64,000 nucleotides of DNA. It comes from Ruminococcus flavefaciens. GTDB taxonomy: Bacteria; Bacillota; Clostridia; Oscillospirales; Ruminococcaceae. The stretch spans positions 456,258 to 520,257 of the forward strand of contig JAMPIL010000001.1 in assembly GCA_023662725.1 (NCBI GenBank), in the 5' to 3' direction. The notes under the pieces are model-generated. The model was given only the letters and a program-made list of their open reading frames with translations, had not been told where the DNA came from and searched no databases. A program made the position numbers and the translations under genes. Below are positions 1-64,000 of the stretch, piece after piece (position 1 is the first letter of the stretch; each line of letters starts with the position of its first letter).

Positions 1-8
1 AAGTTCTG

Positions 9-584
9 TTATTTCCTTTTCTTTTTCTTCTTCCTTACAGAAAATCCAAAGTCGCCCAACTTTCTTCCAAGAGCGAAATATTCTCCGTGAGCATAAGCCA
101 TAAGTCCGCATTGCTGAAGATTAAGCTTGCCTTTGCTGTTGATATATTTTTCATCAGCGTCTATACCGACTATTTCCGCAAGAAACATTGTATGAGAGCC
201 AAGAAGCTCCGATTTCACGACCCTGCATTCAAGACTGACCGGACATTCCTCTATCAAAGGAACAGCGACCTTATTGGCTGGAACAAGATGAAATCCGCAT
301 GAAGAGATCTTATCCGTATCTTTTCCGCTTTTAACTCCGCAAAAGTCTGTTTCACGGCACATTGACGAAGTTGTAAGATTGATAACAAATTCACCGGAAT
401 CTTTGATAACGTCATGCGAAAACCGTTCCGGACGCACCGAAATATAGGTCATAGGCGGACGAGTGCAGACTATGCCTGTCCAGCCGATAGTTAAAACGTT
501 TGGCTTTTCAATCGTTCCGCAGGTAACGAGTGCAGCAGGTACGGGAGCAAGCAAAGCGCTTCCTTTCCAGAATTGTTTTGACAT
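9..584 (-). CDS. Flavin reductase family protein (FMN-binding split barrel)
   Basis: A 191-residue cytosolic protein resembling the DIM6/NTAB flavin reductase family, whose members bind FMN in a split beta-barrel and reduce flavin with NAD(P)H or act as small flavoproteins. The N-terminal part (about residues 5-50: PVPAALVTCG, then NVLTIGWTGIV and RPPMTYISVRPERFSHD) is typical of the family, as is the FVINLTT strand near residue 67. The C-terminus ends in a run of lysines and arginines. The start at 584 follows GAGGTG, and a consensus promoter lies just upstream (622-650), so the gene is probably monocistronic. The substrate cannot be told from sequence. Confidence 0.85.
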   Translation of the reverse strand: MSKQFWKGSALLAPVPAALVTCGTIEKPNVLTIGWTGIVCTRPPMTYISVRPERFSHDVIKDSGEFVINLTTSSMCRETDFCGVKSGKDTDKISSCGFHLVPANKVAVPLIEECPVSLECRVVKSELLGSHTMFLAEIVGIDADEKYINSKGKLNLQQCGLMAYAHGEYFALGRKLGDFGFSVRKKKKKRK

Positions 585-621
585 TTTTTCACCTCTGAAT
601 AAATCAATTGCTATTTATTTT

Positions 622-650
622 ATTATAACATATAAAACAATATATTTCAA
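622..650 (-). promoter_or_regulatory. Sigma-A promoter of the flavin reductase gene
   Basis: On the minus strand, TTGAAA (645-650) and TATAAT (622-627) are separated by exactly 17 bases. The reductase start codon lies about 38 bases downstream of the -10 box. This is sequence match only. Confidence 0.75.
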
Positions 651-736
651 GAAATTTATTTTATATTTATCAGCGGATACGACATGATTCGCAGTTGATC
701 CATGCTATAATTTGGCTTATCAGGGAGGCGAATAAA

Positions 737-1042
737 ATGAATATAGATATAAAATCCGAAAACGGTTCTGCGATCGCAAGACTCAGCGGCGAAATTGATC
801 ACCATAATGCCAAAGAACTTCGCACTCAGCTTGATAAGTTCATCATATCTGCGCAGCCGCCGGAACTTGTTATGGATTTCAAAAATATAACCTTTATGGA
901 CAGCTCCGGAATTGGTCTTATTATGGGCAGAAGCAAGCTTATGAAGGAATGCGGCGGAAGGCTTGAGGTACGTAATTCACAACCATACATAAAGCGTGTT
1001 CTCAAGCTTTCCGGAATCGAAAGAATCGTAAAAATCACTTGA
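737..1042 (+). CDS. spoIIAA: Anti-sigma F factor antagonist SpoIIAA (STAS domain)
   Basis: First gene of a spoIIA-type operon. It is a small STAS-domain protein of 101 residues from this start. The family member binds the anti-sigma factor SpoIIAB and frees sigma-F in the forespore, under control of phosphorylation on a serine in the conserved FMDSSGIG segment (about residues 53-60), which is intact here. The ATG at 737 is preferred because GGGAGG precedes it by 7 bases; the TTG at 695 in the same frame has no ribosome site and overlaps a TATAAT (706-711) that may be a -10 box. The next gene begins immediately after the stop. Confidence 0.9.
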   Translation: MNIDIKSENGSAIARLSGEIDHHNAKELRTQLDKFIISAQPPELVMDFKNITFMDSSGIGLIMGRSKLMKECGGRLEVRNSQPYIKRVLKLSGIERIVKIT

Positions 1043-1054
1043 ATGGAGAATATC

Positions 1055-1492
1055 ATGGAAGTTATAAATGAAATAAAATTTACCATGCCGTCGCTTTCGG
1101 TAAATGAAAGCACAGCAAGAGCAGTCGTTTCATCGTTTCTGATTCAGGCAGACCCGACTGTTGAAGAACTTTCCGACATAAGAACGGCAGTTTCTGAAGC
1201 GGTGACCAACGCCGTTGTTCACGCTTACCGCAATTCTAAGGGAAATATTGAGCTTGTGGTCAAGCTGCTCGCCGGACGTGAAGTCTACATAAGGATAAAG
1301 GATAAGGGATGCGGTATCGAAGATGTTGAGCAAGCTATGCAGCCGCTTTTTACAACTGCCCCCGAAGAGGAACGTTCAGGTCTCGGTTTCTCGGTAATGA
1401 GCTCCTTCATGGACAAGCTGAACGTAAAAAGTTCATCCGGTAAAGGAACTACTGTAACTATGCGCAAAAGGCTGGCAAAACATGAAAACTGA
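1055..1492 (+). CDS. spoIIAB: Anti-sigma F factor SpoIIAB (serine kinase)
   Basis: A GHKL-fold ATPase/kinase that in spore-formers holds sigma-F inactive and phosphorylates SpoIIAA. The N box (EAVTNAVVHAYR), the G1 box (DKGCGIEDV) and the G2 box (SGLGFSVMSSF) are all present, so the ATP site looks functional. The ATG at 1055 is chosen because GGAG precedes it by 6 bases and it gives the usual short N-terminus; an upstream in-frame ATG at 1043 abuts the spoIIAA stop and lacks a ribosome site. The 3' end overlaps sigF by 11 bases, which indicates translational coupling. Confidence 0.93.
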   Translation: MEVINEIKFTMPSLSVNESTARAVVSSFLIQADPTVEELSDIRTAVSEAVTNAVVHAYRNSKGNIELVVKLLAGREVYIRIKDKGCGIEDVEQAMQPLFTTAPEEERSGLGFSVMSSFMDKLNVKSSSGKGTTVTMRKRLAKHEN

Positions 1493-2141
1493 CGTAAAAC
1501 AGCCGACAGCAGAAGAAAACCTCGGTCTTGTACATTTATGTGCAAATAAATTCAGAGGACGTGGGATCGAGTATGACGAGCTTTACTCGGCTGGCTGCAT
1601 CGGACTTCTTAAAGCAGTTAAAGCATTTGACGCTGAACGAGGCGTAAAATTCTCAACATATGCTGTACCTGTGATCTTAGGCGAAATAAAACGTCTTTTC
1701 CGTGACGGCGGAACAGTTCATGTAAGCCGTAGCTTAAAAGAGCTTTCGCTTAAAATCCAGCGTATCTGCGAGGATTTTCGTCAAAAAGAAGGCAGAGAAC
1801 CCGTCATAAGCGAACTTGCCATTCTTTCCGGAGAGAGCGAAGCCGACGTTTCAGAAGCCCTTTGCGTAAGTCAGCCGACGCTGTCGCTCACCGCAAGCGA
1901 CGATGATGAGGGTCAAATAGATATCCCCTCTGAATCGCCTGACGAATCCATCGTAGATCTTCTTGCACTGCGTCAGATCATGGCAAAACTTGAACCTAAC
2001 GACAGAGCGCTTCTCGAACTTCGGTATTTCAGAAACTTAACACAGTCCAAAACTGCCGCTGCACTTGGAATGACTCAGGTTCAGGTTTCAAGACGTGAAA
2101 AAAAACTCCTTGCACAAATGCGGTCGGAGCTTTTGGAGTAG
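1482..2141 (+). CDS. sigF: RNA polymerase sporulation sigma factor F (SpoIIAC)
   Basis: A 219-residue sigma-70 family factor, the normal length for the sporulation sigma F/G group. Region 2 (LCANKFRGRGIEYDEL, then YSAGCIGLLKAVKAFD and FSTYAVPVILGEIKR) occupies about residues 18-75, region 3 about 80-140, and region 4 with its helix-turn-helix (LTQSKTAAALGMTQVQVSR) is at the C-terminus. Sigma-F directs early forespore transcription. It sits third in the canonical spoIIAA-spoIIAB-spoIIAC order and overlaps spoIIAB by 11 bases. SigG is the closest alternative, but the operon settles the call. It implies at least an ancestral ability to sporulate. Confidence 0.93.
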   Translation: MKTDVKQPTAEENLGLVHLCANKFRGRGIEYDELYSAGCIGLLKAVKAFDAERGVKFSTYAVPVILGEIKRLFRDGGTVHVSRSLKELSLKIQRICEDFRQKEGREPVISELAILSGESEADVSEALCVSQPTLSLTASDDDEGQIDIPSESPDESIVDLLALRQIMAKLEPNDRALLELRYFRNLTQSKTAAALGMTQVQVSRREKKLLAQMRSELLE

Positions 2142-2151
2142 GATAACATAA

Positions 2152-2214
2152 TTTACTTTTTCTGTTAGTTATTAAGGGGACGCTGTCCCCTTATAAACAA
2201 CAGAAAAAAGTAAA
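2152..2214. terminator. Long palindrome acting as bidirectional terminator (sigF / hemW)
   Basis: A near-perfect palindrome of about 60 bases lies between the convergent sigF and hemW genes. Its outer arms are 2152-2166 (TTTACTTTTTCTGTT) and 2199-2214 (AACAGAAAAAAGTAAA). The inner core is AAGGGGAC-gct-GTCCCCTT (2175-2193). T-runs follow the core in both directions. The core and outer arm recur elsewhere in the window (see repeats at 43287 and 47544), so it may be a mobile palindromic repeat adopted as a terminator. Confidence 0.7.
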
Positions 2215-2230
2215 CAATATTATCCCTTTA

Positions 2231-3325
2231 TCAGAAAATCAGATATTCAATTACGGAATTTGACATGACAAATCCCTGCGGAGTAAGGGATACTCTCTCT
2301 CCGTCGCAATTTACATACCCTGCCCTTTCAAGGCTGGGTAATTTTTTTTCTATCTCACTTCTGTGAGAACCGGTCTCGCTCAACAGCAATCCTTCTTTCA
2401 GTCTTAAACGAAGCATTGCAGTTTCCTCGAATCCGCACGGAGCATTGTCGGTAATATAAACCTTCTGAAATTCTCCGGAAACAAAATCGCGCAGGTCACG
2501 CTCAACTGCAAAACGTTTGCCTTTATAACATGAGTGTGCAGACGGACCGATTCCAATATATTCCCCGCATTTCCAGTAGCGGTTGTTATGACGGCTTTCA
2601 AATCCGTTTTTGGCAAAATTGGACACTTCATACTGCATAAATCCGTTTTTTTCGAGAAGTTCAACAGTTTTCAGATAAAGAGCAGCTGTTTTATCATCAT
2701 CGGGAAGACGATTTTTGATATCATCGCAGTCGAAAGGAGTTCCCTCCTCCGTTTTCAGAATATACGCAGAAATATGCTGAATCGGCAGAGTTGAAAGGCG
2801 GTTGACCGAGTATGCGATATTATGTGCGGTCTGTTCCGGAAGAGCGATCATAAGGTCGCATGAGATATTTTCAAATCCGGCTGAATGAGCGTCCAGAACC
2901 GATTTTTCAGCTCGCTCTGAACTATGCGTTCTCCCAAGGAAATCCAGTTCACTGTCAATCATGGACTGAACTCCGATTGAAAGCCGATTTATTCCGGCAT
3001 TACGGAGTCCGGAGAGCTTATCAGGATTCAGCGTTGAGGGATTAGCCTCAAGAGTGACCTCTGCATTTTTATCGAGAGAAAAACTTCCGCTTAGCTCATC
3101 CATTACAGTTTCTATCTGCTGAACAGAAAGAAACGAGGGAGTTCCTCCGCCGAAATAAACGGTATCAACGTTATGTCCTGTATCGGAATAATGTCTGATA
3201 TTGCGAAGAACAGCGTCAACATAGTCCTGCATAGCCTTTTTTGAATATTTCACCGAATAAAAGTCGCAGTAATCGCACTTTTTTCCGCAGAACGGCACAT
3301 GAATATATATTCCGAGACTTTTCAT
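2231..3325 (-). CDS. hemW: Radical SAM heme chaperone HemW (HemN-like)
   Basis: A 364-residue radical SAM protein. The N-terminus carries the CxxxCxxC cluster ligands (C13, C17, C20 within FCGKKCDYCDF), then VYFGGGTPSFL and the GVQSM and HNNRYW segments typical of HemW. HemW proteins bind heme and SAM and insert heme into target proteins; they were formerly annotated as oxygen-independent coproporphyrinogen III oxidase. At about 364 residues it is shorter than true HemN. It is cotranscribed with lepA upstream, a common arrangement in Firmicutes. Its start overlaps the stop of the preceding small gene by 4 bases. Confidence 0.92.
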   Translation of the reverse strand: MKSLGIYIHVPFCGKKCDYCDFYSVKYSKKAMQDYVDAVLRNIRHYSDTGHNVDTVYFGGGTPSFLSVQQIETVMDELSGSFSLDKNAEVTLEANPSTLNPDKLSGLRNAGINRLSIGVQSMIDSELDFLGRTHSSERAEKSVLDAHSAGFENISCDLMIALPEQTAHNIAYSVNRLSTLPIQHISAYILKTEEGTPFDCDDIKNRLPDDDKTAALYLKTVELLEKNGFMQYEVSNFAKNGFESRHNNRYWKCGEYIGIGPSAHSCYKGKRFAVERDLRDFVSGEFQKVYITDNAPCGFEETAMLRLRLKEGLLLSETGSHRSEIEKKLPSLERAGYVNCDGERVSLTPQGFVMSNSVIEYLIF

Positions 3326-3657
3326 GAAATATCAAGTCTTATGGATTCCTCCATTTTGAAGAAAAACGCATTCACAACAGCAGGAATGATAAATTCCGAC
3401 AGGATAAGCAATATCATCAGCGGAATTTCTCTCATTGCAAGAAAATCATGATGCTGAGAGGTAAAATATATTACAAAAATTGAAACAATAACTATCACAC
3501 TGTAAACAACATTGAAAATGGTCGCAGCCTTGCCGTTCACACATTTTGTACCGCAGTATTTGCACGGTTTGCCCTTTGAATTCATTTTCCCCGCCAAGGC
3601 TTTAGTTATAGGAGTAAATCCCTTTTTTCCGCAATGCGGACAAGTATATATGCTCAT
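3322..3657 (-). CDS. Small zinc-ribbon membrane protein, function unknown
   Basis: A 111-residue protein with an N-terminal zinc ribbon made of two CxxC pairs (CPHCGKK near residue 5 and CKYCG near residue 33). Two or three hydrophobic segments follow (about 50-70, 78-100). It probably sits in the membrane with the ribbon in the cytoplasm. It overlaps hemW by 4 bases (ATGA), so it belongs to the lepA-hemW transcript. No specific function can be given. Confidence 0.7.
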   Translation of the reverse strand: MSIYTCPHCGKKGFTPITKALAGKMNSKGKPCKYCGTKCVNGKAATIFNVVYSVIVIVSIFVIYFTSQHHDFLAMREIPLMILLILSEFIIPAVVNAFFFKMEESIRLDIS

Positions 3658-3672
3658 AATTTTTCCTTTCTT

Positions 3673-4122
3673 TTAAGCAGACATTGTTTCTTCTCCGGAA
3701 TTTTCATACTCTGACGGATTCGTCGGAGTAAGTTCCGGAAGAATTTCAGCCTCTTTCGCTTCCTTTTCACAAAGTGCAGCAGGCTTTGCAAGCGGGAGCA
3801 GTTTTTTCAGTTTTGCTTTTTTACGTCTTTTGGTGAGATCCAGAATATCCTCTGTATGAAGAACAAACATAATTGTAAAAAGCATTACAATAGCCGTCCA
3901 TATCCCCTCGAAAATCATATCGTGGACTATAACGCCCCACAAAAGAAGAAGTACCGAGGTCACACAGAAGCTTGTCAGGGAAATTTCTCTCAGACGAATC
4001 CGTATTTCTCTGAAAAAACATCCTATTCCGGAGTTTCTCTTAAAAATCGGTTCAGCAGCGACAGTTATAATACTTAAAATCATTGCCGCCGCAAGCAGTA
4101 TAAGAATGACATAATTTATCAT
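3673..4122 (-). CDS. Small membrane protein, function unknown
   Basis: A 149-residue protein with three hydrophobic segments (about residues 4-24, 50-68 and 70-90). A basic stretch (KRRKKAKLKKLLP) and an acidic C-terminal tail rich in Glu and Pro follow. It lies 18 bases downstream of the lepA stop and 15 bases upstream of the zinc-ribbon gene, so it is likely cotranscribed. I do not recognise the family. Confidence 0.65.
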   Translation of the reverse strand: MINYVILILLAAAMILSIITVAAEPIFKRNSGIGCFFREIRIRLREISLTSFCVTSVLLLLWGVIVHDMIFEGIWTAIVMLFTIMFVLHTEDILDLTKRRKKAKLKKLLPLAKPAALCEKEAKEAEILPELTPTNPSEYENSGEETMSA

Positions 4123-4140
4123 AATAGTTCCCCTGTCTTA

Positions 4141-5943
4141 TCAGCTGTCAAGCTTCAAAACACTCATAAATGCTTCCTGCGGAACTTCTACTGTTCCAAG
4201 CTGACGCATACGCTTTTTGCCCTCTTTCTGTTTTTCAAGAAGCTTCTTTTTTCTCGTGATATCGCCGCCATAGCACTTTGCAAGAACGTCTTTTCTCATT
4301 GCCTTTACTGTTTCTCTCGCAATCACCTTTCCTCCGATAGCAGCCTGAATCGGGACTTCAAAAAGCTGACGAGGAATATTTTCTTTAAGTTTCTCGGCAA
4401 TTTTTCTTGCTCGTCCATAAGCCTTATCAGTGTGGATGATAAACGATAAAGCGTCGACTACATCGCCGTTGAGCAGAATATCGAGCTTAACAAGCTTAGA
4501 AGGAGAATATCCGAGCATTTCATAGTCAAACGAAGCATAGCCCTTAGTTCTTGATTTAAGGACATCGAAGAAATCGTAAACGATCTCATTAAGAGGAAGT
4601 TCATAATGAAGATTGACTCTTGTATCATCAAGATATTGCATATCCTTGAAAATTCCACGTCTGTCCTGACAAAGTTCCATTATATTTCCGACAAATTCCG
4701 ATGGTGACAAAATGTCCGCCTTAACCATAGGTTCTTCCGCAAGCTGAATGAGCGCAGGATCGGGATAATTAGTCGGATTGTCGATATACTGCACCTCTCC
4801 GCTGGTAAGAGTTACTCTGTATATAACCGATGGAGCTGTCGTTATCAGATCAAGATTGTACTCTCTTTCAAGCCTTTCCTGAATGATCTCCATATGAAGA
4901 AGTCCGAGAAATCCGCAACGGAATCCGAATCCGAGCGCAACCGATGTCTCCGGCTCGAAAGAGAGCGAAGCATCGTTGAGCTGAAGTTTTTCCAGCGCTT
5001 CACGCAGATCGCCGTATTTCGCACCGTCGGCAGGATAAATTCCCGAAAACACCATCGGATTCACTTTTCTGTAGCCTGGAAGCGGTTCGTCGCACGGATC
5101 GTCGTTATTAGTTACAGTATCACCTACCTGAGTATCGCCGATACTCTTGATAGAAGCTGCAATATAGCCGACTTCTCCTGCTTCGAGCCTACCATTGTTT
5201 ACAAGTGACGAAGCGTCCATAAAGCCTGCTTCAACAACAGTGAAAACAGCTCCGGTCGCCATAAGACGAATGCTGTCGCCGACTCTGACAGTACCCTCTT
5301 TAACACGAACATAAATAATAACGCCTTTGTATGAATCGTAATAACTATCGAAAATCAGCGCTTTCAGCGGTTTTTCAGTATCTCCCTTGGGAGCAGGGAT
5401 ATCCATTACTATTTTTTCAAGAACGGCTTCTATATTCGTTCCCATTTTAGCGGAAATTCTCGGAGCGTCCATTGCAGGGATTCCGATAACATTCTCAACC
5501 TCGGAGCAGACTCTTTCAGGTTCTGCTGACGGAAGATCGATTTTATTAACAACGGGAACAACTTCAAGATCGTGCTCGATTGCAAGATATGTGTTCGCAA
5601 GCGTCTGAGCCTCGATGCCTTGAGATGCGTCTACTACAAGGATAGCTCCCTCGCAGGCAGCAATCGAACGTGAGACTTCGTAGTTGAAATCGACGTGACC
5701 GGGAGTATCAATAAGGTTGAAAATATAGTCCTCGCCATCCTGAGCTGTGTATTTCAGCCTTACGGCACGAGCCTTTATCGTTATTCCACGCTCTCTTTCA
5801 ATATCCATATTATCAAGAAGCTGCTCTTCCATATCACGAATGGCAACAGTCTCGGTTTTTTCAAGGATTCGGTCGGCAAGAGTTGATTTGCCGTGATCTA
5901 TATGCGCAATAATGCAGAAATTTCTTATTTTTTCGTTAGCCAA
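4141..5943 (-). CDS. lepA: Elongation factor 4 (LepA), ribosomal back-translocase GTPase
   Basis: A 600-residue translational GTPase of full family length. The P loop [10 protein letters not shown] (residues 13-22), the switch [10 protein letters not shown] (from 79) and NKIDLP (near 133) mark the G domain. The C-terminal LepA-specific region includes [14 protein letters not shown] and KMRQLG-like basic segments ending in [12 protein letters not shown]. LepA acts on ribosomes in the cytosol or at the membrane and influences initiation and elongation under stress. It has its own consensus promoter (5979-6007) and is followed by two small membrane genes and hemW. Confidence 0.97.
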
Positions 5944-5978
5944 TGTTCTACCTCTTTTCCGGATTTGCTTATTTATTT

Positions 5979-6007
5979 ATTATATCAGAAAAACTCTGTT
6001 TTGTAAA
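5979..6007 (-). promoter_or_regulatory. Sigma-A promoter of lepA operon
   Basis: On the minus strand, TTTACA (6002-6007) and TATAAT (5979-5984) have a 17-base spacer, about 35 bases before the lepA start codon. Confidence 0.75.
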
Positions 6008-6034
6008 GAGAACTGCTGCAATTTCTTGCAGCAG
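6005..6034 (-). terminator. Probable terminator after the tRNA synthetase genes
   Basis: The hairpin CTGCTGCAA-gaaa-TTGCAGCAG (6013-6034) is followed on the minus strand by a pyrimidine-rich stretch with a weak U-tract. It lies just past the methionyl-tRNA synthetase stop and touches the lepA -35 box. Confidence 0.5.
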
Positions 6035-6057
6035 TCCAATAGGTTATTTAATTTTTA

Positions 6058-8070
6058 TCACTCGGCAGCAAACTGACTTTCATGTCTTGTGAAGAAATCG
6101 GTTCTCGGTGGAAGGAATTTAAGCTCGTGATTCATTCCGGTGAAGTAATTCAAAGGCTCAAAAATAGTATCCCATGACCATATCCGCTCATCAACCTGTA
6201 AGTATTCACGAAGCTTTTCCGTTCCGAAAGGAGCCATAGGATGAAGCAGGATTCCGACTATTCTTATTATATAGAAAAGATTTGCAAGAGCCTGTGAAAG
6301 CGAATCCTTATCGGAATATTCGCCCGTAAGAGCCTTTGCCATGTATTTGCTTCCGTTTCTGATGTAGCTGTCAAGCACATATGTGCACTGGTGAAATGCA
6401 AATTTCGACATATGACGCTCGTATTCCAGAACAGCTTTTTTGGCGTCGGCAATGAACTGCTCTTCCGGAGCGTTATCAGGCATGATTCCTCCAAGCTCTT
6501 TCTGAGCCGTATAAAAGGCGGTACGGATCATACGGTTGTAAACATTCGAGAGCAAAAGTCCGTCTTTAACGACAGGATCAGCATCATCCGGTTTTGCGTC
6601 TGGATTATACGGCTTCGGCATGAAGCTTACCGAACGCTGTCCAAGTCCGAGTCCGAGCCAGTGCATACGGAGCTGTTCCGGCGTATAATGTTCAAGAAGG
6701 TCGTCTGCCATGGGTGGCTTTATTGCTCCTGAACTTGAAGCTTTTTTGTCGAGGAAGAGGATATGATGATTGGCAACGATTATCGGCATCTGAAGCTCAC
6801 CGTCTGCCGGAGAAGCAGTTTTATTTTCCGACTCCTGCTGTGCCATCCACATTGCAGGTTCAGCGATTCCATAGAAATAAATATTGTCCTGTCCGATAAA
6901 CTGATAAACCGTTGAATCCTTGCTGCACCAATATTTTTTCCAGTCCTCACGGTCTGCACCGGTCTGTTCAAGATAAGTCTGTGTAAACGATATCGGCGCC
7001 CAGAGAGATTCCGGCCAAACCCAGACTGTAAGTCCGCTTTCATCCTCTAAAACAGGTGCAGGAACGCCCCATTCAATATTTCCTGTAAGACGGAACGGAA
7101 CGAGAGTTTTTCCCGTTCTATAGCGGATTCCGTTTTCCGTTAAGATACGGCAGGCTTCGTCGCAGTCTGAAAGCTTTGTGAACTCGATCGTAAACGACGG
7201 CTTTTTCTTTTCCTCAATGTACTCATGCTCCGGCATTGAATCTTTAAGCGAGAAGTATTTCTCCTCGAATTCACGCTTGATGTAAATTACCGGAGGTTTC
7301 AGAAATTCATCAATAGTTTTCCATACTACCGGACGAACGTCCTTACGCTTTTTCAGCTCTTCAACCCAGTTTTTCATAAGCTCCTCGTAGTCTCTGAGTT
7401 TGAAATACCAGTTTGTAACGGGCTTCATAACAGGTGTTTCTCCTGTAAGCGTACTTACAGGATTAAGAAGATTTTCAGGCATATACTGATGCCCGAGGTC
7501 GCATTCGTCTGCATAGCCTTTTTCAGAAGTACATCCCTCGACCGGACATTTTCCGATAACCTGACGGCCGTTCAAAAAAACTCCTGCCTTTTCATCGAAA
7601 AACTGCATGGTTGAAATTTTATTGAGCTGTCCCTTTTTATAAAGAGAGCTGATAAACCAATCCGTTACCTCGCTGTGGATCTCTTTGGAGCGTCCAAGTC
7701 CGGAAGCGGCAAAAAGATTCGGTGAGATTCCGTAAGATTCAAGCGTAGCCTTCTGTTTTTCGTGATTGCTGCTTACAAAATCTTCAAGCGAGCCTTCAAA
7801 TTCTCCGTTTTTAACTTTAACACGCCAGCTTTCAGCGATCGGAGAGCCGTAGCAATCCGTACCGCTTACAAAAATTACGTTATCCTTTCCGATTCTATCA
7901 CGCATAAAACGAGCATATGTGTCGGCAAAAACAAGCATTCCGCCGACGTGTCCGAAGTGAAGTTCCTTATTTCCGTAAGGCATACCGCCTGTGATAACGG
8001 CTCTTTTCGGAAATTCCGGACGTGGTATTTCAAAAGGCTTTCCGTTATTGCCATCTTTATTTCTTGCCAT
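6058..8070 (-). CDS. Atypical methionine--tRNA ligase (class I synthetase)
   Basis: A class I aminoacyl-tRNA synthetase closest to MetRS, 670 residues from this start. It has the HIGH-type motif HFGH (residues 38-41), GTDCYGSPI, a CP-domain zinc knuckle (CPVEGC and CDLGH), the VWVWPESLWAP segment and the FIGQDNIYFYG motif before the signature loop. The loop that should read KMSKS is KKASSS (about 442-447). An insertion of roughly 60 residues precedes WGVPAP. No C-terminal tRNA-binding (EMAP-like) domain is seen. The ATG at 8070 follows GAAAGGA by 9 bases; the in-frame ATG at 8097 would overlap gltX by 10 bases with no site. It may be a second, specialised MetRS. It is cotranscribed with gltX. 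Confidence 0.8.
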   Translation of the reverse strand: MARNKDGNNGKPFEIPRPEFPKRAVITGGMPYGNKELHFGHVGGMLVFADTYARFMRDRIGKDNVIFVSGTDCYGSPIAESWRVKVKNGEFEGSLEDFVSSNHEKQKATLESYGISPNLFAASGLGRSKEIHSEVTDWFISSLYKKGQLNKISTMQFFDEKAGVFLNGRQVIGKCPVEGCTSEKGYADECDLGHQYMPENLLNPVSTLTGETPVMKPVTNWYFKLRDYEELMKNWVEELKKRKDVRPVVWKTIDEFLKPPVIYIKREFEEKYFSLKDSMPEHEYIEEKKKPSFTIEFTKLSDCDEACRILTENGIRYRTGKTLVPFRLTGNIEWGVPAPVLEDESGLTVWVWPESLWAPISFTQTYLEQTGADREDWKKYWCSKDSTVYQFIGQDNIYFYGIAEPAMWMAQQESENKTASPADGELQMPIIVANHHILFLDKKASSSGAIKPPMADDLLEHYTPEQLRMHWLGLGLGQRSVSFMPKPYNPDAKPDDADPVVKDGLLLSNVYNRMIRTAFYTAQKELGGIMPDNAPEEQFIADAKKAVLEYERHMSKFAFHQCTYVLDSYIRNGSKYMAKALTGEYSDKDSLSQALANLFYIIRIVGILLHPMAPFGTEKLREYLQVDERIWSWDTIFEPLNYFTGMNHELKFLPPRTDFFTRHESQFAAE

Positions 8071-8087
8071 TTTTTCAAGTCCTTTCA

Positions 8088-9722
8088 TTACATCCACTTT
8101 TCAAGTCTTACTCTTACAATATCTTCACCGAGAACGTGACTTATCTCGTGAATATCCGGAGCATTGGCACGTCCGGTAAGAGCTATTCTGAGCATATTTG
8201 TGATATGAACAATGCTGCCCTTGAATTGATCTGGATTTTTCTTGTAATCCTTTGGTTTAGCGGCGAATCCGAGCTCTTCTGTTATGGCTTTCACCTTGCT
8301 GAACCATGCGGAGGAATCATCGGAATGATCGTATGATCCAAGATATTTTGCAAAAAAGAGTTTTCTTGTTTCTTCATCGCACTCTTCCGGCATTTCGTCG
8401 TTTATTTCGAAAGTTTCGTCATAATAGAAACTCATGAAGCTGCAAGCCTGCTTCCATGTTTCAATATCTTTGCGAGGCTTGTTTCCGCCCTTTCCTACTC
8501 CTAAAGCAGCAACGGTACGTTCCGGATATTTTTTAATAAGTCCGGCAAATTTCTCATCATACTGTTCGCACCAGCTAAGCCATTCCCTGCAAACATCTTC
8601 TGCGTTCATTCTGCCGATAACGTCCTTAGAGATATTTCTGAGCTTATCAAGGTCAACAAGCGCTCCTGAAATAGACATTTTTGAAAGAGAATACGGAAAA
8701 TCCCTGTAATCAGCATCCGGATTTGCAATTCTCCATTCCTCGAAATTGGAATTAAGAATAGTGAGAAGGAACTCCCATATCGCATCGGAACTTATTCCCT
8801 CCTGCTGATAATACGAGAGAGCAAGCTCCGGATCTTTTCTCTTTGAAAGCTTTCGCTTGCCAGTTCCCTCTATTTTCATGAGAGTTGCAGTATGACAGTA
8901 AATCGGCTGTTTCCATCCGAGAGCATTAAACAGCTCAACGTGCATAGGAAGCGAAGAAAGCCATTCCTCTCCTCTTATAACGTGAGTAGAACGCATAAGA
9001 TGATCGTCAACCACATGAGCAAAATGATATGTCGGGATTCCATCGCTTTTAAGCAGAACGAAATCCATATTATTGCGTGGCATTTCTACTTTTCCTCTTA
9101 TAGCGTCATCGACGCAAATATATTCGTCCGTCTGAACTCCTCTATAGCGGAGTACCCATTCTTTGCCCGCTTCTATATTTTCCTTGATCTGCTCTAATGT
9201 AAGATCACGATTTTTGGCATATTCACCGTAAATTCCCGGATTTTCCTTATTTGCAGTCTGCTTTTCACGGATCTCGTCAATTTCCTCGGCTGTAAGGAAG
9301 CAAGGATAAGCAAGTCCCTGCTCAACAAGATGTTTTGCAAAGACATGATATATCTCCTCACGCTGTCTCTGACGATAAGGACCATAGTTTCCGTTATCAC
9401 CGGAAGCAACTGCTCCTTCATCAAAATTAACTCCGAAATAATTCATAGCGTTGATAACAGTTTCAACAGCTCCCTCAACTTCACGCTTATTGTCGGTATC
9501 CTCTATACGAAGATAGAAAACTCCGCCGGACTGATGAGCGATACGCTCGCCGATTATAGCGTTATAAAGGTTTCCGAGATGAACAAATCCCGTCGGGCTC
9601 GGACCTATACGGGTAACGTTTGCATTTTCCGGGAGAGAACGCTCCGGAAAGCGTTTTTCCATATCCTCCGGCGAAGATGTTACATTTGGAAAAAGGTAGT
9701 TGGCAAGTGAATTATAATCCAT
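8088..9722 (-). CDS. gltX: Glutamyl-tRNA synthetase
   Basis: A 544-residue class I synthetase that charges tRNA-Glu (possibly also tRNA-Gln as a non-discriminating enzyme). The HIGH motif appears as PSPTGFVHLGN and KMSKS as KRKLSKRKD; LRIEDTDNKR and HVIRGEEWLSSLPMH are also typical of GluRS. It is somewhat longer than the usual 480-500 residues. AAAGGA precedes the start, and a consensus promoter lies about 60 bases upstream. The stop nearly abuts the downstream MetRS gene. Confidence 0.95.
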   Translation of the reverse strand: MDYNSLANYLFPNVTSSPEDMEKRFPERSLPENANVTRIGPSPTGFVHLGNLYNAIIGERIAHQSGGVFYLRIEDTDNKREVEGAVETVINAMNYFGVNFDEGAVASGDNGNYGPYRQRQREEIYHVFAKHLVEQGLAYPCFLTAEEIDEIREKQTANKENPGIYGEYAKNRDLTLEQIKENIEAGKEWVLRYRGVQTDEYICVDDAIRGKVEMPRNNMDFVLLKSDGIPTYHFAHVVDDHLMRSTHVIRGEEWLSSLPMHVELFNALGWKQPIYCHTATLMKIEGTGKRKLSKRKDPELALSYYQQEGISSDAIWEFLLTILNSNFEEWRIANPDADYRDFPYSLSKMSISGALVDLDKLRNISKDVIGRMNAEDVCREWLSWCEQYDEKFAGLIKKYPERTVAALGVGKGGNKPRKDIETWKQACSFMSFYYDETFEINDEMPEECDEETRKLFFAKYLGSYDHSDDSSAWFSKVKAITEELGFAAKPKDYKKNPDQFKGSIVHITNMLRIALTGRANAPDIHEISHVLGEDIVRVRLEKWM

Positions 9723-9782
9723 ATCAAAATCATCCTTTATTTTATATATCAGAATATTTTAAACAAATATTTATACCGTATA

Positions 9783-9811
9783 ATTATATCACGCTAAGAA
9801 AATTTTGTCAA
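9783..9811 (-). promoter_or_regulatory. Sigma-A promoter of gltX
   Basis: On the minus strand, TTGACA (9806-9811), 17 bases, then TATAAT (9783-9788). This is a perfect consensus. Confidence 0.8.
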
Positions 9812-9905
9812 TTAATCAAAAGTGAAAATTTCAAGGCAGCATCTATGCTGTATTTGTAATAATTTGATTGTACATTTCCATAAAAGAGATACCGACGCAT
9901 ATGAG

Positions 9906-9933
9906 TTAAGGGGGATAAAAATCCCCCTTATAA
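9906..9933. terminator. Palindrome / terminator at the end of the spe-PG-binding gene run
   Basis: TTAAGGGGGAT-aaa-ATCCCCCTTATAA forms a strong GC-rich hairpin 12 bases past the stop of the last gene. The flanks (TTAAGGGG and CCCCTTATAA) are the same as in the palindrome at 2173-2196, so it may belong to the same repeat family. Confidence 0.6.
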
Positions 9934-9945
9934 TGAATGAAAATG

Positions 9946-10464
9946 TTATTGCAATGTCCGGCTTGTATGCTCACAACATCCCACAAGCATGTTCCACGTC
10001 TGGCAGTCGACTATTCCATTCTGTGGAAGTCCGACACGCTTCTGAAAATTCTTTACTGCATTCATCGTTGCGGCATTATAATTTCCGCAAACCGTGGTTT
10101 TCGGAAAATTATCGTAATACATTCCAAGTTCTCCAAGCATAGCCTGTATAATATAAACAAGCTCTCCGTCGTCACCATTTTTTACAGCATAAGCCTGAGA
10201 CGGAAAAACGTTGTATGCGCATGGCGCTGAGTGCTGATATGCCCGGTAAACACTGACTATTTTATTCCAGGTAGCTGAATTTACGCTTCCTGTTTCCTGA
10301 AGTCCGTATTCACGCTGAAAAGCACGAACGGTTGTTGCGGTTTCTTTTCCGTATATTCCATCGGGAATTATCTGCGGAATTTTATTATTGAACATTGAAA
10401 TTGCATAAAGATACGTCTGAATCTCTTTGATATGCTGTTTTTTCTGTGCATTTGTATATGGCAT
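9946..10464 (-). CDS. Protein with two peptidoglycan-binding (PG_binding_1) repeats
   Basis: A 172-residue protein built of two PG_binding_1-like units. Each has a helix, a DGIYG- or CGNYN-type turn and a helix ending in VRAFQREYGL or VKNFQKRVGL, followed by TG(S/I)V and a TWN. Such domains bind peptidoglycan in spore-cortex hydrolases and wall enzymes. No catalytic domain or signal peptide is visible. The ATG at 10464 follows AAAGGAG, whereas the upstream in-frame start would overlap the preceding gene without a site. It is the last gene of a run with a three-repeat paralogue immediately upstream. Spore association is an inference from the neighbour. Confidence 0.8.
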   Translation of the reverse strand: MPYTNAQKKQHIKEIQTYLYAISMFNNKIPQIIPDGIYGKETATTVRAFQREYGLQETGSVNSATWNKIVSVYRAYQHSAPCAYNVFPSQAYAVKNGDDGELVYIIQAMLGELGMYYDNFPKTTVCGNYNAATMNAVKNFQKRVGLPQNGIVDCQTWNMLVGCCEHTSRTLQ

Positions 10465-10483
10465 TTGTGATTCGCTCCTTTCC

Positions 10484-11881
10484 TTAAGCGGTTGTAATAA
10501 TGTATCCGGGATTCTGATACGGACGTTTATCAAATCCATATCGCAGATCTGAATAAACTTCGGCAATTTTATCCCAAGTGACTGCTCCTACTATTCCAGT
10601 AGGAGTTATATCAAATTGCCGCTGAAACGCCATTACTGACTGCTTTGTAAGCGGTCCGAAATATCCCGTATTGTTTACAGCCGGAATCTCACTATAGGTA
10701 TTATGAATAAATGTAAGATATTCCTGAATTATTTTTACTGAATCGCTTGTTATACCCTCTCTCAGGACTGTTCCCGGATACAAAGCAACTTCAGTCTGTC
10801 TCGGAGGCACTGATTCAACGATTCCCTCGTATGCCCGATAAATATCGTTTCTTGTCGCACGGTCTATCTCTCCTGTCTGAGGAAGTCCGAAAACACGCTG
10901 GAAAGACTTTACCGAACGTTCGGTATTTTCTCCGAAATAACCAGTTATTGCCACAGGCTCTACCGCCGCATAATAAGCTCCGATAACGGCAAGGTAATAC
11001 TGAAATGTGCTGACTTCCGGGCTTTGCATACCGACTTTAAGGTCTTCTACATAAAGATTTTCAACTTCTTCCCAGCGCACTCCTTCTGAATCAAGTTCGG
11101 CTATACGCTTAACGCTGGTATAAATATATGTAATTCTATACCATGTCGCCTGATTTACAACGCCTGTTACTTCAAGACCGAAAATTTCTTGAAAAGCTTC
11201 AACAGCCTCTTGAGTCGGTTCATCGAAAATACCGTCAGCCGACGGTATTTTCGGGATCGCCGGATAATTTCTTGAAATTCTGTTAAGATATATCTGAAGC
11301 GACCTGACATCGTTTCCGCCTGAACCGAGTTTTAGTTCAACTCCCGGATAAGAAGGCATTGCCGTTTTAACCGGAGCGTTTCTCACTATTTCAATATTAT
11401 CTCCGTAATAATACTGCAATATCTCATACGGAGTCATTCCACGATTGGCAAGATCAACTGTTCCCCACTGTGAAAGTCCCTCGCAGGTAGTAGTCGTTCC
11501 GTTACAGAAAGCCGTGAACATCGGCTCAACGTAACCTTCCCTTCTTATATAATCGTTAAAAAGTTCGTCAACAAGATGGCTTATATTCTCGAAATATTCA
11601 CGTCCGTTTATGAATTTCTGATCATACTGAGTAGTTGAAGTTATATCGAAATCATAGCCTCTTGATCTGTACCATTCAGTATATATACGGTTAAGGGCAT
11701 ATGTGGTTATAACATAAATATTTGCTCTCAAAGCGCTTTCCGGCCATGTAGGAAAAATCTCGCTGGACGCAACGTTTTTTATATACGAAGGAAAACTTAC
11801 GGTAACATTCGGCGCATCGGAATCAGGAGTTCCAAGATGCACTGTTATAGTTTCCGGAATATAAGGAGTTCCTGAAAGCAT
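10484..11881 (-). CDS. SpoIID-like domain protein with three peptidoglycan-binding repeats
   Basis: A 465-residue protein. Residues about 30-165 resemble the SpoIID/LytB amidase-enhancer domain (FPTWPESALRANIYVITTYA, then CEGLSQWGTVDLANRGMTPY and EILQYYYGD). Three PG_binding_1 units follow (about 185-260, 275-350, 365-445), each with VEAFQEIFGL-, VKSFQRVFGL- or VMAFQRQFDI-type helices. SpoIID is a lytic transglycosylase of engulfment; the resemblance here is limited, so activity is uncertain. No signal peptide is seen, so export or forespore localisation is open. GGAGG precedes the start. It lies between an acidic protein gene and a two-repeat paralogue. Confidence 0.8.
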   Translation of the reverse strand: MLSGTPYIPETITVHLGTPDSDAPNVTVSFPSYIKNVASSEIFPTWPESALRANIYVITTYALNRIYTEWYRSRGYDFDITSTTQYDQKFINGREYFENISHLVDELFNDYIRREGYVEPMFTAFCNGTTTTCEGLSQWGTVDLANRGMTPYEILQYYYGDNIEIVRNAPVKTAMPSYPGVELKLGSGGNDVRSLQIYLNRISRNYPAIPKIPSADGIFDEPTQEAVEAFQEIFGLEVTGVVNQATWYRITYIYTSVKRIAELDSEGVRWEEVENLYVEDLKVGMQSPEVSTFQYYLAVIGAYYAAVEPVAITGYFGENTERSVKSFQRVFGLPQTGEIDRATRNDIYRAYEGIVESVPPRQTEVALYPGTVLREGITSDSVKIIQEYLTFIHNTYSEIPAVNNTGYFGPLTKQSVMAFQRQFDITPTGIVGAVTWDKIAEVYSDLRYGFDKRPYQNPGYIITTA

Positions 11882-11885
11882 AATC

Positions 11886-12674
11886 TTATCCTCCTTGTTG
11901 TGCAGAATTTCCGAAATTCGGCTCTTGATTATAAATAGTAACAGTTTCGTCGGTTTCCTTCATCATCAGAGGAACCGGAATCATAGCGAAATTCTGAACG
12001 GAAGTTATTCCCGAAAAAACAGGAACATCAACGCTTCTTTCATTGAAAAATCCTTTTGCCGTAACGCTAACATCGAAAAGATTATAAGGTCTTGTTTCTG
12101 AAAAAGGCTGCTGAGATAATGCAGATTCAGGAACTGGAACTTCAAACCTCTGAGTAGTACCACTCTGGTTAGTAAGTCCGGAGGCTATTATCATTCGCCT
12201 TCCATCTACGATCGCTGTTATCATAACCACTGCGTCCTCTATCGCCCATGATTCGTCACCGGTACGAACATTTACAAGAATGTATCCGATAGAATTTCCC
12301 AGACTTTCCTCTGAAACATATTCCGGCGGAGCTTCTGATTCGTCTGCATTGTCATATCCGTTTAAATTAAGGTCAATCGAATCAAGATCAGGTTCGGGGT
12401 AACGCAGATCAACATCGTCATCATGAGAAACATGATCTCTGATATGATCGTCTGAATGATCACTCCACGCCGTGTCGTCCGGAGCGTTTGCGTTCACCTC
12501 TCCTATCTCTTCGGAAATTATCTCTTCCCTCATCTCCTTACGTTCATCCTCAGAATTGGAGGAGCGTTCAGGTTCAGATATTGTTTTTACTGTCTGTTTC
12601 TCCGGTAAAGAAGTACTTTTTCCATAGAGCTTCATCATTTCCTGTTTATATTTTTCAAGCTGATTTTTGTCCAT
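11886..12674 (-). CDS. Acidic protein with C-terminal Ig-like (carboxypeptidase-regulatory-like) domain
   Basis: A protein of 262 residues from this start. The N-terminal half is low-complexity and strongly acidic (runs of Asp and Glu, DHSDDHIRDHVSHDDD). The C-terminal half (about 130-235) reads like a small beta-sandwich of the carboxypeptidase regulatory type: GYILVNVRTGDESWAIEDA, ASGLTNQSGTTQRFEVP, then DVSVTAKGFFNE. The ATG at 12674 follows GGAGG by 8 bases; the in-frame start 17 codons upstream has no site. It ends 5 bases before the SpoIID-like gene starts, so the two are coexpressed and possibly partners. I do not recognise a named family. Confidence 0.65.
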   Translation of the reverse strand: MDKNQLEKYKQEMMKLYGKSTSLPEKQTVKTISEPERSSNSEDERKEMREEIISEEIGEVNANAPDDTAWSDHSDDHIRDHVSHDDDVDLRYPEPDLDSIDLNLNGYDNADESEAPPEYVSEESLGNSIGYILVNVRTGDESWAIEDAVVMITAIVDGRRMIIASGLTNQSGTTQRFEVPVPESALSQQPFSETRPYNLFDVSVTAKGFFNERSVDVPVFSGITSVQNFAMIPVPLMMKETDETVTIYNQEPNFGNSAQQGG

Positions 12675-12737
12675 ATAAATCGCCTCCATAGAAAAGGTAT
12701 TCCTGAAATGCTCTTTATATGACAAAAGGGACTGGCA

Positions 12738-13202
12738 TCAGTTCCTTTTAAATAAATTATTCAGTTCATCTTCATCCGGCTCTTCAAAAATTGAAAGACA
12801 TTTATTAAGCAGTCCATCGTCAACAAAATAATCCGACTCGCCAAGAAAGCTGTTTCGCTTTTTTATATTTTCACGGAGCTGACTGTCTGAAACCATGATA
12901 TAATGCCATTCATAAGGTGCTCCAAGACTTTTCAGACGAGCGGTCATTTCAGTTCGTTTCTGCTTAGTCCAGAATCCCCAATCAAGGATAACATTTGTTC
13001 CGCAGCTTATTATTTCTTCCATTTTTTTAAGAAGATACTTTTCAACCGCTTCAAGAACCGATTCGTGATTTTCCGTGGACGGAAAAAGTTTCGTAAGTTC
13101 GTCACATGATAAAATTACTGCATTTTTCTCTTTGGCAAGCTTTCTTGCGAAAGTGCTTTTTCCGCTGCATATTTTTCCGCAGGTAAGATATACTACAGCC
13201 AT
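12738..13202 (-). CDS. P-loop kinase / AAA family ATPase, substrate unknown
   Basis: A 154-residue P-loop protein. The Walker A motif CGKICSGKSTFARKLA is near the N-terminus, followed by VILSCDELTKLF and NVILDWGFWTKQKR. This resembles the zeta-toxin/AAA_33 group of small-molecule or nucleotide kinases. The ATG at 13202 follows GGAG by 8 bases; the longer in-frame start would overlap nspC. It lies 13 bases after the nspC stop and is probably the last gene of the polyamine part of the operon. The substrate is unknown and no antitoxin-like partner is adjacent. Confidence 0.7.
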   Translation of the reverse strand: MAVVYLTCGKICSGKSTFARKLAKEKNAVILSCDELTKLFPSTENHESVLEAVEKYLLKKMEEIISCGTNVILDWGFWTKQKRTEMTARLKSLGAPYEWHYIMVSDSQLRENIKKRNSFLGESDYFVDDGLLNKCLSIFEEPDEDELNNLFKRN

Positions 13203-13215
13203 TGAATTATCTCCA

Positions 13216-14343
13216 TTACAGTCTGTTTTTGAAATCGTCATAGCCAAACTTCCTTAAAAGTTCGGTCGTTCCGTCCCTTTTCAGCAAAACTATTGAAGGC
13301 AGGGGCATTCCGTTGAAAGTATTATTCTTGACCATTGAATATATCGCCATATCTTCAAAAACGAGTTTATTTCCAACGTTAAGAGGTGTAACAAAAGAAT
13401 ATTCTCCTATTACATCTCCGGCAAGACAAGTCTGAGAACCAAGACGATATGTGTATTCAAGCTCTCCCGGATTCCCTGATCCTTTGAGCGGCGGACGGTA
13501 GGGCATTTCAAGTACGTCAGGCATATGACAGGCTGCAGATGTATCAAGAATAGCTATAGGCATATCATTTTCAATGATATCAAGAACTTCCGTTACGAGA
13601 TATCCGGCATTAAGAGCGACCGCCTCTCCCGGTTCGAGATAAACTTCAAGCCCGTATTTTGTCTGCATACGATTAATACAATTTTCAAGACGCTGAATAT
13701 CGTAATCCGAACGGGTGATGTGATGTCCTCCGCCGAAATTTATCCATTCCATTCCCGAAAGAACATCTCCGAATTTTTCCTCTACAGCATCAAGAGTTTT
13801 TTCAAGATCATCTGAATTCTGCTCACAAAGAGTGTGAAAATGCAGACCTGTAACTCCCTGCAAATCATCTCTGCGGAAATTCTTATTTGTTATTCCAAGA
13901 CGCGACTTAGGCGAGCACGGATCGTATATCTCATGTCCTTCCTGAGTTGAACATTCCGGATTTATGCGAAGTCCTATCTTCTTTCCGGCAGCCAACACAC
14001 GTTCTCGGTATTTATCAAGCTGAGCAAAAGAATTGAATATAATATGTCCGCAGTATGAGATTATCTCATCAAATTCTTCCTCACGGTAAGCTGCTGAAAA
14101 AACATGATTTACCTTGCCCATTTCGTCAAAACCGAGTTTTGCTTCATAAAGTCCGCTGCAAGCCGTTCCCGAAATATACTCCCCTATCAAAGGATAAAGA
14201 TGATAACAGGAAAAAGCTTTTTGTGCAAGAAGTATTTGACATCCCGTTCGGTTTTCAACTCCACGAAGAATTTCAAGGTTGCGAAGCAAACTATCCTCGT
14301 CAATAACATAACAGGGAGTTTTTAAATTTGAAATATTAAACAT
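13216..14343 (-). CDS. nspC: Carboxynorspermidine/carboxyspermidine decarboxylase
   Basis: A 375-residue PLP enzyme with the alanine-racemase-fold barrel. The PLP lysine is in LLAQKAF (K42), with CSPKSRLGI, HFHTLCEQ and the glycine-rich EWINFGGGHH following. The C-terminal DTSAACHMPDVLEMPY and GSQTCLAGD segments are diagnostic of the NspC family. It decarboxylates carboxyspermidine (or carboxynorspermidine) to spermidine. It directly follows the carboxyspermidine synthase gene with an 18-base gap, giving a complete alternative spermidine route. GGAG precedes the start. Confidence 0.95.
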   Translation of the reverse strand: MFNISNLKTPCYVIDEDSLLRNLEILRGVENRTGCQILLAQKAFSCYHLYPLIGEYISGTACSGLYEAKLGFDEMGKVNHVFSAAYREEEFDEIISYCGHIIFNSFAQLDKYRERVLAAGKKIGLRINPECSTQEGHEIYDPCSPKSRLGITNKNFRRDDLQGVTGLHFHTLCEQNSDDLEKTLDAVEEKFGDVLSGMEWINFGGGHHITRSDYDIQRLENCINRMQTKYGLEVYLEPGEAVALNAGYLVTEVLDIIENDMPIAILDTSAACHMPDVLEMPYRPPLKGSGNPGELEYTYRLGSQTCLAGDVIGEYSFVTPLNVGNKLVFEDMAIYSMVKNNTFNGMPLPSIVLLKRDGTTELLRKFGYDDFKNRL

Positions 14344-14361
14344 TTTGTTTTTCTCCGCATA

Positions 14362-15564
14362 TCAATCAACAAGAATCGGATCCAAATCCTCTTCCCAAGG
14401 CAGTCCCCACTTGTTAAGAGCTTCCATAAACGGATCGGGATCAAATTCTTCGATATTGTAAACTCCTGCTTTATTCCACTGACCTGTCATTATCATCATT
14501 GCGCCTATCATTGCCGGAACTCCTGTCGTATAGGAAATAGCCTGAGAACCGACTTCCTTATAGCACTCCTGATGATCGCAGATATTATAGAGATAATATG
14601 TCTTGTCCATGCCGTCCTTTTTACCTCTGAAAATACAGCCGATATTGGTTTTTCCTACCGTTCTCGAACCTAATGACGCAGGATCCGGAAGAACTGCTTT
14701 CAGGAACTGGAGCGGAACTATCTCTTTTCCCTCATACATAATAGGCTCGATCGAAGTCATTCCCACATTTTCAAGACATTTCAGATGCGTAAGATAGCTC
14801 TGACCGAACGTCATAAAGAAACGAATACGCTTGATTCCCTTAATATTTAAAGCGAGCGATTCCAGTTCCTCATGGTGAAGCAGGTACATATCCTTTTCGC
14901 CCACCCCCTTGAAATCGTATACACGCTTTATCTCCATAGGCTCGGTTTCAACCCATTTTCCGTCCTCGATATAGCTTCCCTTTGCCGAAACTTCACGGAT
15001 GTTTATTTCGGGATTGAAATTTGTTGCAAAAGGATAGCCGTGGTCTCCGCCGTTGCAGTCGAGAATATCAATATAGTTGATCTCGTCAAATTCATGCTTC
15101 ATAGCGTATGCGGAGAAAACTCCAGTTACTCCGGGATCAAATCCGCTTCCGAGAAGAGCTGTTATTCCCGCCTTTTCAAAGCGTTCACGGTATGCCCACT
15201 GCCACTTATACTCAAACTTTGCGGTATCAAGCGGTTCATAGTTTGCGGTGTCAACGTAGTGAGTTTTTGTTGCGAGACAAGCGTCCATGATCGTAAGATC
15301 CTGATAGGGAAGCGCAAGATTCAGAACAACGTCCGGCTTATATGACTCGATAAGGGCAATAAGTTCGTCAACATTGTCGGCATTTACCTGAGCTGTTTCA
15401 ATAACAGTTTTGGTAGTCGCCTGGAGTTTTTCTTTAAGAGCATCGCATTTTGATTTGGTGCGGCTTGCGATCATGATCCCCTCGAAAACCTCGCTGTTCT
15501 GACAGCATTTGTGAATTGCAACCGAGGCTACTCCTCCGCAGCCGATTATCATACATTTTTTCAT
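14362..15564 (-). CDS. Carboxynorspermidine/carboxyspermidine synthase (saccharopine dehydrogenase family)
   Basis: A 400-residue NAD(P)-dependent enzyme of the saccharopine dehydrogenase fold. It has an N-terminal Rossmann motif IIGCGGVASVA, NLALPYQDL, and LGSGFDPGVTGVF. In the Vibrio-type pathway it reductively condenses aspartate beta-semialdehyde with putrescine (or diaminopropane). The immediate downstream nspC homologue supports this over lysine-pathway saccharopine dehydrogenase. It sits in the same operon as SpeD and SpeE, which make spermidine by a different chemistry. Confidence 0.92.
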   Translation of the reverse strand: MKKCMIIGCGGVASVAIHKCCQNSEVFEGIMIASRTKSKCDALKEKLQATTKTVIETAQVNADNVDELIALIESYKPDVVLNLALPYQDLTIMDACLATKTHYVDTANYEPLDTAKFEYKWQWAYRERFEKAGITALLGSGFDPGVTGVFSAYAMKHEFDEINYIDILDCNGGDHGYPFATNFNPEINIREVSAKGSYIEDGKWVETEPMEIKRVYDFKGVGEKDMYLLHHEELESLALNIKGIKRIRFFMTFGQSYLTHLKCLENVGMTSIEPIMYEGKEIVPLQFLKAVLPDPASLGSRTVGKTNIGCIFRGKKDGMDKTYYLYNICDHQECYKEVGSQAISYTTGVPAMIGAMMIMTGQWNKAGVYNIEEFDPDPFMEALNKWGLPWEEDLDPILVD

Positions 15565-15585
15565 TTTATACTCTCCTTAAATAAT

Positions 15586-16077
15586 TTATAATTCATGATA
15601 ATACGGGCAGATATCTTCATATCGTCCGTCTTTCAGCCTGAATCCGCCCGGAATCGTTCCAAGCTGAACAAATCCAAGTCTTTCATACAGATGACGTGCG
15701 TGAACATTTGAAGACACGACCGCATTGAACTGAAGAACTCTGTAATCATGAGCCTTTCCCTGAATCAAGCAGTCTTTTACCAGCTTCTCACCTATGTGCA
15801 GACCTCTGCTCCTCTTTAAAACAGCATAGCTCGCATTACAGATATGTCCACATCGTCCGACGTTATTGGGATGCAGAATATATAATCCAAGAATTTTGCC
15901 GGTATCGCAATCAGCGGCTACTCCGCAGTATGTCTGCGAGGCAAAGAATTCCGTACTGCTTTCCTCATCCAGTAATTCCTCCTGTGGAAAAGCGATTCCC
16001 TCTTCAACCACTTCGTTCCATATATTTATCATTTCAGATAAATCTTTTGGGTTGTATTTTCTTACAATTATATTCAT
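15586..16077 (-). CDS. GNAT family N-acetyltransferase
   Basis: A 163-residue GNAT protein of the phosphinothricin-acetyltransferase-like group: VRKYNPKDLSEMINIWNEVV at the N-terminus, an acetyl-CoA-binding region around LKRSRGLHIGEKLV, and NVHARHLYERLGF near the C-terminus. Its start overlaps the stop of the upstream gene (ATGA). Its position in the polyamine operon makes polyamine or amine acetylation possible, but nothing in the sequence fixes the substrate. Confidence 0.8.
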   Translation of the reverse strand: MNIIVRKYNPKDLSEMINIWNEVVEEGIAFPQEELLDEESSTEFFASQTYCGVAADCDTGKILGLYILHPNNVGRCGHICNASYAVLKRSRGLHIGEKLVKDCLIQGKAHDYRVLQFNAVVSSNVHARHLYERLGFVQLGTIPGGFRLKDGRYEDICPYYHEL

Positions 16078-16541
16078 GAACTTTCACTCTTTTCGTTTTT
16101 CTTGAAAACAACTCTCAATACGATTCCGATAGTCAGAAAAAGCGCTCCCATACCAGTAAAAATAATACCGATAAATCCGGTAGTTTTATCAGACGGAGCA
16201 TAAAAATCTGTTGGATCATCCGGGTTGATTTTAAGCTCGACTATCTCTCCTGACCGAAAAGCCGGCGGATCAGAAGAAGTTTTGCTTTCAACACGATAAT
16301 CTTCTCCATTGTAAGTGAAACCAAAAACAGGCTTATACAGAACTTTCCCGCTGCGGTGATCACTGCTTTCAACCTGCAGATTTTCAACAACTTCCGCTCT
16401 GACCGATTCCGTACATTTCTGTGATTTAATTTTCGGAAGCATTAAAACTACGATTCCCACAATTATAAACAAGATCGAAAAAAGAATGAAAAGTGTTCCC
16501 ACTATTTTAGGATTATTCGTTCTGTACATAGTTTTACGCAT
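16074..16541 (-). CDS. DUF3592-like membrane protein
   Basis: A protein of 155 residues with two hydrophobic segments (about residues 14-36 and 122-145). A soluble middle portion (VLYKPVFGFTYNGEDYRVES, then GEIVELKINPDDPTDFY) matches the DUF3592 pattern of small two-pass membrane proteins. The ATG at 16541 is preferred because AGGAGG ends 9 bases upstream; an ATG three codons earlier directly touches that site. It is translationally coupled to the GNAT gene. Role unknown. Confidence 0.7.
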   Translation of the reverse strand: MRKTMYRTNNPKIVGTLFILFSILFIIVGIVVLMLPKIKSQKCTESVRAEVVENLQVESSDHRSGKVLYKPVFGFTYNGEDYRVESKTSSDPPAFRSGEIVELKINPDDPTDFYAPSDKTTGFIGIIFTGMGALFLTIGIVLRVVFKKNEKSESS

Positions 16542-16564
16542 GATTTGCATCCTCCTGTATGAGA

Positions 16565-17416
16565 TTAAGACATTGCCAGAAGCATTTCTCTTATTATCTT
16601 ACAGGCAACGGCTGTTGAAACTCCGCTCTGGTCGTAAACGGGGCTAAGCTCGTTCACATCGCAGGCAACTATATTCAGCTTACTGCAAACAAGCGTCAAA
16701 GCACGTCTCAGCTCGTCAAATGAGACTCCACCTGCTTCCGGAGTACCTGTTCCGGGAAAAATCGACGGATCGAGAACATCCAAATCCACTGTAAGATAGA
16801 CGTTTTTGCCCTTGAGTTTTTCCACAGTCTCCTCAAGTTCGTCAAAATTGAATTTATGCATCTCTGTATGCTCGTTTGCAAAAAGAAATTCCTCACGGTC
16901 GCCGCTTCTGATCCCAAACTGGAAAATATGACCGTCACCCACAAGCTCATGACATCTTCTCAGAACGCAGGCATGAGAGAGCTTCTGTCCAAGATAATCG
17001 TCACGCAGATCTGCATGAGCGTCAAAATGAACGATATAAAGTTCCTCGAATTTTTCTTTTACAGCCATAACAGAACCAAGCGTTACAAGATGTTCTCCGC
17101 CTATCATAAACGGGACTTTTCCGTCTGTGAGAATCATATCGGCTCTCATGGCGATATCGGCTACGGCTCTGTTCGTACTGCCGAAAGGAAGCTCTAAATC
17201 TCCGCTGTCAAAGTAACTATAGTCGAGCATATCCTTATCCTGATAAGGCGAATATGTCTCGATTCCGAAGCTTTCGTTTCTTATTGCTGCCGGAGCAAAT
17301 CTTGTTCCGGGACGAAAACTTGTTGTTCCGTCAAAGCCTGCTCCGAAAAGAACGATTTTTGAATCATAATATTCACTGTCACAGGCAATAAAGGTCTGGA
17401 TATTTTTATTCAACAT
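16565..17416 (-). CDS. speB: Agmatinase (ureohydrolase)
   Basis: A 283-residue ureohydrolase. The binuclear manganese ligands appear in GGEHLVTLG, HFDAHADLRDD and TVDLDVLDPS, and GTGTPEAGG and DVNELSP are also typical. It hydrolyses agmatine to putrescine and urea, and fits with the upstream arginine decarboxylase. Aminopropylagmatine hydrolysis is a possible alternative because speE is the adjacent gene. It overlaps the speE stop by 11 bases; GGAG for this gene lies inside speE. Confidence 0.93.
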   Translation of the reverse strand: MLNKNIQTFIACDSEYYDSKIVLFGAGFDGTTSFRPGTRFAPAAIRNESFGIETYSPYQDKDMLDYSYFDSGDLELPFGSTNRAVADIAMRADMILTDGKVPFMIGGEHLVTLGSVMAVKEKFEELYIVHFDAHADLRDDYLGQKLSHACVLRRCHELVGDGHIFQFGIRSGDREEFLFANEHTEMHKFNFDELEETVEKLKGKNVYLTVDLDVLDPSIFPGTGTPEAGGVSFDELRRALTLVCSKLNIVACDVNELSPVYDQSGVSTAVACKIIREMLLAMS

Positions 17417-18257
17417 CTTTAAGCAGCTCCTCTACATAATTTGGCAGGGCAAAGGCTCCTGCATGAAGTCTTGGATTGTAATAGCGTGTGCGTATTTCCT
17501 GCATACTCCACTTGATACCGTTGAAATCGTTCACAGGATGATATTTTTTTGAAGCAAATCCGAAAAGCCAGTGCCCCGAAGGATAAGTCGGGATATGAGC
17601 CTGATAAACCTTGCTTATCGGAAAACTTTCAACAATTCTTTTATGAGAACGCTGCATTGCCGCCGCATCCTCGTCGTAAAACGGACTTTCATGCTGATTG
17701 ACCATGATTCCATCCTCATGAAGAGCCTTAAAGCAGCTTCCGTAGAATTCCTTTGTGAAAAGACCTTCTCCCGGACCAAAGGGATCGGTAGAATCGACAA
17801 TTATAACGTCGTATTTATCCTCGCAGCGACGGATGAACTTCACTCCGTCCTCATAAAAAATATGAACTCTCGGATCGTCAAAACGACAAGCTGTAGTAGT
17901 CAGATATTTTTTGCTCACCTCTACCACCAGCTCGTCTATCTCCACAAGGTCAATGTTTTCAACAGAGCTGTATCTGGTCAGTTCACGGACTACTCCTCCA
18001 TCGCCTGCTCCGATAACGAGAATATTTTTCGGATTCGGATGAACTGCCATAGGAACGTGAGTTATCATTTCATGGTAGATAAATTCGTCCTTTTCCGTAA
18101 GCATCATGTAACCGTCAAGCGTGAGGAAACGTCCGAATTCCTTGGAATCGAAAATGTCTATCCTCTGAAACTCACTGTTTCCGCTGTAAAGCTGACGATC
18201 GACCTTTATTGAAAATTTAACGTTCGGTGTGTGACGCTCTGTAAACCATAGTTCCAT
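17406..18257 (-). CDS. speE: Spermidine synthase (polyamine aminopropyltransferase)
   Basis: A 283-residue aminopropyltransferase. WFTERHTPNVKFSIKV opens the protein; the nucleotide loop VIGAGDGGVVREL and the IVDSTDPFGPGEGLF segment form the decarboxylated-SAM and putrescine sites. It transfers an aminopropyl group from dcSAM to putrescine. The ATG at 18257 follows GGGAGG by 6 bases; the in-frame start six codons upstream overlaps the preceding gene. It partners with speD at the head of the operon. Confidence 0.95.
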   Translation of the reverse strand: MELWFTERHTPNVKFSIKVDRQLYSGNSEFQRIDIFDSKEFGRFLTLDGYMMLTEKDEFIYHEMITHVPMAVHPNPKNILVIGAGDGGVVRELTRYSSVENIDLVEIDELVVEVSKKYLTTTACRFDDPRVHIFYEDGVKFIRRCEDKYDVIIVDSTDPFGPGEGLFTKEFYGSCFKALHEDGIMVNQHESPFYDEDAAAMQRSHKRIVESFPISKVYQAHIPTYPSGHWLFGFASKKYHPVNDFNGIKWSMQEIRTRYYNPRLHAGAFALPNYVEELLKDVE

Positions 18258-18271
18258 ATAATTCCTCCCTA

Positions 18272-18721
18272 TCAAAATTTATTTTTCTCCATAACAAAAT
18301 TTATAAGAATAATTCCTTGCCGTTCTACCTGCTGTTCTTTAATAACCCTATAACCTCTTTTTTCAAAAAAGGGTCTTGATGTAATCGAGGCATGAGTAAC
18401 TATTTTTCCTTTAACTGACTGCTCCAATTCATTGCAGACAGCAGTTGCAACTCCTTTTCTCTGATAATCCCTATGAACATACAATCGGTCAAGATATCCT
18501 TCATCTATATCTCCAAAACCTATAATAATCTCATTCAATACGGCAACAATACTATAATGTTTTAGAAATGATCGATTCCATTCTTCCAAATCTGCTTCTT
18601 CCGGCGCCCAAACATTTAATTGTTCTTTCGTATAATCTCTTGCATTCACCGTATGAACCGTATCGTAAAACAGATTTCTCAACTCCTTGCAATCAGTTGT
18701 CTGATATTCTCTTATAATCAT
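18272..18721 (-). CDS. GNAT family N-acetyltransferase
   Basis: A 149-residue GNAT protein. The acetyl-CoA loop is VHRDYQRKGVATAV, preceded by GYLDRLY and followed by the ITSRPFFEKRGY segment characteristic of the family. It starts with a 4-base overlap on the preceding gene and ends 15 bases before speE, so it is part of the spe operon. A polyamine substrate is plausible from context only. Confidence 0.82.
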   Translation of the reverse strand: MIIREYQTTDCKELRNLFYDTVHTVNARDYTKEQLNVWAPEEADLEEWNRSFLKHYSIVAVLNEIIIGFGDIDEGYLDRLYVHRDYQRKGVATAVCNELEQSVKGKIVTHASITSRPFFEKRGYRVIKEQQVERQGIILINFVMEKNKF

Positions 18722-19209
18722 TTTAAATCTCCGAATTCTTTTAATGTCGCCGAAAGCCGATCTGCATCTGAAGTCTGAAAAATATACAGTAATTCTCTGT
18801 TTACACCTAAAAGAACTTCACAAACGTTATTTACCTTACACTCAATCCGTACTATATCTTTTTTCAAAATGAAGAAAACTCCGGTCTTATTTTTATTAAA
18901 AGTGACTATATAAAGCCTGTCCTCACAGATATAGATACTCCCATGAAGAACTCCTCTTCCGGTATGAAAATTACCGTTAGCCTTAAAAATAACTGGAGAA
19001 AAAATCATACTGTCTGCTTTCGCATATCTTTTACTCATTTTTCTCTCGGAAACCATAAGACACGGATAAAGAAGAAACGCAAATAAAATTCCGGAAAGAA
19101 TTATTAAACCAAAATACCAGACGCTTTTATCTTCCATTAAAACTACTGCAACGATAAGACATATGATTATATAAATTGTTCCCGTAAGGGCACAGATAAA
19201 CTTTTTCAT
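18718..19209 (-). CDS. Small membrane protein in the spe operon, function unknown
   Basis: A 163-residue protein with two N-terminal hydrophobic segments (about residues 3-23 and 29-50). A soluble C-terminal domain follows (RGVLHGSIYICEDRLYIVTF, then FFILKKDIVRIECKVN) that looks like a small PH-like or GRAM-like fold, though this is only an impression. The ATG at 19209 overlaps the speA stop as ATGA. The reading frame is open further upstream but runs inside speA, so the longer version is rejected. Confidence 0.7.
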   Translation of the reverse strand: MKKFICALTGTIYIIICLIVAVVLMEDKSVWYFGLIILSGILFAFLLYPCLMVSERKMSKRYAKADSMIFSPVIFKANGNFHTGRGVLHGSIYICEDRLYIVTFNKNKTGVFFILKKDIVRIECKVNNVCEVLLGVNRELLYIFQTSDADRLSATLKEFGDLK

Positions 19210-20651
19210 ATCAGAACATTGAGATGTTCGATGTTTATATCTTCCGTACCGGTCATTGAGCAGCCTTTTTCTTTCGCATATTTTATATACTGTATTATCT
19301 CGTCCGTTATAAGCTCTCCCGGAGCAAGTATCGGTATTCCCGGAGGATAGCACATTACAAATTCGCTGCATATATATCCTGCTGCTTCATCAAGCGGAAG
19401 CGATTTCTTATCGCCGTAAAAGGCTTTTCTCGGAGTTTCAGCGACTATAGGATTGATATACTCATGCGTGAGCAGTCCTGTTTCAGATTTGCCGAAACGC
19501 CGCTTTATTTCCGACATTGCGCTGATAAGACGCTCGATATCCCGGTTTCTGTCGCCTACGGAGATATATGCAAGAATATTGCCTATATCTCCGAATTCTA
19601 TCTGAATATCGTACTCGTCACGAAGCAGATCATAAACCTCGATTCCGGCAAGTCCTATCGGAAGAGTGAAAACGCTGAGCTTTGAAACATCAAAATCGTA
19701 AACGCTGTCACCGTTGATAAGCTCTTTTGAATAAGCGTAATATCCGCCTATCGAATTTATCTCGGAACGTGCATATTCAGCCATTTCAACAGTTTTTTCA
19801 AAAATCTCACGTCCGCTCAGAGCAAGTCTTTTTCGGGAAATATCAAGGCTTGAAAGCAAAAGATACGATGCGCTTGTTGTCTGAGTAAGGTTGATTATCT
19901 GGCGCATATAATCCGAATTTATTTTTTCTCCCATAATCAGAAATGAGCTTTGAGTAAGACTTCCTCCCGATTTATGCATACTTACCGAAGCAATATCTGC
20001 TCCGGCAGCCATAGCAGTTACCGGAAAATTTTCTCCGAAATAAAAATGAGTTCCATGAGCTTCGTCAACCAGAACCAGCATATTATGCTTGTGAGCAAGC
20101 TCAGTTATTTTTCTTAAATCGGAGCAGATTCCGTAATACGTCGGATTATTTACCATTATCGCCTTAGCGTCGGGATTTTCTCTGATTGCCTTCTCAACTT
20201 GTGAAATTGACATTCCAAGAGCTATTCCAAGCGTATTATTCACATCAGGATCAACATAAACCGGCACTGCGTCGCTTAGTATAAGAGCGTTTATTGCGCT
20301 TCGGTGAACGTTTCTCGGCATAATTATCTTATCGCCGCCTTTGCAGGCATACATTATCATGCTCTGAACGGCAGACGTCGTTCCCCCAACCATGAAAAAA
20401 GCGTTTGCCGCACCAAAAGCTTCTGCCGCAAGAGTTTCCGCATCCTTTATGACTGAAACAGGATGACAAAGGTTATCGAGCGGTTTCATTGAATTAACGT
20501 CAACGCTCATGCAGTCCTCGCCGAGAAATTCCGTAAGCTCCATGTTTCCTCTGCCACGCTTATGTCCGGGAACATCGAATGGGACTACACGCATACGGCG
20601 AAATCTTCTTAAAGCCTCATAAATAGGCGCATTAATCTGTGAAAGAGCCAT
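19206..20651 (-). CDS. speA: Arginine decarboxylase, PLP-dependent (Orn/Lys/Arg decarboxylase class I fold)
   Basis: A protein of 481 residues from this start, with aspartate-aminotransferase fold. [11 protein letters not shown] and [12 protein letters not shown] are near the N-terminus; ALVDEAHG-type [12 protein letters not shown] precedes the PLP lysine in SMHKSGGSL (about K227); [12 protein letters not shown] lies near the C-terminus. The family decarboxylates arginine, lysine or ornithine. The agmatinase gene in the same operon argues for arginine. The ATG at 20651 has GGAAGG about 12 bases upstream and overlaps speD by 20 bases; the exact start is uncertain, with an in-frame ATG four codons earlier. 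Confidence 0.9.
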
Positions 20652-21414
20652 TTCCGAACACATTCCTTCCGCTGAAAATTTCAATCATTTCTTTACGTAA
20701 AGCGTTTGTGATATCAAGTCTGCTTCTCGGAGAAAGTTCACGAACATCGGTGTTGAAAAGATAATTCTGAAGTTCGATCTCCTTTATAAGCATTTTTGTA
20801 TGAAACATATTTGCCTGATAAACATTGATATCAACAGCGTCGTATTTATCGAGAATAGCCTCATCGACATAATTCTGTATCGATGTGATATCATGATCTA
20901 TAAAAAGCTTTTCGCCGTCAAGATTACGTGTAAATCCTCTTACACGGTAATCCATGGTAATAATATCGGAATCAAAGCTTCCTATCAGGTAATCAAGAGC
21001 CGTAAGAGGAGTAATTTTTCCGCAGGTAGCAACATCTATATCCACACGGAATGTTGCGATATTCGTATCAGGATGATATTCGGGATAGGTATGAACCGTA
21101 ACGTGACTTTTGTCAAGATGAGCCACTGTTTCGCTTCCGCCGGCAGGTATCATTGTATCATCAGCAATAAGAAATGTTGCCGATGCTCCCTGCGGATCGT
21201 AGTCCTGACGTGATATGCTTAAAACCTGCGCACCTATCATTTCTGTAAGGTGAGTCATAATATCGGTAATACGCTCGGAATTATAAACCTCGTCAACATA
21301 GGCGATATAATCCAGCTGAGCCTTTGGAGTTCTGGCATAGCAAACGTCATATATATTAAAGCTTAATGATTTTGTCAGATTATTAAAGCCGTAAAGCTTC
21401 AGCTTATTTTCCAT
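20632..21414 (-). CDS. speD: S-adenosylmethionine decarboxylase proenzyme (E. coli-type)
   Basis: A 260-residue AdoMet decarboxylase of the long, E. coli-like class. The autocleavage region [18 protein letters not shown], in which the serine gives the pyruvoyl group, is intact. [16 protein letters not shown] and [13 protein letters not shown] follow. It supplies decarboxylated SAM to speE. The ATG at 21414 follows GAGGTG by 6 bases. It is the first gene after a structured leader RNA and an intrinsic terminator, so its expression is probably set by attenuation. Confidence 0.95.
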
Positions 21415-21446
21415 ATAACACACCTCAAAAAACATAAATTCAAATT

Positions 21447-21487
21447 AAAAACAAAAAACGCATACAGACTTATACAGCCTGTATGCG
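21447..21487 (-). terminator. Intrinsic terminator in the spe operon leader
   Basis: On the minus strand an 11-bp stem (CGCAUACAGGC / GUCUGUAUGCG, one G-U pair) with a 7-base loop is followed directly by six U and then more U-rich sequence. It lies only about 40 bases upstream of the speD start codon and downstream of the operon promoter. It would therefore stop transcription before speD unless bypassed. Confidence 0.85.
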
Positions 21488-21511
21488 CATGAAATACCAA
21501 AAAAACTTCAT
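21470..21511 (-). other. Possible 13-codon leader peptide ORF in the spe leader
   Basis: An ATG at 21511 opens a 13-codon frame (MKFFWYFMRIQAV) that stops with TAA inside the loop of the terminator hairpin. No good ribosome-binding site precedes it, so translation is doubtful. The placement recalls attenuator peptides of other amine-biosynthesis operons, but that is only analogy. Confidence 0.25.
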
Positions 21512-21766
21512 ATTGGCTTCAGAGTCTATATAAGCAAGATAACTACCCTTTACTACTCTTATTGACCTTTCACAAGCTGATGAAAACTTATAAAAACTTA
21601 ATCGTCGCTAAACAGATCTGTCATCACGATCGAATCAATAAGGCAACAGAAGTTGCCAGCCGAAATAATTCAGCGGTCGGCATCTGACCCGGCTGTCCGT
21701 ATGGCCTCGACTCCGTAAACGGAGTGGTCAAAATCTTGCTTTGAAACCGAAGCTTCTTTTGCAATT
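21490..21766 (-). ncRNA. Structured 5' leader RNA of the spe operon (candidate riboswitch, class unknown)
   Basis: Transcription from the promoter at 21773-21801 gives a leader of about 280 nt ahead of the terminator. A closing helix is visible: 21742-21748 pairs with 21515-21521 (GGUUUCA/UGAAGCC) and 21733-21740 pairs with 21533-21540 (AGCAAGAU/AUCUUGCU). Inside, UUGACC (21726-21731) can pair with GGUCAA (21562-21567). Four compact hairpins lie in series: 21710-21725 (ACUCCG-uuua-CGGAGU), 21675-21689 (GGUC/GACC), 21659-21674 (GCUGAA/UUCGGC) and 21642-21657 (GGCAAC-uucu-GUUGCC). I cannot match it to SAM, lysine, guanidine or T-box leaders. Ligand and mechanism are inference. Confidence 0.6.
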
Positions 21767-21772
21767 TATACT

Positions 21773-21801
21773 ATTTTATCATATTAATGATTTTATGTCA
21801 A
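21773..21801 (-). promoter_or_regulatory. Sigma-A promoter of the spe operon
   Basis: On the minus strand, TTGACA (21796-21801), 17 bases, then TAAAAT (21773-21778). Transcription would start near 21766, about 350 bases upstream of speD. Confidence 0.8.
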
Positions 21802-21818
21802 TAGATTTCTGAAAAAAA

Positions 21819-24392
21819 TCAGTTATCTTTGCATTTATTTTTAATTACCGACAAAACGAGCAGGAATATGACTGCTAATGCAGCCGCAGTTACTGAAACG
21901 GCTATTCCCTCCTTTTTCATGGGAGCCTCGTATTCTATCCTGATTTCATGCTCGCCGGATGATATCGGAAAACCGATAAATGCTGTGTTGGTTTTAAAAT
22001 ATTCCGTATCATTCCCATCAACAGTTATATGGAATCCCTTGTCGTATGGCAGCGACATATTAAACCAGCCGTCAGAGGTTACATTTATTTTTCCGGAAAC
22101 CGTATCGCCAAGAGATCCGCTTCTGTTTATTTCAAAAGCATCCTTATTATCCATGACCGAATCGAGAACAGATGCGTCCAGAGTGAAAATTCTTATATCC
22201 GAAATAGAATAATATCCCTTTGTGAATGTCATATCAAGCATTTCGATCGGTTCATCGGACGATATTACATATGTAAAATCATAATTTTTATTATTGTATT
22301 TCCAGTTCGGATTGCTCAGTTTATTTTTAACACCGTTTATCCCAACCGTAATATCTTTTTGCTTAGACAGCTTTCCGTAACGATTATCAGCTTTGGCAAG
22401 AAAGACAATAAACTTATCTTCGACTGCTTCTTCAAGCTTTAACGACAAACCAAACTGATCATCTGCTCTTATCATATACTTTCCGTTTTCAAAGCTTATA
22501 TTATCATTATTCATCAATTGACTCATGTCAGCACTTATCTGCTTTGTTAAGTGCGGCTCAATACCGCTGCTGTTCCTTTCGGGAACGATAATATTACTGA
22601 GAAGCGCCTCCGTTTTAAGCTCGTCGGGAAGGGAGTAAAATTTCTCCTCGCTCATCAGATCAGAAGAAGCATATCCCAAAGGCAGAGCATAATTATTCTT
22701 GAAAATCGTGTATTTTCCCGAATCTGAAACGATCTCCTCTCCATACATTCTCATATCTGCCGGAGCTATTCTGTAACGACATCCCATAAGAGCGTTGAAA
22801 ATAACGTTATACGGCGAATTCTGAACAGCAGTGTTCCTTACACGATTTTCACTGAGTGAATGTTTCAATCTGAATTCTCTGAAATAAGGATTATTAACAG
22901 ACGAATATGAATTTGTTGAAAGATACTCCATGCTGAAAATACGATTGACATAAATATCATCCGGAATACAGTCGGAAAAACGGTACAGTTCCGTATCAGA
23001 ATCAAGTACTTCAGCTACCTCAGCTTTGGTATCATTCTTATAGAAATCCCTAACTTTAAAGCTTTCAATAAAATTATCTCCGCAGCCGATTGAAATACAG
23101 ATGATCAATGACGAAGCAATACAATAATACTTAAGCAAATATTCTTTTTTCTTCTTCAGAACAAAGATCATGAATGCAATTACTATCATGCATTCGCATA
23201 TGTAAATCAGAATAAAATATTTCTTAGTAGTAATATAAAAAGTGGATATTACTATCATCACAGCATAAATTACCAGCGATATCTTTATATCTTTTTTTAT
23301 AAGTCTTTCAGATGACAAAAAAGCTCCGCATATAAGAAGCATTACCGGAAGAAGCGGAATAAAAGATTTTCCATCAATATACATTCCGGCATTAAGCGTA
23401 TAATTTATAATCGGAAAAACAGCGCAGCACAGAAGCGATACTGAAAGAAATTTATCCTGTAATCTGCCGTTTTTCAGAAGATAAATTGCTCCGATAACTC
23501 CCACAGCAGTAAATCCGACAGAATATCCGCTGTAAAGTATCGTTGTAAAATTTATCTGCGGAATAAACATCTTCCAAAGAGCAGGTCTCCGACTTGTTTC
23601 ATCCCTTCCCGAAAGTATTGCGGAAAGAGTCGGGAGCCAAAAATGCGCTGAAATAAGGCATCCAAAAGCAGCACCGACAATTTTTCTCCAGCATGACAGC
23701 CATGCCGATTTAAAACTGAACTTTCCGTTTTTCTCAATCTCAAGGTAGACCGTATAAAGTCCGACGCCGACAAAACTTCCGATACTAAAATAAAAACTAC
23801 AGCACATAATGCAGTAAGCCAATATAAGCATCAGAAACGTATTTTTTACGCTGTCCTTTTTTCTGCAAACGAAAAGCATTGCCAGAAGAAATGGGAAATA
23901 ATTCATGAACATTATCTGACAATGGCTGTGGTAAAAAATTCCGCCGGAGCATAAGAACATTATTGCAAGAACAAGAGAAATTTTCCGACCGAAATGTCCC
24001 TTGAAAAATTTATAGCTCATCAAAGCCGAAATAATAACTGTAGCCAGGCTTAATACCTCAATATATATGCTCATAGGGACAAACGGAAGCGCATATGCCG
24101 GAAGATAAAGAGGATTTGCGATTCCGTAATAACCGAAATTATAAATATTCTGTCCGCTGCCAAGCTGCAATGCAAAATCCGGAAAAATATCATGCGTTTC
24201 GTAAAACCGCATTCTGAAATATTCCGGAATCGGAAAATGCTGACTTTTCCAGTCTGTATTTGAACCCCAGACTATTCCTTTATGCATAATAATCATTGTT
24301 GCAAAAACTAAAACAGCGAATATCGAGAATATGACCGCAACAGCGGTTCTGTCCGGATATTTCCCCCAATAAGCTTTAATTTTTTTTAGCAT
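21819..24392 (-). CDS. YfhO family membrane protein (GT-C-like glycosyltransferase family)
   Basis: A protein of 857 residues. About a dozen or more transmembrane segments fill the first 450 residues, including an early WGSNTDWKSQHFPIPEYFR loop with acidic residues like the first periplasmic loop of GT-C enzymes. An extracytoplasmic domain (about 460-830) and a final membrane helix (VTAAALAVIFLLVLSVI) follow. YfhO proteins in Bacillus are linked to glycosylation of lipoteichoic acid or membrane sugar transfer. The ATG at 24392 follows GGAGG by 5 bases. It is the last gene after mutS2, 21 bases downstream. Confidence 0.85.
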   Translation of the reverse strand: MLKKIKAYWGKYPDRTAVAVIFSIFAVLVFATMIIMHKGIVWGSNTDWKSQHFPIPEYFRMRFYETHDIFPDFALQLGSGQNIYNFGYYGIANPLYLPAYALPFVPMSIYIEVLSLATVIISALMSYKFFKGHFGRKISLVLAIMFLCSGGIFYHSHCQIMFMNYFPFLLAMLFVCRKKDSVKNTFLMLILAYCIMCCSFYFSIGSFVGVGLYTVYLEIEKNGKFSFKSAWLSCWRKIVGAAFGCLISAHFWLPTLSAILSGRDETSRRPALWKMFIPQINFTTILYSGYSVGFTAVGVIGAIYLLKNGRLQDKFLSVSLLCCAVFPIINYTLNAGMYIDGKSFIPLLPVMLLICGAFLSSERLIKKDIKISLVIYAVMIVISTFYITTKKYFILIYICECMIVIAFMIFVLKKKKEYLLKYYCIASSLIICISIGCGDNFIESFKVRDFYKNDTKAEVAEVLDSDTELYRFSDCIPDDIYVNRIFSMEYLSTNSYSSVNNPYFREFRLKHSLSENRVRNTAVQNSPYNVIFNALMGCRYRIAPADMRMYGEEIVSDSGKYTIFKNNYALPLGYASSDLMSEEKFYSLPDELKTEALLSNIIVPERNSSGIEPHLTKQISADMSQLMNNDNISFENGKYMIRADDQFGLSLKLEEAVEDKFIVFLAKADNRYGKLSKQKDITVGINGVKNKLSNPNWKYNNKNYDFTYVISSDEPIEMLDMTFTKGYYSISDIRIFTLDASVLDSVMDNKDAFEINRSGSLGDTVSGKINVTSDGWFNMSLPYDKGFHITVDGNDTEYFKTNTAFIGFPISSGEHEIRIEYEAPMKKEGIAVSVTAAALAVIFLLVLSVIKNKCKDN

Positions 24393-24412
24393 TACGATCC
24401 TCCGTTTCAACG

Positions 24413-26800
24413 TTACTTCAGTTCAACTACAGTAACGCCGTCCTCGCCCTCGCCGAAAAGTCCGAGGCGGAAATTTTTCACTGATGGATGCGATCTTAAC
24501 CGCTGATGTACAGCTTTTCTGAGAAGTCCGGTACCCTTTCCGTGGATTATCGTTACTGTTGAAATATTTGACATAACTGCCTGATCAATAAATGCGTCAA
24601 GTTCATAAACTCCGTCATCACAGGCGCTTCCACGGATATCAAGTTCCATTTTTCCACGTCTTTCAGCCTTTACACCGACTCTCCCCACTTTTCTGGAAGG
24701 CTTGTTTTTATTGTTATAAGTAACCTTTTCAGGCTCTTCAAGACGCAGACGTGAGATATTCATTTTAGTTTTCATAACGCCCATCTGAACGAATACAAAT
24801 TCGCTTCCGTCAGGATCGCCGGAGACGATCCCCTTACGCTGTAAATCGACAACATAAACGGTATCGCCTCTTTTCAGCTTTCTCGGAAGAACGTATCCAT
24901 CGTTCGGATCACGCTTATCAACAGGATTTGCAGTATCGAACATTTTATTAAAGCTCTGTTTCGTTTTCGATTTCATACCGGAAACATTGCTGCTGAAATC
25001 CTTTTTATCCTTTTCTTTGCGAAGTTTTTCAAGCTCGTCAAGAAGCTCGTTGGATTCGGCTTTGGTCTGTTCTATAATGGTCATTGCACGAAGTCTTGCC
25101 TTTTCAAGTTCATCAGATTTCGCCGCCTCGATCTCTTCACGCTCTTTGCGAACTGCGTCCTCATGCTCTTGAATCTGAATACGAAGTTTCGTGATTTTTT
25201 CCTTTTCCCGTTCAAGTTCAAGACGGCTTGCTTCAAGTTTTCCGATAACTTCTTCCAGCCGGGTATTCGCATCGCTCACTCTTCCCTTTGCGTCCTCGAT
25301 TATATCGGACGGCATTCCAAGGCTTTCTGAAATAGCAAAAGCATTTGATTTTCCCGGAGAACCAACAATAAGCCTGTATGTCGGGCGAAGAGTTTCTATA
25401 TCAAATTCGCATGAAGCGTTCTGGACGCCGGGACTGTCTATGGCGAAAACTTTAAGCTCCTGATAATGAGTTGTCACCATGATCTTTGCTCCGTTTTCCA
25501 TAAGACGGCGGATGACTGCAATAGCAAGAGCAGCTCCCTCAACAGGATCGGTTCCCGAACCAAGCTCATCAAGAAGCACAAGCGAGCTTTCATCAGCAAT
25601 TCCGAGAATCTCTATCACCTTATTTGTATGCGAAGAAAATGTAGAAAGATTCTGTTCAATACTCTGACTGTCGCCGATATCGGCAAGAATATGGCTGAAA
25701 ACCGAGATTCTGCTGCCGTCTGCAACAGGAATGAGAAGCCCGCACATTGTCATTGCGCTAAGAAGTCCGGCCGTTTTAAGAGCAACCGTCTTACCGCCCG
25801 TGTTAGGTCCGGTTATTATGAGCGTCTGATACTCCTCGCCAAGTGAAAGCTCGATAGGAACGGCTTTATTTTTATCAATAAGAGGATGACGTGTTTTTTT
25901 CAGATATATTTTTCCATCGTCAGTAATTTCCGGCAGTGAACAATTCAGCTTCGCTGCAAGATTAGACTTTGCAAAATATAGATTCAGCTCCGTGCAGACC
26001 TTGTAATTTTCTGCGAGAATATCGGCATAATCGCCGCAGTCTCTGCAAAGCTCACAGATGATGCGTTCCATTTCCTCCTGTTCTTTTCCCTGAAGAATGC
26101 GGATATCGTTATTCGCCTCTACAATCGCCATAGGCTCGATAAAAATTGTCTGTCCGGTAGCGGACGTATCGTGTATAAGACCGCTTATCTGACCTCTGTG
26201 TTCCGATTTTACGGGAAGAACGAAACGTCCGTCTCTTATCGTAACGGAACTCTCCTGCAAATACTGCTGAGTGGTTTTGCTCTTCACCATTTTGTCGAGA
26301 GTTTCACGAAGCTGCATTCCTGCACGATTGATTTTTCTTCTTATCGCAGCAAGCTCCGGACTCGCAGCGTCGGCAATTTCGTTTTCGGATATTATCGAGC
26401 GCTCCAGCTTTTCAAGAAGCCAATCATTCGGCTGCAGTCTCGAAAAGAGGTAGCTAAGCTCTGTTTCAATATTTTCACAGTGCTTATACCAGTCGGCAAG
26501 ACCTTTTATCTGACGCAGCATTACGGCAATATCCATAAGATCACGCAGCGAAATGACTGCTCCTGATTTTGCACGGGCAGCCGTGGAAGTTATATCTTTA
26601 AAATTGCTGAACGGAGGCGTTCCGAACTGAACCGACAGTTCAAGCGCCTGCGAGGTTTTCAAACATTCATAGCGAACTCTTTCAAGATCGCAGTCCGGAC
26701 GAAGTTCAAGAGCCATTTTTCTTGTTGCTTCATTTGAAGCAAGCTCCGCCAGCATATCGAGTATTTTATCAAGTTCAAGTGTTTTAAGATATTTATTCAT
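24413..26800 (-). CDS. mutS2: Endonuclease MutS2 (ribosome-rescue / anti-recombination ATPase)
   Basis: A 795-residue MutS2 of full length. The MutS core is followed by the ATPase with Walker A GPNTGGKTVALK (about residue 325) and LVLLDELGSGTDPVEGAA. A long coiled coil of Glu/Lys/Arg (about 520-610) comes next, and a C-terminal Smr nuclease domain contains ELDIRGSACDDGVYELDAFI, HGKGTGLLRKAV and the final DGVTVVEL. MutS2 suppresses homologous recombination and splits collided ribosomes in Bacillus. The start overlaps the recO stop (ATGA). Confidence 0.96.
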   Translation of the reverse strand: MNKYLKTLELDKILDMLAELASNEATRKMALELRPDCDLERVRYECLKTSQALELSVQFGTPPFSNFKDITSTAARAKSGAVISLRDLMDIAVMLRQIKGLADWYKHCENIETELSYLFSRLQPNDWLLEKLERSIISENEIADAASPELAAIRRKINRAGMQLRETLDKMVKSKTTQQYLQESSVTIRDGRFVLPVKSEHRGQISGLIHDTSATGQTIFIEPMAIVEANNDIRILQGKEQEEMERIICELCRDCGDYADILAENYKVCTELNLYFAKSNLAAKLNCSLPEITDDGKIYLKKTRHPLIDKNKAVPIELSLGEEYQTLIITGPNTGGKTVALKTAGLLSAMTMCGLLIPVADGSRISVFSHILADIGDSQSIEQNLSTFSSHTNKVIEILGIADESSLVLLDELGSGTDPVEGAALAIAVIRRLMENGAKIMVTTHYQELKVFAIDSPGVQNASCEFDIETLRPTYRLIVGSPGKSNAFAISESLGMPSDIIEDAKGRVSDANTRLEEVIGKLEASRLELEREKEKITKLRIQIQEHEDAVRKEREEIEAAKSDELEKARLRAMTIIEQTKAESNELLDELEKLRKEKDKKDFSSNVSGMKSKTKQSFNKMFDTANPVDKRDPNDGYVLPRKLKRGDTVYVVDLQRKGIVSGDPDGSEFVFVQMGVMKTKMNISRLRLEEPEKVTYNNKNKPSRKVGRVGVKAERRGKMELDIRGSACDDGVYELDAFIDQAVMSNISTVTIIHGKGTGLLRKAVHQRLRSHPSVKNFRLGLFGEGEDGVTVVELK

Positions 26801-27567
26801 ATTGATTTCCTATTTAAAAGGTGTGGGGTTAATGATTTATAAAATTCCAGAGTCTGAAAATTTCTTTCAAGATGAGAAATAAGATAGCTCTCGGCAGAAA
26901 CCGAAAGCTTTTCCATAACCCTATCAGAAACTCTGAAATTAAAAAGTCTGTCAAAATCGACAAGAACGATATGACGTATAGCGCTTAATACAGGGGTTTT
27001 CATCTTAATAAAGTCTGAATCCGAGTTGCCTGTAAAGCAGTCTTTACAGAAAAATCTTCCGTCGCTGATACTGAAAAAAAGCTCCTTTGGTTCGAAACTG
27101 CCGCACCCTCTGCAAGCTAAAATATCAGGCATATACCCGATTTCAGACATCAGACGCAGTTCAAACACAGCCTTGAGCATTTTTTCATCACGAACCCCCT
27201 TTTCAAGGTAATGAAGCGTATTCAAAAAAAGCCGCAAAACCTCGCCGCTATGTGTTTCCGGATTAATGCAAAACCGTATAACATCCGAAAAATAGGATGC
27301 AAGCGAAATTTTTGAAAGCGAACTTCTGAGATCATAAAAAATATGTATCGGCTCTGCGCTGTTCAGAAAAAGTCTTTCCCCCCTCTGATTAAGGCAGAAC
27401 CTTGAATATGCGAAAAGCTGAGACGAACTTCCGGTTTTTCCGTTGATCTTTTTTGCGCCTTTAACCGAGATCTCGATAACTCCCTTTTCTTTAGTCAAAA
27501 TGTCAATAAACTTATCCTGTTCGCCAACAGAGCGTTCTTTAAGAACGATCCCTTCCAGTATTATCAT
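26797..27567 (-). CDS. recO: DNA repair protein RecO
   Basis: A protein of 256 residues. The N-terminal OB fold (EGIVLKERSVGEQDKFIDIL, then KGVIEISVKGAKK) and the central zinc site CRGCGSFEP / FFCKDCF identify RecO, which loads RecA on SSB-coated single strands with RecR. The ATG at 27567 follows AAGGG by about 9 bases; an upstream in-frame ATG three codons earlier has no site. The 5' end overlaps the tiny yqzL-like gene, the same order as in Bacillus (era, yqzL, recO). Confidence 0.93.
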   Translation of the reverse strand: MIILEGIVLKERSVGEQDKFIDILTKEKGVIEISVKGAKKINGKTGSSSQLFAYSRFCLNQRGERLFLNSAEPIHIFYDLRSSLSKISLASYFSDVIRFCINPETHSGEVLRLFLNTLHYLEKGVRDEKMLKAVFELRLMSEIGYMPDILACRGCGSFEPKELFFSISDGRFFCKDCFTGNSDSDFIKMKTPVLSAIRHIVLVDFDRLFNFRVSDRVMEKLSVSAESYLISHLERNFQTLEFYKSLTPHLLNRKSI

Positions 27568-27655
27568 TTGCAGCATCCCTTGATTCAGAATAAATAAGAT
27601 AATCCTCTACACTGCCGGATTCAGCAAACTTATTCCACAAAATATCTTCAGACAT
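27539..27655 (-). CDS. yqzL: YqzL-like small protein
   Basis: A 38-residue reading frame that starts at the ATG at 27655 after GGAGG (8 bases) and ends in TAA inside the recO start region, overlapping recO by 29 bases. Its sequence (MSEDILWNKFAESG, then SVEDYLIYSE) matches the pattern of the short YqzL family (WkvFsqTGnIdtYLlfke), which is found between era and recO in Bacillus. Function is unknown. An inverted repeat (GCAGAAAAT / ATTTTCTGC) lies just upstream of its ribosome site. Confidence 0.75.
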   Translation of the reverse strand: MSEDILWNKFAESGSVEDYLIYSESRDAANDNTGRDRS

Positions 27656-27723
27656 ATTAAATTACCTCCGCAGAAAATCCTGACTTTATTTTCTGCAAAA
27701 ACAAACGAATATATAAGAGGTAA

Positions 27724-28617
27724 TTATTTCTCTGAAAGCCCAAAGCTGCGGATAAGTCCCTCACGGTTACGCCAGTCTTCCTTGACCTTTACCCAGCATT
27801 TCAGATTTACTTTTATCTGGAAGAAATCCTCCAGTTCGATTCTTGCAGCGGTAGAGGCCTTTTTGAGCATAGCTCCGCCCTTACCGATAACAATTCCCTT
27901 ATGCGACTCCTTTTCGCAATAAATAACCGCAGATATATCAAGTATATCTTTGTCATCACGCTCCTTCATCTCTTCAACTCCAACGGCGATGCCGTGCGGA
28001 ACTTCATCGCTAAGAAGCATGAGGAGCTTTTCCCTTATCATTTCCGCAGCCAGAACCTTTTCCGGCTGATCGGTTATCATATCATCAGGGAAGTAGTGAA
28101 CCGATTCCTCGGAAATATCAATAATTTCATCAATAACAGCGTCAACACCGTCATTCTGCGTAACGCTTACCGGAACGACAGCCTTGAACTCTGCCTTTGA
28201 AGTAAGTTCGGCAATAATCGGAGCAATATCGTTCTTGTTTTTAAGCAGGTCAATCTTATTCAGAACGAGAATAACAGGCATTTTTGCTTTGTTCATAGAA
28301 CGAAGGATATCAAGTTCCTGTTCGTTTATCTTTTTAGTGCAGTCCATCATAAAAACCACAGCGTCGATATCGCTGACTGATTCTTTTACTGTATTCAGCA
28401 TATGTTCGCTCAGCTTATTTACGGGCTTATGTAGTCCGGGGGTATCAAAAAAGACAAGCTGAACATCGTCAATATTACGGATTCCGGTGATTCTGGTTCG
28501 TGTGGTCTGTGGCTTATTGCTTACAGAAGCTATCTTCTCGCCGATTATCGCATTAAGAAGCGAAGATTTTCCGGCGTTTGTTCTTCCGGCAATGGTTACA
28601 AAAGCTGTTCTTGACAT
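27724..28617 (-). CDS. era: GTPase Era
   Basis: A 297-residue GTPase. G1 is GRTNAGKSSLLNAI (from residue 11), G2 contains PQTTRTRITGI, G3 is DTPGLHKP and G4 is NKIDLL. A C-terminal KH domain with VIGKGGAMLKKAS binds the 3' end of 16S rRNA. Era is an assembly factor of the 30S subunit. Its ATG shares a base with the ybeY stop (TGATG), so the pair is translationally coupled, a conserved arrangement. Confidence 0.97.
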   Translation of the reverse strand: MSRTAFVTIAGRTNAGKSSLLNAIIGEKIASVSNKPQTTRTRITGIRNIDDVQLVFFDTPGLHKPVNKLSEHMLNTVKESVSDIDAVVFMMDCTKKINEQELDILRSMNKAKMPVILVLNKIDLLKNKNDIAPIIAELTSKAEFKAVVPVSVTQNDGVDAVIDEIIDISEESVHYFPDDMITDQPEKVLAAEMIREKLLMLLSDEVPHGIAVGVEEMKERDDKDILDISAVIYCEKESHKGIVIGKGGAMLKKASTAARIELEDFFQIKVNLKCWVKVKEDWRNREGLIRSFGLSEK

Positions 28618-29129
28618 CAGTTATTTTCTCCGTTTACTATAAATGTTGCGTCTCTGGAAATTCCAAGCTTTTCCAGAACGGATTCTTCTTTCTCACGCAT
28701 TATCCGCTGATCGAGAAGACTTGTTTCATGATCATAGCCGAGAAGATGAAGCATTGAGTGAACCGTAAGGAAACCTATCTCTCTTTCAAGGGAATGACCG
28801 TAATTCTGAGCCTGTTTTACAGCCGTTTCAAGTGAAATAACAACATCTCCGAGCATAGCTGCGCCCGTATCCGGATTAAGCTCGACCGTTCCGTCGTTTC
28901 CGGTAAGCGGGAACGAGAGAACGTCTGTAACGCTGTCTTTATTTCTGTAAATTTTATTAAGATCCTTAATTTCTTTATTGCTTACAAATGAAACGCTGAC
29001 CTCTGCGTCTTTTCCGAACTTTTCGGTTGCAAGAACAGCCTGACAGCATCTTCTTATAAGAAGCCTTATTCCGACCGGAACTTTAACCTCTGTCTGATTA
29101 TTTTTTACATAAACTTTTAATTTAGCCAT
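28617..29129 (-). CDS. ybeY: Endoribonuclease YbeY (16S rRNA maturation)
   Basis: A 170-residue metalloprotein. The zinc-binding signature HSMLHLLGYDHE (HxxxHxxxxxH) is intact near residue 118, and VSFVSNKEIKDLNKIYRNKD and VLSFPL precede it as in other YbeY proteins. It processes the 3' end of 16S rRNA together with Era. Its start overlaps the end of phoH by 8 bases. Confidence 0.96.
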   Translation of the reverse strand: MAKLKVYVKNNQTEVKVPVGIRLLIRRCCQAVLATEKFGKDAEVSVSFVSNKEIKDLNKIYRNKDSVTDVLSFPLTGNDGTVELNPDTGAAMLGDVVISLETAVKQAQNYGHSLEREIGFLTVHSMLHLLGYDHETSLLDQRIMREKEESVLEKLGISRDATFIVNGENN

Positions 29130-30093
29130 GATTTCTCATTCTCCCTTCATTAAACTTTTCATACGCCTTGATGATATCCTGAACAAGACGATGACGAACG
29201 ACATCTTTTTCACTGAACCTATGAATAGAAATATCGTCTATTCCTTTAAGAACCTTTATGGCTTCAACAAGTCCGGATTTTTTAGCGTCAGGCAAATCGA
29301 TCTGCGTGATATCGCCGGTTATGACCATCCTGCTTTCATTCCCAAGACGTGTGAGAAACATTTTTATCTGCTCGGAAGTTGTATTCTGAGCTTCGTCAAG
29401 AATAATAAACGCTTCATCAAGAGTTCGTCCACGCATATAAGCAAGCGGAGCGACCTCAATTATACCTTTCTCCATATATCTTGCAAAGCTTTCAGCTCCG
29501 AACATATCATAAAGAGCATCGTAAAGCGGTCTGAGATACGGATCAACCTTGTCCTGCAAATCACCGGGAAGGAATCCGAGCTTTTCACCTGCTTCAACAG
29601 CCGGACGTGTAAGAATGATTTTCTTGATCTTATGCTCACGGAAAGCCTTTACAGCCATCGCAACAGCAAGATAGGTTTTTCCGGTTCCGGCAGGACCTAT
29701 TCCAAGAACTATCGTATTATTTTTTATAGCGTCAACATATTGTTTCTGTCCGAGTGTTCTTGCACGAAGAATTTTTCCTGAAGCGGTGACGCATATACCG
29801 TCTCCGCCAAGTTCTTCAAGCTGCTGTTCAATTCCGTCTGCGACCATAGAGGTTACATAGCGAACAGTCTGCTCATTCAGCGTATGACCGCCCGAGCTTA
29901 TTTTAAGCAGCGAATTCAGCGCTCTTGAAGCGTCATCAACATTTTTATCGCTGCCGATTATTTTTATGCCGCCGTCTCTGCTGACAACGGTTACGTTATA
30001 TTCTTTCTGAATTCGGCTGACGTTATCGTCAAGCTGTCCAAAAACAGCCGAAAGCTGTTCCGGATTGTCAACAGGAACAAATTTTTCAGACAT
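29122..30093 (-). CDS. phoH: PhoH family protein (PhoH-like ATPase)
   Basis: A 323-residue ATPase. An N-terminal KH-like region is followed by GPAGTGKTYLAVAMA (Walker A, about residue 137), LTRPAVEAGEKLGFLPGDL and FIILDEAQN (Walker B). PhoH-like proteins are RNA-associated ATPases or helicases; the link with ybeY and era is conserved and points to rRNA metabolism. Confidence 0.95.
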   Translation of the reverse strand: MSEKFVPVDNPEQLSAVFGQLDDNVSRIQKEYNVTVVSRDGGIKIIGSDKNVDDASRALNSLLKISSGGHTLNEQTVRYVTSMVADGIEQQLEELGGDGICVTASGKILRARTLGQKQYVDAIKNNTIVLGIGPAGTGKTYLAVAMAVKAFREHKIKKIILTRPAVEAGEKLGFLPGDLQDKVDPYLRPLYDALYDMFGAESFARYMEKGIIEVAPLAYMRGRTLDEAFIILDEAQNTTSEQIKMFLTRLGNESRMVITGDITQIDLPDAKKSGLVEAIKVLKGIDDISIHRFSEKDVVRHRLVQDIIKAYEKFNEGRMRNHG

Positions 30094-30148
30094 CAGTTAA
30101 ACTCCTAACAAAATAATTAAAATAAAGCCTTCAGGCGGTCTTTGCACG

Positions 30149-30664
30149 TTACTGAACAGAACCTGCTTCTGTCGGAAATGAAGCTGCTAATGCAAGAGAA
30201 GCGTTTGAGTAGCGTTTATCATCAGAAACATCTTTTAAAACATTTACACATTCCGGGAAATATATTTTCTGGTCCGGAGAATCAAGCTCAAGCTCCATGA
30301 TAGCAAGATCATGCGAAAAAGGGTAAACGTCCAGTTCAAAAAGCTGGTTGGAATAATTGAAGCAATACCTTGTTTTTTCAACCGGAGTACAGCTTTCATC
30401 CGACTGTTCCAAAAGCCGAACATATTCTTCGGCAGTTATCTCAGATTCGTTTTCCTCCCTAATAACAGACGAAACAAATATTTTTTCGGTATAAGTGTAC
30501 GAAACTCTGTTATTTTCGGTGATTTTTCTTACTCGTCTCTGAGAATCATTATTACCTCTTTTTAAGTAAGTTTGTATGATTTCAATTTTTCTTTTAACAT
30601 CGAGCTTGTTCAGATCCGGTAAATCCACAAGGAACTTTCTCTCGATCTCAAGACCTTTTGCCAT
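30149..30664 (-). CDS. CYTH domain protein (triphosphate-binding)
   Basis: A protein of 171 residues. The CYTH signature ExExK appears at the N-terminus as LEIERKFLVD, with IIQTYLKRG, RRVRKI, SYTYTEK and KTRYCF following in the usual tunnel order. Members hydrolyse inorganic triphosphate or thiamine triphosphate or make cAMP; short single-domain forms in Firmicutes are often tripolyphosphatases. The ATG at 30664 follows GGAGG by 5 bases and a consensus promoter lies upstream. Confidence 0.85.
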   Translation of the reverse strand: MAKGLEIERKFLVDLPDLNKLDVKRKIEIIQTYLKRGNNDSQRRVRKITENNRVSYTYTEKIFVSSVIREENESEITAEEYVRLLEQSDESCTPVEKTRYCFNYSNQLFELDVYPFSHDLAIMELELDSPDQKIYFPECVNVLKDVSDDKRYSNASLALAASFPTEAGSVQ

Positions 30665-30700
30665 ATTAACCTCCGGGAAATAATAAAAATCCGCTTTTAT

Positions 30701-30729
30701 ATTATACAACTTTCTTTGAATATTGTCAA
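30701..30729 (-). promoter_or_regulatory. Sigma-A promoter of the CYTH gene
   Basis: On the minus strand, TTGACA (30724-30729), 17 bases, then TATAAT (30701-30706). It begins 37 bases upstream of the start codon. Confidence 0.8.
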
Positions 30730-30776
30730 CAAAAAATCTGTAATTTTTATGTGTAAATTGTTCAAATTATTTTACT

Positions 30777-31559
30777 TCATGACTCGTATGCGTCTGTCAG
30801 CATAATTAAATAATCTGAGAAGTCATCTTTGTCCATGTGAACGAGCGGAGATTTGAATTCAAGCTCCTTGCCGTCCTCATTAACCTCAGTTTCCGGAATA
30901 ACAATATAAAGCGATGATTCATCATCATTCATCTGAAGTTCAAGCTTAGAATTGAAAAACATCCTTATAGCTTCATAGTTTCTGTCATAATAATTAATCT
31001 GACGGCTTATCTGATTTTCAGTGTTGGGAGTTTTCTCCTCCTCCGGAATTTCAACATCAGAATAAACGAATATCTTGACCATTCCGTTTTCAGCACGAGA
31101 GCCGAGCTGGATTTCAAAATCAATATCTCCTGCCACAGAACACAGCTTTCTTATAAATCCTATAATACAGAATTTAAGCATTTTTTCATTGATTTTAACA
31201 TAAGCGTCTGAACGTTCTATCGCTTTTATTCTGAAATTTTCGCCAAATACCTTTTTGCAGCCGTCAACAATATTATCTATCATCGAATTAACTCGTATAA
31301 CTACCTCACGTTCAGGGCTGTCTGAGAGAACTGTACCCATAGAGGCATTTCTCATTAAGCTTCTGCTTTCTTCGCGAAGAATTTTTGCCAATTCCTTCAG
31401 ATTATCTCTGTCGTATTCCTTGTCCTCTTCAATGTCGAGCATTTCTGCAATAAACATCATTCTTGTTGCAGAAATTTCTGAAATTGTTTTGTTATTCTCC
31501 ATAATCTCGGATGTAACTGGGTTTTCAAAAAACTTAAGTAAATCTTTAATATCTGTCAT
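30777..31559 (-). CDS. Uncharacterised protein, possibly a degenerate histidine-kinase-like protein
   Basis: A 260-residue soluble protein. A helical N-terminal half (about 20-90, rich in Leu, Glu and Arg: NLKELAKILREESRSLMRNA) is followed by a region (about 125-220: YVKINEKMLKFCIIGFIRKL, then FYSKLELQ-like FFNSKLELQMNDDESSLYIV) that reads like a GHKL ATPase with the N-box helix. The glycine-rich ATP loops are missing. The resemblance is weak. No membrane segment. It stands alone between the CYTH gene and divergent gapA. Confidence 0.5.
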   Translation of the reverse strand: MTDIKDLLKFFENPVTSEIMENNKTISEISATRMMFIAEMLDIEEDKEYDRDNLKELAKILREESRSLMRNASMGTVLSDSPEREVVIRVNSMIDNIVDGCKKVFGENFRIKAIERSDAYVKINEKMLKFCIIGFIRKLCSVAGDIDFEIQLGSRAENGMVKIFVYSDVEIPEEEKTPNTENQISRQINYYDRNYEAIRMFFNSKLELQMNDDESSLYIVIPETEVNEDGKELEFKSPLVHMDKDDFSDYLIMLTDAYES

Positions 31560-31786
31560 TTCGATTCGCCTTTCTTTCTTATGAATTAAAATTGCCGATC
31601 AAACCATTTTTTCAGCAATATCTATATTATACTACATTTTTTTCAAAAATGGAATAACAAATATATTACATTTTCGCCATTTTTAGCATATTATAGCACT
31701 TTCACTAAAACACGTCATCCAAATAGGCTTGTTTTAGTCAAATATATACATTTCATAAATTTTCTGTTATTTTTTTATCTAACCAC

Positions 31787-31815
31787 TTGAAAAAATTTCC
31801 TGTTTGGAGTATAAT
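31787..31815 (+). promoter_or_regulatory. Sigma-A promoter of gapA
   Basis: TTGAAA (31787-31792), 17 bases, TATAAT (31810-31815), followed 35 bases later by the gapA ATG with AGGAGG. Upstream from about 31560 the spacer is very A+T-rich and shows no gene. Confidence 0.8.
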
Positions 31816-31849
31816 ATATATGTAAATTTATTTAGGAGGTAATTTTCCA

Positions 31850-32887
31850 ATGTCAGTTAAAGTTGCTATTAATGGTTTCGGTCGTATCGGCCGTCTTGCT
31901 TTCAGACAGATGTTTGATGCTGAGGGTTACGAGGTTGTTGCTATCAACGATCTTACAAAGCCTTCTATGCTCGCTCAGCTCCTCAAGTATGATACCGCTC
32001 AGGGCGGATACTGCGGAAAGATCGGCGAAAATCTTCACACTGTAGAGGCTAACGACGAAGCTGGTACTATCACAGTTGACGGCAAGACTCTCACAATTTA
32101 TGCTAAGGCTAACGCTGCTGAGCTTCCTTGGGGCGAAATCGGCGTTGACGTTGTTCTCGAGTGCACAGGTTTCTACTGCTCTAAGGACAAGGCTCAGGCT
32201 CATATCGACGCAGGCGCTAAGAAGGTTGTTATTTCTGCTCCGGCAGGCAACGATCTTCCTACAATCGTTTTCAGCGTAAACGAGAATACTCTTACTGCTG
32301 ATGACAAGATCATCTCTGCTGCTTCTTGCACAACAAACTGCCTTGCTCCTATGGCTAAGGCTCTCAACGATTATGCTCCTATCCAGAGCGGTATCATGAG
32401 TACTATCCACGCTTACACAGGCGATCAGATGATCCTTGACGGTCCTCACAGAAAGGGCGACTTCAGAAGAGCAAGAGCCGGCGCTGCTAACATCGTTCCT
32501 AACTCAACAGGCGCTGCTAAGGCTATCGGTCTTGTAATTCCTGAGCTCAACGGCAAGCTCATCGGTTCTGCACAGAGAGTTCCTGTTCCAACAGGTTCTA
32601 CAACAATCCTTACAGCTGTTGTTAAGGGCGCAGACGTTACTAAGGAAGGCATCAACGCTGCTATGAAGGCTGCTGCTTCTGCTTCCTTCGGCTACAACGA
32701 GGATCAGATCGTTTCTTCTGACGTTATCGGCATGAAGTACGGCTCACTCTTCGATGCTACTCAGACAATGGTTGCTAAGATCTCTGACGATCTCTATGAG
32801 GTTCAGGTTGTTTCTTGGTACGACAACGAGAATTCTTACACATCACAGATGGTAAGAACTATCAAGTACTTTGCTGAGCTTGGTTAA
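31850..32887 (+). CDS. gapA: Glyceraldehyde-3-phosphate dehydrogenase
   Basis: A 345-residue NAD-dependent glycolytic dehydrogenase. [13 protein letters not shown] opens the Rossmann domain. The catalytic cysteine is in [13 protein letters not shown], and the substrate-site segments STGAAKAIG and [12 protein letters not shown] are present. Alanine is coded almost only by GCT/GCA and the ribosome site is AGGAGG, as expected for a highly expressed gene. It has its own promoter and terminator and no cotranscribed neighbour. Confidence 0.98.
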
Positions 32888-32913
32888 TCTATAACTCGAC
32901 AAGTATTTTTAAA

Positions 32914-32942
32914 GGACAGTTCTTCGGAACTGTCTTTTTTTA
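32914..32942 (+). terminator. gapA terminator
   Basis: GGACAGTTC-ttcg-GAACTGTCT hairpin followed by seven T, beginning 27 bases past the stop codon. Confidence 0.9.
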
Positions 32943-33107
32943 ATCAGCTGCCTTACCGTGACCAACAGTGGCACAATATGAGCAGTGGTTCGATACTGTT
33001 TGCTTTAGATAACATCCCAATACCTTTTTTTGATGAACGTGTAAAATTTACTTTTTTTACAGGAAATATGCTGTTCAAAATTTATGCAAATAATTTCCCG
33101 AAAATGC

Positions 33108-33136
33108 TTGACTTTCCTGCATATATGTGGTATAAT
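33108..33136 (+). promoter_or_regulatory. Sigma-A promoter of rpmG-secE-nusG-rplKA
   Basis: TTGACT (33108-33113), 17 bases, TATAAT (33131-33136). About 100 bases of leader follow, including the small inverted repeat CTCCGcttgtCGGAG, before the rpmG start. Nothing else was seen between the gapA terminator and this site. Confidence 0.8.
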
Positions 33137-33237
33137 TGTTTTACCTCGACAGGGGTTTTATTTTTATGCCCGATACGAGGGAGGCAAACAACCTACCTCC
33201 GCTTGTCGGAGGAAGTACTAAATCAGGAGGTGCCGAT

Positions 33238-33387
33238 ATGAGAGTAAAGGTTACTTTAGCTTGCACAGAGTGCAAACAGCGCAACTATGTTTCCAAGAAA
33301 AACAAGAAGAATGACCCGGACAGAATTGAAATGATGAAGCATTGCAAGTTCTGCAGAAAGCATACTCTTCACAAGGAAACTAAGTAA
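33238..33387 (+). CDS. rpmG: 50S ribosomal protein L33 (zinc-binding form)
   Basis: A 49-residue ribosomal protein. The two cysteine pairs (ACTEC and CKFC) mark the zinc-containing C+ version. [16 protein letters not shown] and the basic KKNKKN stretch are standard. The start at 33238 follows AGGAGG by 7 bases; the frame is open upstream through the leader but that part is not protein-like. It heads the usual rpmG-secE-nusG order. Confidence 0.96.
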
Positions 33388-33405
33388 TCGGAAGGAGTAT
33401 TTTTT

Positions 33406-33627
33406 ATGGCTAAGGATACAACTTCAGAAAAGAAGTCTAAAAAGCCTGGCAAGATTCGCAAATGGTTCAAAGACTTAAAAATCGAATTCAACAAAGTGGT
33501 TTGGCCTTCAAAGAAAACTGTCTTCGATAACACATCCGTTGTTGTCGGCGTTATCGCTCTTTCAGCAGTTCTCGTTGGTCTGCTCGATACGGGCTTTTTA
33601 AAGCTCATGGGTCTGATCTACCGCTAA
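33406..33627 (+). CDS. secE: Preprotein translocase subunit SecE
   Basis: A 73-residue protein with a basic N-terminus, the conserved amphipathic segment WFKDLKIEFNKVVWPSKK and a single C-terminal membrane helix (VVVGVIALSAVLVGLLDTGF). It is part of the SecYEG channel. It lies between rpmG and nusG as in most Firmicutes. Confidence 0.95.
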   Translation: MAKDTTSEKKSKKPGKIRKWFKDLKIEFNKVVWPSKKTVFDNTSVVVGVIALSAVLVGLLDTGFLKLMGLIYR

Positions 33628-33654
33628 ACCAGAGGAAGTCTAAGGAGGATTATT

Positions 33655-34182
33655 ATGTCGGAAGCATGTAAGTGGTATGTCATCCACACTTATTCAGGCT
33701 ACGAAAATAAGGTTGCCCAGAATATTGAAAAGGTTGTTGAAAACCGTAAGCTTCATGATCTTATCCAGGAAGTTAGAGTTCCTACCGAAAAGGTGACTGA
33801 GATCACCGACGGCAAAACAAAAGAGATCGAACGCAAAACCTATCCCGGTTACGTTCTGGTCAAAATGATCGTTACGGACGATTCCTGGTATATCGTAAGA
33901 AATACCAGAGGCTGCACAGGCTTTGTCGGTCCGGCATCAGAACCTACTCCCCTTTCCGATGAAGAAGTTAAATCACTCTTCGGAATCGACGTTTCCTCTG
34001 TTGAGGTCAACTTCAAGGTCGGCGATAAGGTTCAGATTTCCGGAACTGCTATGGACGGCTTCATTGGCGTCGTTCAGAATATCAATCTCGACGATCGCAG
34101 CGTTGATCTTTTAGTTTCAATGTTCGGTCGTGAAACCCCCACAACACTTCCTTTAAGTCAGGTCGTTACTGTGGAGGATTAG
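33655..34182 (+). CDS. nusG: Transcription antitermination/elongation factor NusG
   Basis: A 175-residue protein. The NGN domain (KWYVIHTYSGYENKVAQNIE at the start, then YPGYVLVKM and VRNTRGCTGFVG) is followed by a C-terminal KOW domain (FKVGDKVQISGTAMDGFIG). NusG binds RNA polymerase and modulates pausing and termination. It has an AGGAGG ribosome site and stands upstream of the L11-L1 genes. Confidence 0.97.
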   Translation: MSEACKWYVIHTYSGYENKVAQNIEKVVENRKLHDLIQEVRVPTEKVTEITDGKTKEIERKTYPGYVLVKMIVTDDSWYIVRNTRGCTGFVGPASEPTPLSDEEVKSLFGIDVSSVEVNFKVGDKVQISGTAMDGFIGVVQNINLDDRSVDLLVSMFGRETPTTLPLSQVVTVED

Positions 34183-34212
34183 TCAGGTCAAAAGAAACCC
34201 GAAGCGGTTTCA

Positions 34213-34252
34213 GTGGGAGAGGTAAAATAATTCTTACCTCGCCATTTACCAC
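34213..34252 (+). promoter_or_regulatory. Candidate L1-binding mRNA hairpin before rplK
   Basis: The segment begins GTGGGAG and ends ACCAC. An internal stem (GAGGTAA at 34219 / TTACCTC at 34240) is joined by an asymmetric loop (GA on one side, GCCATTTA on the other). A second segment with the same ends lies before rplA. Autoregulation by L1 is known for this operon in other bacteria; the site itself is inferred. Confidence 0.4.
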
Positions 34253-34272
34253 ATTTATGGAGGTGCGAATAC

Positions 34273-34698
34273 ATGGCACAGAAAGTAGTTGGCTACATTA
34301 AGCTTCAGATCGCAGCAGGAAAGGCTACTCCTGCACCACCTGTTGGTCCGGCTCTCGGTCAGCATGGTGTTAATATCATGGCATTCACAAAGGAATTCAA
34401 CGAGAGAACTAAGAACGACATCGGTATGATCATCCCTGTTGTTATCACTGTTTACGCAGACCGTTCTTTCTCGTTCATCACTAAAACTCCGCCCGCTGCT
34501 GTTCTTATCAAGAAGGCTTGCAATATCAACAGCGGTTCAGGAGTTCCTAACAAGACTAAGGTCGCTAACATCACTAAGGAACAGATCCAGAAGATCGCTG
34601 AGCAGAAAATGCCCGATCTTAACGCAGGTTCACTCGAAGCAGCTATGAGCATGATCGCCGGAACAGCTCGTTCTATGGGCGTTGTAGTTGTTGACTAA
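34273..34698 (+). CDS. rplK: 50S ribosomal protein L11
   Basis: A 141-residue protein of the L7/L12 stalk base. [20 protein letters not shown] and [12 protein letters not shown] at the N-terminus and the C-terminal rRNA-binding domain ([19 protein letters not shown], then GTARSMGV) are fully conserved. GGAGG precedes the start. Confidence 0.98.
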
Positions 34699-34775
34699 TT
34701 ACTGAATGAAGATACAGACGTTTTGCGTCTTATTCTGACTTCTCTGAGCTGTCTAAAATAAAGACAAGCTACATT

Positions 34776-34828
34776 GGTGGGAGGAAAATTCCGCTAACCG
34801 GATTGCTATAAGCGTCTGGTATTACCAC
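34776..34828 (+). promoter_or_regulatory. Candidate L1-binding mRNA structure before rplA
   Basis: This segment starts GGTGGGAGG and ends ATTACCAC, the same boundaries as the element before rplK. The enclosed stem is different and less regular. It sits 20 bases before the rplA start codon. Confidence 0.35.
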
Positions 34829-34847
34829 TTAAACAGGAGGAAATATA

Positions 34848-35543
34848 ATGAAACACGGCAAGAAATATGTTGACAGCGCTAAGACTGTCGATTATGCAAA
34901 GCTTTATGAGTCACCAGAGGCTCTTGACTTAGTTTGCAAGAACGCAAAGGCTAAGTTTGATGAAACCGTTGAAGCTCACATCCGTCTCGGCGTTGACTCA
35001 AGACACGCTGATCAGCAGGTTAGAGGCGCTGTTGTACTTCCTAACGGTACAGGTAAAAACGTTAAGGTTCTCGTTTTCTGTAAGGAAGATAAGTATGAAG
35101 CTGCTCAGGCTGCTGGCGCTGATTTCGTTGGAGGACAGGATCTCGTTGACAGAATCATGAAGGAAAACTGGATGGATTTCGACGTTGTTGTTGCTTCACC
35201 AGATATGATGGGACTCGTTGGACGTCTCGGTAAGGTTCTCGGACCTCGTGGTCTTATGCCAAACCCGAAGGCTGGTACTGTAACTCCCGACGTTGCTAAG
35301 GCTGTAACAGAAGCTAAGGCTGGTAAGATCGAGTATCGTCTTGATAAGACAAATATCATCCACTGCCCAATTGGCAAGGCTTCTTTCGGAGCTGCTAGGC
35401 TTGATGAAAACTTCACTGTTCTTATGGATGCTATCGTTAAGGCTAAGCCTGCTGCTGCTAAGGGTACTTACCTCAAGAGCTGCACAGTTACTTCAACTAT
35501 GGGACCTGGAGTTCCGGTTGCAACTGCAAAGTTTGGAGTTTGA
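34848..35543 (+). CDS. rplA: 50S ribosomal protein L1
   Basis: A 231-residue protein of the L1 stalk. [36 protein letters not shown] and the C-terminal STMGPGVPV are standard. AGGAGG lies 6 bases before the start. The usual following genes rplJ and rplL are absent; a terminator and a convergent cellulase gene follow. Confidence 0.98.
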
Positions 35544-35555
35544 TTTACTTCAATG

Positions 35556-35590
35556 ATAAAACCGCTCATAATGAGCGGTTTTATTTTTTG
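35556..35590 (+). terminator. Terminator after rplA
   Basis: AAAACCGCTCAT / ATGAGCGGTTTT hairpin followed by a T-rich run, 12 bases past the rplA stop. Confidence 0.9.
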
Positions 35591-35616
35591 TCTTTGCATA
35601 TAATAATCCATACATA

Positions 35617-35646
35617 ATAAGAAAAGGGATGCCGGAGCATCCCTTT
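35617..35646 (-). terminator. Terminator of the CBM4-GH9 gene
   Basis: On the minus strand, AAAGGGATGC-tccg-GCATCCCTTT hairpin running into TTTTCTT. It starts 12 bases past the stop codon. Confidence 0.8.
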
Positions 35647-35658
35647 AATTTTATTTAA

Positions 35659-38600
35659 TTATTCCTTAACGAAATCCTTAGGATCAAGTGACTTAACGAG
35701 TTCAAGCTTAAACTTCTGAATCTGAAGTGCATCTTCGTTAGTGATACCGCTTGTACCGTTCTCGTAAACGTCTGCATTGAGCTGACCCTGCTCTGTAATA
35801 TGTGTAGGATCAGAACCATTAATACCGTACTTGTCAGGATTTGAAAGTGACTGCATGATAAGAACAGCATCAGACATATCTACCTTGCCGTCGCAGTTAG
35901 CATCACCCCAAAGAATGTCTGGTGTAACGACTGTACCGCCCTCTGCATCAGCAGCTTCATCCTGTAAGAAAGATGCGATCCAAGCAAGAGGTGCATTCCA
36001 GTTGATTGTAACCTCGTTTGTAGACCATGCTTCGATAGAATCAACGAAACATCTCTGTGACGGGTTATCTGCTTTACCAGGAACAAATCCAAGAGCACGT
36101 ACATATGGATCCTGGAGACCAGCATTAGGACCACCAGAAAGTATTCCATCAGGAGCCATAGGCAGAGTTTTGTCAAGCTCATAAGACCAGTATCTATGAT
36201 GTGGATTCTGTTCTTTATATTCACCATAACCAGTGATGTAAGAGAATGAAAGCGGATTACATCCAAGGAGATAGTTCATTGCATCAGCAATACCGTTCAT
36301 GTACTTAATGTCCTTAGCAAGATCATAAGCATAAGCCATAACGATACAGTTGTTGATAACCATGGAGTTTGAACCCCACTCATAACCGTTAATAATGATA
36401 GATGGATCAAGGTTGTTCGGATCGTTGTAGCCTTCGCCGTCATACTTATAAGGAATACCGTAGCCCTGCTCATTTTCGCAAGCAATGTATTCGTCAGCAG
36501 CCTTCATAATGTTTGCCTTAATAGTGCTATTCTCGCTTGCAGACAGAAGATCGCTGTGGAGAGCAAGTGTCAGAGAACCTGCGGAAGCAGTGTTACCCCA
36601 GTTAAACGAAGTGAAGGAGCCGTCCTTGTTTTCGCCGCCGACCATTCTGGTATCTACCTTGTAAGCATAGTCAGATGCATCAATTTTTGACTTATAAGTT
36701 GTTGCAGCATCGCTATCTCCCATTGCGGAAGCAGATACAAAAATTTCGCAAGCTGCCCAGTAAGCATCGTCCTTAACGTTATTATCGCCGTAAGGTCCGC
36801 CGCCCTTTGCCTGCCACATCGGAGCATACAGAGAATCCTTATTGATTTCTTCTTTTGTACACTCACAACCAAGTGTCGGGTGGGTTGTAGGAGTAGAATC
36901 ATACTCATAGAAGTTCTTTTCATATGCAGCATAAGCTTCCTTTGCACTCTGGAGATATGTATTTGCCTTTTCAGAGTTATAAGGTGCCCAAAGTCTTGCG
37001 GCCTGTGCTGCACAAGCTGCATAGTTAAGTGTAGCAGCGAACGTAGGAGGTTTTACGATACGAACAGTTTCCCACTCTGTTTCGTAGTCCCAAGGTCTGG
37101 TAGCAAGACCAGTCCATTTATGATCGTGGAGCTTGTGGTAGTAAAGACCTTCATACTTACCCCATTTTGTATCACTGGAAGTAACCTTCATCTGTGCGAT
37201 CCAATCAAGTTCTACAGCAGCCTCATCCAGGATATCCGGAACACCGTTGCCAGCTTCAGGAATTACAACTGTGCCTGAATTATCATCAAACTTCTTGTCA
37301 TAATCTTTCTGGCTGATTGCTCTCTCATACATATTCTGGAGTGTCCAAACAGAGATACCGCCGTTTACAACATACTTACCGTGGTCGCCGGCATCGTACC
37401 AACCACCATTTGCAGTAAGAGTACCAGACTTATGTGTCGAGGTAGCATCCTCCTTCGACTTATACTCCATAACCCATTCATTCTGGATTGTAGCCGTATC
37501 AGTCTTATGACCACCTGTGTGACCCATACCTGTTCCCTTGCCGTCTGAACCGCCGGATGTACAGTATTTATCTTCAATATCAATACCTGAACGGTTCTGA
37601 TAGAAGTAGTTAAGAGCATTAGTAAGCATATTGTGGCTTTCATCTGTGTAAATGTTATCGCCAATATTAAATGCAAAAGATCTCCAGCCCTTATCCTTAA
37701 TTCTGAGATAATATCTGCCTGGTGTCTCGTACTCTGTGAAATCAATCTTACATACGTTATCGTCAGAATCCTTATCGTAGAACTTCTTACCTGTTGTACC
37801 TGTATGTACTACCTTATCTGTATTAGCGTCAACAAGCTCGAAAGTATATGTATCAGCGTCAAGTGTTATTTTAGAAGCACCGTGGAGAATATCTCCATTG
37901 TTATCGCCTAAAGTTGCTGTCTTAGCAAGATTTGAGTAGTAACCGATCTGGTTTACAGAAATATAGTTTACAAGCTTGCCGTCAACCATCATTTCAGGAT
38001 GCTCAGCAGCACTATAGTCACGGTTTGTAGCACCGTATGAATTAGTAGGATCTGAATCGCATTCGCTGCAGGTTGTACACTCGATAGACATATTATCGAA
38101 CCAAATCTGATCGCCCTTCTGAGCGTTGCCGCCGTATCCGTTATGATCTTCTGCATAGTGGAAGCACCACTCAGCACCCTCAAGATCTTGAGTAGGAGTA
38201 AATGTACCCGAGTATTTCTTATAAGATGTTGACAATTTTACAGCAGAACCCCACTGACCGCCCATGGATATACCCATATTCATAGAACCGTCAGACATGA
38301 GGCTGAAATACTCTTCATCGCCCTTAATGTTACCGATCTTCGAGCAAAGCTCCATACCATTTCTGCTTGATTTAGCTTCGAAGCTTACCTTATATACATG
38401 ACCGGCTTTAAAGTTAAGGTTTCTGTGTCTGAACTGAAGATCCCACTTTGATTGTTCAGCGCCAAGCGGCTGCGTAACAGTTATATGGAATGCGCCGTCG
38501 TCAATGCTGAAATCCTGTTTAGCAGGACTTGATTCACAAGTATGCCATGGAAGCGCCTTGTAATCAAAGGTTGATTCACCAAGCACCTGACCAGCTGAAG

Positions 38601-38691
38601 CGCTCATAGGAGCAACAGTGGCAACTGTTGGTGCGATCATTGTTACTGCCATAAGGCTTGCAACGATCGCTTTTGAAAATTTCTTATGCAT
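35659..38691 (-). CDS. Cellulosomal GH9 cellulase: CBM4-like, Ig-like, GH9, dockerin
   Basis: A secreted 1010-residue enzyme. A signal peptide (about 1-33, ending SASA) is followed by a CBM4-like sandwich (about 36-210), an N-terminal Ig-like domain of the CelD type (about 240-335, YISVNQIGYYSNLAKTATLG), the GH9 catalytic domain (about 345-905) and a dockerin (about 922-1005). The GH9 signatures are GGWYDAGDHGKYVVNGG with the catalytic aspartates, NPHHRYW, and NEVTINWNAPLAW with the general acid glutamate. The dockerin has WGDANCDGKVDMSDAVLIMQ and a second loop NADVYENGTSGITNEDAL, with a long insert between them. It cleaves beta-1,4-glucan and would anchor to a cohesin. It has its own promoter. 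Confidence 0.95.
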   Translation of the reverse strand: MHKKFSKAIVASLMAVTMIAPTVATVAPMSASAGQVLGESTFDYKALPWHTCESSPAKQDFSIDDGAFHITVTQPLGAEQSKWDLQFRHRNLNFKAGHVYKVSFEAKSSRNGMELCSKIGNIKGDEEYFSLMSDGSMNMGISMGGQWGSAVKLSTSYKKYSGTFTPTQDLEGAEWCFHYAEDHNGYGGNAQKGDQIWFDNMSIECTTCSECDSDPTNSYGATNRDYSAAEHPEMMVDGKLVNYISVNQIGYYSNLAKTATLGDNNGDILHGASKITLDADTYTFELVDANTDKVVHTGTTGKKFYDKDSDDNVCKIDFTEYETPGRYYLRIKDKGWRSFAFNIGDNIYTDESHNMLTNALNYFYQNRSGIDIEDKYCTSGGSDGKGTGMGHTGGHKTDTATIQNEWVMEYKSKEDATSTHKSGTLTANGGWYDAGDHGKYVVNGGISVWTLQNMYERAISQKDYDKKFDDNSGTVVIPEAGNGVPDILDEAAVELDWIAQMKVTSSDTKWGKYEGLYYHKLHDHKWTGLATRPWDYETEWETVRIVKPPTFAATLNYAACAAQAARLWAPYNSEKANTYLQSAKEAYAAYEKNFYEYDSTPTTHPTLGCECTKEEINKDSLYAPMWQAKGGGPYGDNNVKDDAYWAACEIFVSASAMGDSDAATTYKSKIDASDYAYKVDTRMVGGENKDGSFTSFNWGNTASAGSLTLALHSDLLSASENSTIKANIMKAADEYIACENEQGYGIPYKYDGEGYNDPNNLDPSIIINGYEWGSNSMVINNCIVMAYAYDLAKDIKYMNGIADAMNYLLGCNPLSFSYITGYGEYKEQNPHHRYWSYELDKTLPMAPDGILSGGPNAGLQDPYVRALGFVPGKADNPSQRCFVDSIEAWSTNEVTINWNAPLAWIASFLQDEAADAEGGTVVTPDILWGDANCDGKVDMSDAVLIMQSLSNPDKYGINGSDPTHITEQGQLNADVYENGTSGITNEDALQIQKFKLELVKSLDPKDFVKE

Positions 38692-38729
38692 TTTAATACC
38701 CTCCCTGAAAATTTAAAAAGAATATAATG

Positions 38730-38804
38730 TAATTATAACGCAATGCCAGTGCATACATTGCGATTATATCTTATAAAAAGCGACAAGAACGTGTCCGAAC
38801 GGAC
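38730..38804 (-). promoter_or_regulatory. Inverted repeats in the CBM4-GH9 5' untranslated region
   Basis: Between the promoter and the start codon lie two inverted repeats on the minus strand: GTCCG-tt-CGGAC (38793-38804) and CGCAATG-tatgcactgg-CATTGCG (about 38739-38762). They could be repressor operators or RNA hairpins. No other gene-bearing sequence is seen in this 299-base spacer. Confidence 0.4.
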
Positions 38805-38833
38805 CATGCACTTTATTTGTTCTTATCACTCAT

Positions 38834-38862
38834 ATTATATTATATTCCAGAAAAAAAGTAAA
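38834..38862 (-). promoter_or_regulatory. Probable promoter of the CBM4-GH9 gene
   Basis: On the minus strand, TTTACT (38857-38862), 17 bases, then TATAAT (38834-38839). This gives an untranslated leader of about 135 bases. Confidence 0.6.
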
Positions 38863-38919
38863 TAGTTTTTTAAAATTTCGTAGATTCTTCTAATGGCAAT
38901 TGGTTATTTTTGTGCATTC

Positions 38920-38967
38920 ATACAAAAATGCAAAAGCAACAAGAGAAACGCTCGTCTCTCTTGTTGC
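38920..38967 (-). terminator. Terminator of the GH9-CBM3c gene
   Basis: GCAACAAGAGA and TCTCTTGTTGC (38936-38967) form a long stem, followed on the minus strand by TTTTGCATTTTTG. Confidence 0.8.
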
Positions 38968-38990
38968 CAAGTAGTGAATTAATTAATTGA

Positions 38991-41390
38991 TCAACTTTCA
39001 GGAAGTTCCGGAATAAGCTCCAGCTTGAACTTCTGAATCGAAAGAGCATCATTATTAGTGAGTCCGTCACCGTTATTATAACAATCAGCGTTAAAACTTC
39101 CCTGCATGGTAATAGCAGTTTCAGCTGTTCCGTTAAGAGCATACTTATCCGGATTTGAAAGAGACTGCATAACGAGAACCGCATCAGCCATATCTACCTG
39201 ATCATCACAATTAGCATCGCCCCAAACAGTTACTTTTGGGTTTGACGGAGGTTCTGTCGTATTATCGGGATTTTGATTATCGGGATCATAAGGTTTTGCA
39301 GTGGTTCCGTCCGGCTCTGTGCCCCAGATAAGAGTATCGCCGTCATACATTGTAATGTAAGCCGTTTCGATCATGCTGTCCTCGCCGCCCTGAACGAGAT
39401 TTTTAGCAGAATAATCATTGCTGCTGTCCCATGTTACCTTGCCGCCGTCTGCGGTTTTGAGACTATCAGGAATACCTACTCTGAACTGTAATTCAGAACG
39501 ATGTTCAGACTGTCCTGTCGGCATTACAACTCTTCCGTCGCCAAATGTAATTTTAACATAATAAATGTTTCCGTCATATTGTATAGGTTCTGAGATAGAA
39601 GCCTTACCTTCATCGCCCTGATGCTGATCTGTGCCGATTTTCACCTGAACATCATTAATAGAAAATCCTTGCTCGACAAGCTCTGAAATATCAAAATAAT
39701 AGTTATATGATAAATCTTTTATAGTTCTTGCCGGCCACGCAGAATGATTCATAGCATAAACCTTCAATTCCGTGTAGCTGTCAGTGGCCTGATTGAAAGA
39801 AGCCTTCATAAAAAATTCTGCCCATTTAGGCGTTTCTACAGGTGGGAAATCAGCAAGAGGAGTTCCGCCGTATTCGTCTATCATAGCGCAGAGACAAGCT
39901 GTAAATCCGGCATTATAGTCGATAGCAACCTCTGTATGCTCGTAGGAAGCATTGTTGTCATTAAAGCTTCCGTCCTGAGAAGGACCGCCCTCTAATGCAC
40001 CATAAAGAACATGAGCATACTCAGTCTGCCACTTAGGATCCTGATATGGTGTACCGTCATCATTAAGCTTTCCAAGCTCGTTCCAGTGGTCATCGTGAGC
40101 GCCACTGGCTGTTCTGTGGTGAATATTTACGGGATTTTTTTCACCCATACCGACAACGTAACTCAATCCAAGATCATTGTTGCCGAACGCATAATCCATC
40201 TGACTTTTTGCCCATTCAGTATACTTTTTGCTAAGAGCAGCGTCATCCTTGAAAATAGTATCAGAGGCTACCATAGCAAGAAAAGCGGTATTTTCTGCAT
40301 GACGAAGCGAACCCCAGTTAAAGAGCCATGCGAGACCATCGGGAGTATATTGTACCTTCTTTTCGCCGCCCCATTCCTGTGCAACGCCGTCCGTCCAGTA
40401 TTGAAGATGTCTTTCGACATGATCTATCCATTCCTGCTTGCCCGTATTCTGAGCATAAAGGAGTATAGCACCCTGCATAGTATCATCCCAGCAGTGTCCC
40501 CATGTAAATTTATAGTCTGTAGACTGGTTCTCCCGACCTAAATTAGGAAGATATTCCTTTTCAGCTTTATCAAGATACGATTGATCTCCTGTAGCCTTAT
40601 ATAGCCAGTTTGCAGCAAGGAAAAGTTCGTCCATAAAATCAGCTTCACCGCCGGTTTGTGCAGTGTTATAATATGATTTCTGCACTCCCTGATCCTCATT
40701 GCTTCTTGTTTTATCAGCAAATTCAAAAAGGCTCTTAGCGTGTTTCAGATATTCTTCAGCAACAGCCGGATCTTCGTCTTTGAAAACGATATATCCGGAT
40801 GCAAGTGCAGCAGCCATATCAGCCACAGTAGTAGTACAGGTGATCTCATCATAAGGACGTTCGTCGGTTTCGTACTGAAGCTTCATTTTTCGCTCATAAA
40901 GCTCAGCGCTTCCCCACCATACGTGGTCCATTTTCGGATGACCAATAGTTCCGATAACTTTATCGCCCTTATCGCAGCCCATGACGTAATCGAGTCCCCA
41001 TTTGAGGTTTTTGAGGTAAAGATCGTATAATCCCGCTTTTTTTACAGCGTCTTTATACTCAATAATACCCCAAGCAAGCATATTTGCGGTATAAGCATTG
41101 GTAAGAGCAAACTTGAAGTGATCTCCGGCGTCGAACCAGCCCCCGGGAACAACGTCTGTCAGCATTGAATCAGCACGCCACGAAACCATATTCCAATCCG
41201 GAAGTTCGCCTGCCTGCTGAACCTCGTAAAAAAACATTGATTTCTGAAGAGCCTCAGCATAATTGACTTCGAAATCGGCCGCAGAAACTGAAGCCACTGG
41301 TGCAGCCGGAGCTTTTTCCGGAAGATATGCCGCAATTCCGGCGGACATAGCAAGAGCAGAAACTGCCGCAGTAATTTTCTTTAAATTCAT
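38991..41390 (-). CDS. Cellulosomal GH9 endoglucanase: GH9, CBM3c, dockerin
   Basis: A secreted 799-residue enzyme of the processive-endoglucanase architecture. After a signal peptide (about 1-37) comes GH9 (about 40-515: FEVNYAEALQKSMFFYEVQQ, PGGWFDAGDHFKF with catalytic aspartates, VNIHHRTASG, and YEHTEVAIDYNAGF with the acid glutamate). CBM3c follows (about 525-685, FFMKASFNQATDSYTELKVY), then a Pro/Asn/Thr linker and a dockerin (about 715-795, WGDANCDDQVDMADAVLVMQ and NADCYNNGDGLTNNDALSIQ). CBM3c domains feed the cellulose chain into the active site. Its dockerin closely resembles that of the neighbouring GH9, so both probably dock to the same cohesin type. Confidence 0.96.
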   Translation of the reverse strand: MNLKKITAAVSALAMSAGIAAYLPEKAPAAPVASVSAADFEVNYAEALQKSMFFYEVQQAGELPDWNMVSWRADSMLTDVVPGGWFDAGDHFKFALTNAYTANMLAWGIIEYKDAVKKAGLYDLYLKNLKWGLDYVMGCDKGDKVIGTIGHPKMDHVWWGSAELYERKMKLQYETDERPYDEITCTTTVADMAAALASGYIVFKDEDPAVAEEYLKHAKSLFEFADKTRSNEDQGVQKSYYNTAQTGGEADFMDELFLAANWLYKATGDQSYLDKAEKEYLPNLGRENQSTDYKFTWGHCWDDTMQGAILLYAQNTGKQEWIDHVERHLQYWTDGVAQEWGGEKKVQYTPDGLAWLFNWGSLRHAENTAFLAMVASDTIFKDDAALSKKYTEWAKSQMDYAFGNNDLGLSYVVGMGEKNPVNIHHRTASGAHDDHWNELGKLNDDGTPYQDPKWQTEYAHVLYGALEGGPSQDGSFNDNNASYEHTEVAIDYNAGFTACLCAMIDEYGGTPLADFPPVETPKWAEFFMKASFNQATDSYTELKVYAMNHSAWPARTIKDLSYNYYFDISELVEQGFSINDVQVKIGTDQHQGDEGKASISEPIQYDGNIYYVKITFGDGRVVMPTGQSEHRSELQFRVGIPDSLKTADGGKVTWDSSNDYSAKNLVQGGEDSMIETAYITMYDGDTLIWGTEPDGTTAKPYDPDNQNPDNTTEPPSNPKVTVWGDANCDDQVDMADAVLVMQSLSNPDKYALNGTAETAITMQGSFNADCYNNGDGLTNNDALSIQKFKLELIPELPES

Positions 41391-41434
41391 AAATTATAAC
41401 CCCTCTCCGTTAAATTTACAATTACACATTATTT

Positions 41435-41463
41435 AATATACATCATTAAATAAAATTTGTCAA
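41435..41463 (-). promoter_or_regulatory. Sigma-A promoter of the GH9-CBM3c gene
   Basis: On the minus strand, TTGACA (41458-41463), 17 bases, then TATATT (41435-41440), about 45 bases before the start codon. Confidence 0.75.
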
Positions 41464-41557
41464 GCTAAAAACGCAAAAGTCATTAAAACTTTTTCAACAA
41501 ACTTTTCCTTTGTTTTTCGGCATTTTCACCATTTTTTCACAATTTCATCAAATAACA

Positions 41558-41586
41558 TTGACGTTCTTTAAATTTTAGTATATAAT
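41558..41586 (+). promoter_or_regulatory. Sigma-A promoter of the symporter gene
   Basis: TTGACG (41558-41563), 17 bases, TATAAT (41581-41586). The ATG follows 36 bases later with AAGGAG. Confidence 0.75.
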
Positions 41587-41622
41587 TAATTCTATGATTA
41601 AATTTTGCAAAGGAGTTAATAC

Positions 41623-43161
41623 ATGAGTACATCAACCATTATCATCATGGTCACCATTATTGCATACATGGCTATAATGTTGATCATCGGAATAACTTTT
41701 TCAAAAAAGAATTCTAGCGTAGGCGATTTCTATCTCGGCGGAAGAAAACTTGGTCCAATAGTCACCGCAATGAGCGCAGAAGCTTCTGATATGAGCAGCT
41801 GGCTTCTTATGGGACTTCCCGGTGTTGCTTACCTTACAGGCGGAGCCGAGGCGGGCTGGACTGCTATCGGACTTGCTATCGGTACATACCTTAACTGGCT
41901 TATCGTCGCCAAAAAACTTAGAATATATTCCTCCAGCTGCAACGCCATAACAATCCCGGATTTTTTCTCCAGCCGCTATCGTGACAATAAAAAGGCGCTT
42001 ATGGGAATTTCGGCTCTAATAATTCTCATTTTCTTCGTACCTTATACCGCATCCGGATTTTCTGCCTGCGGAAAACTGTTCAGCACTCTTTTTAACTGGG
42101 ATTATCACGCTGCAATGATTATCAGCGCGGTTATCATTATCGCCTACACTTGTTCCGGCGGATTCCTTGCTGCAAGCTTTACCGACCTTATTCAGAGTAT
42201 TGTTATGACTCTTGCCCTCATCAGCATAGTCTGCTTCGGAATTCACACAGCCGGAGGCTTCGGCGAAGTTGTTGACAATGCAAAAAATATTTCCGGATAT
42301 TTCTCACTCACACATATCCACAATCTTGAAACAGGCGGTTCGGATAAATATTCTCTCCTCACCATTGCCTCTCTTCTTGCATGGGGACTCGGATATTTCG
42401 GAATGCCGCATATTCTTCTCCGTTTCATGGCAATCGGAGACAAAAACAAGGTTAAAACCTCAAGAAGAATCGCTTCAGTCTGGGTAGTTATTTCAATGAC
42501 CGTCGCAATTTTCATTGGTTTTATCGGAAATAAACTTACTCAGCTCGGCAAGCTTGAAACCCTTGACGGAAACAATTCAGAAACCATCATTATCAAGATC
42601 GCACAGTTTATGAGTGAAAAACACGTTGTTCTTGCAGTTATTGCCGGACTTGTTTTTGCCGGTATTCTTGCCTGCACTATGTCAACTTCCGATTCACAGC
42701 TTCTTGCCGCATCGTCAAGTATGTCTGAAAATATCCTTAAAGGAGTTTTCAATATAAAGATTTCCGAAAAACAGTCTATGCTTGCAGCAAGAGCGGTTCT
42801 TGTTGTTATAGCCGCACTCGGCGTTGTTCTTGCATGGAATCAGGACAGTTCTGTTTTCCGAATCGTATCGTTCGCATGGGCAGGTTTCGGAGCAACCTTC
42901 GGTCCTGTCGTACTCACCGCTCTCTTCTGGAAACGCTCAAACAAATATGGAGCAATTTCCGGCATGATCGCCGGAGCAATAATGGTATTCGTATGGAAAT
43001 TCGGAATAAGCAAACTTGGCGGAGCTTTCGCCATTTACGAACTTCTTCCCGCATTCGTATTCGCACTTGCCGTTATTGTTATCGTTTCACTCCTAACGCC
43101 TGCTCCTGAAAAGGAAATCGTTCAGGAATTTGAAAATGTTCAGGCTGAAATGAAAAAATAA
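41623..43161 (+). CDS. putP: Sodium:solute symporter (PutP-type sodium/proline symporter)
   Basis: A 512-residue membrane protein with about 13 hydrophobic segments. DFYLGGRKLGPIVTAMSAEASDMSSWLLMG is split over the region of residues 31-60 and contains the SSS-family sodium site; the signature GGFLAASFTDLIQSI occurs near 185, and ACTMSTSDSQLLAASS near 350. It most resembles PutP proline transporters. It imports its solute with sodium. It is monocistronic, with its own promoter and terminator. Confidence 0.9.
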   Translation: MSTSTIIIMVTIIAYMAIMLIIGITFSKKNSSVGDFYLGGRKLGPIVTAMSAEASDMSSWLLMGLPGVAYLTGGAEAGWTAIGLAIGTYLNWLIVAKKLRIYSSSCNAITIPDFFSSRYRDNKKALMGISALIILIFFVPYTASGFSACGKLFSTLFNWDYHAAMIISAVIIIAYTCSGGFLAASFTDLIQSIVMTLALISIVCFGIHTAGGFGEVVDNAKNISGYFSLTHIHNLETGGSDKYSLLTIASLLAWGLGYFGMPHILLRFMAIGDKNKVKTSRRIASVWVVISMTVAIFIGFIGNKLTQLGKLETLDGNNSETIIIKIAQFMSEKHVVLAVIAGLVFAGILACTMSTSDSQLLAASSSMSENILKGVFNIKISEKQSMLAARAVLVVIAALGVVLAWNQDSSVFRIVSFAWAGFGATFGPVVLTALFWKRSNKYGAISGMIAGAIMVFVWKFGISKLGGAFAIYELLPAFVFALAVIVIVSLLTPAPEKEIVQEFENVQAEMKK

Positions 43162-43190
43162 TCCTGTCATATTAAAAAACTATAATAAAC

Positions 43191-43230
43191 CTGCCGCAGA
43201 TCATCCTGAAATGCGGCAGTTTCTTTTTTA
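43191..43230 (+). terminator. Terminator of the symporter gene
   Basis: CTGCCGCA (43191-43198) pairs with TGCGGCAG (43212-43219), followed by TTTCTTTTTT. Confidence 0.85.
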
Positions 43231-43286
43231 GTACGATATTTATTCTTATCCCCTTGCAAGGATGTTCACCTTTCTGATATCACTCT

Positions 43287-43355
43287 AATAAGGGGTTTCC
43301 AAAGGGTTAATCAACCCTTTGGCAGAGGGTAAAAAGGGGACAGCGTCCCCATTAA
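43287..43355. repeat. Mosaic palindromic repeat, copy 3
   Basis: Contains AAGGGTTaatcAACCCTT (43302-43319), CTTTGGCAGAGGGT (43317-43330) and the palindrome GGGGACAGCGTCCCC (43336-43350), ending at the stop of the PLP enzyme gene. The second and third pieces recur in order at 47567-47606 on the other strand; the palindrome core also recurs at 2175-2193. Confidence 0.6.
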
Positions 43356-44626
43356 AGAAGTCCGCTTTCCAGCATTTCCTGAGCAGCAAGCATGACTCCG
43401 ATTTTTCCGCTGGTGTAGGTGATTCCGCCCTGCATCCAGACTGCAAACGGCTCACGAATAGGAGCGTCCGCAGAAAGCTCGATAGATGCTCCGTTGGTGA
43501 AAGCCCCGGCTGCCATAATTACCTGACTGGAATATCCGGGCATATCCCATGCTTCCGGTACAACAAACGAATCGACCGGAGCTCCCTTCTGTATTCCACG
43601 GCAGAAAGCCGTAAGATGCTCTTCATCGCCAAGTTTTATCGCAGTTATTATATCTCCTCTTGGATCGTCCTTACGTGGAGAACATTCAAATCCGAGCATT
43701 GTCATAATTTCGCTTGCAAAAGCCGAGGTCTTTATCGCACTCGCAACAACCTCGGGCGCAAAGAAAATTCCGAGCAGTATTTCACGATTCATACCAAGCG
43801 TGCAGCCGACTTCTTTTCCCATTCCAACACAGGTCAGACGATATGAACAAAGCTCGACAAGATCAGTTCTTCCGGCGATATATCCGCCTGTTCTTGCAAT
43901 TCCTCCTCCGGCATTCTTGATAAGAGAACCGATAATAATATCTGCTCCAACAGCGGACGGTTCACGCTCTTCGACGAATTCTCCGTAGCAGTTATCGACC
44001 ATTACGATTACATCAGGATTGCCTTTTTTTGCGGCTTCCACCATTTTTCCGATATCGTCAACAGTAAACGCCCCTCTGAGAGAATATCCTCTGGATCGCT
44101 GAATATAGGCAACTTTAGCGCCTTTGGCAGCTTCTGTTATCTCATCAAGCTTCGGCGAACCGTCAGGATTCAGATCAACCTGACCGTATTCAACTCCGTA
44201 ATCCATAAGCGAACCATTACCCTTTTCTCCGCTTATACCGATGACTTCTTCAAGCGTATCATAAGGCTTTCCGGTGATAGAAACTATTTTATCGCCTGTA
44301 CGGAGAACTCCAAAAAGAGCTACTGAAAGCGCATGAGTTCCTGAAACAAAATTAAATCTGACCAGAGCGTCTTCAGTGCCAAGAGCCTGAGCAAAAACCT
44401 TATCGATCACTTCACGTCCGATATCCCCGTATCCATATCCTGTCGAGCCGTAAAAACACGGCTCGCTCACACGATTATCCGAAAACGCTTTAAGCACCTT
44501 TGCACCGTTATATTCGGCGATCTGCTCAATTCTTCTGAAAGCTTCATAGCAATTCTCCTCGGCTTTTTCACCAAGCTCAAGAATACGCTCGTCAATATTA
44601 TAAATATCACTTATCAAATTCTTCAT
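43352..44626 (-). CDS. Methionine gamma-lyase family / aluminium-resistance-like PLP enzyme
   Basis: A protein of 424 residues with the fold of Cys/Met-metabolism PLP enzymes, belonging to the group often named aluminium resistance protein. PCFYGSTGYGYGDIGRE, NFVSGTHALSVALFGVLRTG, VMVDNCYGEFVEEREPS (PLP aspartate) and the lysine-bearing GSLIKNAGGGIARTGGYI are all present. The physiological reaction in this group is poorly defined. The ATG at 44626 follows AAAGGA; a TTG two codons earlier is less likely. It overlaps the GNAT gene by about 20 bases and is the last gene of a four-gene operon. Confidence 0.85.
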   Translation of the reverse strand: MKNLISDIYNIDERILELGEKAEENCYEAFRRIEQIAEYNGAKVLKAFSDNRVSEPCFYGSTGYGYGDIGREVIDKVFAQALGTEDALVRFNFVSGTHALSVALFGVLRTGDKIVSITGKPYDTLEEVIGISGEKGNGSLMDYGVEYGQVDLNPDGSPKLDEITEAAKGAKVAYIQRSRGYSLRGAFTVDDIGKMVEAAKKGNPDVIVMVDNCYGEFVEEREPSAVGADIIIGSLIKNAGGGIARTGGYIAGRTDLVELCSYRLTCVGMGKEVGCTLGMNREILLGIFFAPEVVASAIKTSAFASEIMTMLGFECSPRKDDPRGDIITAIKLGDEEHLTAFCRGIQKGAPVDSFVVPEAWDMPGYSSQVIMAAGAFTNGASIELSADAPIREPFAVWMQGGITYTSGKIGVMLAAQEMLESGLL

Positions 44627-45416
44627 CTTCAAGTTTTCCTTTCATAATGCTGTCTTTTTCAACATCAATACGTTCCAGAACGATTTCACGCCCAACCTCT
44701 TTGAAACCTATTTCATCATAAAAACTCGTGCGAACATCAAGCGCCAGTAAATAGGCTCTTTTTCCAAGACCGTTGAAAAATTTTGCAAGCCATTTCAAAA
44801 ATTCCCTTGCGTATCCTCTTCCCCTAGCAGCAGCAGTTGTGGCGACCTGTCCGATAAGAACGGTGCTGCCGATATCAAACATAGCCGAAGCGGTTGTGGA
44901 ATTTCTGTAGGTGAAAACCCTGCTCACTCCGTGACGGCATCTGTGAGAAGTGTCCGTATACCAGAGCGAAAAATCGGAAATATTCGGAAATCCCTCGCTC
45001 AATATACTATAAACGTCGGTCAGCTTGGGGTTAAATTCAACGTGTTCTTCGATAGATTCAAGGCTGTTTTCATCAGGGATAAGCTCAAAAATCGTACGAT
45101 TAAGCTGCTGATAGCGATCAGGAAGATTGATCCTCTCCAGAATTTTCTGATCTCCCTCAATTCGGAACGGCAGATTCATGCTGACAAAGAAGTCAATCTC
45201 CTCACTTGGTTCAAGATTTCCGTCTGTGCAAATTATCAGCGTTGAATTGATGATAAACATGAAACCGATTCCGGTTTCATCAGTTATTTTATAAAATCGG
45301 CAGAATTCGTAATTTGGTCCGTATGCTCTCATATATGAAAGCATTTTCTTTCCCGAAAGCGTTTTCATAAGAAGAGAGCTGTCAAGCTCGTGTTCATGTT
45401 CTATCAATTTAATCAT
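44607..45416 (-). CDS. GNAT family N-acetyltransferase
   Basis: A 269-residue protein whose C-terminal third is a GNAT fold: STVLIGQVATTAAARGRGYA (acetyl-CoA loop AARGRGYA), then FYDEIGFKEVGREI. The N-terminal two thirds look like an additional divergent GNAT-like half (FCRFYKITDETGIGFMFIIN). The substrate is unknown. Its ATG overlaps the stop of the upstream M42 peptidase by 4 bases. Confidence 0.8.
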   Translation of the reverse strand: MIKLIEHEHELDSSLLMKTLSGKKMLSYMRAYGPNYEFCRFYKITDETGIGFMFIINSTLIICTDGNLEPSEEIDFFVSMNLPFRIEGDQKILERINLPDRYQQLNRTIFELIPDENSLESIEEHVEFNPKLTDVYSILSEGFPNISDFSLWYTDTSHRCRHGVSRVFTYRNSTTASAMFDIGSTVLIGQVATTAAARGRGYAREFLKWLAKFFNGLGKRAYLLALDVRTSFYDEIGFKEVGREIVLERIDVEKDSIMKGKLEDEEFDK

Positions 45417-46444
45417 ATCTCACACATCCTTTTTGCAAGTTTTTTTACAAGAGTGCATGAATTTTCAAGGTCAGTGCTGTCGATAACACATGAAGCGGAA
45501 TGCAGATAGCGGCATGGCACGGAAACTGCTATGGTACGCACTCCGCTGCCGCTTATATGGATAGCTCCGGCGTCATTTCCTCCTGCTATCATCGTTTTTG
45601 TCTGACATGGAATATCCGATTCCTTGGCAATATCAAAGGCAAGACGATACAGCTCTTTATCGTAAACTGTGCTTCTGTCCATAAACGAAACAACAGGACC
45701 TTTTCCCAGTTCGCAGACACGCTCTGCTCCGGAAACGCAGTCGATATCGGCAGCGGTAGTCGCTTCAAGAACTATCGCAAAATCAGGAGCAACGGAAAAG
45801 GCAGAAACTCTTGAACCACGCAGTCCTATCTCCTCCTGAACGTTGAAAACGAAATAAGTATCGTATTCAAGCTCTTCATGAATAAGCTTTATCATCATAG
45901 CACACCCGGCACGATCGTCGATCGCTTTGGATTTCAGACGTTTTTCTCCAAGTTCGACAAATTCGGAATCAAAGTAAACGCAGTCTCCGAGACCGATATA
46001 TTTTTCAGCTTCTTCTCTGTTTTCAGCTCCGATATCAATGTAAAGAGCACTATATTCGGGAGCTTTCTCACGTTCCTGCTTTGAAAGATTATGGACAGCA
46101 GTAGAGCCGATAACTCCGCTGTAACATTTGCCTGTCAAATAATTTTTCACTATGACCTGCCTGCCTATAGCGACTCCGGCATCGACTCCTCCTACCATAT
46201 CGAAAGAGAGCGTTCCATCTGAATTAACAGCAGTCACTATAAAACCAACTTCGTCCATATGAGCGCAGATCATTAGCTTTTTGCCGGAAGATTTTCTGCC
46301 CTTTTTAAAACAGATAAGATTGCCGAGATTATCTATCCTGTATTCGCATTTGTCCTTGATTTTCTCAATAACGGCGTCCCTTACGTCCATTTCATCGCCG
46401 GAAACCCCGTTTATAAGACAAAGCTCTTTAAGCAATTTTTTCAT
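45413..46444 (-). CDS. M42 family metallopeptidase (glutamyl aminopeptidase / endoglucanase M-like)
   Basis: A protein of 343 residues. The metal ligands of M42 peptidases are in CAHMDEVGF, KAIDDRAGCAM, FNVQEEIGLRGS (catalytic EE) and VLEAT. These tetrahedral aminopeptidases degrade peptides in the cytosol. The ATG at 46444 follows GGAGG by about 8 bases and overlaps the stop of the upstream paralogue (TGATG); a GTG one codon earlier is less likely. Confidence 0.93.
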   Translation of the reverse strand: MKKLLKELCLINGVSGDEMDVRDAVIEKIKDKCEYRIDNLGNLICFKKGRKSSGKKLMICAHMDEVGFIVTAVNSDGTLSFDMVGGVDAGVAIGRQVIVKNYLTGKCYSGVIGSTAVHNLSKQEREKAPEYSALYIDIGAENREEAEKYIGLGDCVYFDSEFVELGEKRLKSKAIDDRAGCAMMIKLIHEELEYDTYFVFNVQEEIGLRGSRVSAFSVAPDFAIVLEATTAADIDCVSGAERVCELGKGPVVSFMDRSTVYDKELYRLAFDIAKESDIPCQTKTMIAGGNDAGAIHISGSGVRTIAVSVPCRYLHSASCVIDSTDLENSCTLVKKLAKRMCEI

Positions 46445-47457
46445 CACTGCGCCTCCTTAATAAATTCTGCAAGCAGCTTTCCTGTGAATTCAACATCGGA
46501 AATGTCGATAACTTCAACCGGAGTGTGCATATTTCTTAACGGAATCGAAACTGTGCATGATTCAGACCCCTCACGGTTTACAGAATATCGGTCAGCATTG
46601 GTTGACGTAAGACCGTTCATGACCTCGATCTGATAAGGGATCTTGCAGTTTTTCGCAGTATCAATAAGTTTATGCGAAATTTTTTTTGAAAGAGAAGGCG
46701 AAATTCCTATCATAGGTCCTTTGCCAAGATAGCCGCATTTCTGCTCGTTTTCGCCTTTTGCAAAAGCAAAACTTACATCAACGGCAATCGCTATATCAGG
46801 ATTGATTTCAAATGCTCCAATAGCCGCTCCCCTCTCGCCGAGTTCCTCCTGAGAGGAAAAAATCACTGTTACATTATAAGCAGTTTTCTGTTCCTTGAGC
46901 AGTTCAAGAGCGTACAATATCGAAGCTACTCCGCATCTGTCATCAAAAGCTCCTCCAGTAATGCGTGAGCCGATCAAACTGCGGCACTTCACGTCAAAAG
47001 TAATCGTATCGCCGTAAGAAATGATTTCTTCAAGCTCCGATTTTGTCATTCCCGTATCAACAGCAGCATCGCTAAACGAGATGACCTCGTTTTTTCCTGA
47101 AGAAAGATGCGGCGGAACAGAGCAGATAACTCCCTTTATATCACGTTTGCCGTGGATAACGACTTGCTGTGCCGGAAGAAGACGGCGGTCGATTCCTCCA
47201 AGATTTCCTATTTTAACAAATCCTTCGTCCGTTATATACGTAACTATCATACCGATCTGGTCAATATGAGCGTCCATCACAAGGGAAGGAAGCGATTCAT
47301 TGAATTTACCGAATTTTCCTATAACATTACCATTTTTTATTTCTGCGTCAGGGCAGTATTTTTTCAGCATATCAAGGGCAAGCTCTGCTGCCAAGCTCTC
47401 ATTGCCAGAAGCTCCGGCAGCTTCTGAAAGCATTATAACGGTATTTTTTATATCCAT
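46444..47457 (-). CDS. M42 family metallopeptidase (paralogue)
   Basis: A 337-residue paralogue of the next gene, with DAHIDQIGM, GAFDDRCGVAS, FSSQEELGERGA and AVDVSFA as metal and catalytic segments. The tandem pair may form mixed complexes or have complementary specificities, but this is inference. It is first in the operon behind a consensus promoter; AAAGGA precedes the start. Confidence 0.92.
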   Translation of the reverse strand: MDIKNTVIMLSEAAGASGNESLAAELALDMLKKYCPDAEIKNGNVIGKFGKFNESLPSLVMDAHIDQIGMIVTYITDEGFVKIGNLGGIDRRLLPAQQVVIHGKRDIKGVICSVPPHLSSGKNEVISFSDAAVDTGMTKSELEEIISYGDTITFDVKCRSLIGSRITGGAFDDRCGVASILYALELLKEQKTAYNVTVIFSSQEELGERGAAIGAFEINPDIAIAVDVSFAFAKGENEQKCGYLGKGPMIGISPSLSKKISHKLIDTAKNCKIPYQIEVMNGLTSTNADRYSVNREGSESCTVSIPLRNMHTPVEVIDISDVEFTGKLLAEFIKEAQ

Positions 47458-47488
47458 TAGAATTATCCTTTCGATTCATTTTATTTAT

Positions 47489-47517
47489 ATTATAACAGAT
47501 TTTGAAATTTTTTTCAA
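47489..47517 (-). promoter_or_regulatory. Sigma-A promoter of the M42 peptidase operon
   Basis: On the minus strand, TTGAAA (47512-47517), 17 bases, TATAAT (47489-47494), about 31 bases before the start codon. Confidence 0.75.
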
Positions 47518-47543
47518 TAGGCAAATAAAAGCCTTCCACGGCA

Positions 47544-47606
47544 GCAGCATTTACTTTTTCTGCATTATAGAGGAGACTCCGTCTCCATTAAACCCTCTGC
47601 CAAAGA
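47544..47606. repeat. Mosaic palindromic repeat, copy 4
   Basis: Read on the minus strand it gives CTTTGGCAGAGGGT, TTAAT, the palindrome GGAGACGGAGTCTCC, then CTCTATAATG and CAGAAAAAGTAAAT. The first parts match copy 3 (43317-43350); the last part matches the outer arm of the palindrome at 2152-2214. Confidence 0.6.
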
Positions 47607-47637
47607 TAAGTGAAAACAAATTTCTATTTAAAATGCG

Positions 47638-47664
47638 GAAAAAGCCTCTCCAAAACGGAGAGGC
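47638..47664 (-). terminator. Terminator of the SulP gene
   Basis: On the minus strand, GCCTCTCC-gtttt-GGAGAGGC followed by TTTTTCC, just past the stop codon. Confidence 0.85.
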
Positions 47665-47670
47665 AAATCG

Positions 47671-49353
47671 TTATTTCACAGCGATCTCTTTTTCGATCTC
47701 TTCAGCTCTTATCAGAGCGGTATCGATATGGTCGCAGAAATTTTCATTTCCAACAAGATCGCCGAATCCGGCCTTCATCATAGCGTGCATCGGCTGTTCG
47801 TTTACATGAGAGAAAACGACTTTCACATTATGACGGTTGCAGCGCTTGACTATTCTCATAAGCGATTCAACTCCGGTTGCGTCAATTGCGGGAACATTTC
47901 TCATTCTGATAACAAGAACATCAATTTTTTTATCGTCAAGAATATATCTGAACTTATCGTTAGCCGCAAAGAACATCGGTCCGTTTATCTCGTAAACCTT
48001 TGTATTCTGAGGAATTTTTTTCAGCAGGATATGGTCGGGATCAGTATCCTCATCGTCAACATCGACCCAAGCATGAGCCTCGGTAACGTCAGCCATTCTT
48101 TTCATAAAGAGCATCGAAGCGAGAACCAGTCCAACTCCGATAGCGACAACAAGGTCAAATACAACCGTGAATACAAGCGTTATGAAAAGAACCGCAATGT
48201 CGCTCTTTGGAGCTGTTTTCACCGTATTTCTGATATTTCTCCATCCGCACATATTATAAGCTACGATAAAGAGTATAGCTGCAATAGTCGGCATCGGTAT
48301 AAGCGACGCATACGGCATGAGAAGAAGCAGAATAACAAGCACTACAACTGAATGCACCATTCCGGCAACAGGAGTTCTTCCGCCGTTTTTGACATTGGCA
48401 GCGGTACGAGCAATTGCTCCGGTAGCAGGAATTCCTCCAAAAAGAGCAGAACCGATATTAGCTGCACCTTGAGCGACAAGTTCCATGTTGGAACGATGCT
48501 TTGAACCTATCATGCCGTCTGCAACAACACATGAAAGAAGCGATTCAACTGCCGCAAGAACTGCAATTGTGAAAGCGTTCGGTATGAGATTTCTGATTCT
48601 TTCAAAAGAAACCTCAGGCACCGTAAACTTCGGCGGTGCAGATGAGATCTTATAGAGATCGCCTATCGTATTAACGTCCATATCAGAAAGCTTTACTATA
48701 GCCGAGCAGAGAATTACTGCAATAAGCGAAGCCGGAATCTTTTCAAGCTTTTTCGGCCAGAGTATCATAACGGCAAGCGATATTGCTCCTATGATAAGCG
48801 CCTGATAGTTGAATGTGTCTATTCTTCGGGCAATTTCAGCAACTTTATCGACAGTTTCCACAGGTGATTCCTTAAAAGTAAGTCCGAGAAAATCCTTTAC
48901 CTGTCCGACAACGATGGTTACGGCGATACCGAAAGTAAATCCGGTAGTGATAGTTCCGGGGATATATTTTATCAGCGCACCGAATCGGCAGAATCCCATT
49001 ATAACCATGATGATTCCGGCTAAAATGGTCGAAATAATAAGACCATCCATACCTTCGGATGCAACTATTCCGGCAACAATAGTTGCAAAGGCGGCAGTAG
49101 GTCCGGCTATCTGAACTCTGCTTCCTCCGAGGAATGCAACGATAAATCCTGCAACAATAGCGGTATACAGTCCCTGCTCCGGACGAACTCCTGATGCAAG
49201 AGCAAGAGCTATAGAAAGCGGCAGAGCAATTATCGCAACAATAATACCTGCAACAACATCCTTGATAAACTGTTCCTTAGAGTAATTTTTCATAACCGAA
49301 AAAAGCTTTGGTTTCAGCTTTTCTTCGGTTGGTTTTTTTATTTTTTCCGTCAT
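47671..49353 (-). CDS. SulP family anion transporter with STAS domain
   Basis: A protein of 560 residues. The membrane domain (about 35-430, with AGIIVAIIALPLSIALALAS and GLYTAIVAGFIVAFLGGSRVQ-type segments split around residues 40-90) is followed by a cytosolic STAS domain (about 460-545, RMRNVPAIDATGVESL). SulP proteins move sulfate, bicarbonate or other anions; substrate is not readable. The ATG at 49353 follows AAAGGA by 9 bases; an ATG seven codons upstream has no site. A consensus promoter precedes it and it is monocistronic. Confidence 0.92.
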   Translation of the reverse strand: MTEKIKKPTEEKLKPKLFSVMKNYSKEQFIKDVVAGIIVAIIALPLSIALALASGVRPEQGLYTAIVAGFIVAFLGGSRVQIAGPTAAFATIVAGIVASEGMDGLIISTILAGIIMVIMGFCRFGALIKYIPGTITTGFTFGIAVTIVVGQVKDFLGLTFKESPVETVDKVAEIARRIDTFNYQALIIGAISLAVMILWPKKLEKIPASLIAVILCSAIVKLSDMDVNTIGDLYKISSAPPKFTVPEVSFERIRNLIPNAFTIAVLAAVESLLSCVVADGMIGSKHRSNMELVAQGAANIGSALFGGIPATGAIARTAANVKNGGRTPVAGMVHSVVVLVILLLLMPYASLIPMPTIAAILFIVAYNMCGWRNIRNTVKTAPKSDIAVLFITLVFTVVFDLVVAIGVGLVLASMLFMKRMADVTEAHAWVDVDDEDTDPDHILLKKIPQNTKVYEINGPMFFAANDKFRYILDDKKIDVLVIRMRNVPAIDATGVESLMRIVKRCNRHNVKVVFSHVNEQPMHAMMKAGFGDLVGNENFCDHIDTALIRAEEIEKEIAVK

Positions 49354-49397
49354 ATTTTCTTTTCCTTTCAACATTCATTTATATATAAACCTGTACC

Positions 49398-49426
49398 ATT
49401 ATACTACTAAAAACTGCCGATTTCAA
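49398..49426 (-). promoter_or_regulatory. Sigma-A promoter of the SulP gene
   Basis: On the minus strand, TTGAAA (49421-49426), 17 bases, TATAAT (49398-49403). Confidence 0.75.
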
Positions 49427-49493
49427 GGATTTCAGAGTATTACGTCAATTTTTGTAGTATTTGATACATTATAGCTGTTCAGGTGAAGAATTT

Positions 49494-50348
49494 TTATTGA
49501 AAAGAGGATTTTCTGTAAACGCTTGGCGAGCAGCCTACAGAATTCTTAAAGAGATGATTAAAATTTGAAAGAGACTGAAAACCGCACTCATTTGATATAT
49601 CAATAATACTCTTATCAGTTGAAATAAGCAGTCTTTTTGCTTCATTAAGTCTCCGTTGGATCAGAAAGTTGATAAGCGAGTATCCCGTAAGTTTCTTGAA
49701 ACAGCTGCAAAGATATGGGACACTTATGCTGTATTTTTCCGCAAGAAAGGTCAGGTCTGTTCTTTCCGAGAAATTCTTGTCTATATCGTCAATAATATTT
49801 CGTATCAGCGAAGCGACTTCCGAACTTACCGAAAATGAGGATATTGCATCAAGCTCATCAGGTAATGCACGAACAGAAAGTACAATAAATTGCATCAGCA
49901 AAGACTTTATCATAAGTTCTGCACCTGTCTGATTACTCTGATATTCATCTTCCATCTGCGAAAGAAGCCATGATAACTTGTTGTTATAGCAATTTTTTGA
50001 ATCTATCTTTCTGCTTCTACTTAATAAAACCGAACTCTTACCAAAATCGAGTATATAAGCAGGATCTTTGTGAATAATATCCTGCGAAAACATAACTACC
50101 TGCATTATCAGATCGCTTTCATCATAGCACAAGTGAATATCATTATTGCTTATCATAAAAATATCTCCCTTTGAAAATGGATAAACAATTCCATTAATAA
50201 GATATTTTCCGCTGCCTTTTTTTATATAGCATATCTCAAACTCCTGATGCCAGTGAAGCGACTGAAACTCCTCATCAACGCCATAGCTGTCGCTTATTTC
50301 AAACGGAAAACTTAAATATTCAAGAAGCGAGGGTTTTTCTTCTTTCAT
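49494..50348 (-). CDS. AraC family transcriptional regulator
   Basis: A protein of 284 residues. The N-terminal cupin-like sensor domain (QSLHWHQEFEICYIKKGSG, then GDIFMISNNDIH) is followed by two C-terminal helix-turn-helices (LTFLAEKYSISVPYLCSCFK and IIDISNECGFQSLSNFNHLF) ending in GCSPSVYRK. This architecture binds a small ligand, often a sugar. It is divergent from the GH8-dockerin gene across 137 bases, so local control of that enzyme is plausible. The ATG at 50348 has AAAGGA about 11 bases upstream; longer in-frame starts run through the promoter region. Confidence 0.9.
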   Translation of the reverse strand: MKEEKPSLLEYLSFPFEISDSYGVDEEFQSLHWHQEFEICYIKKGSGKYLINGIVYPFSKGDIFMISNNDIHLCYDESDLIMQVVMFSQDIIHKDPAYILDFGKSSVLLSRSRKIDSKNCYNNKLSWLLSQMEDEYQSNQTGAELMIKSLLMQFIVLSVRALPDELDAISSFSVSSEVASLIRNIIDDIDKNFSERTDLTFLAEKYSISVPYLCSCFKKLTGYSLINFLIQRRLNEAKRLLISTDKSIIDISNECGFQSLSNFNHLFKNSVGCSPSVYRKSSFQ

Positions 50349-50372
50349 TTTACTACACATCCTTTCATAAAC

Positions 50373-50402
50373 ATTATAGCACAAAATCATAAGATACTGC
50401 AA
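50373..50402 (-). promoter_or_regulatory. Probable promoter of the AraC-type regulator
   Basis: On the minus strand, TTGCAG (50397-50402), 18 bases, TATAAT (50373-50378). The divergent GH8 side has several overlapping TATAAT boxes (50430-50450) but no clear -35, which would suit an activator-dependent promoter. Confidence 0.5.
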
Positions 50403-50485
50403 GTTTTAGTGAAGATAAATGAAGAAAAATATAATATAATGTACTATAATAAAATCAACACAATATATTCAGGGAGGTAGTATTC

Positions 50486-51922
50486 ATGAAAATCATAAAA
50501 AGAATAACAACATCCATCGTATCCGTTTCGTTTGCAGCGTCGTTGGCTGTAGCTGCTCCATTATGCGTAAATGCATATGAAACGTCAGCTCTTTCCGGAG
50601 ATACGCTCAGTTTTTACGAACAATGGAAAGAAAAGTATCTCACTCAGGATAAATATGTTACAGATGAAACTCAGTATTACATCTATTACAACGAAGAACA
50701 CTATAACGGCGGAAACGTTTCCGTTCCGGTAACAGTTTCCGAAGCTCATGGTTATGGTATGCTTATTTTTGCAAGCATGGCAGATCATGATGCTCAGGCT
50801 AAAGAATATTTTGACGGAATGTACCATTACTTCAAGGCTCATCCCAGCGATATCGGTCCTAATCTTATGTCATGGCAGCAATGCGATAACGGAACCGCCC
50901 TTATTGACGGAGCTGACGACGGTGCTATGACCGGAGGTTTCTGCGATTCCGCAACAGACGGTGATATGGATATTGCCTACGCTCTGCTTATGGCGGATGC
51001 AGTCTGGGGAAGTTCCGGAGAAATCGACTATCTGAGTGAAGCAAAAGCTGTTATAAATGATATTATGAAATACGACATAAATCATGAATTCTGGACTATA
51101 ACCCTCGGCGACTGGGTTTCGGAGTGCGACAGCTGGGAAACTTATTACCATGCAACTCGTCCTTCTGATTTTATCGTGCAGTATTTTCCGGTTTTTGCCG
51201 AGGTTTCAGGTGACAGCAACTGGATGAAAGTTTACGATACCACCTATAAAATTATCGAGGATATAACTTCTGAAAACGGTAATGGACTCCTTCCCGATTT
51301 CGTTATCAGAGATTCTTCAGGTAAATTCACAGCTTCTCAGCCAAATTTCCTTGAAAGCGAATATGACGGATGTTATTCATACAACAGCTGTCGAACTCCT
51401 TGGCGAATCAGTATGGATTATATCATAAACGGAAATGAAACAGCTAAAAAGTTTGCTGAGAATATAACGTCTTTCGCTTCTGAAAAATCCGGCAACGATC
51501 CATGGGAGCTTATGGCCGGCTACGATCTTAACGGCAACGCTATCGAAGATTACAACGATCTCTGCTTTACTGCTCCTTTCCTTATTGCAGCTGCTTGTAC
51601 AGATAATACTTCATGGCATGATTCTGTTCGTGAAGTGATCCTTGATTACGGCGATGACGTTTATTACGGTGACACAATAAAAATGCTTTGTCTTATCGTT
51701 GATGACAGCGGATGGATAGTTCCTGCGGAAAATTCTGTTTCTGTCCGTGGAGACGTAAACGATGACGGTATTTTCTCTATTGCCGATCTTGTTATGGCAC
51801 AGCGTTATATTCTTGGAAATGGTCCTATCACCAACTGGAAAAACGGCGATCTTTGTGAGGATAACGTTTTTGATTCATTTGATCTTATTATAATGAGACA
51901 AATGATAATCGATTTATTATAA
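50486..51922 (+). CDS. Cellulosomal GH8 glycoside hydrolase with C-terminal dockerin
   Basis: A secreted 478-residue enzyme. A signal peptide (about 1-30) is followed by a GH8 domain (about 40-400) with SEAHGYGMLIFASM (catalytic glutamate) and FCDSATDGDMDIAYALLMAD (catalytic aspartate). The C-terminal dockerin (about 420-476) has RGDVNDDGIFSIADLVMAQR and CEDNVFDSFDLIIMRQM. GH8 members cut beta-1,4-glucan, lichenan, xylan or chitosan by inversion. The dockerin is short and differs from those of the two GH9 enzymes. GGGAGG precedes the start. It is divergent from an AraC regulator. Confidence 0.94.
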   Translation: MKIIKRITTSIVSVSFAASLAVAAPLCVNAYETSALSGDTLSFYEQWKEKYLTQDKYVTDETQYYIYYNEEHYNGGNVSVPVTVSEAHGYGMLIFASMADHDAQAKEYFDGMYHYFKAHPSDIGPNLMSWQQCDNGTALIDGADDGAMTGGFCDSATDGDMDIAYALLMADAVWGSSGEIDYLSEAKAVINDIMKYDINHEFWTITLGDWVSECDSWETYYHATRPSDFIVQYFPVFAEVSGDSNWMKVYDTTYKIIEDITSENGNGLLPDFVIRDSSGKFTASQPNFLESEYDGCYSYNSCRTPWRISMDYIINGNETAKKFAENITSFASEKSGNDPWELMAGYDLNGNAIEDYNDLCFTAPFLIAAACTDNTSWHDSVREVILDYGDDVYYGDTIKMLCLIVDDSGWIVPAENSVSVRGDVNDDGIFSIADLVMAQRYILGNGPITNWKNGDLCEDNVFDSFDLIIMRQMIIDLL

Positions 51923-51962
51923 TTTTAACTTTTGAGGGGACAAATCAGTAATGATTTTAAAA

Positions 51963-51990
51963 AGACTTCCGATTTTTCGGAAGTTTTTTT
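51963..51990 (+). terminator. Terminator of the GH8 gene
   Basis: ACTTCCGA-tttt-TCGGAAGT hairpin (51965-51984) followed by six or more T. Confidence 0.85.
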
Positions 51991-51999
51991 ATTTTTCTG

Positions 52000-52028
52000 T
52001 TGAAATAATTTATATAATATGGTATTAT
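52000..52028 (+). promoter_or_regulatory. Probable promoter of the CE2 esterase gene
   Basis: TTGAAA (52000-52005), 17 bases, TATTAT (52023-52028), ending 33 bases before the GTG start. Confidence 0.6.
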
Positions 52029-52061
52029 TAAATTACATTATTATACAAAGGAGTGGATTCT

Positions 52062-53786
52062 GTGAATTTTAAAAAAATTATCTCTGTTTCAGCAGCAGCT
52101 TCCGTATCTGCGTTTATACTTGGAAGCTTTGGCAGCACAGCCGTAAATGAATATTCCTCTGCTGCTCTGAGACATCTGAACAATGCTGTTCTTGGAAAAG
52201 AAAAGGCTGTTGAAGCCGATGATATCAATGGAGATGGAAGCGTTGATTCATTCGATATCTGTCTGCTCAGAAAAATGGCAAATACCTCAACCGGAGAGGT
52301 TGTTACAAAAAACTATGCTGCAAGCGATTCCAATGTAAAACTAATTGGAAGAAATTTAATTTCAGATGATATAACATGGCTTGTTCAAAGCGGTTCTGCC
52401 GCAGAATTTACTGTTACAGGCTCTTGTCTGGAAATAACTCTTGCCGGAGACAGCAGCATTGAAAACGACGCTGATTATCGTTCACGTTATGCTATCGTAC
52501 TTGACGGAGAAGTAATTATTGACAACGTTATGAGTCAGTCGGAAGAAACTATCACTGTCTTTAAATCGGATATTCAGAAAACAGCAAAGGTTAAGGTGAT
52601 TCACCTTTCAGAAGCTATGAACGGCGCTGTCGGCATCAAAAACATCTCTGTAACTTCATCCGCTGCACATCCGATCGTCCCCGAACCCGAAAAAGAGCTT
52701 TCTATCGAATTTATCGGAGACTCTATAACCTGCGCTTACGGAGTTGAAGGCAAGTCAAGCTATGAATCATTCAAAACTACTACTGAAAATTTCATGAAAT
52801 CTTACGCTTATCTTACAGCCAAAAAGCTCAACGCTGATTACAGTGCTGTCTGCTACAGCGGTCACGGCATAATTTCGGGTTATACAAGCGGAGATAAAAA
52901 CACAGATTCTCTCATTCCCGATTGCTATTCTCTGGTCAGCAAGCTTAAAGATTACTCGACTGAATGGGATTTCAATAAACGAAGCAATGATGTTGTCGTT
53001 ATAAACCTCGGCACAAACGATTCAAGCTATATCGGCTCTGATCTTGAGGGCAAAGGCGCAGAATTTATTGAAGGTTATGTAGAATTCCTCAAAACGATTC
53101 GTGAAAAAAATCCCGAAGCTTATATCATATGCACTTTAGGAACTATGGGCGACGATATTTATCCTCTTGTTGAACAAGCAGCACAGAATTATAGCTCGGA
53201 AACCGGCGACAAACGAATAATGTCCTATAAAGCAGCTGTTCAGAATCAAGCTGACGGTATAGGTTCAGACTGGCATCCTTCAGAGATAACTCAGCAGAAC
53301 AGCGCATATGTCCTTGCTGATAAGATTTGTCAGGCTCTCGGAATGGAATCCGACCAGATAGGTCTTGATGTTTCCGCAGATGCGGAATATCTCCTCGATA
53401 TTGATCCCGATAAGGGCGGAAATGCAGCTCATTATGTCGGCTACGACAAATCATTCTGGATAAATATGGTTACCGGCGGCGAATCTCCCGACGCTATAAC
53501 TGCTGTTATATCGGGAATTTCTCTTAAAGCAGGTGGAAAATACCGTCTCGAATTCGACTGTACCTCTGCCGCTGAAAGAATAATGCCTGTCGAAATAAGA
53601 AGCCGTTCAGATAAAAGTATCGTTTTGTTCTCTGATGATGTTGAAGCCGGTTCTGAAAAATTCCATTACTCGAAAGAACTTATTATAGACAAAAATTGCT
53701 CCGATGCGGAAATAACTTTCGCTCTCGGCGGAAACGACTATTACAACGTTACCCTATCAAATGTTAAACTCGTTAAGATCGAATGA
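52062..53786 (+). CDS. Dockerin-containing CE2 family acetyl esterase (SGNH fold)
   Basis: A secreted protein of 574 residues. Translation most likely starts at the GTG at 52062, 8 bases after AAAGGAG; a GTG three codons earlier lies inside that site. A signal-like N-terminus runs straight into a dockerin segment (about 35-80, DDINGDGSVDSFDICLLRKM) with only one recognisable calcium loop. A beta-sandwich (about 90-205, VKLIGRNLISDDITWLVQSG) and an SGNH domain (about 220-430) follow in the CE2 order, with IEFIGDSITCAYG (nucleophile serine), VINLGTNDSS and GSDWHPS (catalytic histidine). A C-terminal CBM4/9-like sandwich (about 455-574) ends the protein. It would deacetylate xylan or similar hemicellulose. 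Confidence 0.88.
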   Translation: MNFKKIISVSAAASVSAFILGSFGSTAVNEYSSAALRHLNNAVLGKEKAVEADDINGDGSVDSFDICLLRKMANTSTGEVVTKNYAASDSNVKLIGRNLISDDITWLVQSGSAAEFTVTGSCLEITLAGDSSIENDADYRSRYAIVLDGEVIIDNVMSQSEETITVFKSDIQKTAKVKVIHLSEAMNGAVGIKNISVTSSAAHPIVPEPEKELSIEFIGDSITCAYGVEGKSSYESFKTTTENFMKSYAYLTAKKLNADYSAVCYSGHGIISGYTSGDKNTDSLIPDCYSLVSKLKDYSTEWDFNKRSNDVVVINLGTNDSSYIGSDLEGKGAEFIEGYVEFLKTIREKNPEAYIICTLGTMGDDIYPLVEQAAQNYSSETGDKRIMSYKAAVQNQADGIGSDWHPSEITQQNSAYVLADKICQALGMESDQIGLDVSADAEYLLDIDPDKGGNAAHYVGYDKSFWINMVTGGESPDAITAVISGISLKAGGKYRLEFDCTSAAERIMPVEIRSRSDKSIVLFSDDVEAGSEKFHYSKELIIDKNCSDAEITFALGGNDYYNVTLSNVKLVKIE

Positions 53787-53831
53787 TATAATATTTAGTT
53801 CACCACTCAATTAATTTTAGGGGGAAAGAAA

Positions 53832-54431
53832 ATGAATACTGCAAAAAGAATATTCGCATTAGTCAGCTCTTGCATGATATTATCAGGATGCGGTTCAACA
53901 AAACCTGAACAGGAAGACAAGACGCATGAAATAATTCCAGGCATTTCTCTTGGAATGACCAAAGAAGAGGTGTTTGAAATTTTCGGAGACAACTGTATTT
54001 ACACTGAAGATCACAGGGATTACGGATTTAAGGATAACGTTGAATATGGCTATTCCATTGATAAAGTGGACGTTTTTGATATAGATATCAAAACTCAGGT
54101 ATTTTTTGAATTTGAAAATGATGACAAACTGGTTTGTTTCGGATATCATATCGGAAGAACAGGCGATTATTATGATTCGGTTTTTCCATACTCCGAAAGC
54201 GAACTTACCGAAGCCTATGATAAAATTCTTGAAGATTTAACAGAATGGTACGGAAACGGTTCATCAGATTCTAATTCCTATTCCAATGGCATATTGAAAG
54301 AGAACTCATGGGAAAATGAATATGGCTCAATATGGTTTATAGTCGGAGTAAATATGTGGTCGGATGGTTCTCCTGTCAGCTATGTAAAAGGCGTAAACGA
54401 AATCGTTCTTTCCTGTTCGGCCACTCAATAA
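53832..54431 (+). CDS. Putative lipoprotein, SmpA/OmlA-like, function unknown
   Basis: A 199-residue protein with a lipoprotein signal peptide (lipobox LSGC, cysteine at about residue 20). A region near 37-60 reads IPGISLGMTKEEVFEIFG, the pattern of BamE/SmpA-like small domains with a GM(T)xxEV turn. A GGGGGAAAG-type ribosome site precedes the ATG. It follows the CE2 gene by 45 bases and may be cotranscribed. No link to cellulose use can be read from sequence. Confidence 0.7.
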   Translation: MNTAKRIFALVSSCMILSGCGSTKPEQEDKTHEIIPGISLGMTKEEVFEIFGDNCIYTEDHRDYGFKDNVEYGYSIDKVDVFDIDIKTQVFFEFENDDKLVCFGYHIGRTGDYYDSVFPYSESELTEAYDKILEDLTEWYGNGSSDSNSYSNGILKENSWENEYGSIWFIVGVNMWSDGSPVSYVKGVNEIVLSCSATQ

Positions 54432-54444
54432 AATATCAATTGCT

Positions 54445-54480
54445 CACGCCCTCGTTTTGGTTACAACGAGGGTGTTTTTT
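54445..54480 (+). terminator. Terminator after the lipoprotein gene
   Basis: CCCTCGTT and AACGAGGG arms with a 9-base loop, followed by TGTTTTTT. Confidence 0.85.
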
Positions 54481-54606
54481 AGTTATGCCGCATCAACTCA
54501 CTTTAACAAATCTGCTTATTTCGGCAAATTCAGTCATACAAAAAAAATACGCTTCATATTCTATAACAGGGCGTGTGCACAAAATAAATAAAAAGGAGTT
54601 TTTATA

Positions 54607-54792
54607 ATGAACAAGATCAAACGTAAAATTATCGGCGGAGCAGTTATCTTCGGCTGTGCGGTCATAGGACTAAGCGCCGCCGCTAAAATCAGTCAGAAGG
54701 CAAAAAGCGATGCTGTTCCCGTTTCTATGCTTTCACAAGAGAATGAGCCCCCTATTATTGTTCTTGATGCAGGACATGGCGAATCTGCTTAA
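54607..54792 (+). pseudogene. Truncated N-acetylmuramoyl-L-alanine amidase remnant
   Basis: A 61-codon frame with AAGGAG before its ATG. It encodes a signal anchor (KIIGGAVIFGCAVIGLSAAA), a short linker and then IIVLDAGHGE, the first strand and zinc-histidine motif of Amidase_3 enzymes, after which it stops within three codons. The remaining 150 or so residues of the domain are missing and a terminator follows almost at once, so the body of the gene appears deleted. It could be a real short secreted peptide, but the abrupt end inside a catalytic motif argues for decay. Confidence 0.7.
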
Positions 54793-54810
54793 ACATGATT
54801 ATGAAAGTGT

Positions 54811-54840
54811 AAAAGCACACCGTAATTGGTGTGCTTTTTT
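54811..54840. terminator. Bidirectional terminator between the amidase remnant and glf
   Basis: AAAAGCACACC-gtaatt-GGTGTGCTTTTTT. The T-run on one side and A-run on the other allow it to serve both converging genes. Confidence 0.85.
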
Positions 54841-54848
54841 GAATATTA

Positions 54849-55961
54849 TCACAATTCCTCTTTAGCCTTAGCAAGAGCAGCAGCAATAACTGCGTCCATG
54901 TCGTAATACTTGTACTCACCGAGACGACCGCCGAAGATAACACTATTCTCCTGATCTGCGAGTTTCTTGTACTCAGCATAAAGTTCACTGTTCTTTTCAT
55001 CATTTACAGGATAGTAAGGCTCATCACCGGGTTTCCACTCAGAACTGTATTCACGGCTGATAACTGTCTTAGGCAAGTCATTTCCGTTCTTATCCTTGCC
55101 GAATTCAAACCACTTATGCTCAATGATACGCGTCCATGGAGTTTCACGGTCTGTGTAATTAACAGCAGCGTTACCCTGAAAGTTCGGAATATCAAGTAAT
55201 TCGGTCTCAAAACGAACGCTTCTGTATTCCAACGTACCCAGTTTAAAATCAAAATATGCGTCAATAGGACCGGTATAAATGACCTTTTCAGCCATTCTGT
55301 CAAATTCTGCTTTATCTACAAAATAATCAGTATTCAGACGTACTTCTATACCGTTCAGCATATTCTCTACCATTTGAGTGTAACCGCCTACAGGAATTCC
55401 TTGATAGAGTGCGTTGAAGTAGTTGTTGTCAAATGTCAGACGAACAGGAAGTCTCTTGATAATAAAGGAGGGAAGCTCCTTGCAATCACGTCCCCATTGC
55501 TTCTCTGTATAGCCTTTGATGAGCTTTTCGTAAATATCACGTCCAACGAGACTGATCGCCTGTTCTTCAAGGTTCTGCGGTTCGCCTGTAATTTCCTTAC
55601 GCTGCTCCTTGATTTTTGCAGCAGCTTCTTCAGGAGTTACAACTCCCCACATCTTATTGAATGTGTACATATTAAAGGGCATAGAATAGAGTTCACCATG
55701 ATAATTTGCAACAGGACTATTTGTAAAACGATTAAACTCTGCAAATTTTGTTACATAATCCCATACTTTCTTGTTATTTGTATGAAATATATGAGCGCCA
55801 TATTTGTGGACATTGATTCCTTCAATTTCCTCTGTATATACATTTCCCGCAATATTAGGACGCTTATCAATAACAAGAACTCTTTTACCTGCTCTCTTTG
55901 CTTCTTGTGCAAATACTGCTCCATAGAGTCCGGAACCTACTATTAAATAATCATATTTCAT
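54849..55961 (-). CDS. glf: UDP-galactopyranose mutase
   Basis: A 370-residue flavoenzyme. The FAD-binding motif YLIVGSGLYGAVFAQEAK is at the N-terminus, followed by NIAGNVYTEEI, KYGAHIFHTN, GYTEKQWG and the late VIFGGRLGEYKYYDMD. It converts UDP-galactopyranose to UDP-galactofuranose for cell-surface glycans. It lies 3 bases downstream of rmlB and is the last gene of the polysaccharide cluster. Confidence 0.97.
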   Translation of the reverse strand: MKYDYLIVGSGLYGAVFAQEAKRAGKRVLVIDKRPNIAGNVYTEEIEGINVHKYGAHIFHTNNKKVWDYVTKFAEFNRFTNSPVANYHGELYSMPFNMYTFNKMWGVVTPEEAAAKIKEQRKEITGEPQNLEEQAISLVGRDIYEKLIKGYTEKQWGRDCKELPSFIIKRLPVRLTFDNNYFNALYQGIPVGGYTQMVENMLNGIEVRLNTDYFVDKAEFDRMAEKVIYTGPIDAYFDFKLGTLEYRSVRFETELLDIPNFQGNAAVNYTDRETPWTRIIEHKWFEFGKDKNGNDLPKTVISREYSSEWKPGDEPYYPVNDEKNSELYAEYKKLADQENSVIFGGRLGEYKYYDMDAVIAAALAKAKEEL

Positions 55962-55964
55962 ATT

Positions 55965-56993
55965 TCACACCTCTGCACGGCTTCCATACATTTTTTCATA
56001 GTAATTCTGATACTCGCCTGAAATAATAGTCTCCCACCATTCCTTATTGTCGAGATACCACCGGATTGTCTTCTTGATACCATCTGCAAACTTAGTTTCA
56101 GGCAGCCAGCCAAGTTCTTCGTGAATCTTTGTTGGATCTATTGCATAACGCATATCGTGACCCTTTCTGTCCTCAACATGAGTAATAAGGCTCTCAGGCT
56201 TACCAAGTTCCTTACAGATGAGTTTAACTATATCTATATTCTTCATCTCGTTATGTCCGCCTACGTTATAAACTTCGCCGACTTTACCCTTATGAATAAT
56301 AAGATCGATTGCACGGCAGTGATCTTCAACGTAGAGCCAGTCACGAACATTCAGTCCTTCTCCGTAAACAGGAAGTGGCTTATCAGCCAAAGCATTTGCA
56401 ATCATGAGAGGAATAAGCTTCTCCGGAAAGTGATACGGACCGTAGTTATTTGAACATCTTGAAATTGTTATAGGAAGTCCATAAGTTCTGTTGTATGCCA
56501 TTACAAGAAGGTCTGCACCCGCTTTGGATGAGCTGTAGGGACTACTTGTATGGATAGGAGTTGACTCTGTAAAGAAGATGTCAGGTCTGTCAAGAGGAAG
56601 ATCTCCGTAAACTTCATCAGTGGATACCTGATGATACCTTTGGATACCATACTTGCGACAAGCATCCATAAGAACCTGGGTTCCAAGAATGTTTGTTCTG
56701 AGAAAAATCTCAGGATTCTCAATAGATCGGTCAACGTGAGATTCAGCAGCAAAGTTTACAATGATATCCGGTTTTTCTTCCTCAAAGAGCTTGTAAACAC
56801 CGTTACGGTCGCAAATATCAAGCTTTACAAAACGGAAATTCTTATTTTCCATTACTGGAGCAAGGGTTGAAAGATTGCCTGCATATGTTAATTTATCCAG
56901 ACATACGATTCTGTAGTCAGGATAAGTGTTAAGCATATGGAATACGAAATTTGAGCCGATAAAACCAGCTCCACCGGTTACTATTATGGTCAT
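55965..56993 (-). CDS. rmlB: dTDP-glucose 4,6-dehydratase
   Basis: A 342-residue short-chain dehydrogenase. TGGAGFIGSNFVFHML binds NAD, NFAAESHVDRSI and the YSSSKAGADLLVMAY catalytic tyrosine-lysine pair are present, and RCSNNYGPYHFPEKLIPLMI is typical of RmlB. It makes TDP-4-keto-6-deoxyglucose, the branch point to rhamnose or to 4-amino-4,6-dideoxy sugars. The cluster seen here has an aminotransferase but no rmlC or rmlD. Confidence 0.97.
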   Translation of the reverse strand: MTIIVTGGAGFIGSNFVFHMLNTYPDYRIVCLDKLTYAGNLSTLAPVMENKNFRFVKLDICDRNGVYKLFEEEKPDIIVNFAAESHVDRSIENPEIFLRTNILGTQVLMDACRKYGIQRYHQVSTDEVYGDLPLDRPDIFFTESTPIHTSSPYSSSKAGADLLVMAYNRTYGLPITISRCSNNYGPYHFPEKLIPLMIANALADKPLPVYGEGLNVRDWLYVEDHCRAIDLIIHKGKVGEVYNVGGHNEMKNIDIVKLICKELGKPESLITHVEDRKGHDMRYAIDPTKIHEELGWLPETKFADGIKKTIRWYLDNKEWWETIISGEYQNYYEKMYGSRAEV

Positions 56994-57004
56994 ATTTTTT
57001 CTCC

Positions 57005-57889
57005 TTAAAATACAAACTTATCTTCTGCAACTCTGCGAAGATGCTCGCCATATGGTGACTTTCCATACATTTCAGCTGTATGTATAAGCTGTTCTTTAGT
57101 AATCCATTTTTCATGGTAAGCAATTTCCTCAGGAGCTGAAATAACAACACCTTGTCTATTCTGAACAGTCTGAACGAATGAAGCAGCTTCCATAAGGCTC
57201 TCCATTGTTCCTGTGTCCAGCCATGCAAAGCCTCGTCCCAGAATCTGAACCTTCAAAGCGCCCTCTCCCAGATATAAACTATTCAGGTCAGTTATCTCCA
57301 ATTCTCCTCTCGTAGATGGTTTGACTTGCTTTGCCATATCGCTTACACCTGAAGGATAAAAATATAATCCTGTGATTGCATAATTGGATTTTGGATTCTG
57401 AGGCTTTTCCTCAACTGAAACAACATTTTTTTTTGCATCAAATTCTACTATACCGAATCTTTCAGGGTCTTTGACATAATATCCAAAAACTGTTGCCCTG
57501 CCGTCATTTGCATTTTTTACAGCTTCAATAAGATTTCTTCTGAACCAACCGCCATAGAAAATATTATCTCCAAGAACCATTGCACAAGGTTCATCGCCGA
57601 TAAATTCTTCTCCTATGAGAAATGCCTGTGCAAGACCGTCAGGAGAAGGCTGAACTGCATATGATAGCTGTATACCCATACTACTTCCATCGCCAAGCAA
57701 TTCTTGAAAACGCGGGGTGTCAATCGGAGTTGATATTATCAAAATATCTCTTATACCCGCAAGCATAAGTGTTGAAAGCGGATAAAATATCATTGGTTTA
57801 TCATAAACCGGAAGAAGCTGTTTAGATGTTACTTTTGTAAGCGGATAAAGTCTTGTGCCGGAGCCACCGGCAAGGATAATTCCTTTCAT
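57005..57889 (-). CDS. rmlA: Glucose-1-phosphate thymidylyltransferase
   Basis: A 294-residue nucleotidyltransferase. [20 protein letters not shown] at the N-terminus, [28 protein letters not shown] and [11 protein letters not shown] are all standard. It makes dTDP-glucose from glucose-1-phosphate and dTTP. It is 11 bases upstream of rmlB in the same direction. Confidence 0.97.
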
Positions 57890-57920
57890 TTTGACACCTT
57901 CTTTATATTCTGCATTAATA

Positions 57921-59039
57921 TTATTTGTTTTTACAGCTAAGAATTATTTCACAAATCATGTCAACATCTTCAATGCTCAAATCAGCATAAAGAGGAAGTG
58001 TAAGCACTCTTTGGCTTAAATAAAGTGCAACAGGAGTATCATTTACATCATACTTTCCATGAAAACACTCAAATGTATTTGTGAGGGGGAAGAAATATTT
58101 TCTTGCTACTATTTCATTTTCAGAAAGCGCATCAAAAATTTCATTTCTTGTCGCCCCAAATATCTTATTATCAAAAACTACAGGGAAATAAGCATAATTC
58201 GATTGAACATTCTCCTGAATCGGACTCAACTTAATTCCATCAATACCATCAAGATGACTGCGATAACGTTCAACAACTACCTTACGTTTTGCAATTTCTC
58301 TGTTAAGGTGACGAAGATTGCAAATTCCCATAGCAGCCTGAAATTCATTCATTTTGGCATTTCCTCCAACATAGGCAACTGTTTCAGAACCATGTATACC
58401 GAAATTCTTCATATCATTGAGTATCTGAACAAATGAGTCATCATGAAAACACACAGCGCCACCCTCAATAGTATTAAATACCTTTGTTGCATGGAAACTG
58501 AACATTGACGCATCACCAAAGCAAGCAGCATCTCTTTCTTTATACTTGACGCCAAACGCATGAGCTGCATCATATATAACTTTCAGATCATATTTTTTTG
58601 CAATTCGATCAATTTCTTCAACATCACACATATTTCCATATACATGAACAGGAACTATGGCACACGTTTTATCTGTGATAAGAGCTTCTATCTTGCTCAC
58701 ATCCATAGTGTAATCTTTATCGTTGATGTCGCAGAATACAGGTTTCATACCATTTCTTACTATTGCATGAGTTGTAGAAGCAAATGTAAAAGGCGTTGTA
58801 ATAACCTCTCCGCCTTTTGGCAGATTCATTGCAGAAATAACATTTTCAAGGGCAAGATGCCCGTTTGTATAAAGTGTTACATGTGGCACTCCCATACGTT
58901 TTTCAAGTTCAGCTTGGAATTGCTGATGCTTTATTCCCATATTGGTAAGCCAATGGCTATCCCATAATTCTTTGATTTCTTCACAGTATTCCTTATAATC
59001 GGGCATGGAAGAACGGGTTACAAGTATTTGTTTTGACAT
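57921..59039 (-). CDS. DegT/DnrJ/EryC1 family aminotransferase (VioA-like TDP-4-keto-6-deoxysugar aminotransferase)
   Basis: A protein of 372 residues, PLP-dependent, sugar aminotransferase fold. [47 protein letters not shown] and the lysine-bearing [17 protein letters not shown] are the family landmarks. Close relatives aminate TDP-4-keto-6-deoxyglucose at C4 to give TDP-Qui4N or, in others, Fuc4N. Coding next to rmlA and rmlB supports this. The ATG at 59039 follows GGAG by 7 bases; the longer frame overlaps the upstream gene. Confidence 0.88.
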
Positions 59040-59058
59040 AATATATCTCCATCTTGAA

Positions 59059-60375
59059 TTAGTTTCTTTTCCATTCACATATCACAGGTTTTCTTTTACC
59101 AGAAGCAAGTACAGGAATCTCATCAACATATTTTATCGTAAGGTCTGCATCTTTGCCTATGACAGAAAGAACTTCCGACAATGTTCTTTCCTCATCAAAA
59201 TCTTCCTTAGGATTAATTCGAAGTTCATAAACCAATTTATCTTTCTGAATAAACTGCCACTGAGATATTCCGGGAAGATTTTTCAGAATTCTTGCAAAAC
59301 TCATAGGATGTGTAGGATTTCCTTTTGTATCATATATTAAGTCAAGTCTGCGTCCATACAACTTTTCAAAGTAATCCCAGCCGTTTGTTTTTTCGTTGCC
59401 CTTTTGCAAAATTGCTGTGTCACCTGTATCATATCGTATTAACGGAAAAGCATAATTATACAAGTCGGTAATTACGATTCTGCCAATTTCACCATATTTG
59501 GCAGGTTCATCACTGTCAAGCTTAAGAATTTCAAAAATATAGCTTGCATGATTAAGATGAAAAATATTATTATCAACAAACTGGTGAGCCATAATTCCTG
59601 CTTCTTCATCAGCATAACACTCAACTATAGGTATATTCCACTTTTTCATAAACTGTTCTTTTGTAACCACATTCAAAGCTTCTGAGGTTGAAAACATTAC
59701 TTTTATCGTCTTCAATAAAGTAATATCACCTTTGCCTGATAAAAAATATTCAAGCAAATTATCATACCAGCTTGCATATGCTCTTATAGCCACAATTTTA
59801 TTTTTGGCTACGGTACTACAAAGTTCGCTCAATGTTTCATCGTCCATCTTGCTTACATTAATAGGAAAGATATTTTCTTTAAACGACTGCGACTTCGTTT
59901 TACTCTGCCAGTTTGTCCATATTCTGCATTGAGCCAGTCTTTCATGGGATTTAAAGCCAACCATCTCGCCAAAATACTTTAATTCTGCTACTCGTCTATG
60001 ACGTTTTCTTGAATCTTGATATATTGCAAATGGAGTACCCGTTGAACCGCTTGTTTTCTGAATATGAACGTTTTCGGATTCCTGTTCAGGAATATTACTT
60101 ACGGGAACAACTATACTTTCATAATTTTCCATCAGTTTTGTTTTATTAACTATAGGAAACTCTTTCAGTTGCTTTCCCTTATAGCTTTTATAAAAATCTG
60201 AATACCGGGTTGCATATTCCAACAGATTTTTAAGACTGTTTGACTGTATCATATTTCCGGTTTCTGAATCAGCCATAACTTTTTTGATTTCATCAAGATG
60301 CTTTCTTACCTTTTTGCCATGAATCCAGTCATTTACCCAATAAAATGTTCTTTTACAGAAACCATCAAAACTCAC
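59059..60375 (-). CDS. PaaK/CapK-like adenylate-forming ligase
   Basis: A 438-residue protein of the phenylacetate-CoA ligase fold, the CapK type found in capsule clusters. The adenylation loop is KTSGSTGTPFAIYQ (about residue 105), followed by WTNWQSKTK, FSTSEALNV, CYADEEAGIMAHQ and RYDTGDTAIL. Members activate a carboxylate as acyl-adenylate; in surface-glycan clusters they may load an acyl or aminoacyl group that modifies an amino sugar. Substrate is unknown. It sits between the aminotransferase and an ATP-grasp gene. Confidence 0.82.
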   Translation of the reverse strand: MSFDGFCKRTFYWVNDWIHGKKVRKHLDEIKKVMADSETGNMIQSNSLKNLLEYATRYSDFYKSYKGKQLKEFPIVNKTKLMENYESIVVPVSNIPEQESENVHIQKTSGSTGTPFAIYQDSRKRHRRVAELKYFGEMVGFKSHERLAQCRIWTNWQSKTKSQSFKENIFPINVSKMDDETLSELCSTVAKNKIVAIRAYASWYDNLLEYFLSGKGDITLLKTIKVMFSTSEALNVVTKEQFMKKWNIPIVECYADEEAGIMAHQFVDNNIFHLNHASYIFEILKLDSDEPAKYGEIGRIVITDLYNYAFPLIRYDTGDTAILQKGNEKTNGWDYFEKLYGRRLDLIYDTKGNPTHPMSFARILKNLPGISQWQFIQKDKLVYELRINPKEDFDEERTLSEVLSVIGKDADLTIKYVDEIPVLASGKRKPVICEWKRN

Positions 60376-60401
60376 AATTACACCTTCTAAAAATTAATTT
60401 T

Positions 60402-61652
60402 TTAATATTCAGAATTAATTATCTCAGTATCAAATGGCAACAAAAGCATATTATTACCATTTTCATCAGTTACTTTAAATTCGTCAATAACAGCATCCAC
60501 TCTTTCCTTAAGAAGTTCGGGAGTAGGTGCAACAATAAATATATTTGCCGCCATCTGTCGCTGTGTTCCGAGACCTGCAACAACATCTCCATCCTCGTAG
60601 TTTGGATTAACGGCAACTACGCCGTTGAAACGTCTGATTTTCTCAACACCTGAAATACTTCCGATTCTGCCTTCCTTTACAAGAGGAGAAAGCTTACAAG
60701 CCCATGCGCCATGAAAATACGGGTTGGCAAGATTCTGAATATCCTTGTCACTCATTTTTCCGTTGAGCGCATAATTGATAAGCAGTTCCTTAGCGTCGAT
60801 ACCTGTAAGTTCAGATACTATCATATGCTCCTGAGCACCATTAAGACGGAAGCCTGGCTCATAAATGTATACTGAACCATTTTCGATAAATGACTGGAGG
60901 AAAAGTACTCCATTTTTTACATTCATACCACGCAGCATATTTTTTACACTCTCGTCAACTTCTGCCTTATAACGCTCCATATGCTTTGACGGAAATATAT
61001 ATGCTGACGGAAGCTGTGTAATACCCTTTTGCTCTTTGCTCGTATACCTGTCACACATTGCAACCATAACAGGATTTCCGTCCTGAATAACATAATATAT
61101 GATAACTTCAAGCCCCGGCATATATTTTTCGATAAGAAATTTCTTTCTGAATGAAAAACTCAAAGCTTTTTCGATCGCAATATCAAGTTCCTGACGATTA
61201 TTACAGATCGATATACCTTTGGAACTTGAGCTGTCAACAGGTTTAACAATAACAGGATACTCAATTGAGTCAACATCATCTATGGAATATTCAGGTACTA
61301 CAGGAACTCCATACTTTCGACAGGTATTTTTGAATTTATCCTTAGATATCATTATTTCAAACTGATCCATAGATGCAAAACATGGGTAATCAAGTTTTTC
61401 ACAAACTTTGCAATATGAAGGAATCAGCGCCTCAGCAACTCCAACTAAAACACCATCTATACTTTCTTTTTTTACAAGTTCAACAAGCCCATCGACATCC
61501 ATTCCATCTATATTACATGGAACATCAGCAAACTTCTTAGCATAAGTTATTGTGTTGTAGTCTGTAACATATGTTTTTATGCCCATAAGTTTAGCCTTTT
61601 CTATAAGACTGATTGTTTCTGGATTTGCGCCTATAATTAGTAATTTTTTCAA
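60402..61652 (-). CDS. ATP-grasp family ligase
   Basis: A 416-residue protein. An N-terminal Rossmann-like domain (LLIIGANPETISLIEKAKLM) is followed by the ATP-grasp domain (about 115-310: PVIVKPVDSSSSKGISIC, KKFLIEKYMPGLEVIIYYV, then YIYEPGFRLNGAQEHMI). It resembles carbamoyl-phosphate-synthase-like carboxylate-amine ligases that join a carboxylate to an amine. In this cluster the amine could be the 4-amino group of the TDP sugar, but that is inference. Confidence 0.82.
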   Translation of the reverse strand: MKKLLIIGANPETISLIEKAKLMGIKTYVTDYNTITYAKKFADVPCNIDGMDVDGLVELVKKESIDGVLVGVAEALIPSYCKVCEKLDYPCFASMDQFEIMISKDKFKNTCRKYGVPVVPEYSIDDVDSIEYPVIVKPVDSSSSKGISICNNRQELDIAIEKALSFSFRKKFLIEKYMPGLEVIIYYVIQDGNPVMVAMCDRYTSKEQKGITQLPSAYIFPSKHMERYKAEVDESVKNMLRGMNVKNGVLFLQSFIENGSVYIYEPGFRLNGAQEHMIVSELTGIDAKELLINYALNGKMSDKDIQNLANPYFHGAWACKLSPLVKEGRIGSISGVEKIRRFNGVVAVNPNYEDGDVVAGLGTQRQMAANIFIVAPTPELLKERVDAVIDEFKVTDENGNNMLLLPFDTEIINSEY

Positions 61653-61654
61653 GT

Positions 61655-63118
61655 TTAAGTTCCTCTCTTTGTTTTTTTACCTATAATTTCCTTTATAATA
61701 GACAGAATATACTCAAAACTTTCTATATGGAAAAGTTTTGCACCCATAATATAAATAACAATACCGGCAACGATCTGAATTATCAATGTAAACCAGCTAG
61801 TCAGACCAATAAAAGATATACCGTAAACCAATGCGCCCATTACAACTGACAAAGCCATTGCCGGTATAATATCTTTCATCTGTTCAGCATAGCTGTAATT
61901 TAATAACTTCTTATTCGGACTTGCATTAACAAAACAAGAAATCAAAGTTGTAAATGCACTGCCCATAGCAATCGCAAGAGGTGACTTAAAGCAAAATACA
62001 GTAATACATAAAATTGCTAAGCCGTAAATTTTTTTGATTACTTCAAGTTTTAAGAACACATCACTTCTTCCCTGAGCATTTATTGCCTGTAAGTTGGCCG
62101 TATGAACAGGATAAAATGCATAAATAAAACAGCAGACTCTTAAATAGGGAACACAAGGAAGCCACTTATCAGTAAGAAGCAATGAGATCAAGGAATCTGC
62201 ACAAACGCCAAGCCCCATAACAATAGGAAAAACGATAAATGTGCTTGTTACGATCGACCTTCTCATCATTGACTTCATTTTTTCTTTATCGTCTTGATAT
62301 TGCGCCAATGCAGGAAGCATTACGCTTTGTATCGCACCATTAAGATTATTTACTACAAGTTCAGGAAATTGTTTTCCCCTGTTATAATAACCAAGAGTGC
62401 CTGAATTATATTTTTTACCTATTACAAGGCTTTGCAGCTCTTTATAGATCGTATCAATAAGATTGGAACAAAGCAATTTCCAGCCAAAACCAAACAACAC
62501 TTTTAGTCTATCAAATTCAAATACCGGTTTTGGTCTCCACTTTACAACAATTAGCATAAGAAGACAGACAAAAATCTGATTTGTCAGCTGCTGACCTACC
62601 AATGCCCATACGCCGAAACCTAAATAAGCCATTGTGATACCAACAATACCTGATAAAATTACTGAACCAAATGTACAGTACATAAGCTGTTTGAATCGCA
62701 TTTCTCTGGCTATTTTAGCATTTTGAATTGAATTAAAAGCACCCGGCAAAAGATTTATAGCAAGCACTCTCAAAATATTTTTTAATTGCGGCATATCGTA
62801 GAACGCACCTATAAAAGGTGCTGTAAAAAACAATAACGCATACAAAAACACAGCCATAGTCAAGCTAACATAAAATACTGTGGAGTAATCCTTTTCTGTT
62901 ACATCTTTTCTTTGTATTAAAGCTGTGTTCAATCCACTTTGTACAAATACCTGTGAAACATTTATAAATATTGTGAGTAAAGTAAGAACACCATAATCTG
63001 TCGGGTCGAGCAATCGTGCAAGAATCAGCTGAACTATAAATGCTATACCCTGATAGCCGCACCTCTCTGAGAACTTAAAAAAGAGAGATTTTATTACTGA
63101 ATTTTTTGAATTATTCAT
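61655..63118 (-). CDS. Lipid-linked oligosaccharide flippase (Wzx-type, MOP superfamily)
   Basis: A 487-residue membrane protein with 12-14 hydrophobic segments. The N-terminus (FKFSERCGYQGIAFIVQLIL, LDPTDYGVLTLLTIF, NTALIQRKDVTEKDYSTVF) is typical of the oligosaccharide flippases of the MOP family. It would move the undecaprenyl-linked repeat unit across the membrane. It is flanked by a glycosyltransferase and an ATP-grasp gene. Codon usage is A/T-rich. Confidence 0.9.
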   Translation of the reverse strand: MNNSKNSVIKSLFFKFSERCGYQGIAFIVQLILARLLDPTDYGVLTLLTIFINVSQVFVQSGLNTALIQRKDVTEKDYSTVFYVSLTMAVFLYALLFFTAPFIGAFYDMPQLKNILRVLAINLLPGAFNSIQNAKIAREMRFKQLMYCTFGSVILSGIVGITMAYLGFGVWALVGQQLTNQIFVCLLMLIVVKWRPKPVFEFDRLKVLFGFGWKLLCSNLIDTIYKELQSLVIGKKYNSGTLGYYNRGKQFPELVVNNLNGAIQSVMLPALAQYQDDKEKMKSMMRRSIVTSTFIVFPIVMGLGVCADSLISLLLTDKWLPCVPYLRVCCFIYAFYPVHTANLQAINAQGRSDVFLKLEVIKKIYGLAILCITVFCFKSPLAIAMGSAFTTLISCFVNASPNKKLLNYSYAEQMKDIIPAMALSVVMGALVYGISFIGLTSWFTLIIQIVAGIVIYIMGAKLFHIESFEYILSIIKEIIGKKTKRGT

Positions 63119-63134
63119 TGTTTGACATAACCCC

Positions 63135-64000
63135 TTAAAAAATAGATTTAAAGAAGAATTGCCACTGCATTTTTTTATATTCCTTACTATTATAATATTT
63201 TGATTTATTTAAATTAAAAACAGCGGCGCTATCATCAAATTTTACAAACTCATTAAAGTCAGCCTTTGAAATCTCGTCAATATTATAAAGAATATATCCT
63301 CTTGCTTTGGTATATGTTTCCCACATACTTGTATTGTTTTTTATATATACTTTTGATCCCATAGTTAAAAGCGCATTTATATTTCCCATTCCTTGCTGAC
63401 GATTATTATTAAATACACCTATTTTACAATTTGAAAGCATTTTAAAATAATCTTCCTTGCTCATATAATCTGTCAATGGTTCAAATTTATTGCCAAATAT
63501 TTTTTTGCCATGAGCAATTACTTCATCTGCATAATTTTTATCGCCGTAAGATAATGGGCATATAATTTTTATATTTTCATTTTTATACTTCTGAAGAGAA
63601 TCTAATATTTCTAAATGATTATTGGTTTTTGTAGCGGAATTTCCCAGGCAGATATTTATCGGGTCATCAGACTTAGCCGTACTGAACAGACTGTTGTATA
63701 TTTCTAAATTTTTACCATTTCCGCAAACAGGAGCGATAAAATGGTCTGAGTCAATTTTTATCATCTTCTTTAGTTCATCATAATCACCGGGTATAAGGTT
63801 TATAACGCCCCTTACATTTTTTATATAATGAATCTTTATAGACTTGGATAAGTTTCCCTTGATTTTATATATTGGAAGCTTATTACGCAAATCGTAAAAA
63901 TCACCGCCCCAAAACTGAAAGTAAGATTTATTGACTGTTCCTCTTGGGAATTTGAAAAATAATTTTTCCGAACCGAATATTCCGGAGAATATTATTTTAT
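63135..64000 (-). CDS. WecF-like 4-acetamido-fucosyltransferase family glycosyltransferase (5' end outside window)
   Basis: The frame is open to the window edge at 64000, so the N-terminus is missing; at least 288 codons are present. The segment YFQFWGGDFYDL near the edge and the later LGNSATKTNNH, ICPLSYGDKNYADEVI, FNNNRQQGMGNINALLTMG and KVYIKNNTSMW match the GT56 family, whose E. coli member WecF adds TDP-Fuc4NAc to the lipid-linked ECA intermediate. This fits with the TDP-4-amino-sugar genes downstream. The gene is very A+T-rich. Confidence 0.85.
   Translation of the reverse strand, partial: KIIFSGIFGSEKLFFKFPRGTVNKSYFQFWGGDFYDLRNKLPIYKIKGNLSKSIKIHYIKNVRGVINLIPGDYDELKKMIKIDSDHFIAPVCGNGKNLEIYNSLFSTAKSDDPINICLGNSATKTNNHLEILDSLQKYKNENIKIICPLSYGDKNYADEVIAHGKKIFGNKFEPLTDYMSKEDYFKMLSNCKIGVFNNNRQQGMGNINALLTMGSKVYIKNNTSMWETYTKARGYILYNIDEISKADFNEFVKFDDSAAVFNLNKSKYYNSKEYKKMQWQFFFKSIF

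Follow-up and report, generated by a model that had tools for sequence, protein, structure and literature searches.

The window, as we call the whole 64,000-nucleotide stretch of DNA that was analysed, carries on its minus strand an operon-like run of genes (13216-21435) in which both known routes to spermidine are represented, one by speD and speE and the other by genes resembling CASDH and nspC. From the upstream end, its annotated members are as follows.

20632..21435 (likely start 21414), minus strand: speD, S-adenosylmethionine decarboxylase (TIGR03331 above cut-off; PF02675)
19206..20684, minus strand: Orn/Lys/Arg decarboxylase (PF01276 above cut-off; NCBIfam matches below cut-off)
17406..18275, minus strand: speE, spermidine synthase (NF002010 and TIGR00417 above cut-off)
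16565..17416, minus strand: agmatinase (TIGR01230 above cut-off)
14362..15564, minus strand: saccharopine-dehydrogenase-type protein, probable carboxynorspermidine dehydrogenase (CASDH) (PF16653, PF03435; NF043000 at 406 bits, under its cut-off of 800)
13216..14343, minus strand: probable nspC, carboxynorspermidine decarboxylase (70% identity to the protein of locus L053, which is above the TIGR01047 nspC cut-off; PF00278)

One other open reading frame of this operon is presumably acetyltransferase-like.

The speD leader and its Rfam match

Ahead of speD on the same strand, a promoter-like site is followed by a leader of about 310-315 nt and a terminator.

21773..21801, minus strand: promoter-like site, −35 TTGACA at 21796-21801 and −10 TAAAAT at 21773-21778, 17-nt spacer; a consensus match only
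21677..21730, minus strand: RF02440 (SpF59 sRNA, ldcC RNA) domain, putative accessory 5′ module; 72.9 bits, cut-off 37.2, model positions 1-54 of 54
21520..21730, minus strand: whole conserved RNA, full-length match to the covariance model R1 described below; 115.8 bits, E = 2.1e-29, the window sequence being among the 31 rows of R1
21453..21488, minus strand: intrinsic terminator, 13-pair stem 21488-21458, T-run to 21453

A preliminary description, made from the letters alone, had placed here a consensus promoter, a bulged closing helix with internal hairpins and an intrinsic terminator about 40 nt before speD, and each of these was recovered. The promoter-like site (21801-21773) agrees with 11 of 12 consensus letters and has a TG before its −10 element. 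A scan over 1.6 kb returned six such sites against 5.2 expected in shuffles, and the mere presence of one is within chance; this one is the top-scoring of the six and is well placed. Terminator-like sites numbered four, against 1.2 expected. The likely start of speD, ATG 21414 with GAGGTG ahead of it at 21421-21426, lies about 43 nt past the terminator stem. The 315-nt leader has a folding energy of −109.2 kcal/mol compared with −76.7 (s.d. 4.5) in shuffles (z = −7.18; none of 100 shuffles reached this stability), and its predicted fold contains a bulged closing helix, with strands within 21733-21756 and 21516-21540, and several internal hairpins. This z-score and the covariation reported below argue against chance structure, and the leader is confirmed as real, with promoter, structured RNA and terminator placed as first described.

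RF02440, a 54-nt family typed as sRNA in Rfam and present in one copy in this genome, is the sole Rfam family to reach its cut-off in the leader. Membership of a known Rfam riboswitch family was therefore dropped, in agreement with the preliminary description, which had recognized no SAM-I, lysine, guanidine or T-box elements. That description had missed the Rfam family at 21730-21677 and the extent of the conserved RNA, 21730-21520, and its suggestion of novelty survives in part: the match to RF02440 is significant, but the family accounts for just the first quarter, at the 5′ end, of an RNA conserved over about 200 nt, carries the type sRNA and does not occur in seven members that were checked. 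For the remaining conserved part, 3′ of the RF02440 domain, Rfam gave no match at its cut-offs. The words '(ldcC RNA)' in the Rfam description imply that someone had linked the family to ldcC.

Conservation was followed in A1, an alignment of 67 leaders with less than 80% identity to each other that was not fitted to any structure (149 leaders could be excised, 93 remained below 80% identity, 74 were clean-ended and 67 entered A1). It extends about 150 nt beyond the Rfam domain in long, nearly invariant stretches that end in ...CUUGUGAAACGGUCAAUAAGAGUAGUAAAAGUA..UUUGCUAUAUAGACUCUGA. At the Rfam cut-offs nothing matches in the seven members in question, namely L184, L186, L187, L188 and, from the same genus as the window, L214-L216; in them the RF02440 module is absent or replaced and the 3′ domain is kept. 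Because such members retain the 3′ domain, RF02440 would constitute an accessory 5′ module, and the conserved RNA looks modular.

Distribution and downstream genes

The core pattern of RF02440 occurs on at least 118 contigs of named genomes, with Bacillus, Neobacillus, Paenibacillus, Kurthia, Acidaminococcus, Phascolarctobacterium, Faecalibacterium and Blautia among those listed. It is present in 159 of 163 loci; the others (L041, L043, L044 and L045) were found by R1, and the matches in their genomes precede speD. Many loci are close kin and some are duplicated (L018/L146 and L036/L072 were each judged a single contig present in two collections), so the counts given here are not independent.

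R1 is a covariance model of the whole RNA, with 199 positions, 42 pairs and 31 rows, of which 28 were selected by length and the others are L001, L003 and L024; L077, L098 and L160 were omitted. R1 matches 99 of 100 sources in one set and 41 of 41 in another, a recovery that serves as a check and not as proof, as many of these sequences resemble its own rows and the window and L001 are the same place. Its single miss, L049 (Solirubrobacteraceae), was rejected as a member and regarded as a chance pattern match. R1 has no match in 198 genomes of the actinobacterial phylum of L049, an empty result that shows little without a positive control.

RF02440, whose 54 positions correspond at full length to the 5′ domain of the present RNA, misses members that keep only the rest. 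In 398 genomes drawn across the phylum, R1 is found in 25, comprising all 18 with RF02440, each matched by R1 at full length, and 7 more; among 149 relatives it is found in 87, against 67 for RF02440. Two other phyla yielded R1 matches as well, that of the Synergistaceae genome L125 in 12 of 149 genomes and that of the Spirochaetes genome L095 in 4 of 149. The RNA of about 200 nt is thus conserved in relatives of Ruminococcus, in Bacillus, Paenibacillus and Negativicutes, and in Synergistota and Spirochaetota genomes.

A few matches depart from the common form. In L193-L207, from the Synergistaceae and Spirochaetes phyla, several helices look shifted when judged by eye (for example, UGAGC/GGCUCA for the helix P7 listed below), and these sequences could be used as anchors for an improved model. 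The conserved RNA of L012 (G054:C38) is apparently interrupted, yielding two partial R1 matches or one stretched over 345 nt. G006 and G069 each have two R1 matches on two contigs, which may reflect duplication or assembly mixture.

Gene identity played no part in the searches that gathered the loci. Of the 159 loci, 154 have at least 300 nt downstream, and in 151 of these the next gene, classed by tblastn to a few references, is a polyamine gene: speD (65), an Orn/Lys/Arg decarboxylase gene (42), a CASDH-like gene (27, with many Bacillus and Paenibacillus; nspC is next in L053, the sole named case) or a potA-like gene (17, of which L048 and eight more were verified by family model, all above the TIGR01187 cut-off). 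The three non-polyamine loci are L030 (M28 peptidase), L049 and L148 (451 nt of sequence). In L030, which had matched only itself, and in L212 (G142), full-length RNA and terminator stand ahead of an M28 peptidase gene (PF04389) and not a polyamine gene.

The same association appears in each set searched with R1. Polyamine genes follow 25 of 25 matches in the 398-genome draw (the window's genome included), 16 of 16 in the Synergistaceae and Spirochaetes phyla (the L125 and L095 genomes included) and 89 of 90 in the relatives, where the split match of G054 is counted as two. Of these 90, 81 lie 61-350 nt upstream of speD on the same strand; the other nine precede a decarboxylase gene (seven), a pot-type transporter gene and an M28 peptidase gene. 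By genome, 79 relatives have both RNA and speD, 8 the RNA only, 17 speD only and 45 neither (Fisher P = 5e-16, kinship ignored); some of the 17 of 96 speD-bearing relatives without an R1 match are fragments at contig ends.

Helices, terminator and antiterminator

The helices of the conserved RNA and the strands of the computed switch lie in the window as follows.

21733..21756, minus strand: P1 closing helix, 5′ strand (predicted fold; covariation by strand swapping)
21516..21540, minus strand: P1 closing helix, 3′ strands, AUCUUGCU at 21533-21540 and the GAAGC end at 21516
21642..21657, minus strand: hairpin GGCAAC-UUCU-GUUGCC (helix 4), four pairs changed on both sides
21635..21642, minus strand: P5, 5′ strand CUUAUUGA (helix 5), nearly invariant
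21558..21565, minus strand: P5, 3′ strand UCAAUAAG (alignment fold)
21585..21594, minus strand: P6, 5′ strand UUUAUAAGUU (helix 7), nearly invariant
21568..21578, minus strand: P6, 3′ strand AGCUUGUGAAA, putative switching strand (alignment fold and antiterminator test)
21521..21559, minus strand: P7 region AGAGU...ACUCU (helix 8), two pairs with changes on both sides; the ACUCU side is shared with P1
21570..21580, minus strand: antiterminator strand UCAGCUUGUGA, pairs with 21474-21484 at −12.0 kcal/mol
21474..21484, minus strand: terminator 5′ arm AUACAGGCUGU, partner of 21570-21580

In the consensus fold of A1, which was derived from the same alignment, 96.6% of cells are paired, compared with 28-44% in slid controls. 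Changes on both sides occur at 18 pairs and amount to 187 cells against 54 (s.d. 10) in shuffles, 0 of 500 being as high, in a test where related sequences may exceed shuffles without structure. The covariation is clearest in helices 2 and 4; helix 6 and the pair that closes helix 1 also have good support. P5 and P6 are almost free of variation and so are backed mainly by conservation. The 5′ strand of P1 is not alignable by sequence, so this helix was tested by swapping strands: the cognate pairing beats the swapped mean in 57 of 67 leaders for the inner part and 56 of 67 for the outer, against 31 of 67 for a control. Conservation and covariation in related leaders, on which the preliminary description had made its proposal depend, are thus both present.

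Applied to 89 of the 93 leaders, a fixed rule found a terminator in 68, with about 16 expected from shuffles: 25 of 36 in the speD class, 24 of 33 in the decarboxylase class, 4 of 5 in the CASDH class and 15 of 15 in the potA class, which counts L030 and whose leaders were taken as a fixed 190 nt. Some of the 21 without one by this rule may act otherwise. The terminator 5′ arm is complementary to the P6 3′ strand CAACUUGUGA (..GCACAUCAACUUGUGA). Across the 68 leaders with a terminator, this antiterminator duplex averages −15.3 kcal/mol for cognate strands, −11.6 for swapped strands and −7.3 with a shuffled arm; the cognate duplex beats the swapped mean in 64 of 68, and when three other leader segments are put in place of the P6 strand this falls to 23, 29 and 28 of 68. 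Pairing of the conserved core CAUACGGACAGCC with the terminator 5′ arm was tried and failed, the cognate being better in only 29 of 68, and the terminator 3′ arm gave no signal against the P6 strand (31 of 68).

Because the antiterminator strand is the 3′ side of P6, P6 and the antiterminator are mutually exclusive. The antiterminator nests around P7, the 3′ side of which is shared with P1; P7 formed in 50 of 62 leaders with the antiterminator imposed and in 16 of 62 in the free fold. Nearest-neighbour energies place the unconstrained fold below the antiterminator state, with a mean difference of about 7 kcal/mol and one of 14 in the window. The read-through state, being costlier, would thus need co-transcriptional kinetics, and this cost is the chief weakness of the modelled energetic picture.

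This RNA shares with transcription-attenuating riboswitches a conserved structure in the 5′ leader, a computed platform of terminator and mutually exclusive antiterminator, and downstream genes of one metabolic theme. We regard it as probable, on balance of the comparative evidence, that this large and widespread RNA is of the riboswitch type, with a polyamine (spermidine most likely) as its ligand, and that it shuts polyamine synthesis and import operons by premature transcription termination. With ligand bound, P1, P5 and P6 would form and hold the strand CAACUUGUGA in the aptamer, the terminator would form and transcription would stop. Without ligand, the same strand would pair with the terminator 5′ arm around hairpin P7, and polymerase would read into speD. 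The RF02440 domain would be dispensable to this exchange, as the accessory module that some members lack or replace. From gene context we infer which ligand is bound, which way the switch works and that binding is direct and protein-free; spermidine is preferred on grounds of feedback logic and because the genes controlled cover synthesis with SAM, synthesis without SAM and import. The RNA is very probably a transcription attenuator of polyamine genes and probably a riboswitch. The preliminary proposal of a transcription-attenuating riboswitch accordingly fits the conservation, covariation, gene association, terminator and covarying antiterminator, and is qualified by the significant Rfam match.

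Alternative readings and known systems

The same terminator and antiterminator could be read by an RNA-binding protein, perhaps a polyamine-responsive one, with the RNA itself not the sensor. We consider this unlikely: the comparative evidence shows attenuation in cis and is silent on who senses. In our judgement, however, about 200 nt with long, near-invariant unpaired stretches are more aptamer-like than a protein site, and among the genes downstream, to which the inspection was confined, no regulator gene is common to the loci, which makes this a weak point.

A riboswitch that responds to some other compound of the pathway (putrescine, agmatine, SAM, dcSAM, MTA, arginine or lysine) is doubtful. 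The enzymes encoded by speD, the decarboxylase gene and speE do touch SAM, dcSAM and amino acids, but the RNA also precedes CASDH-like genes (27 of 154, with nspC next in L053) and potA-type genes (17 of 154), and CASDH/nspC and potA-type genes make no use of SAM or dcSAM. Of the ligands put forward in the preliminary description, SAM, dcSAM and arginine are for this reason poor common denominators and a polyamine is favoured; putrescine is possible.

A stand-alone small RNA, the alternative named in the preliminary description and the type assigned to RF02440, is very improbable. RF02440 is presumably named after pneumococcal F59, and we take SP0916 to be a Lys/Orn/Arg decarboxylase gene. F59 is listed as an 82-nt sRNA between SP0915 and SP0916 (PMC3395615, in part), and a terminated leader could act in trans as well. 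Nevertheless, almost all of the counted copies stand ahead of a polyamine gene in the same orientation, and a covarying antiterminator makes sense only in cis. Ribosome-mediated attenuation through a leader peptide is scarcely credible. In 59 of 67 leaders a TTG-started frame of at least six codons opens at one shared alignment column, and in 42 the stop column is shared too. Those 42, however, have no Shine-Dalgarno-like motif upstream; the frame falls within a paired segment, under sequence constraint in any case, and its counterpart in the window would end after four codons.

For the spermidine-sensing riboswitch we prefer, the wider reading, towards which we lean, is that it represents a major natural class of polyamine (spermidine) riboswitches in Bacillota, with further members in Synergistota and Spirochaetota. 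Such an RNA, about 200 nt long and with two states, would govern polyamine uptake as well as spermidine synthesis by either route, and the part catalogued so far, under the label of a streptococcal sRNA, would be no more than a dispensable 5′ module of 54 nt. In the literature searched, which left outside most subscription papers and all preprints, we found no report of RF02440, SpF59 or 'ldcC RNA' as a riboswitch. A term search of main texts (PMC6429828, PMC8632094, PMC11109978, PMC11477304 and PMC6296669, each in part) returned no such RNA, and the string SpF59 occurs in PMC12211059 (on Legionella genomes) and PMC8946176 (on ubiquitin). The RNA is thus partly catalogued, and its function is unexplained in the sources searched.

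Several known leaders invite comparison. The ABC-leader, the leader of an ABC transporter operon, is a predicted attenuator upstream of potABCD in Haemophilus and Pasteurella (PMC2965389, in part); it is gammaproteobacterial and, compared by description only, resembles the present RNA in preceding a polyamine importer. The speF motif, for which no metabolite binding is reported in the consulted part of PMC11477304, and the odc1 motif, labelled a uORF motif in an excerpt of PMC8632094, are also leaders of polyamine decarboxylase genes, but they are alphaproteobacterial, and with the Rfam models the present leader matches neither up to E = 10.

Closest in logic is the spermidine riboswitch of PMC10853860 (consulted in part), a SAM-I variant with 13 aligned representatives that acts as an off-switch by transcription termination before speE, speB, speD and ldcC, and whose authors state that further polyamine riboswitch classes seem certain to await discovery. 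The present RNA may work like it, as a termination-type off-switch before polyamine genes, its sign being deduced from gene context. It is not a member: 21400-21850 has no SAM-I match up to E = 10, and the architecture is different and larger than that described in the same excerpt. On this reading, the orphan Rfam sRNA RF02440 would become one module of a larger cis-acting RNA, whose defined switching strand makes polyamine sensing in Gram-positive and gut bacteria directly testable. The candidate is also far commoner than the sole spermidine riboswitch class that we found in print, with its 13 representatives in the part of PMC10853860 consulted.
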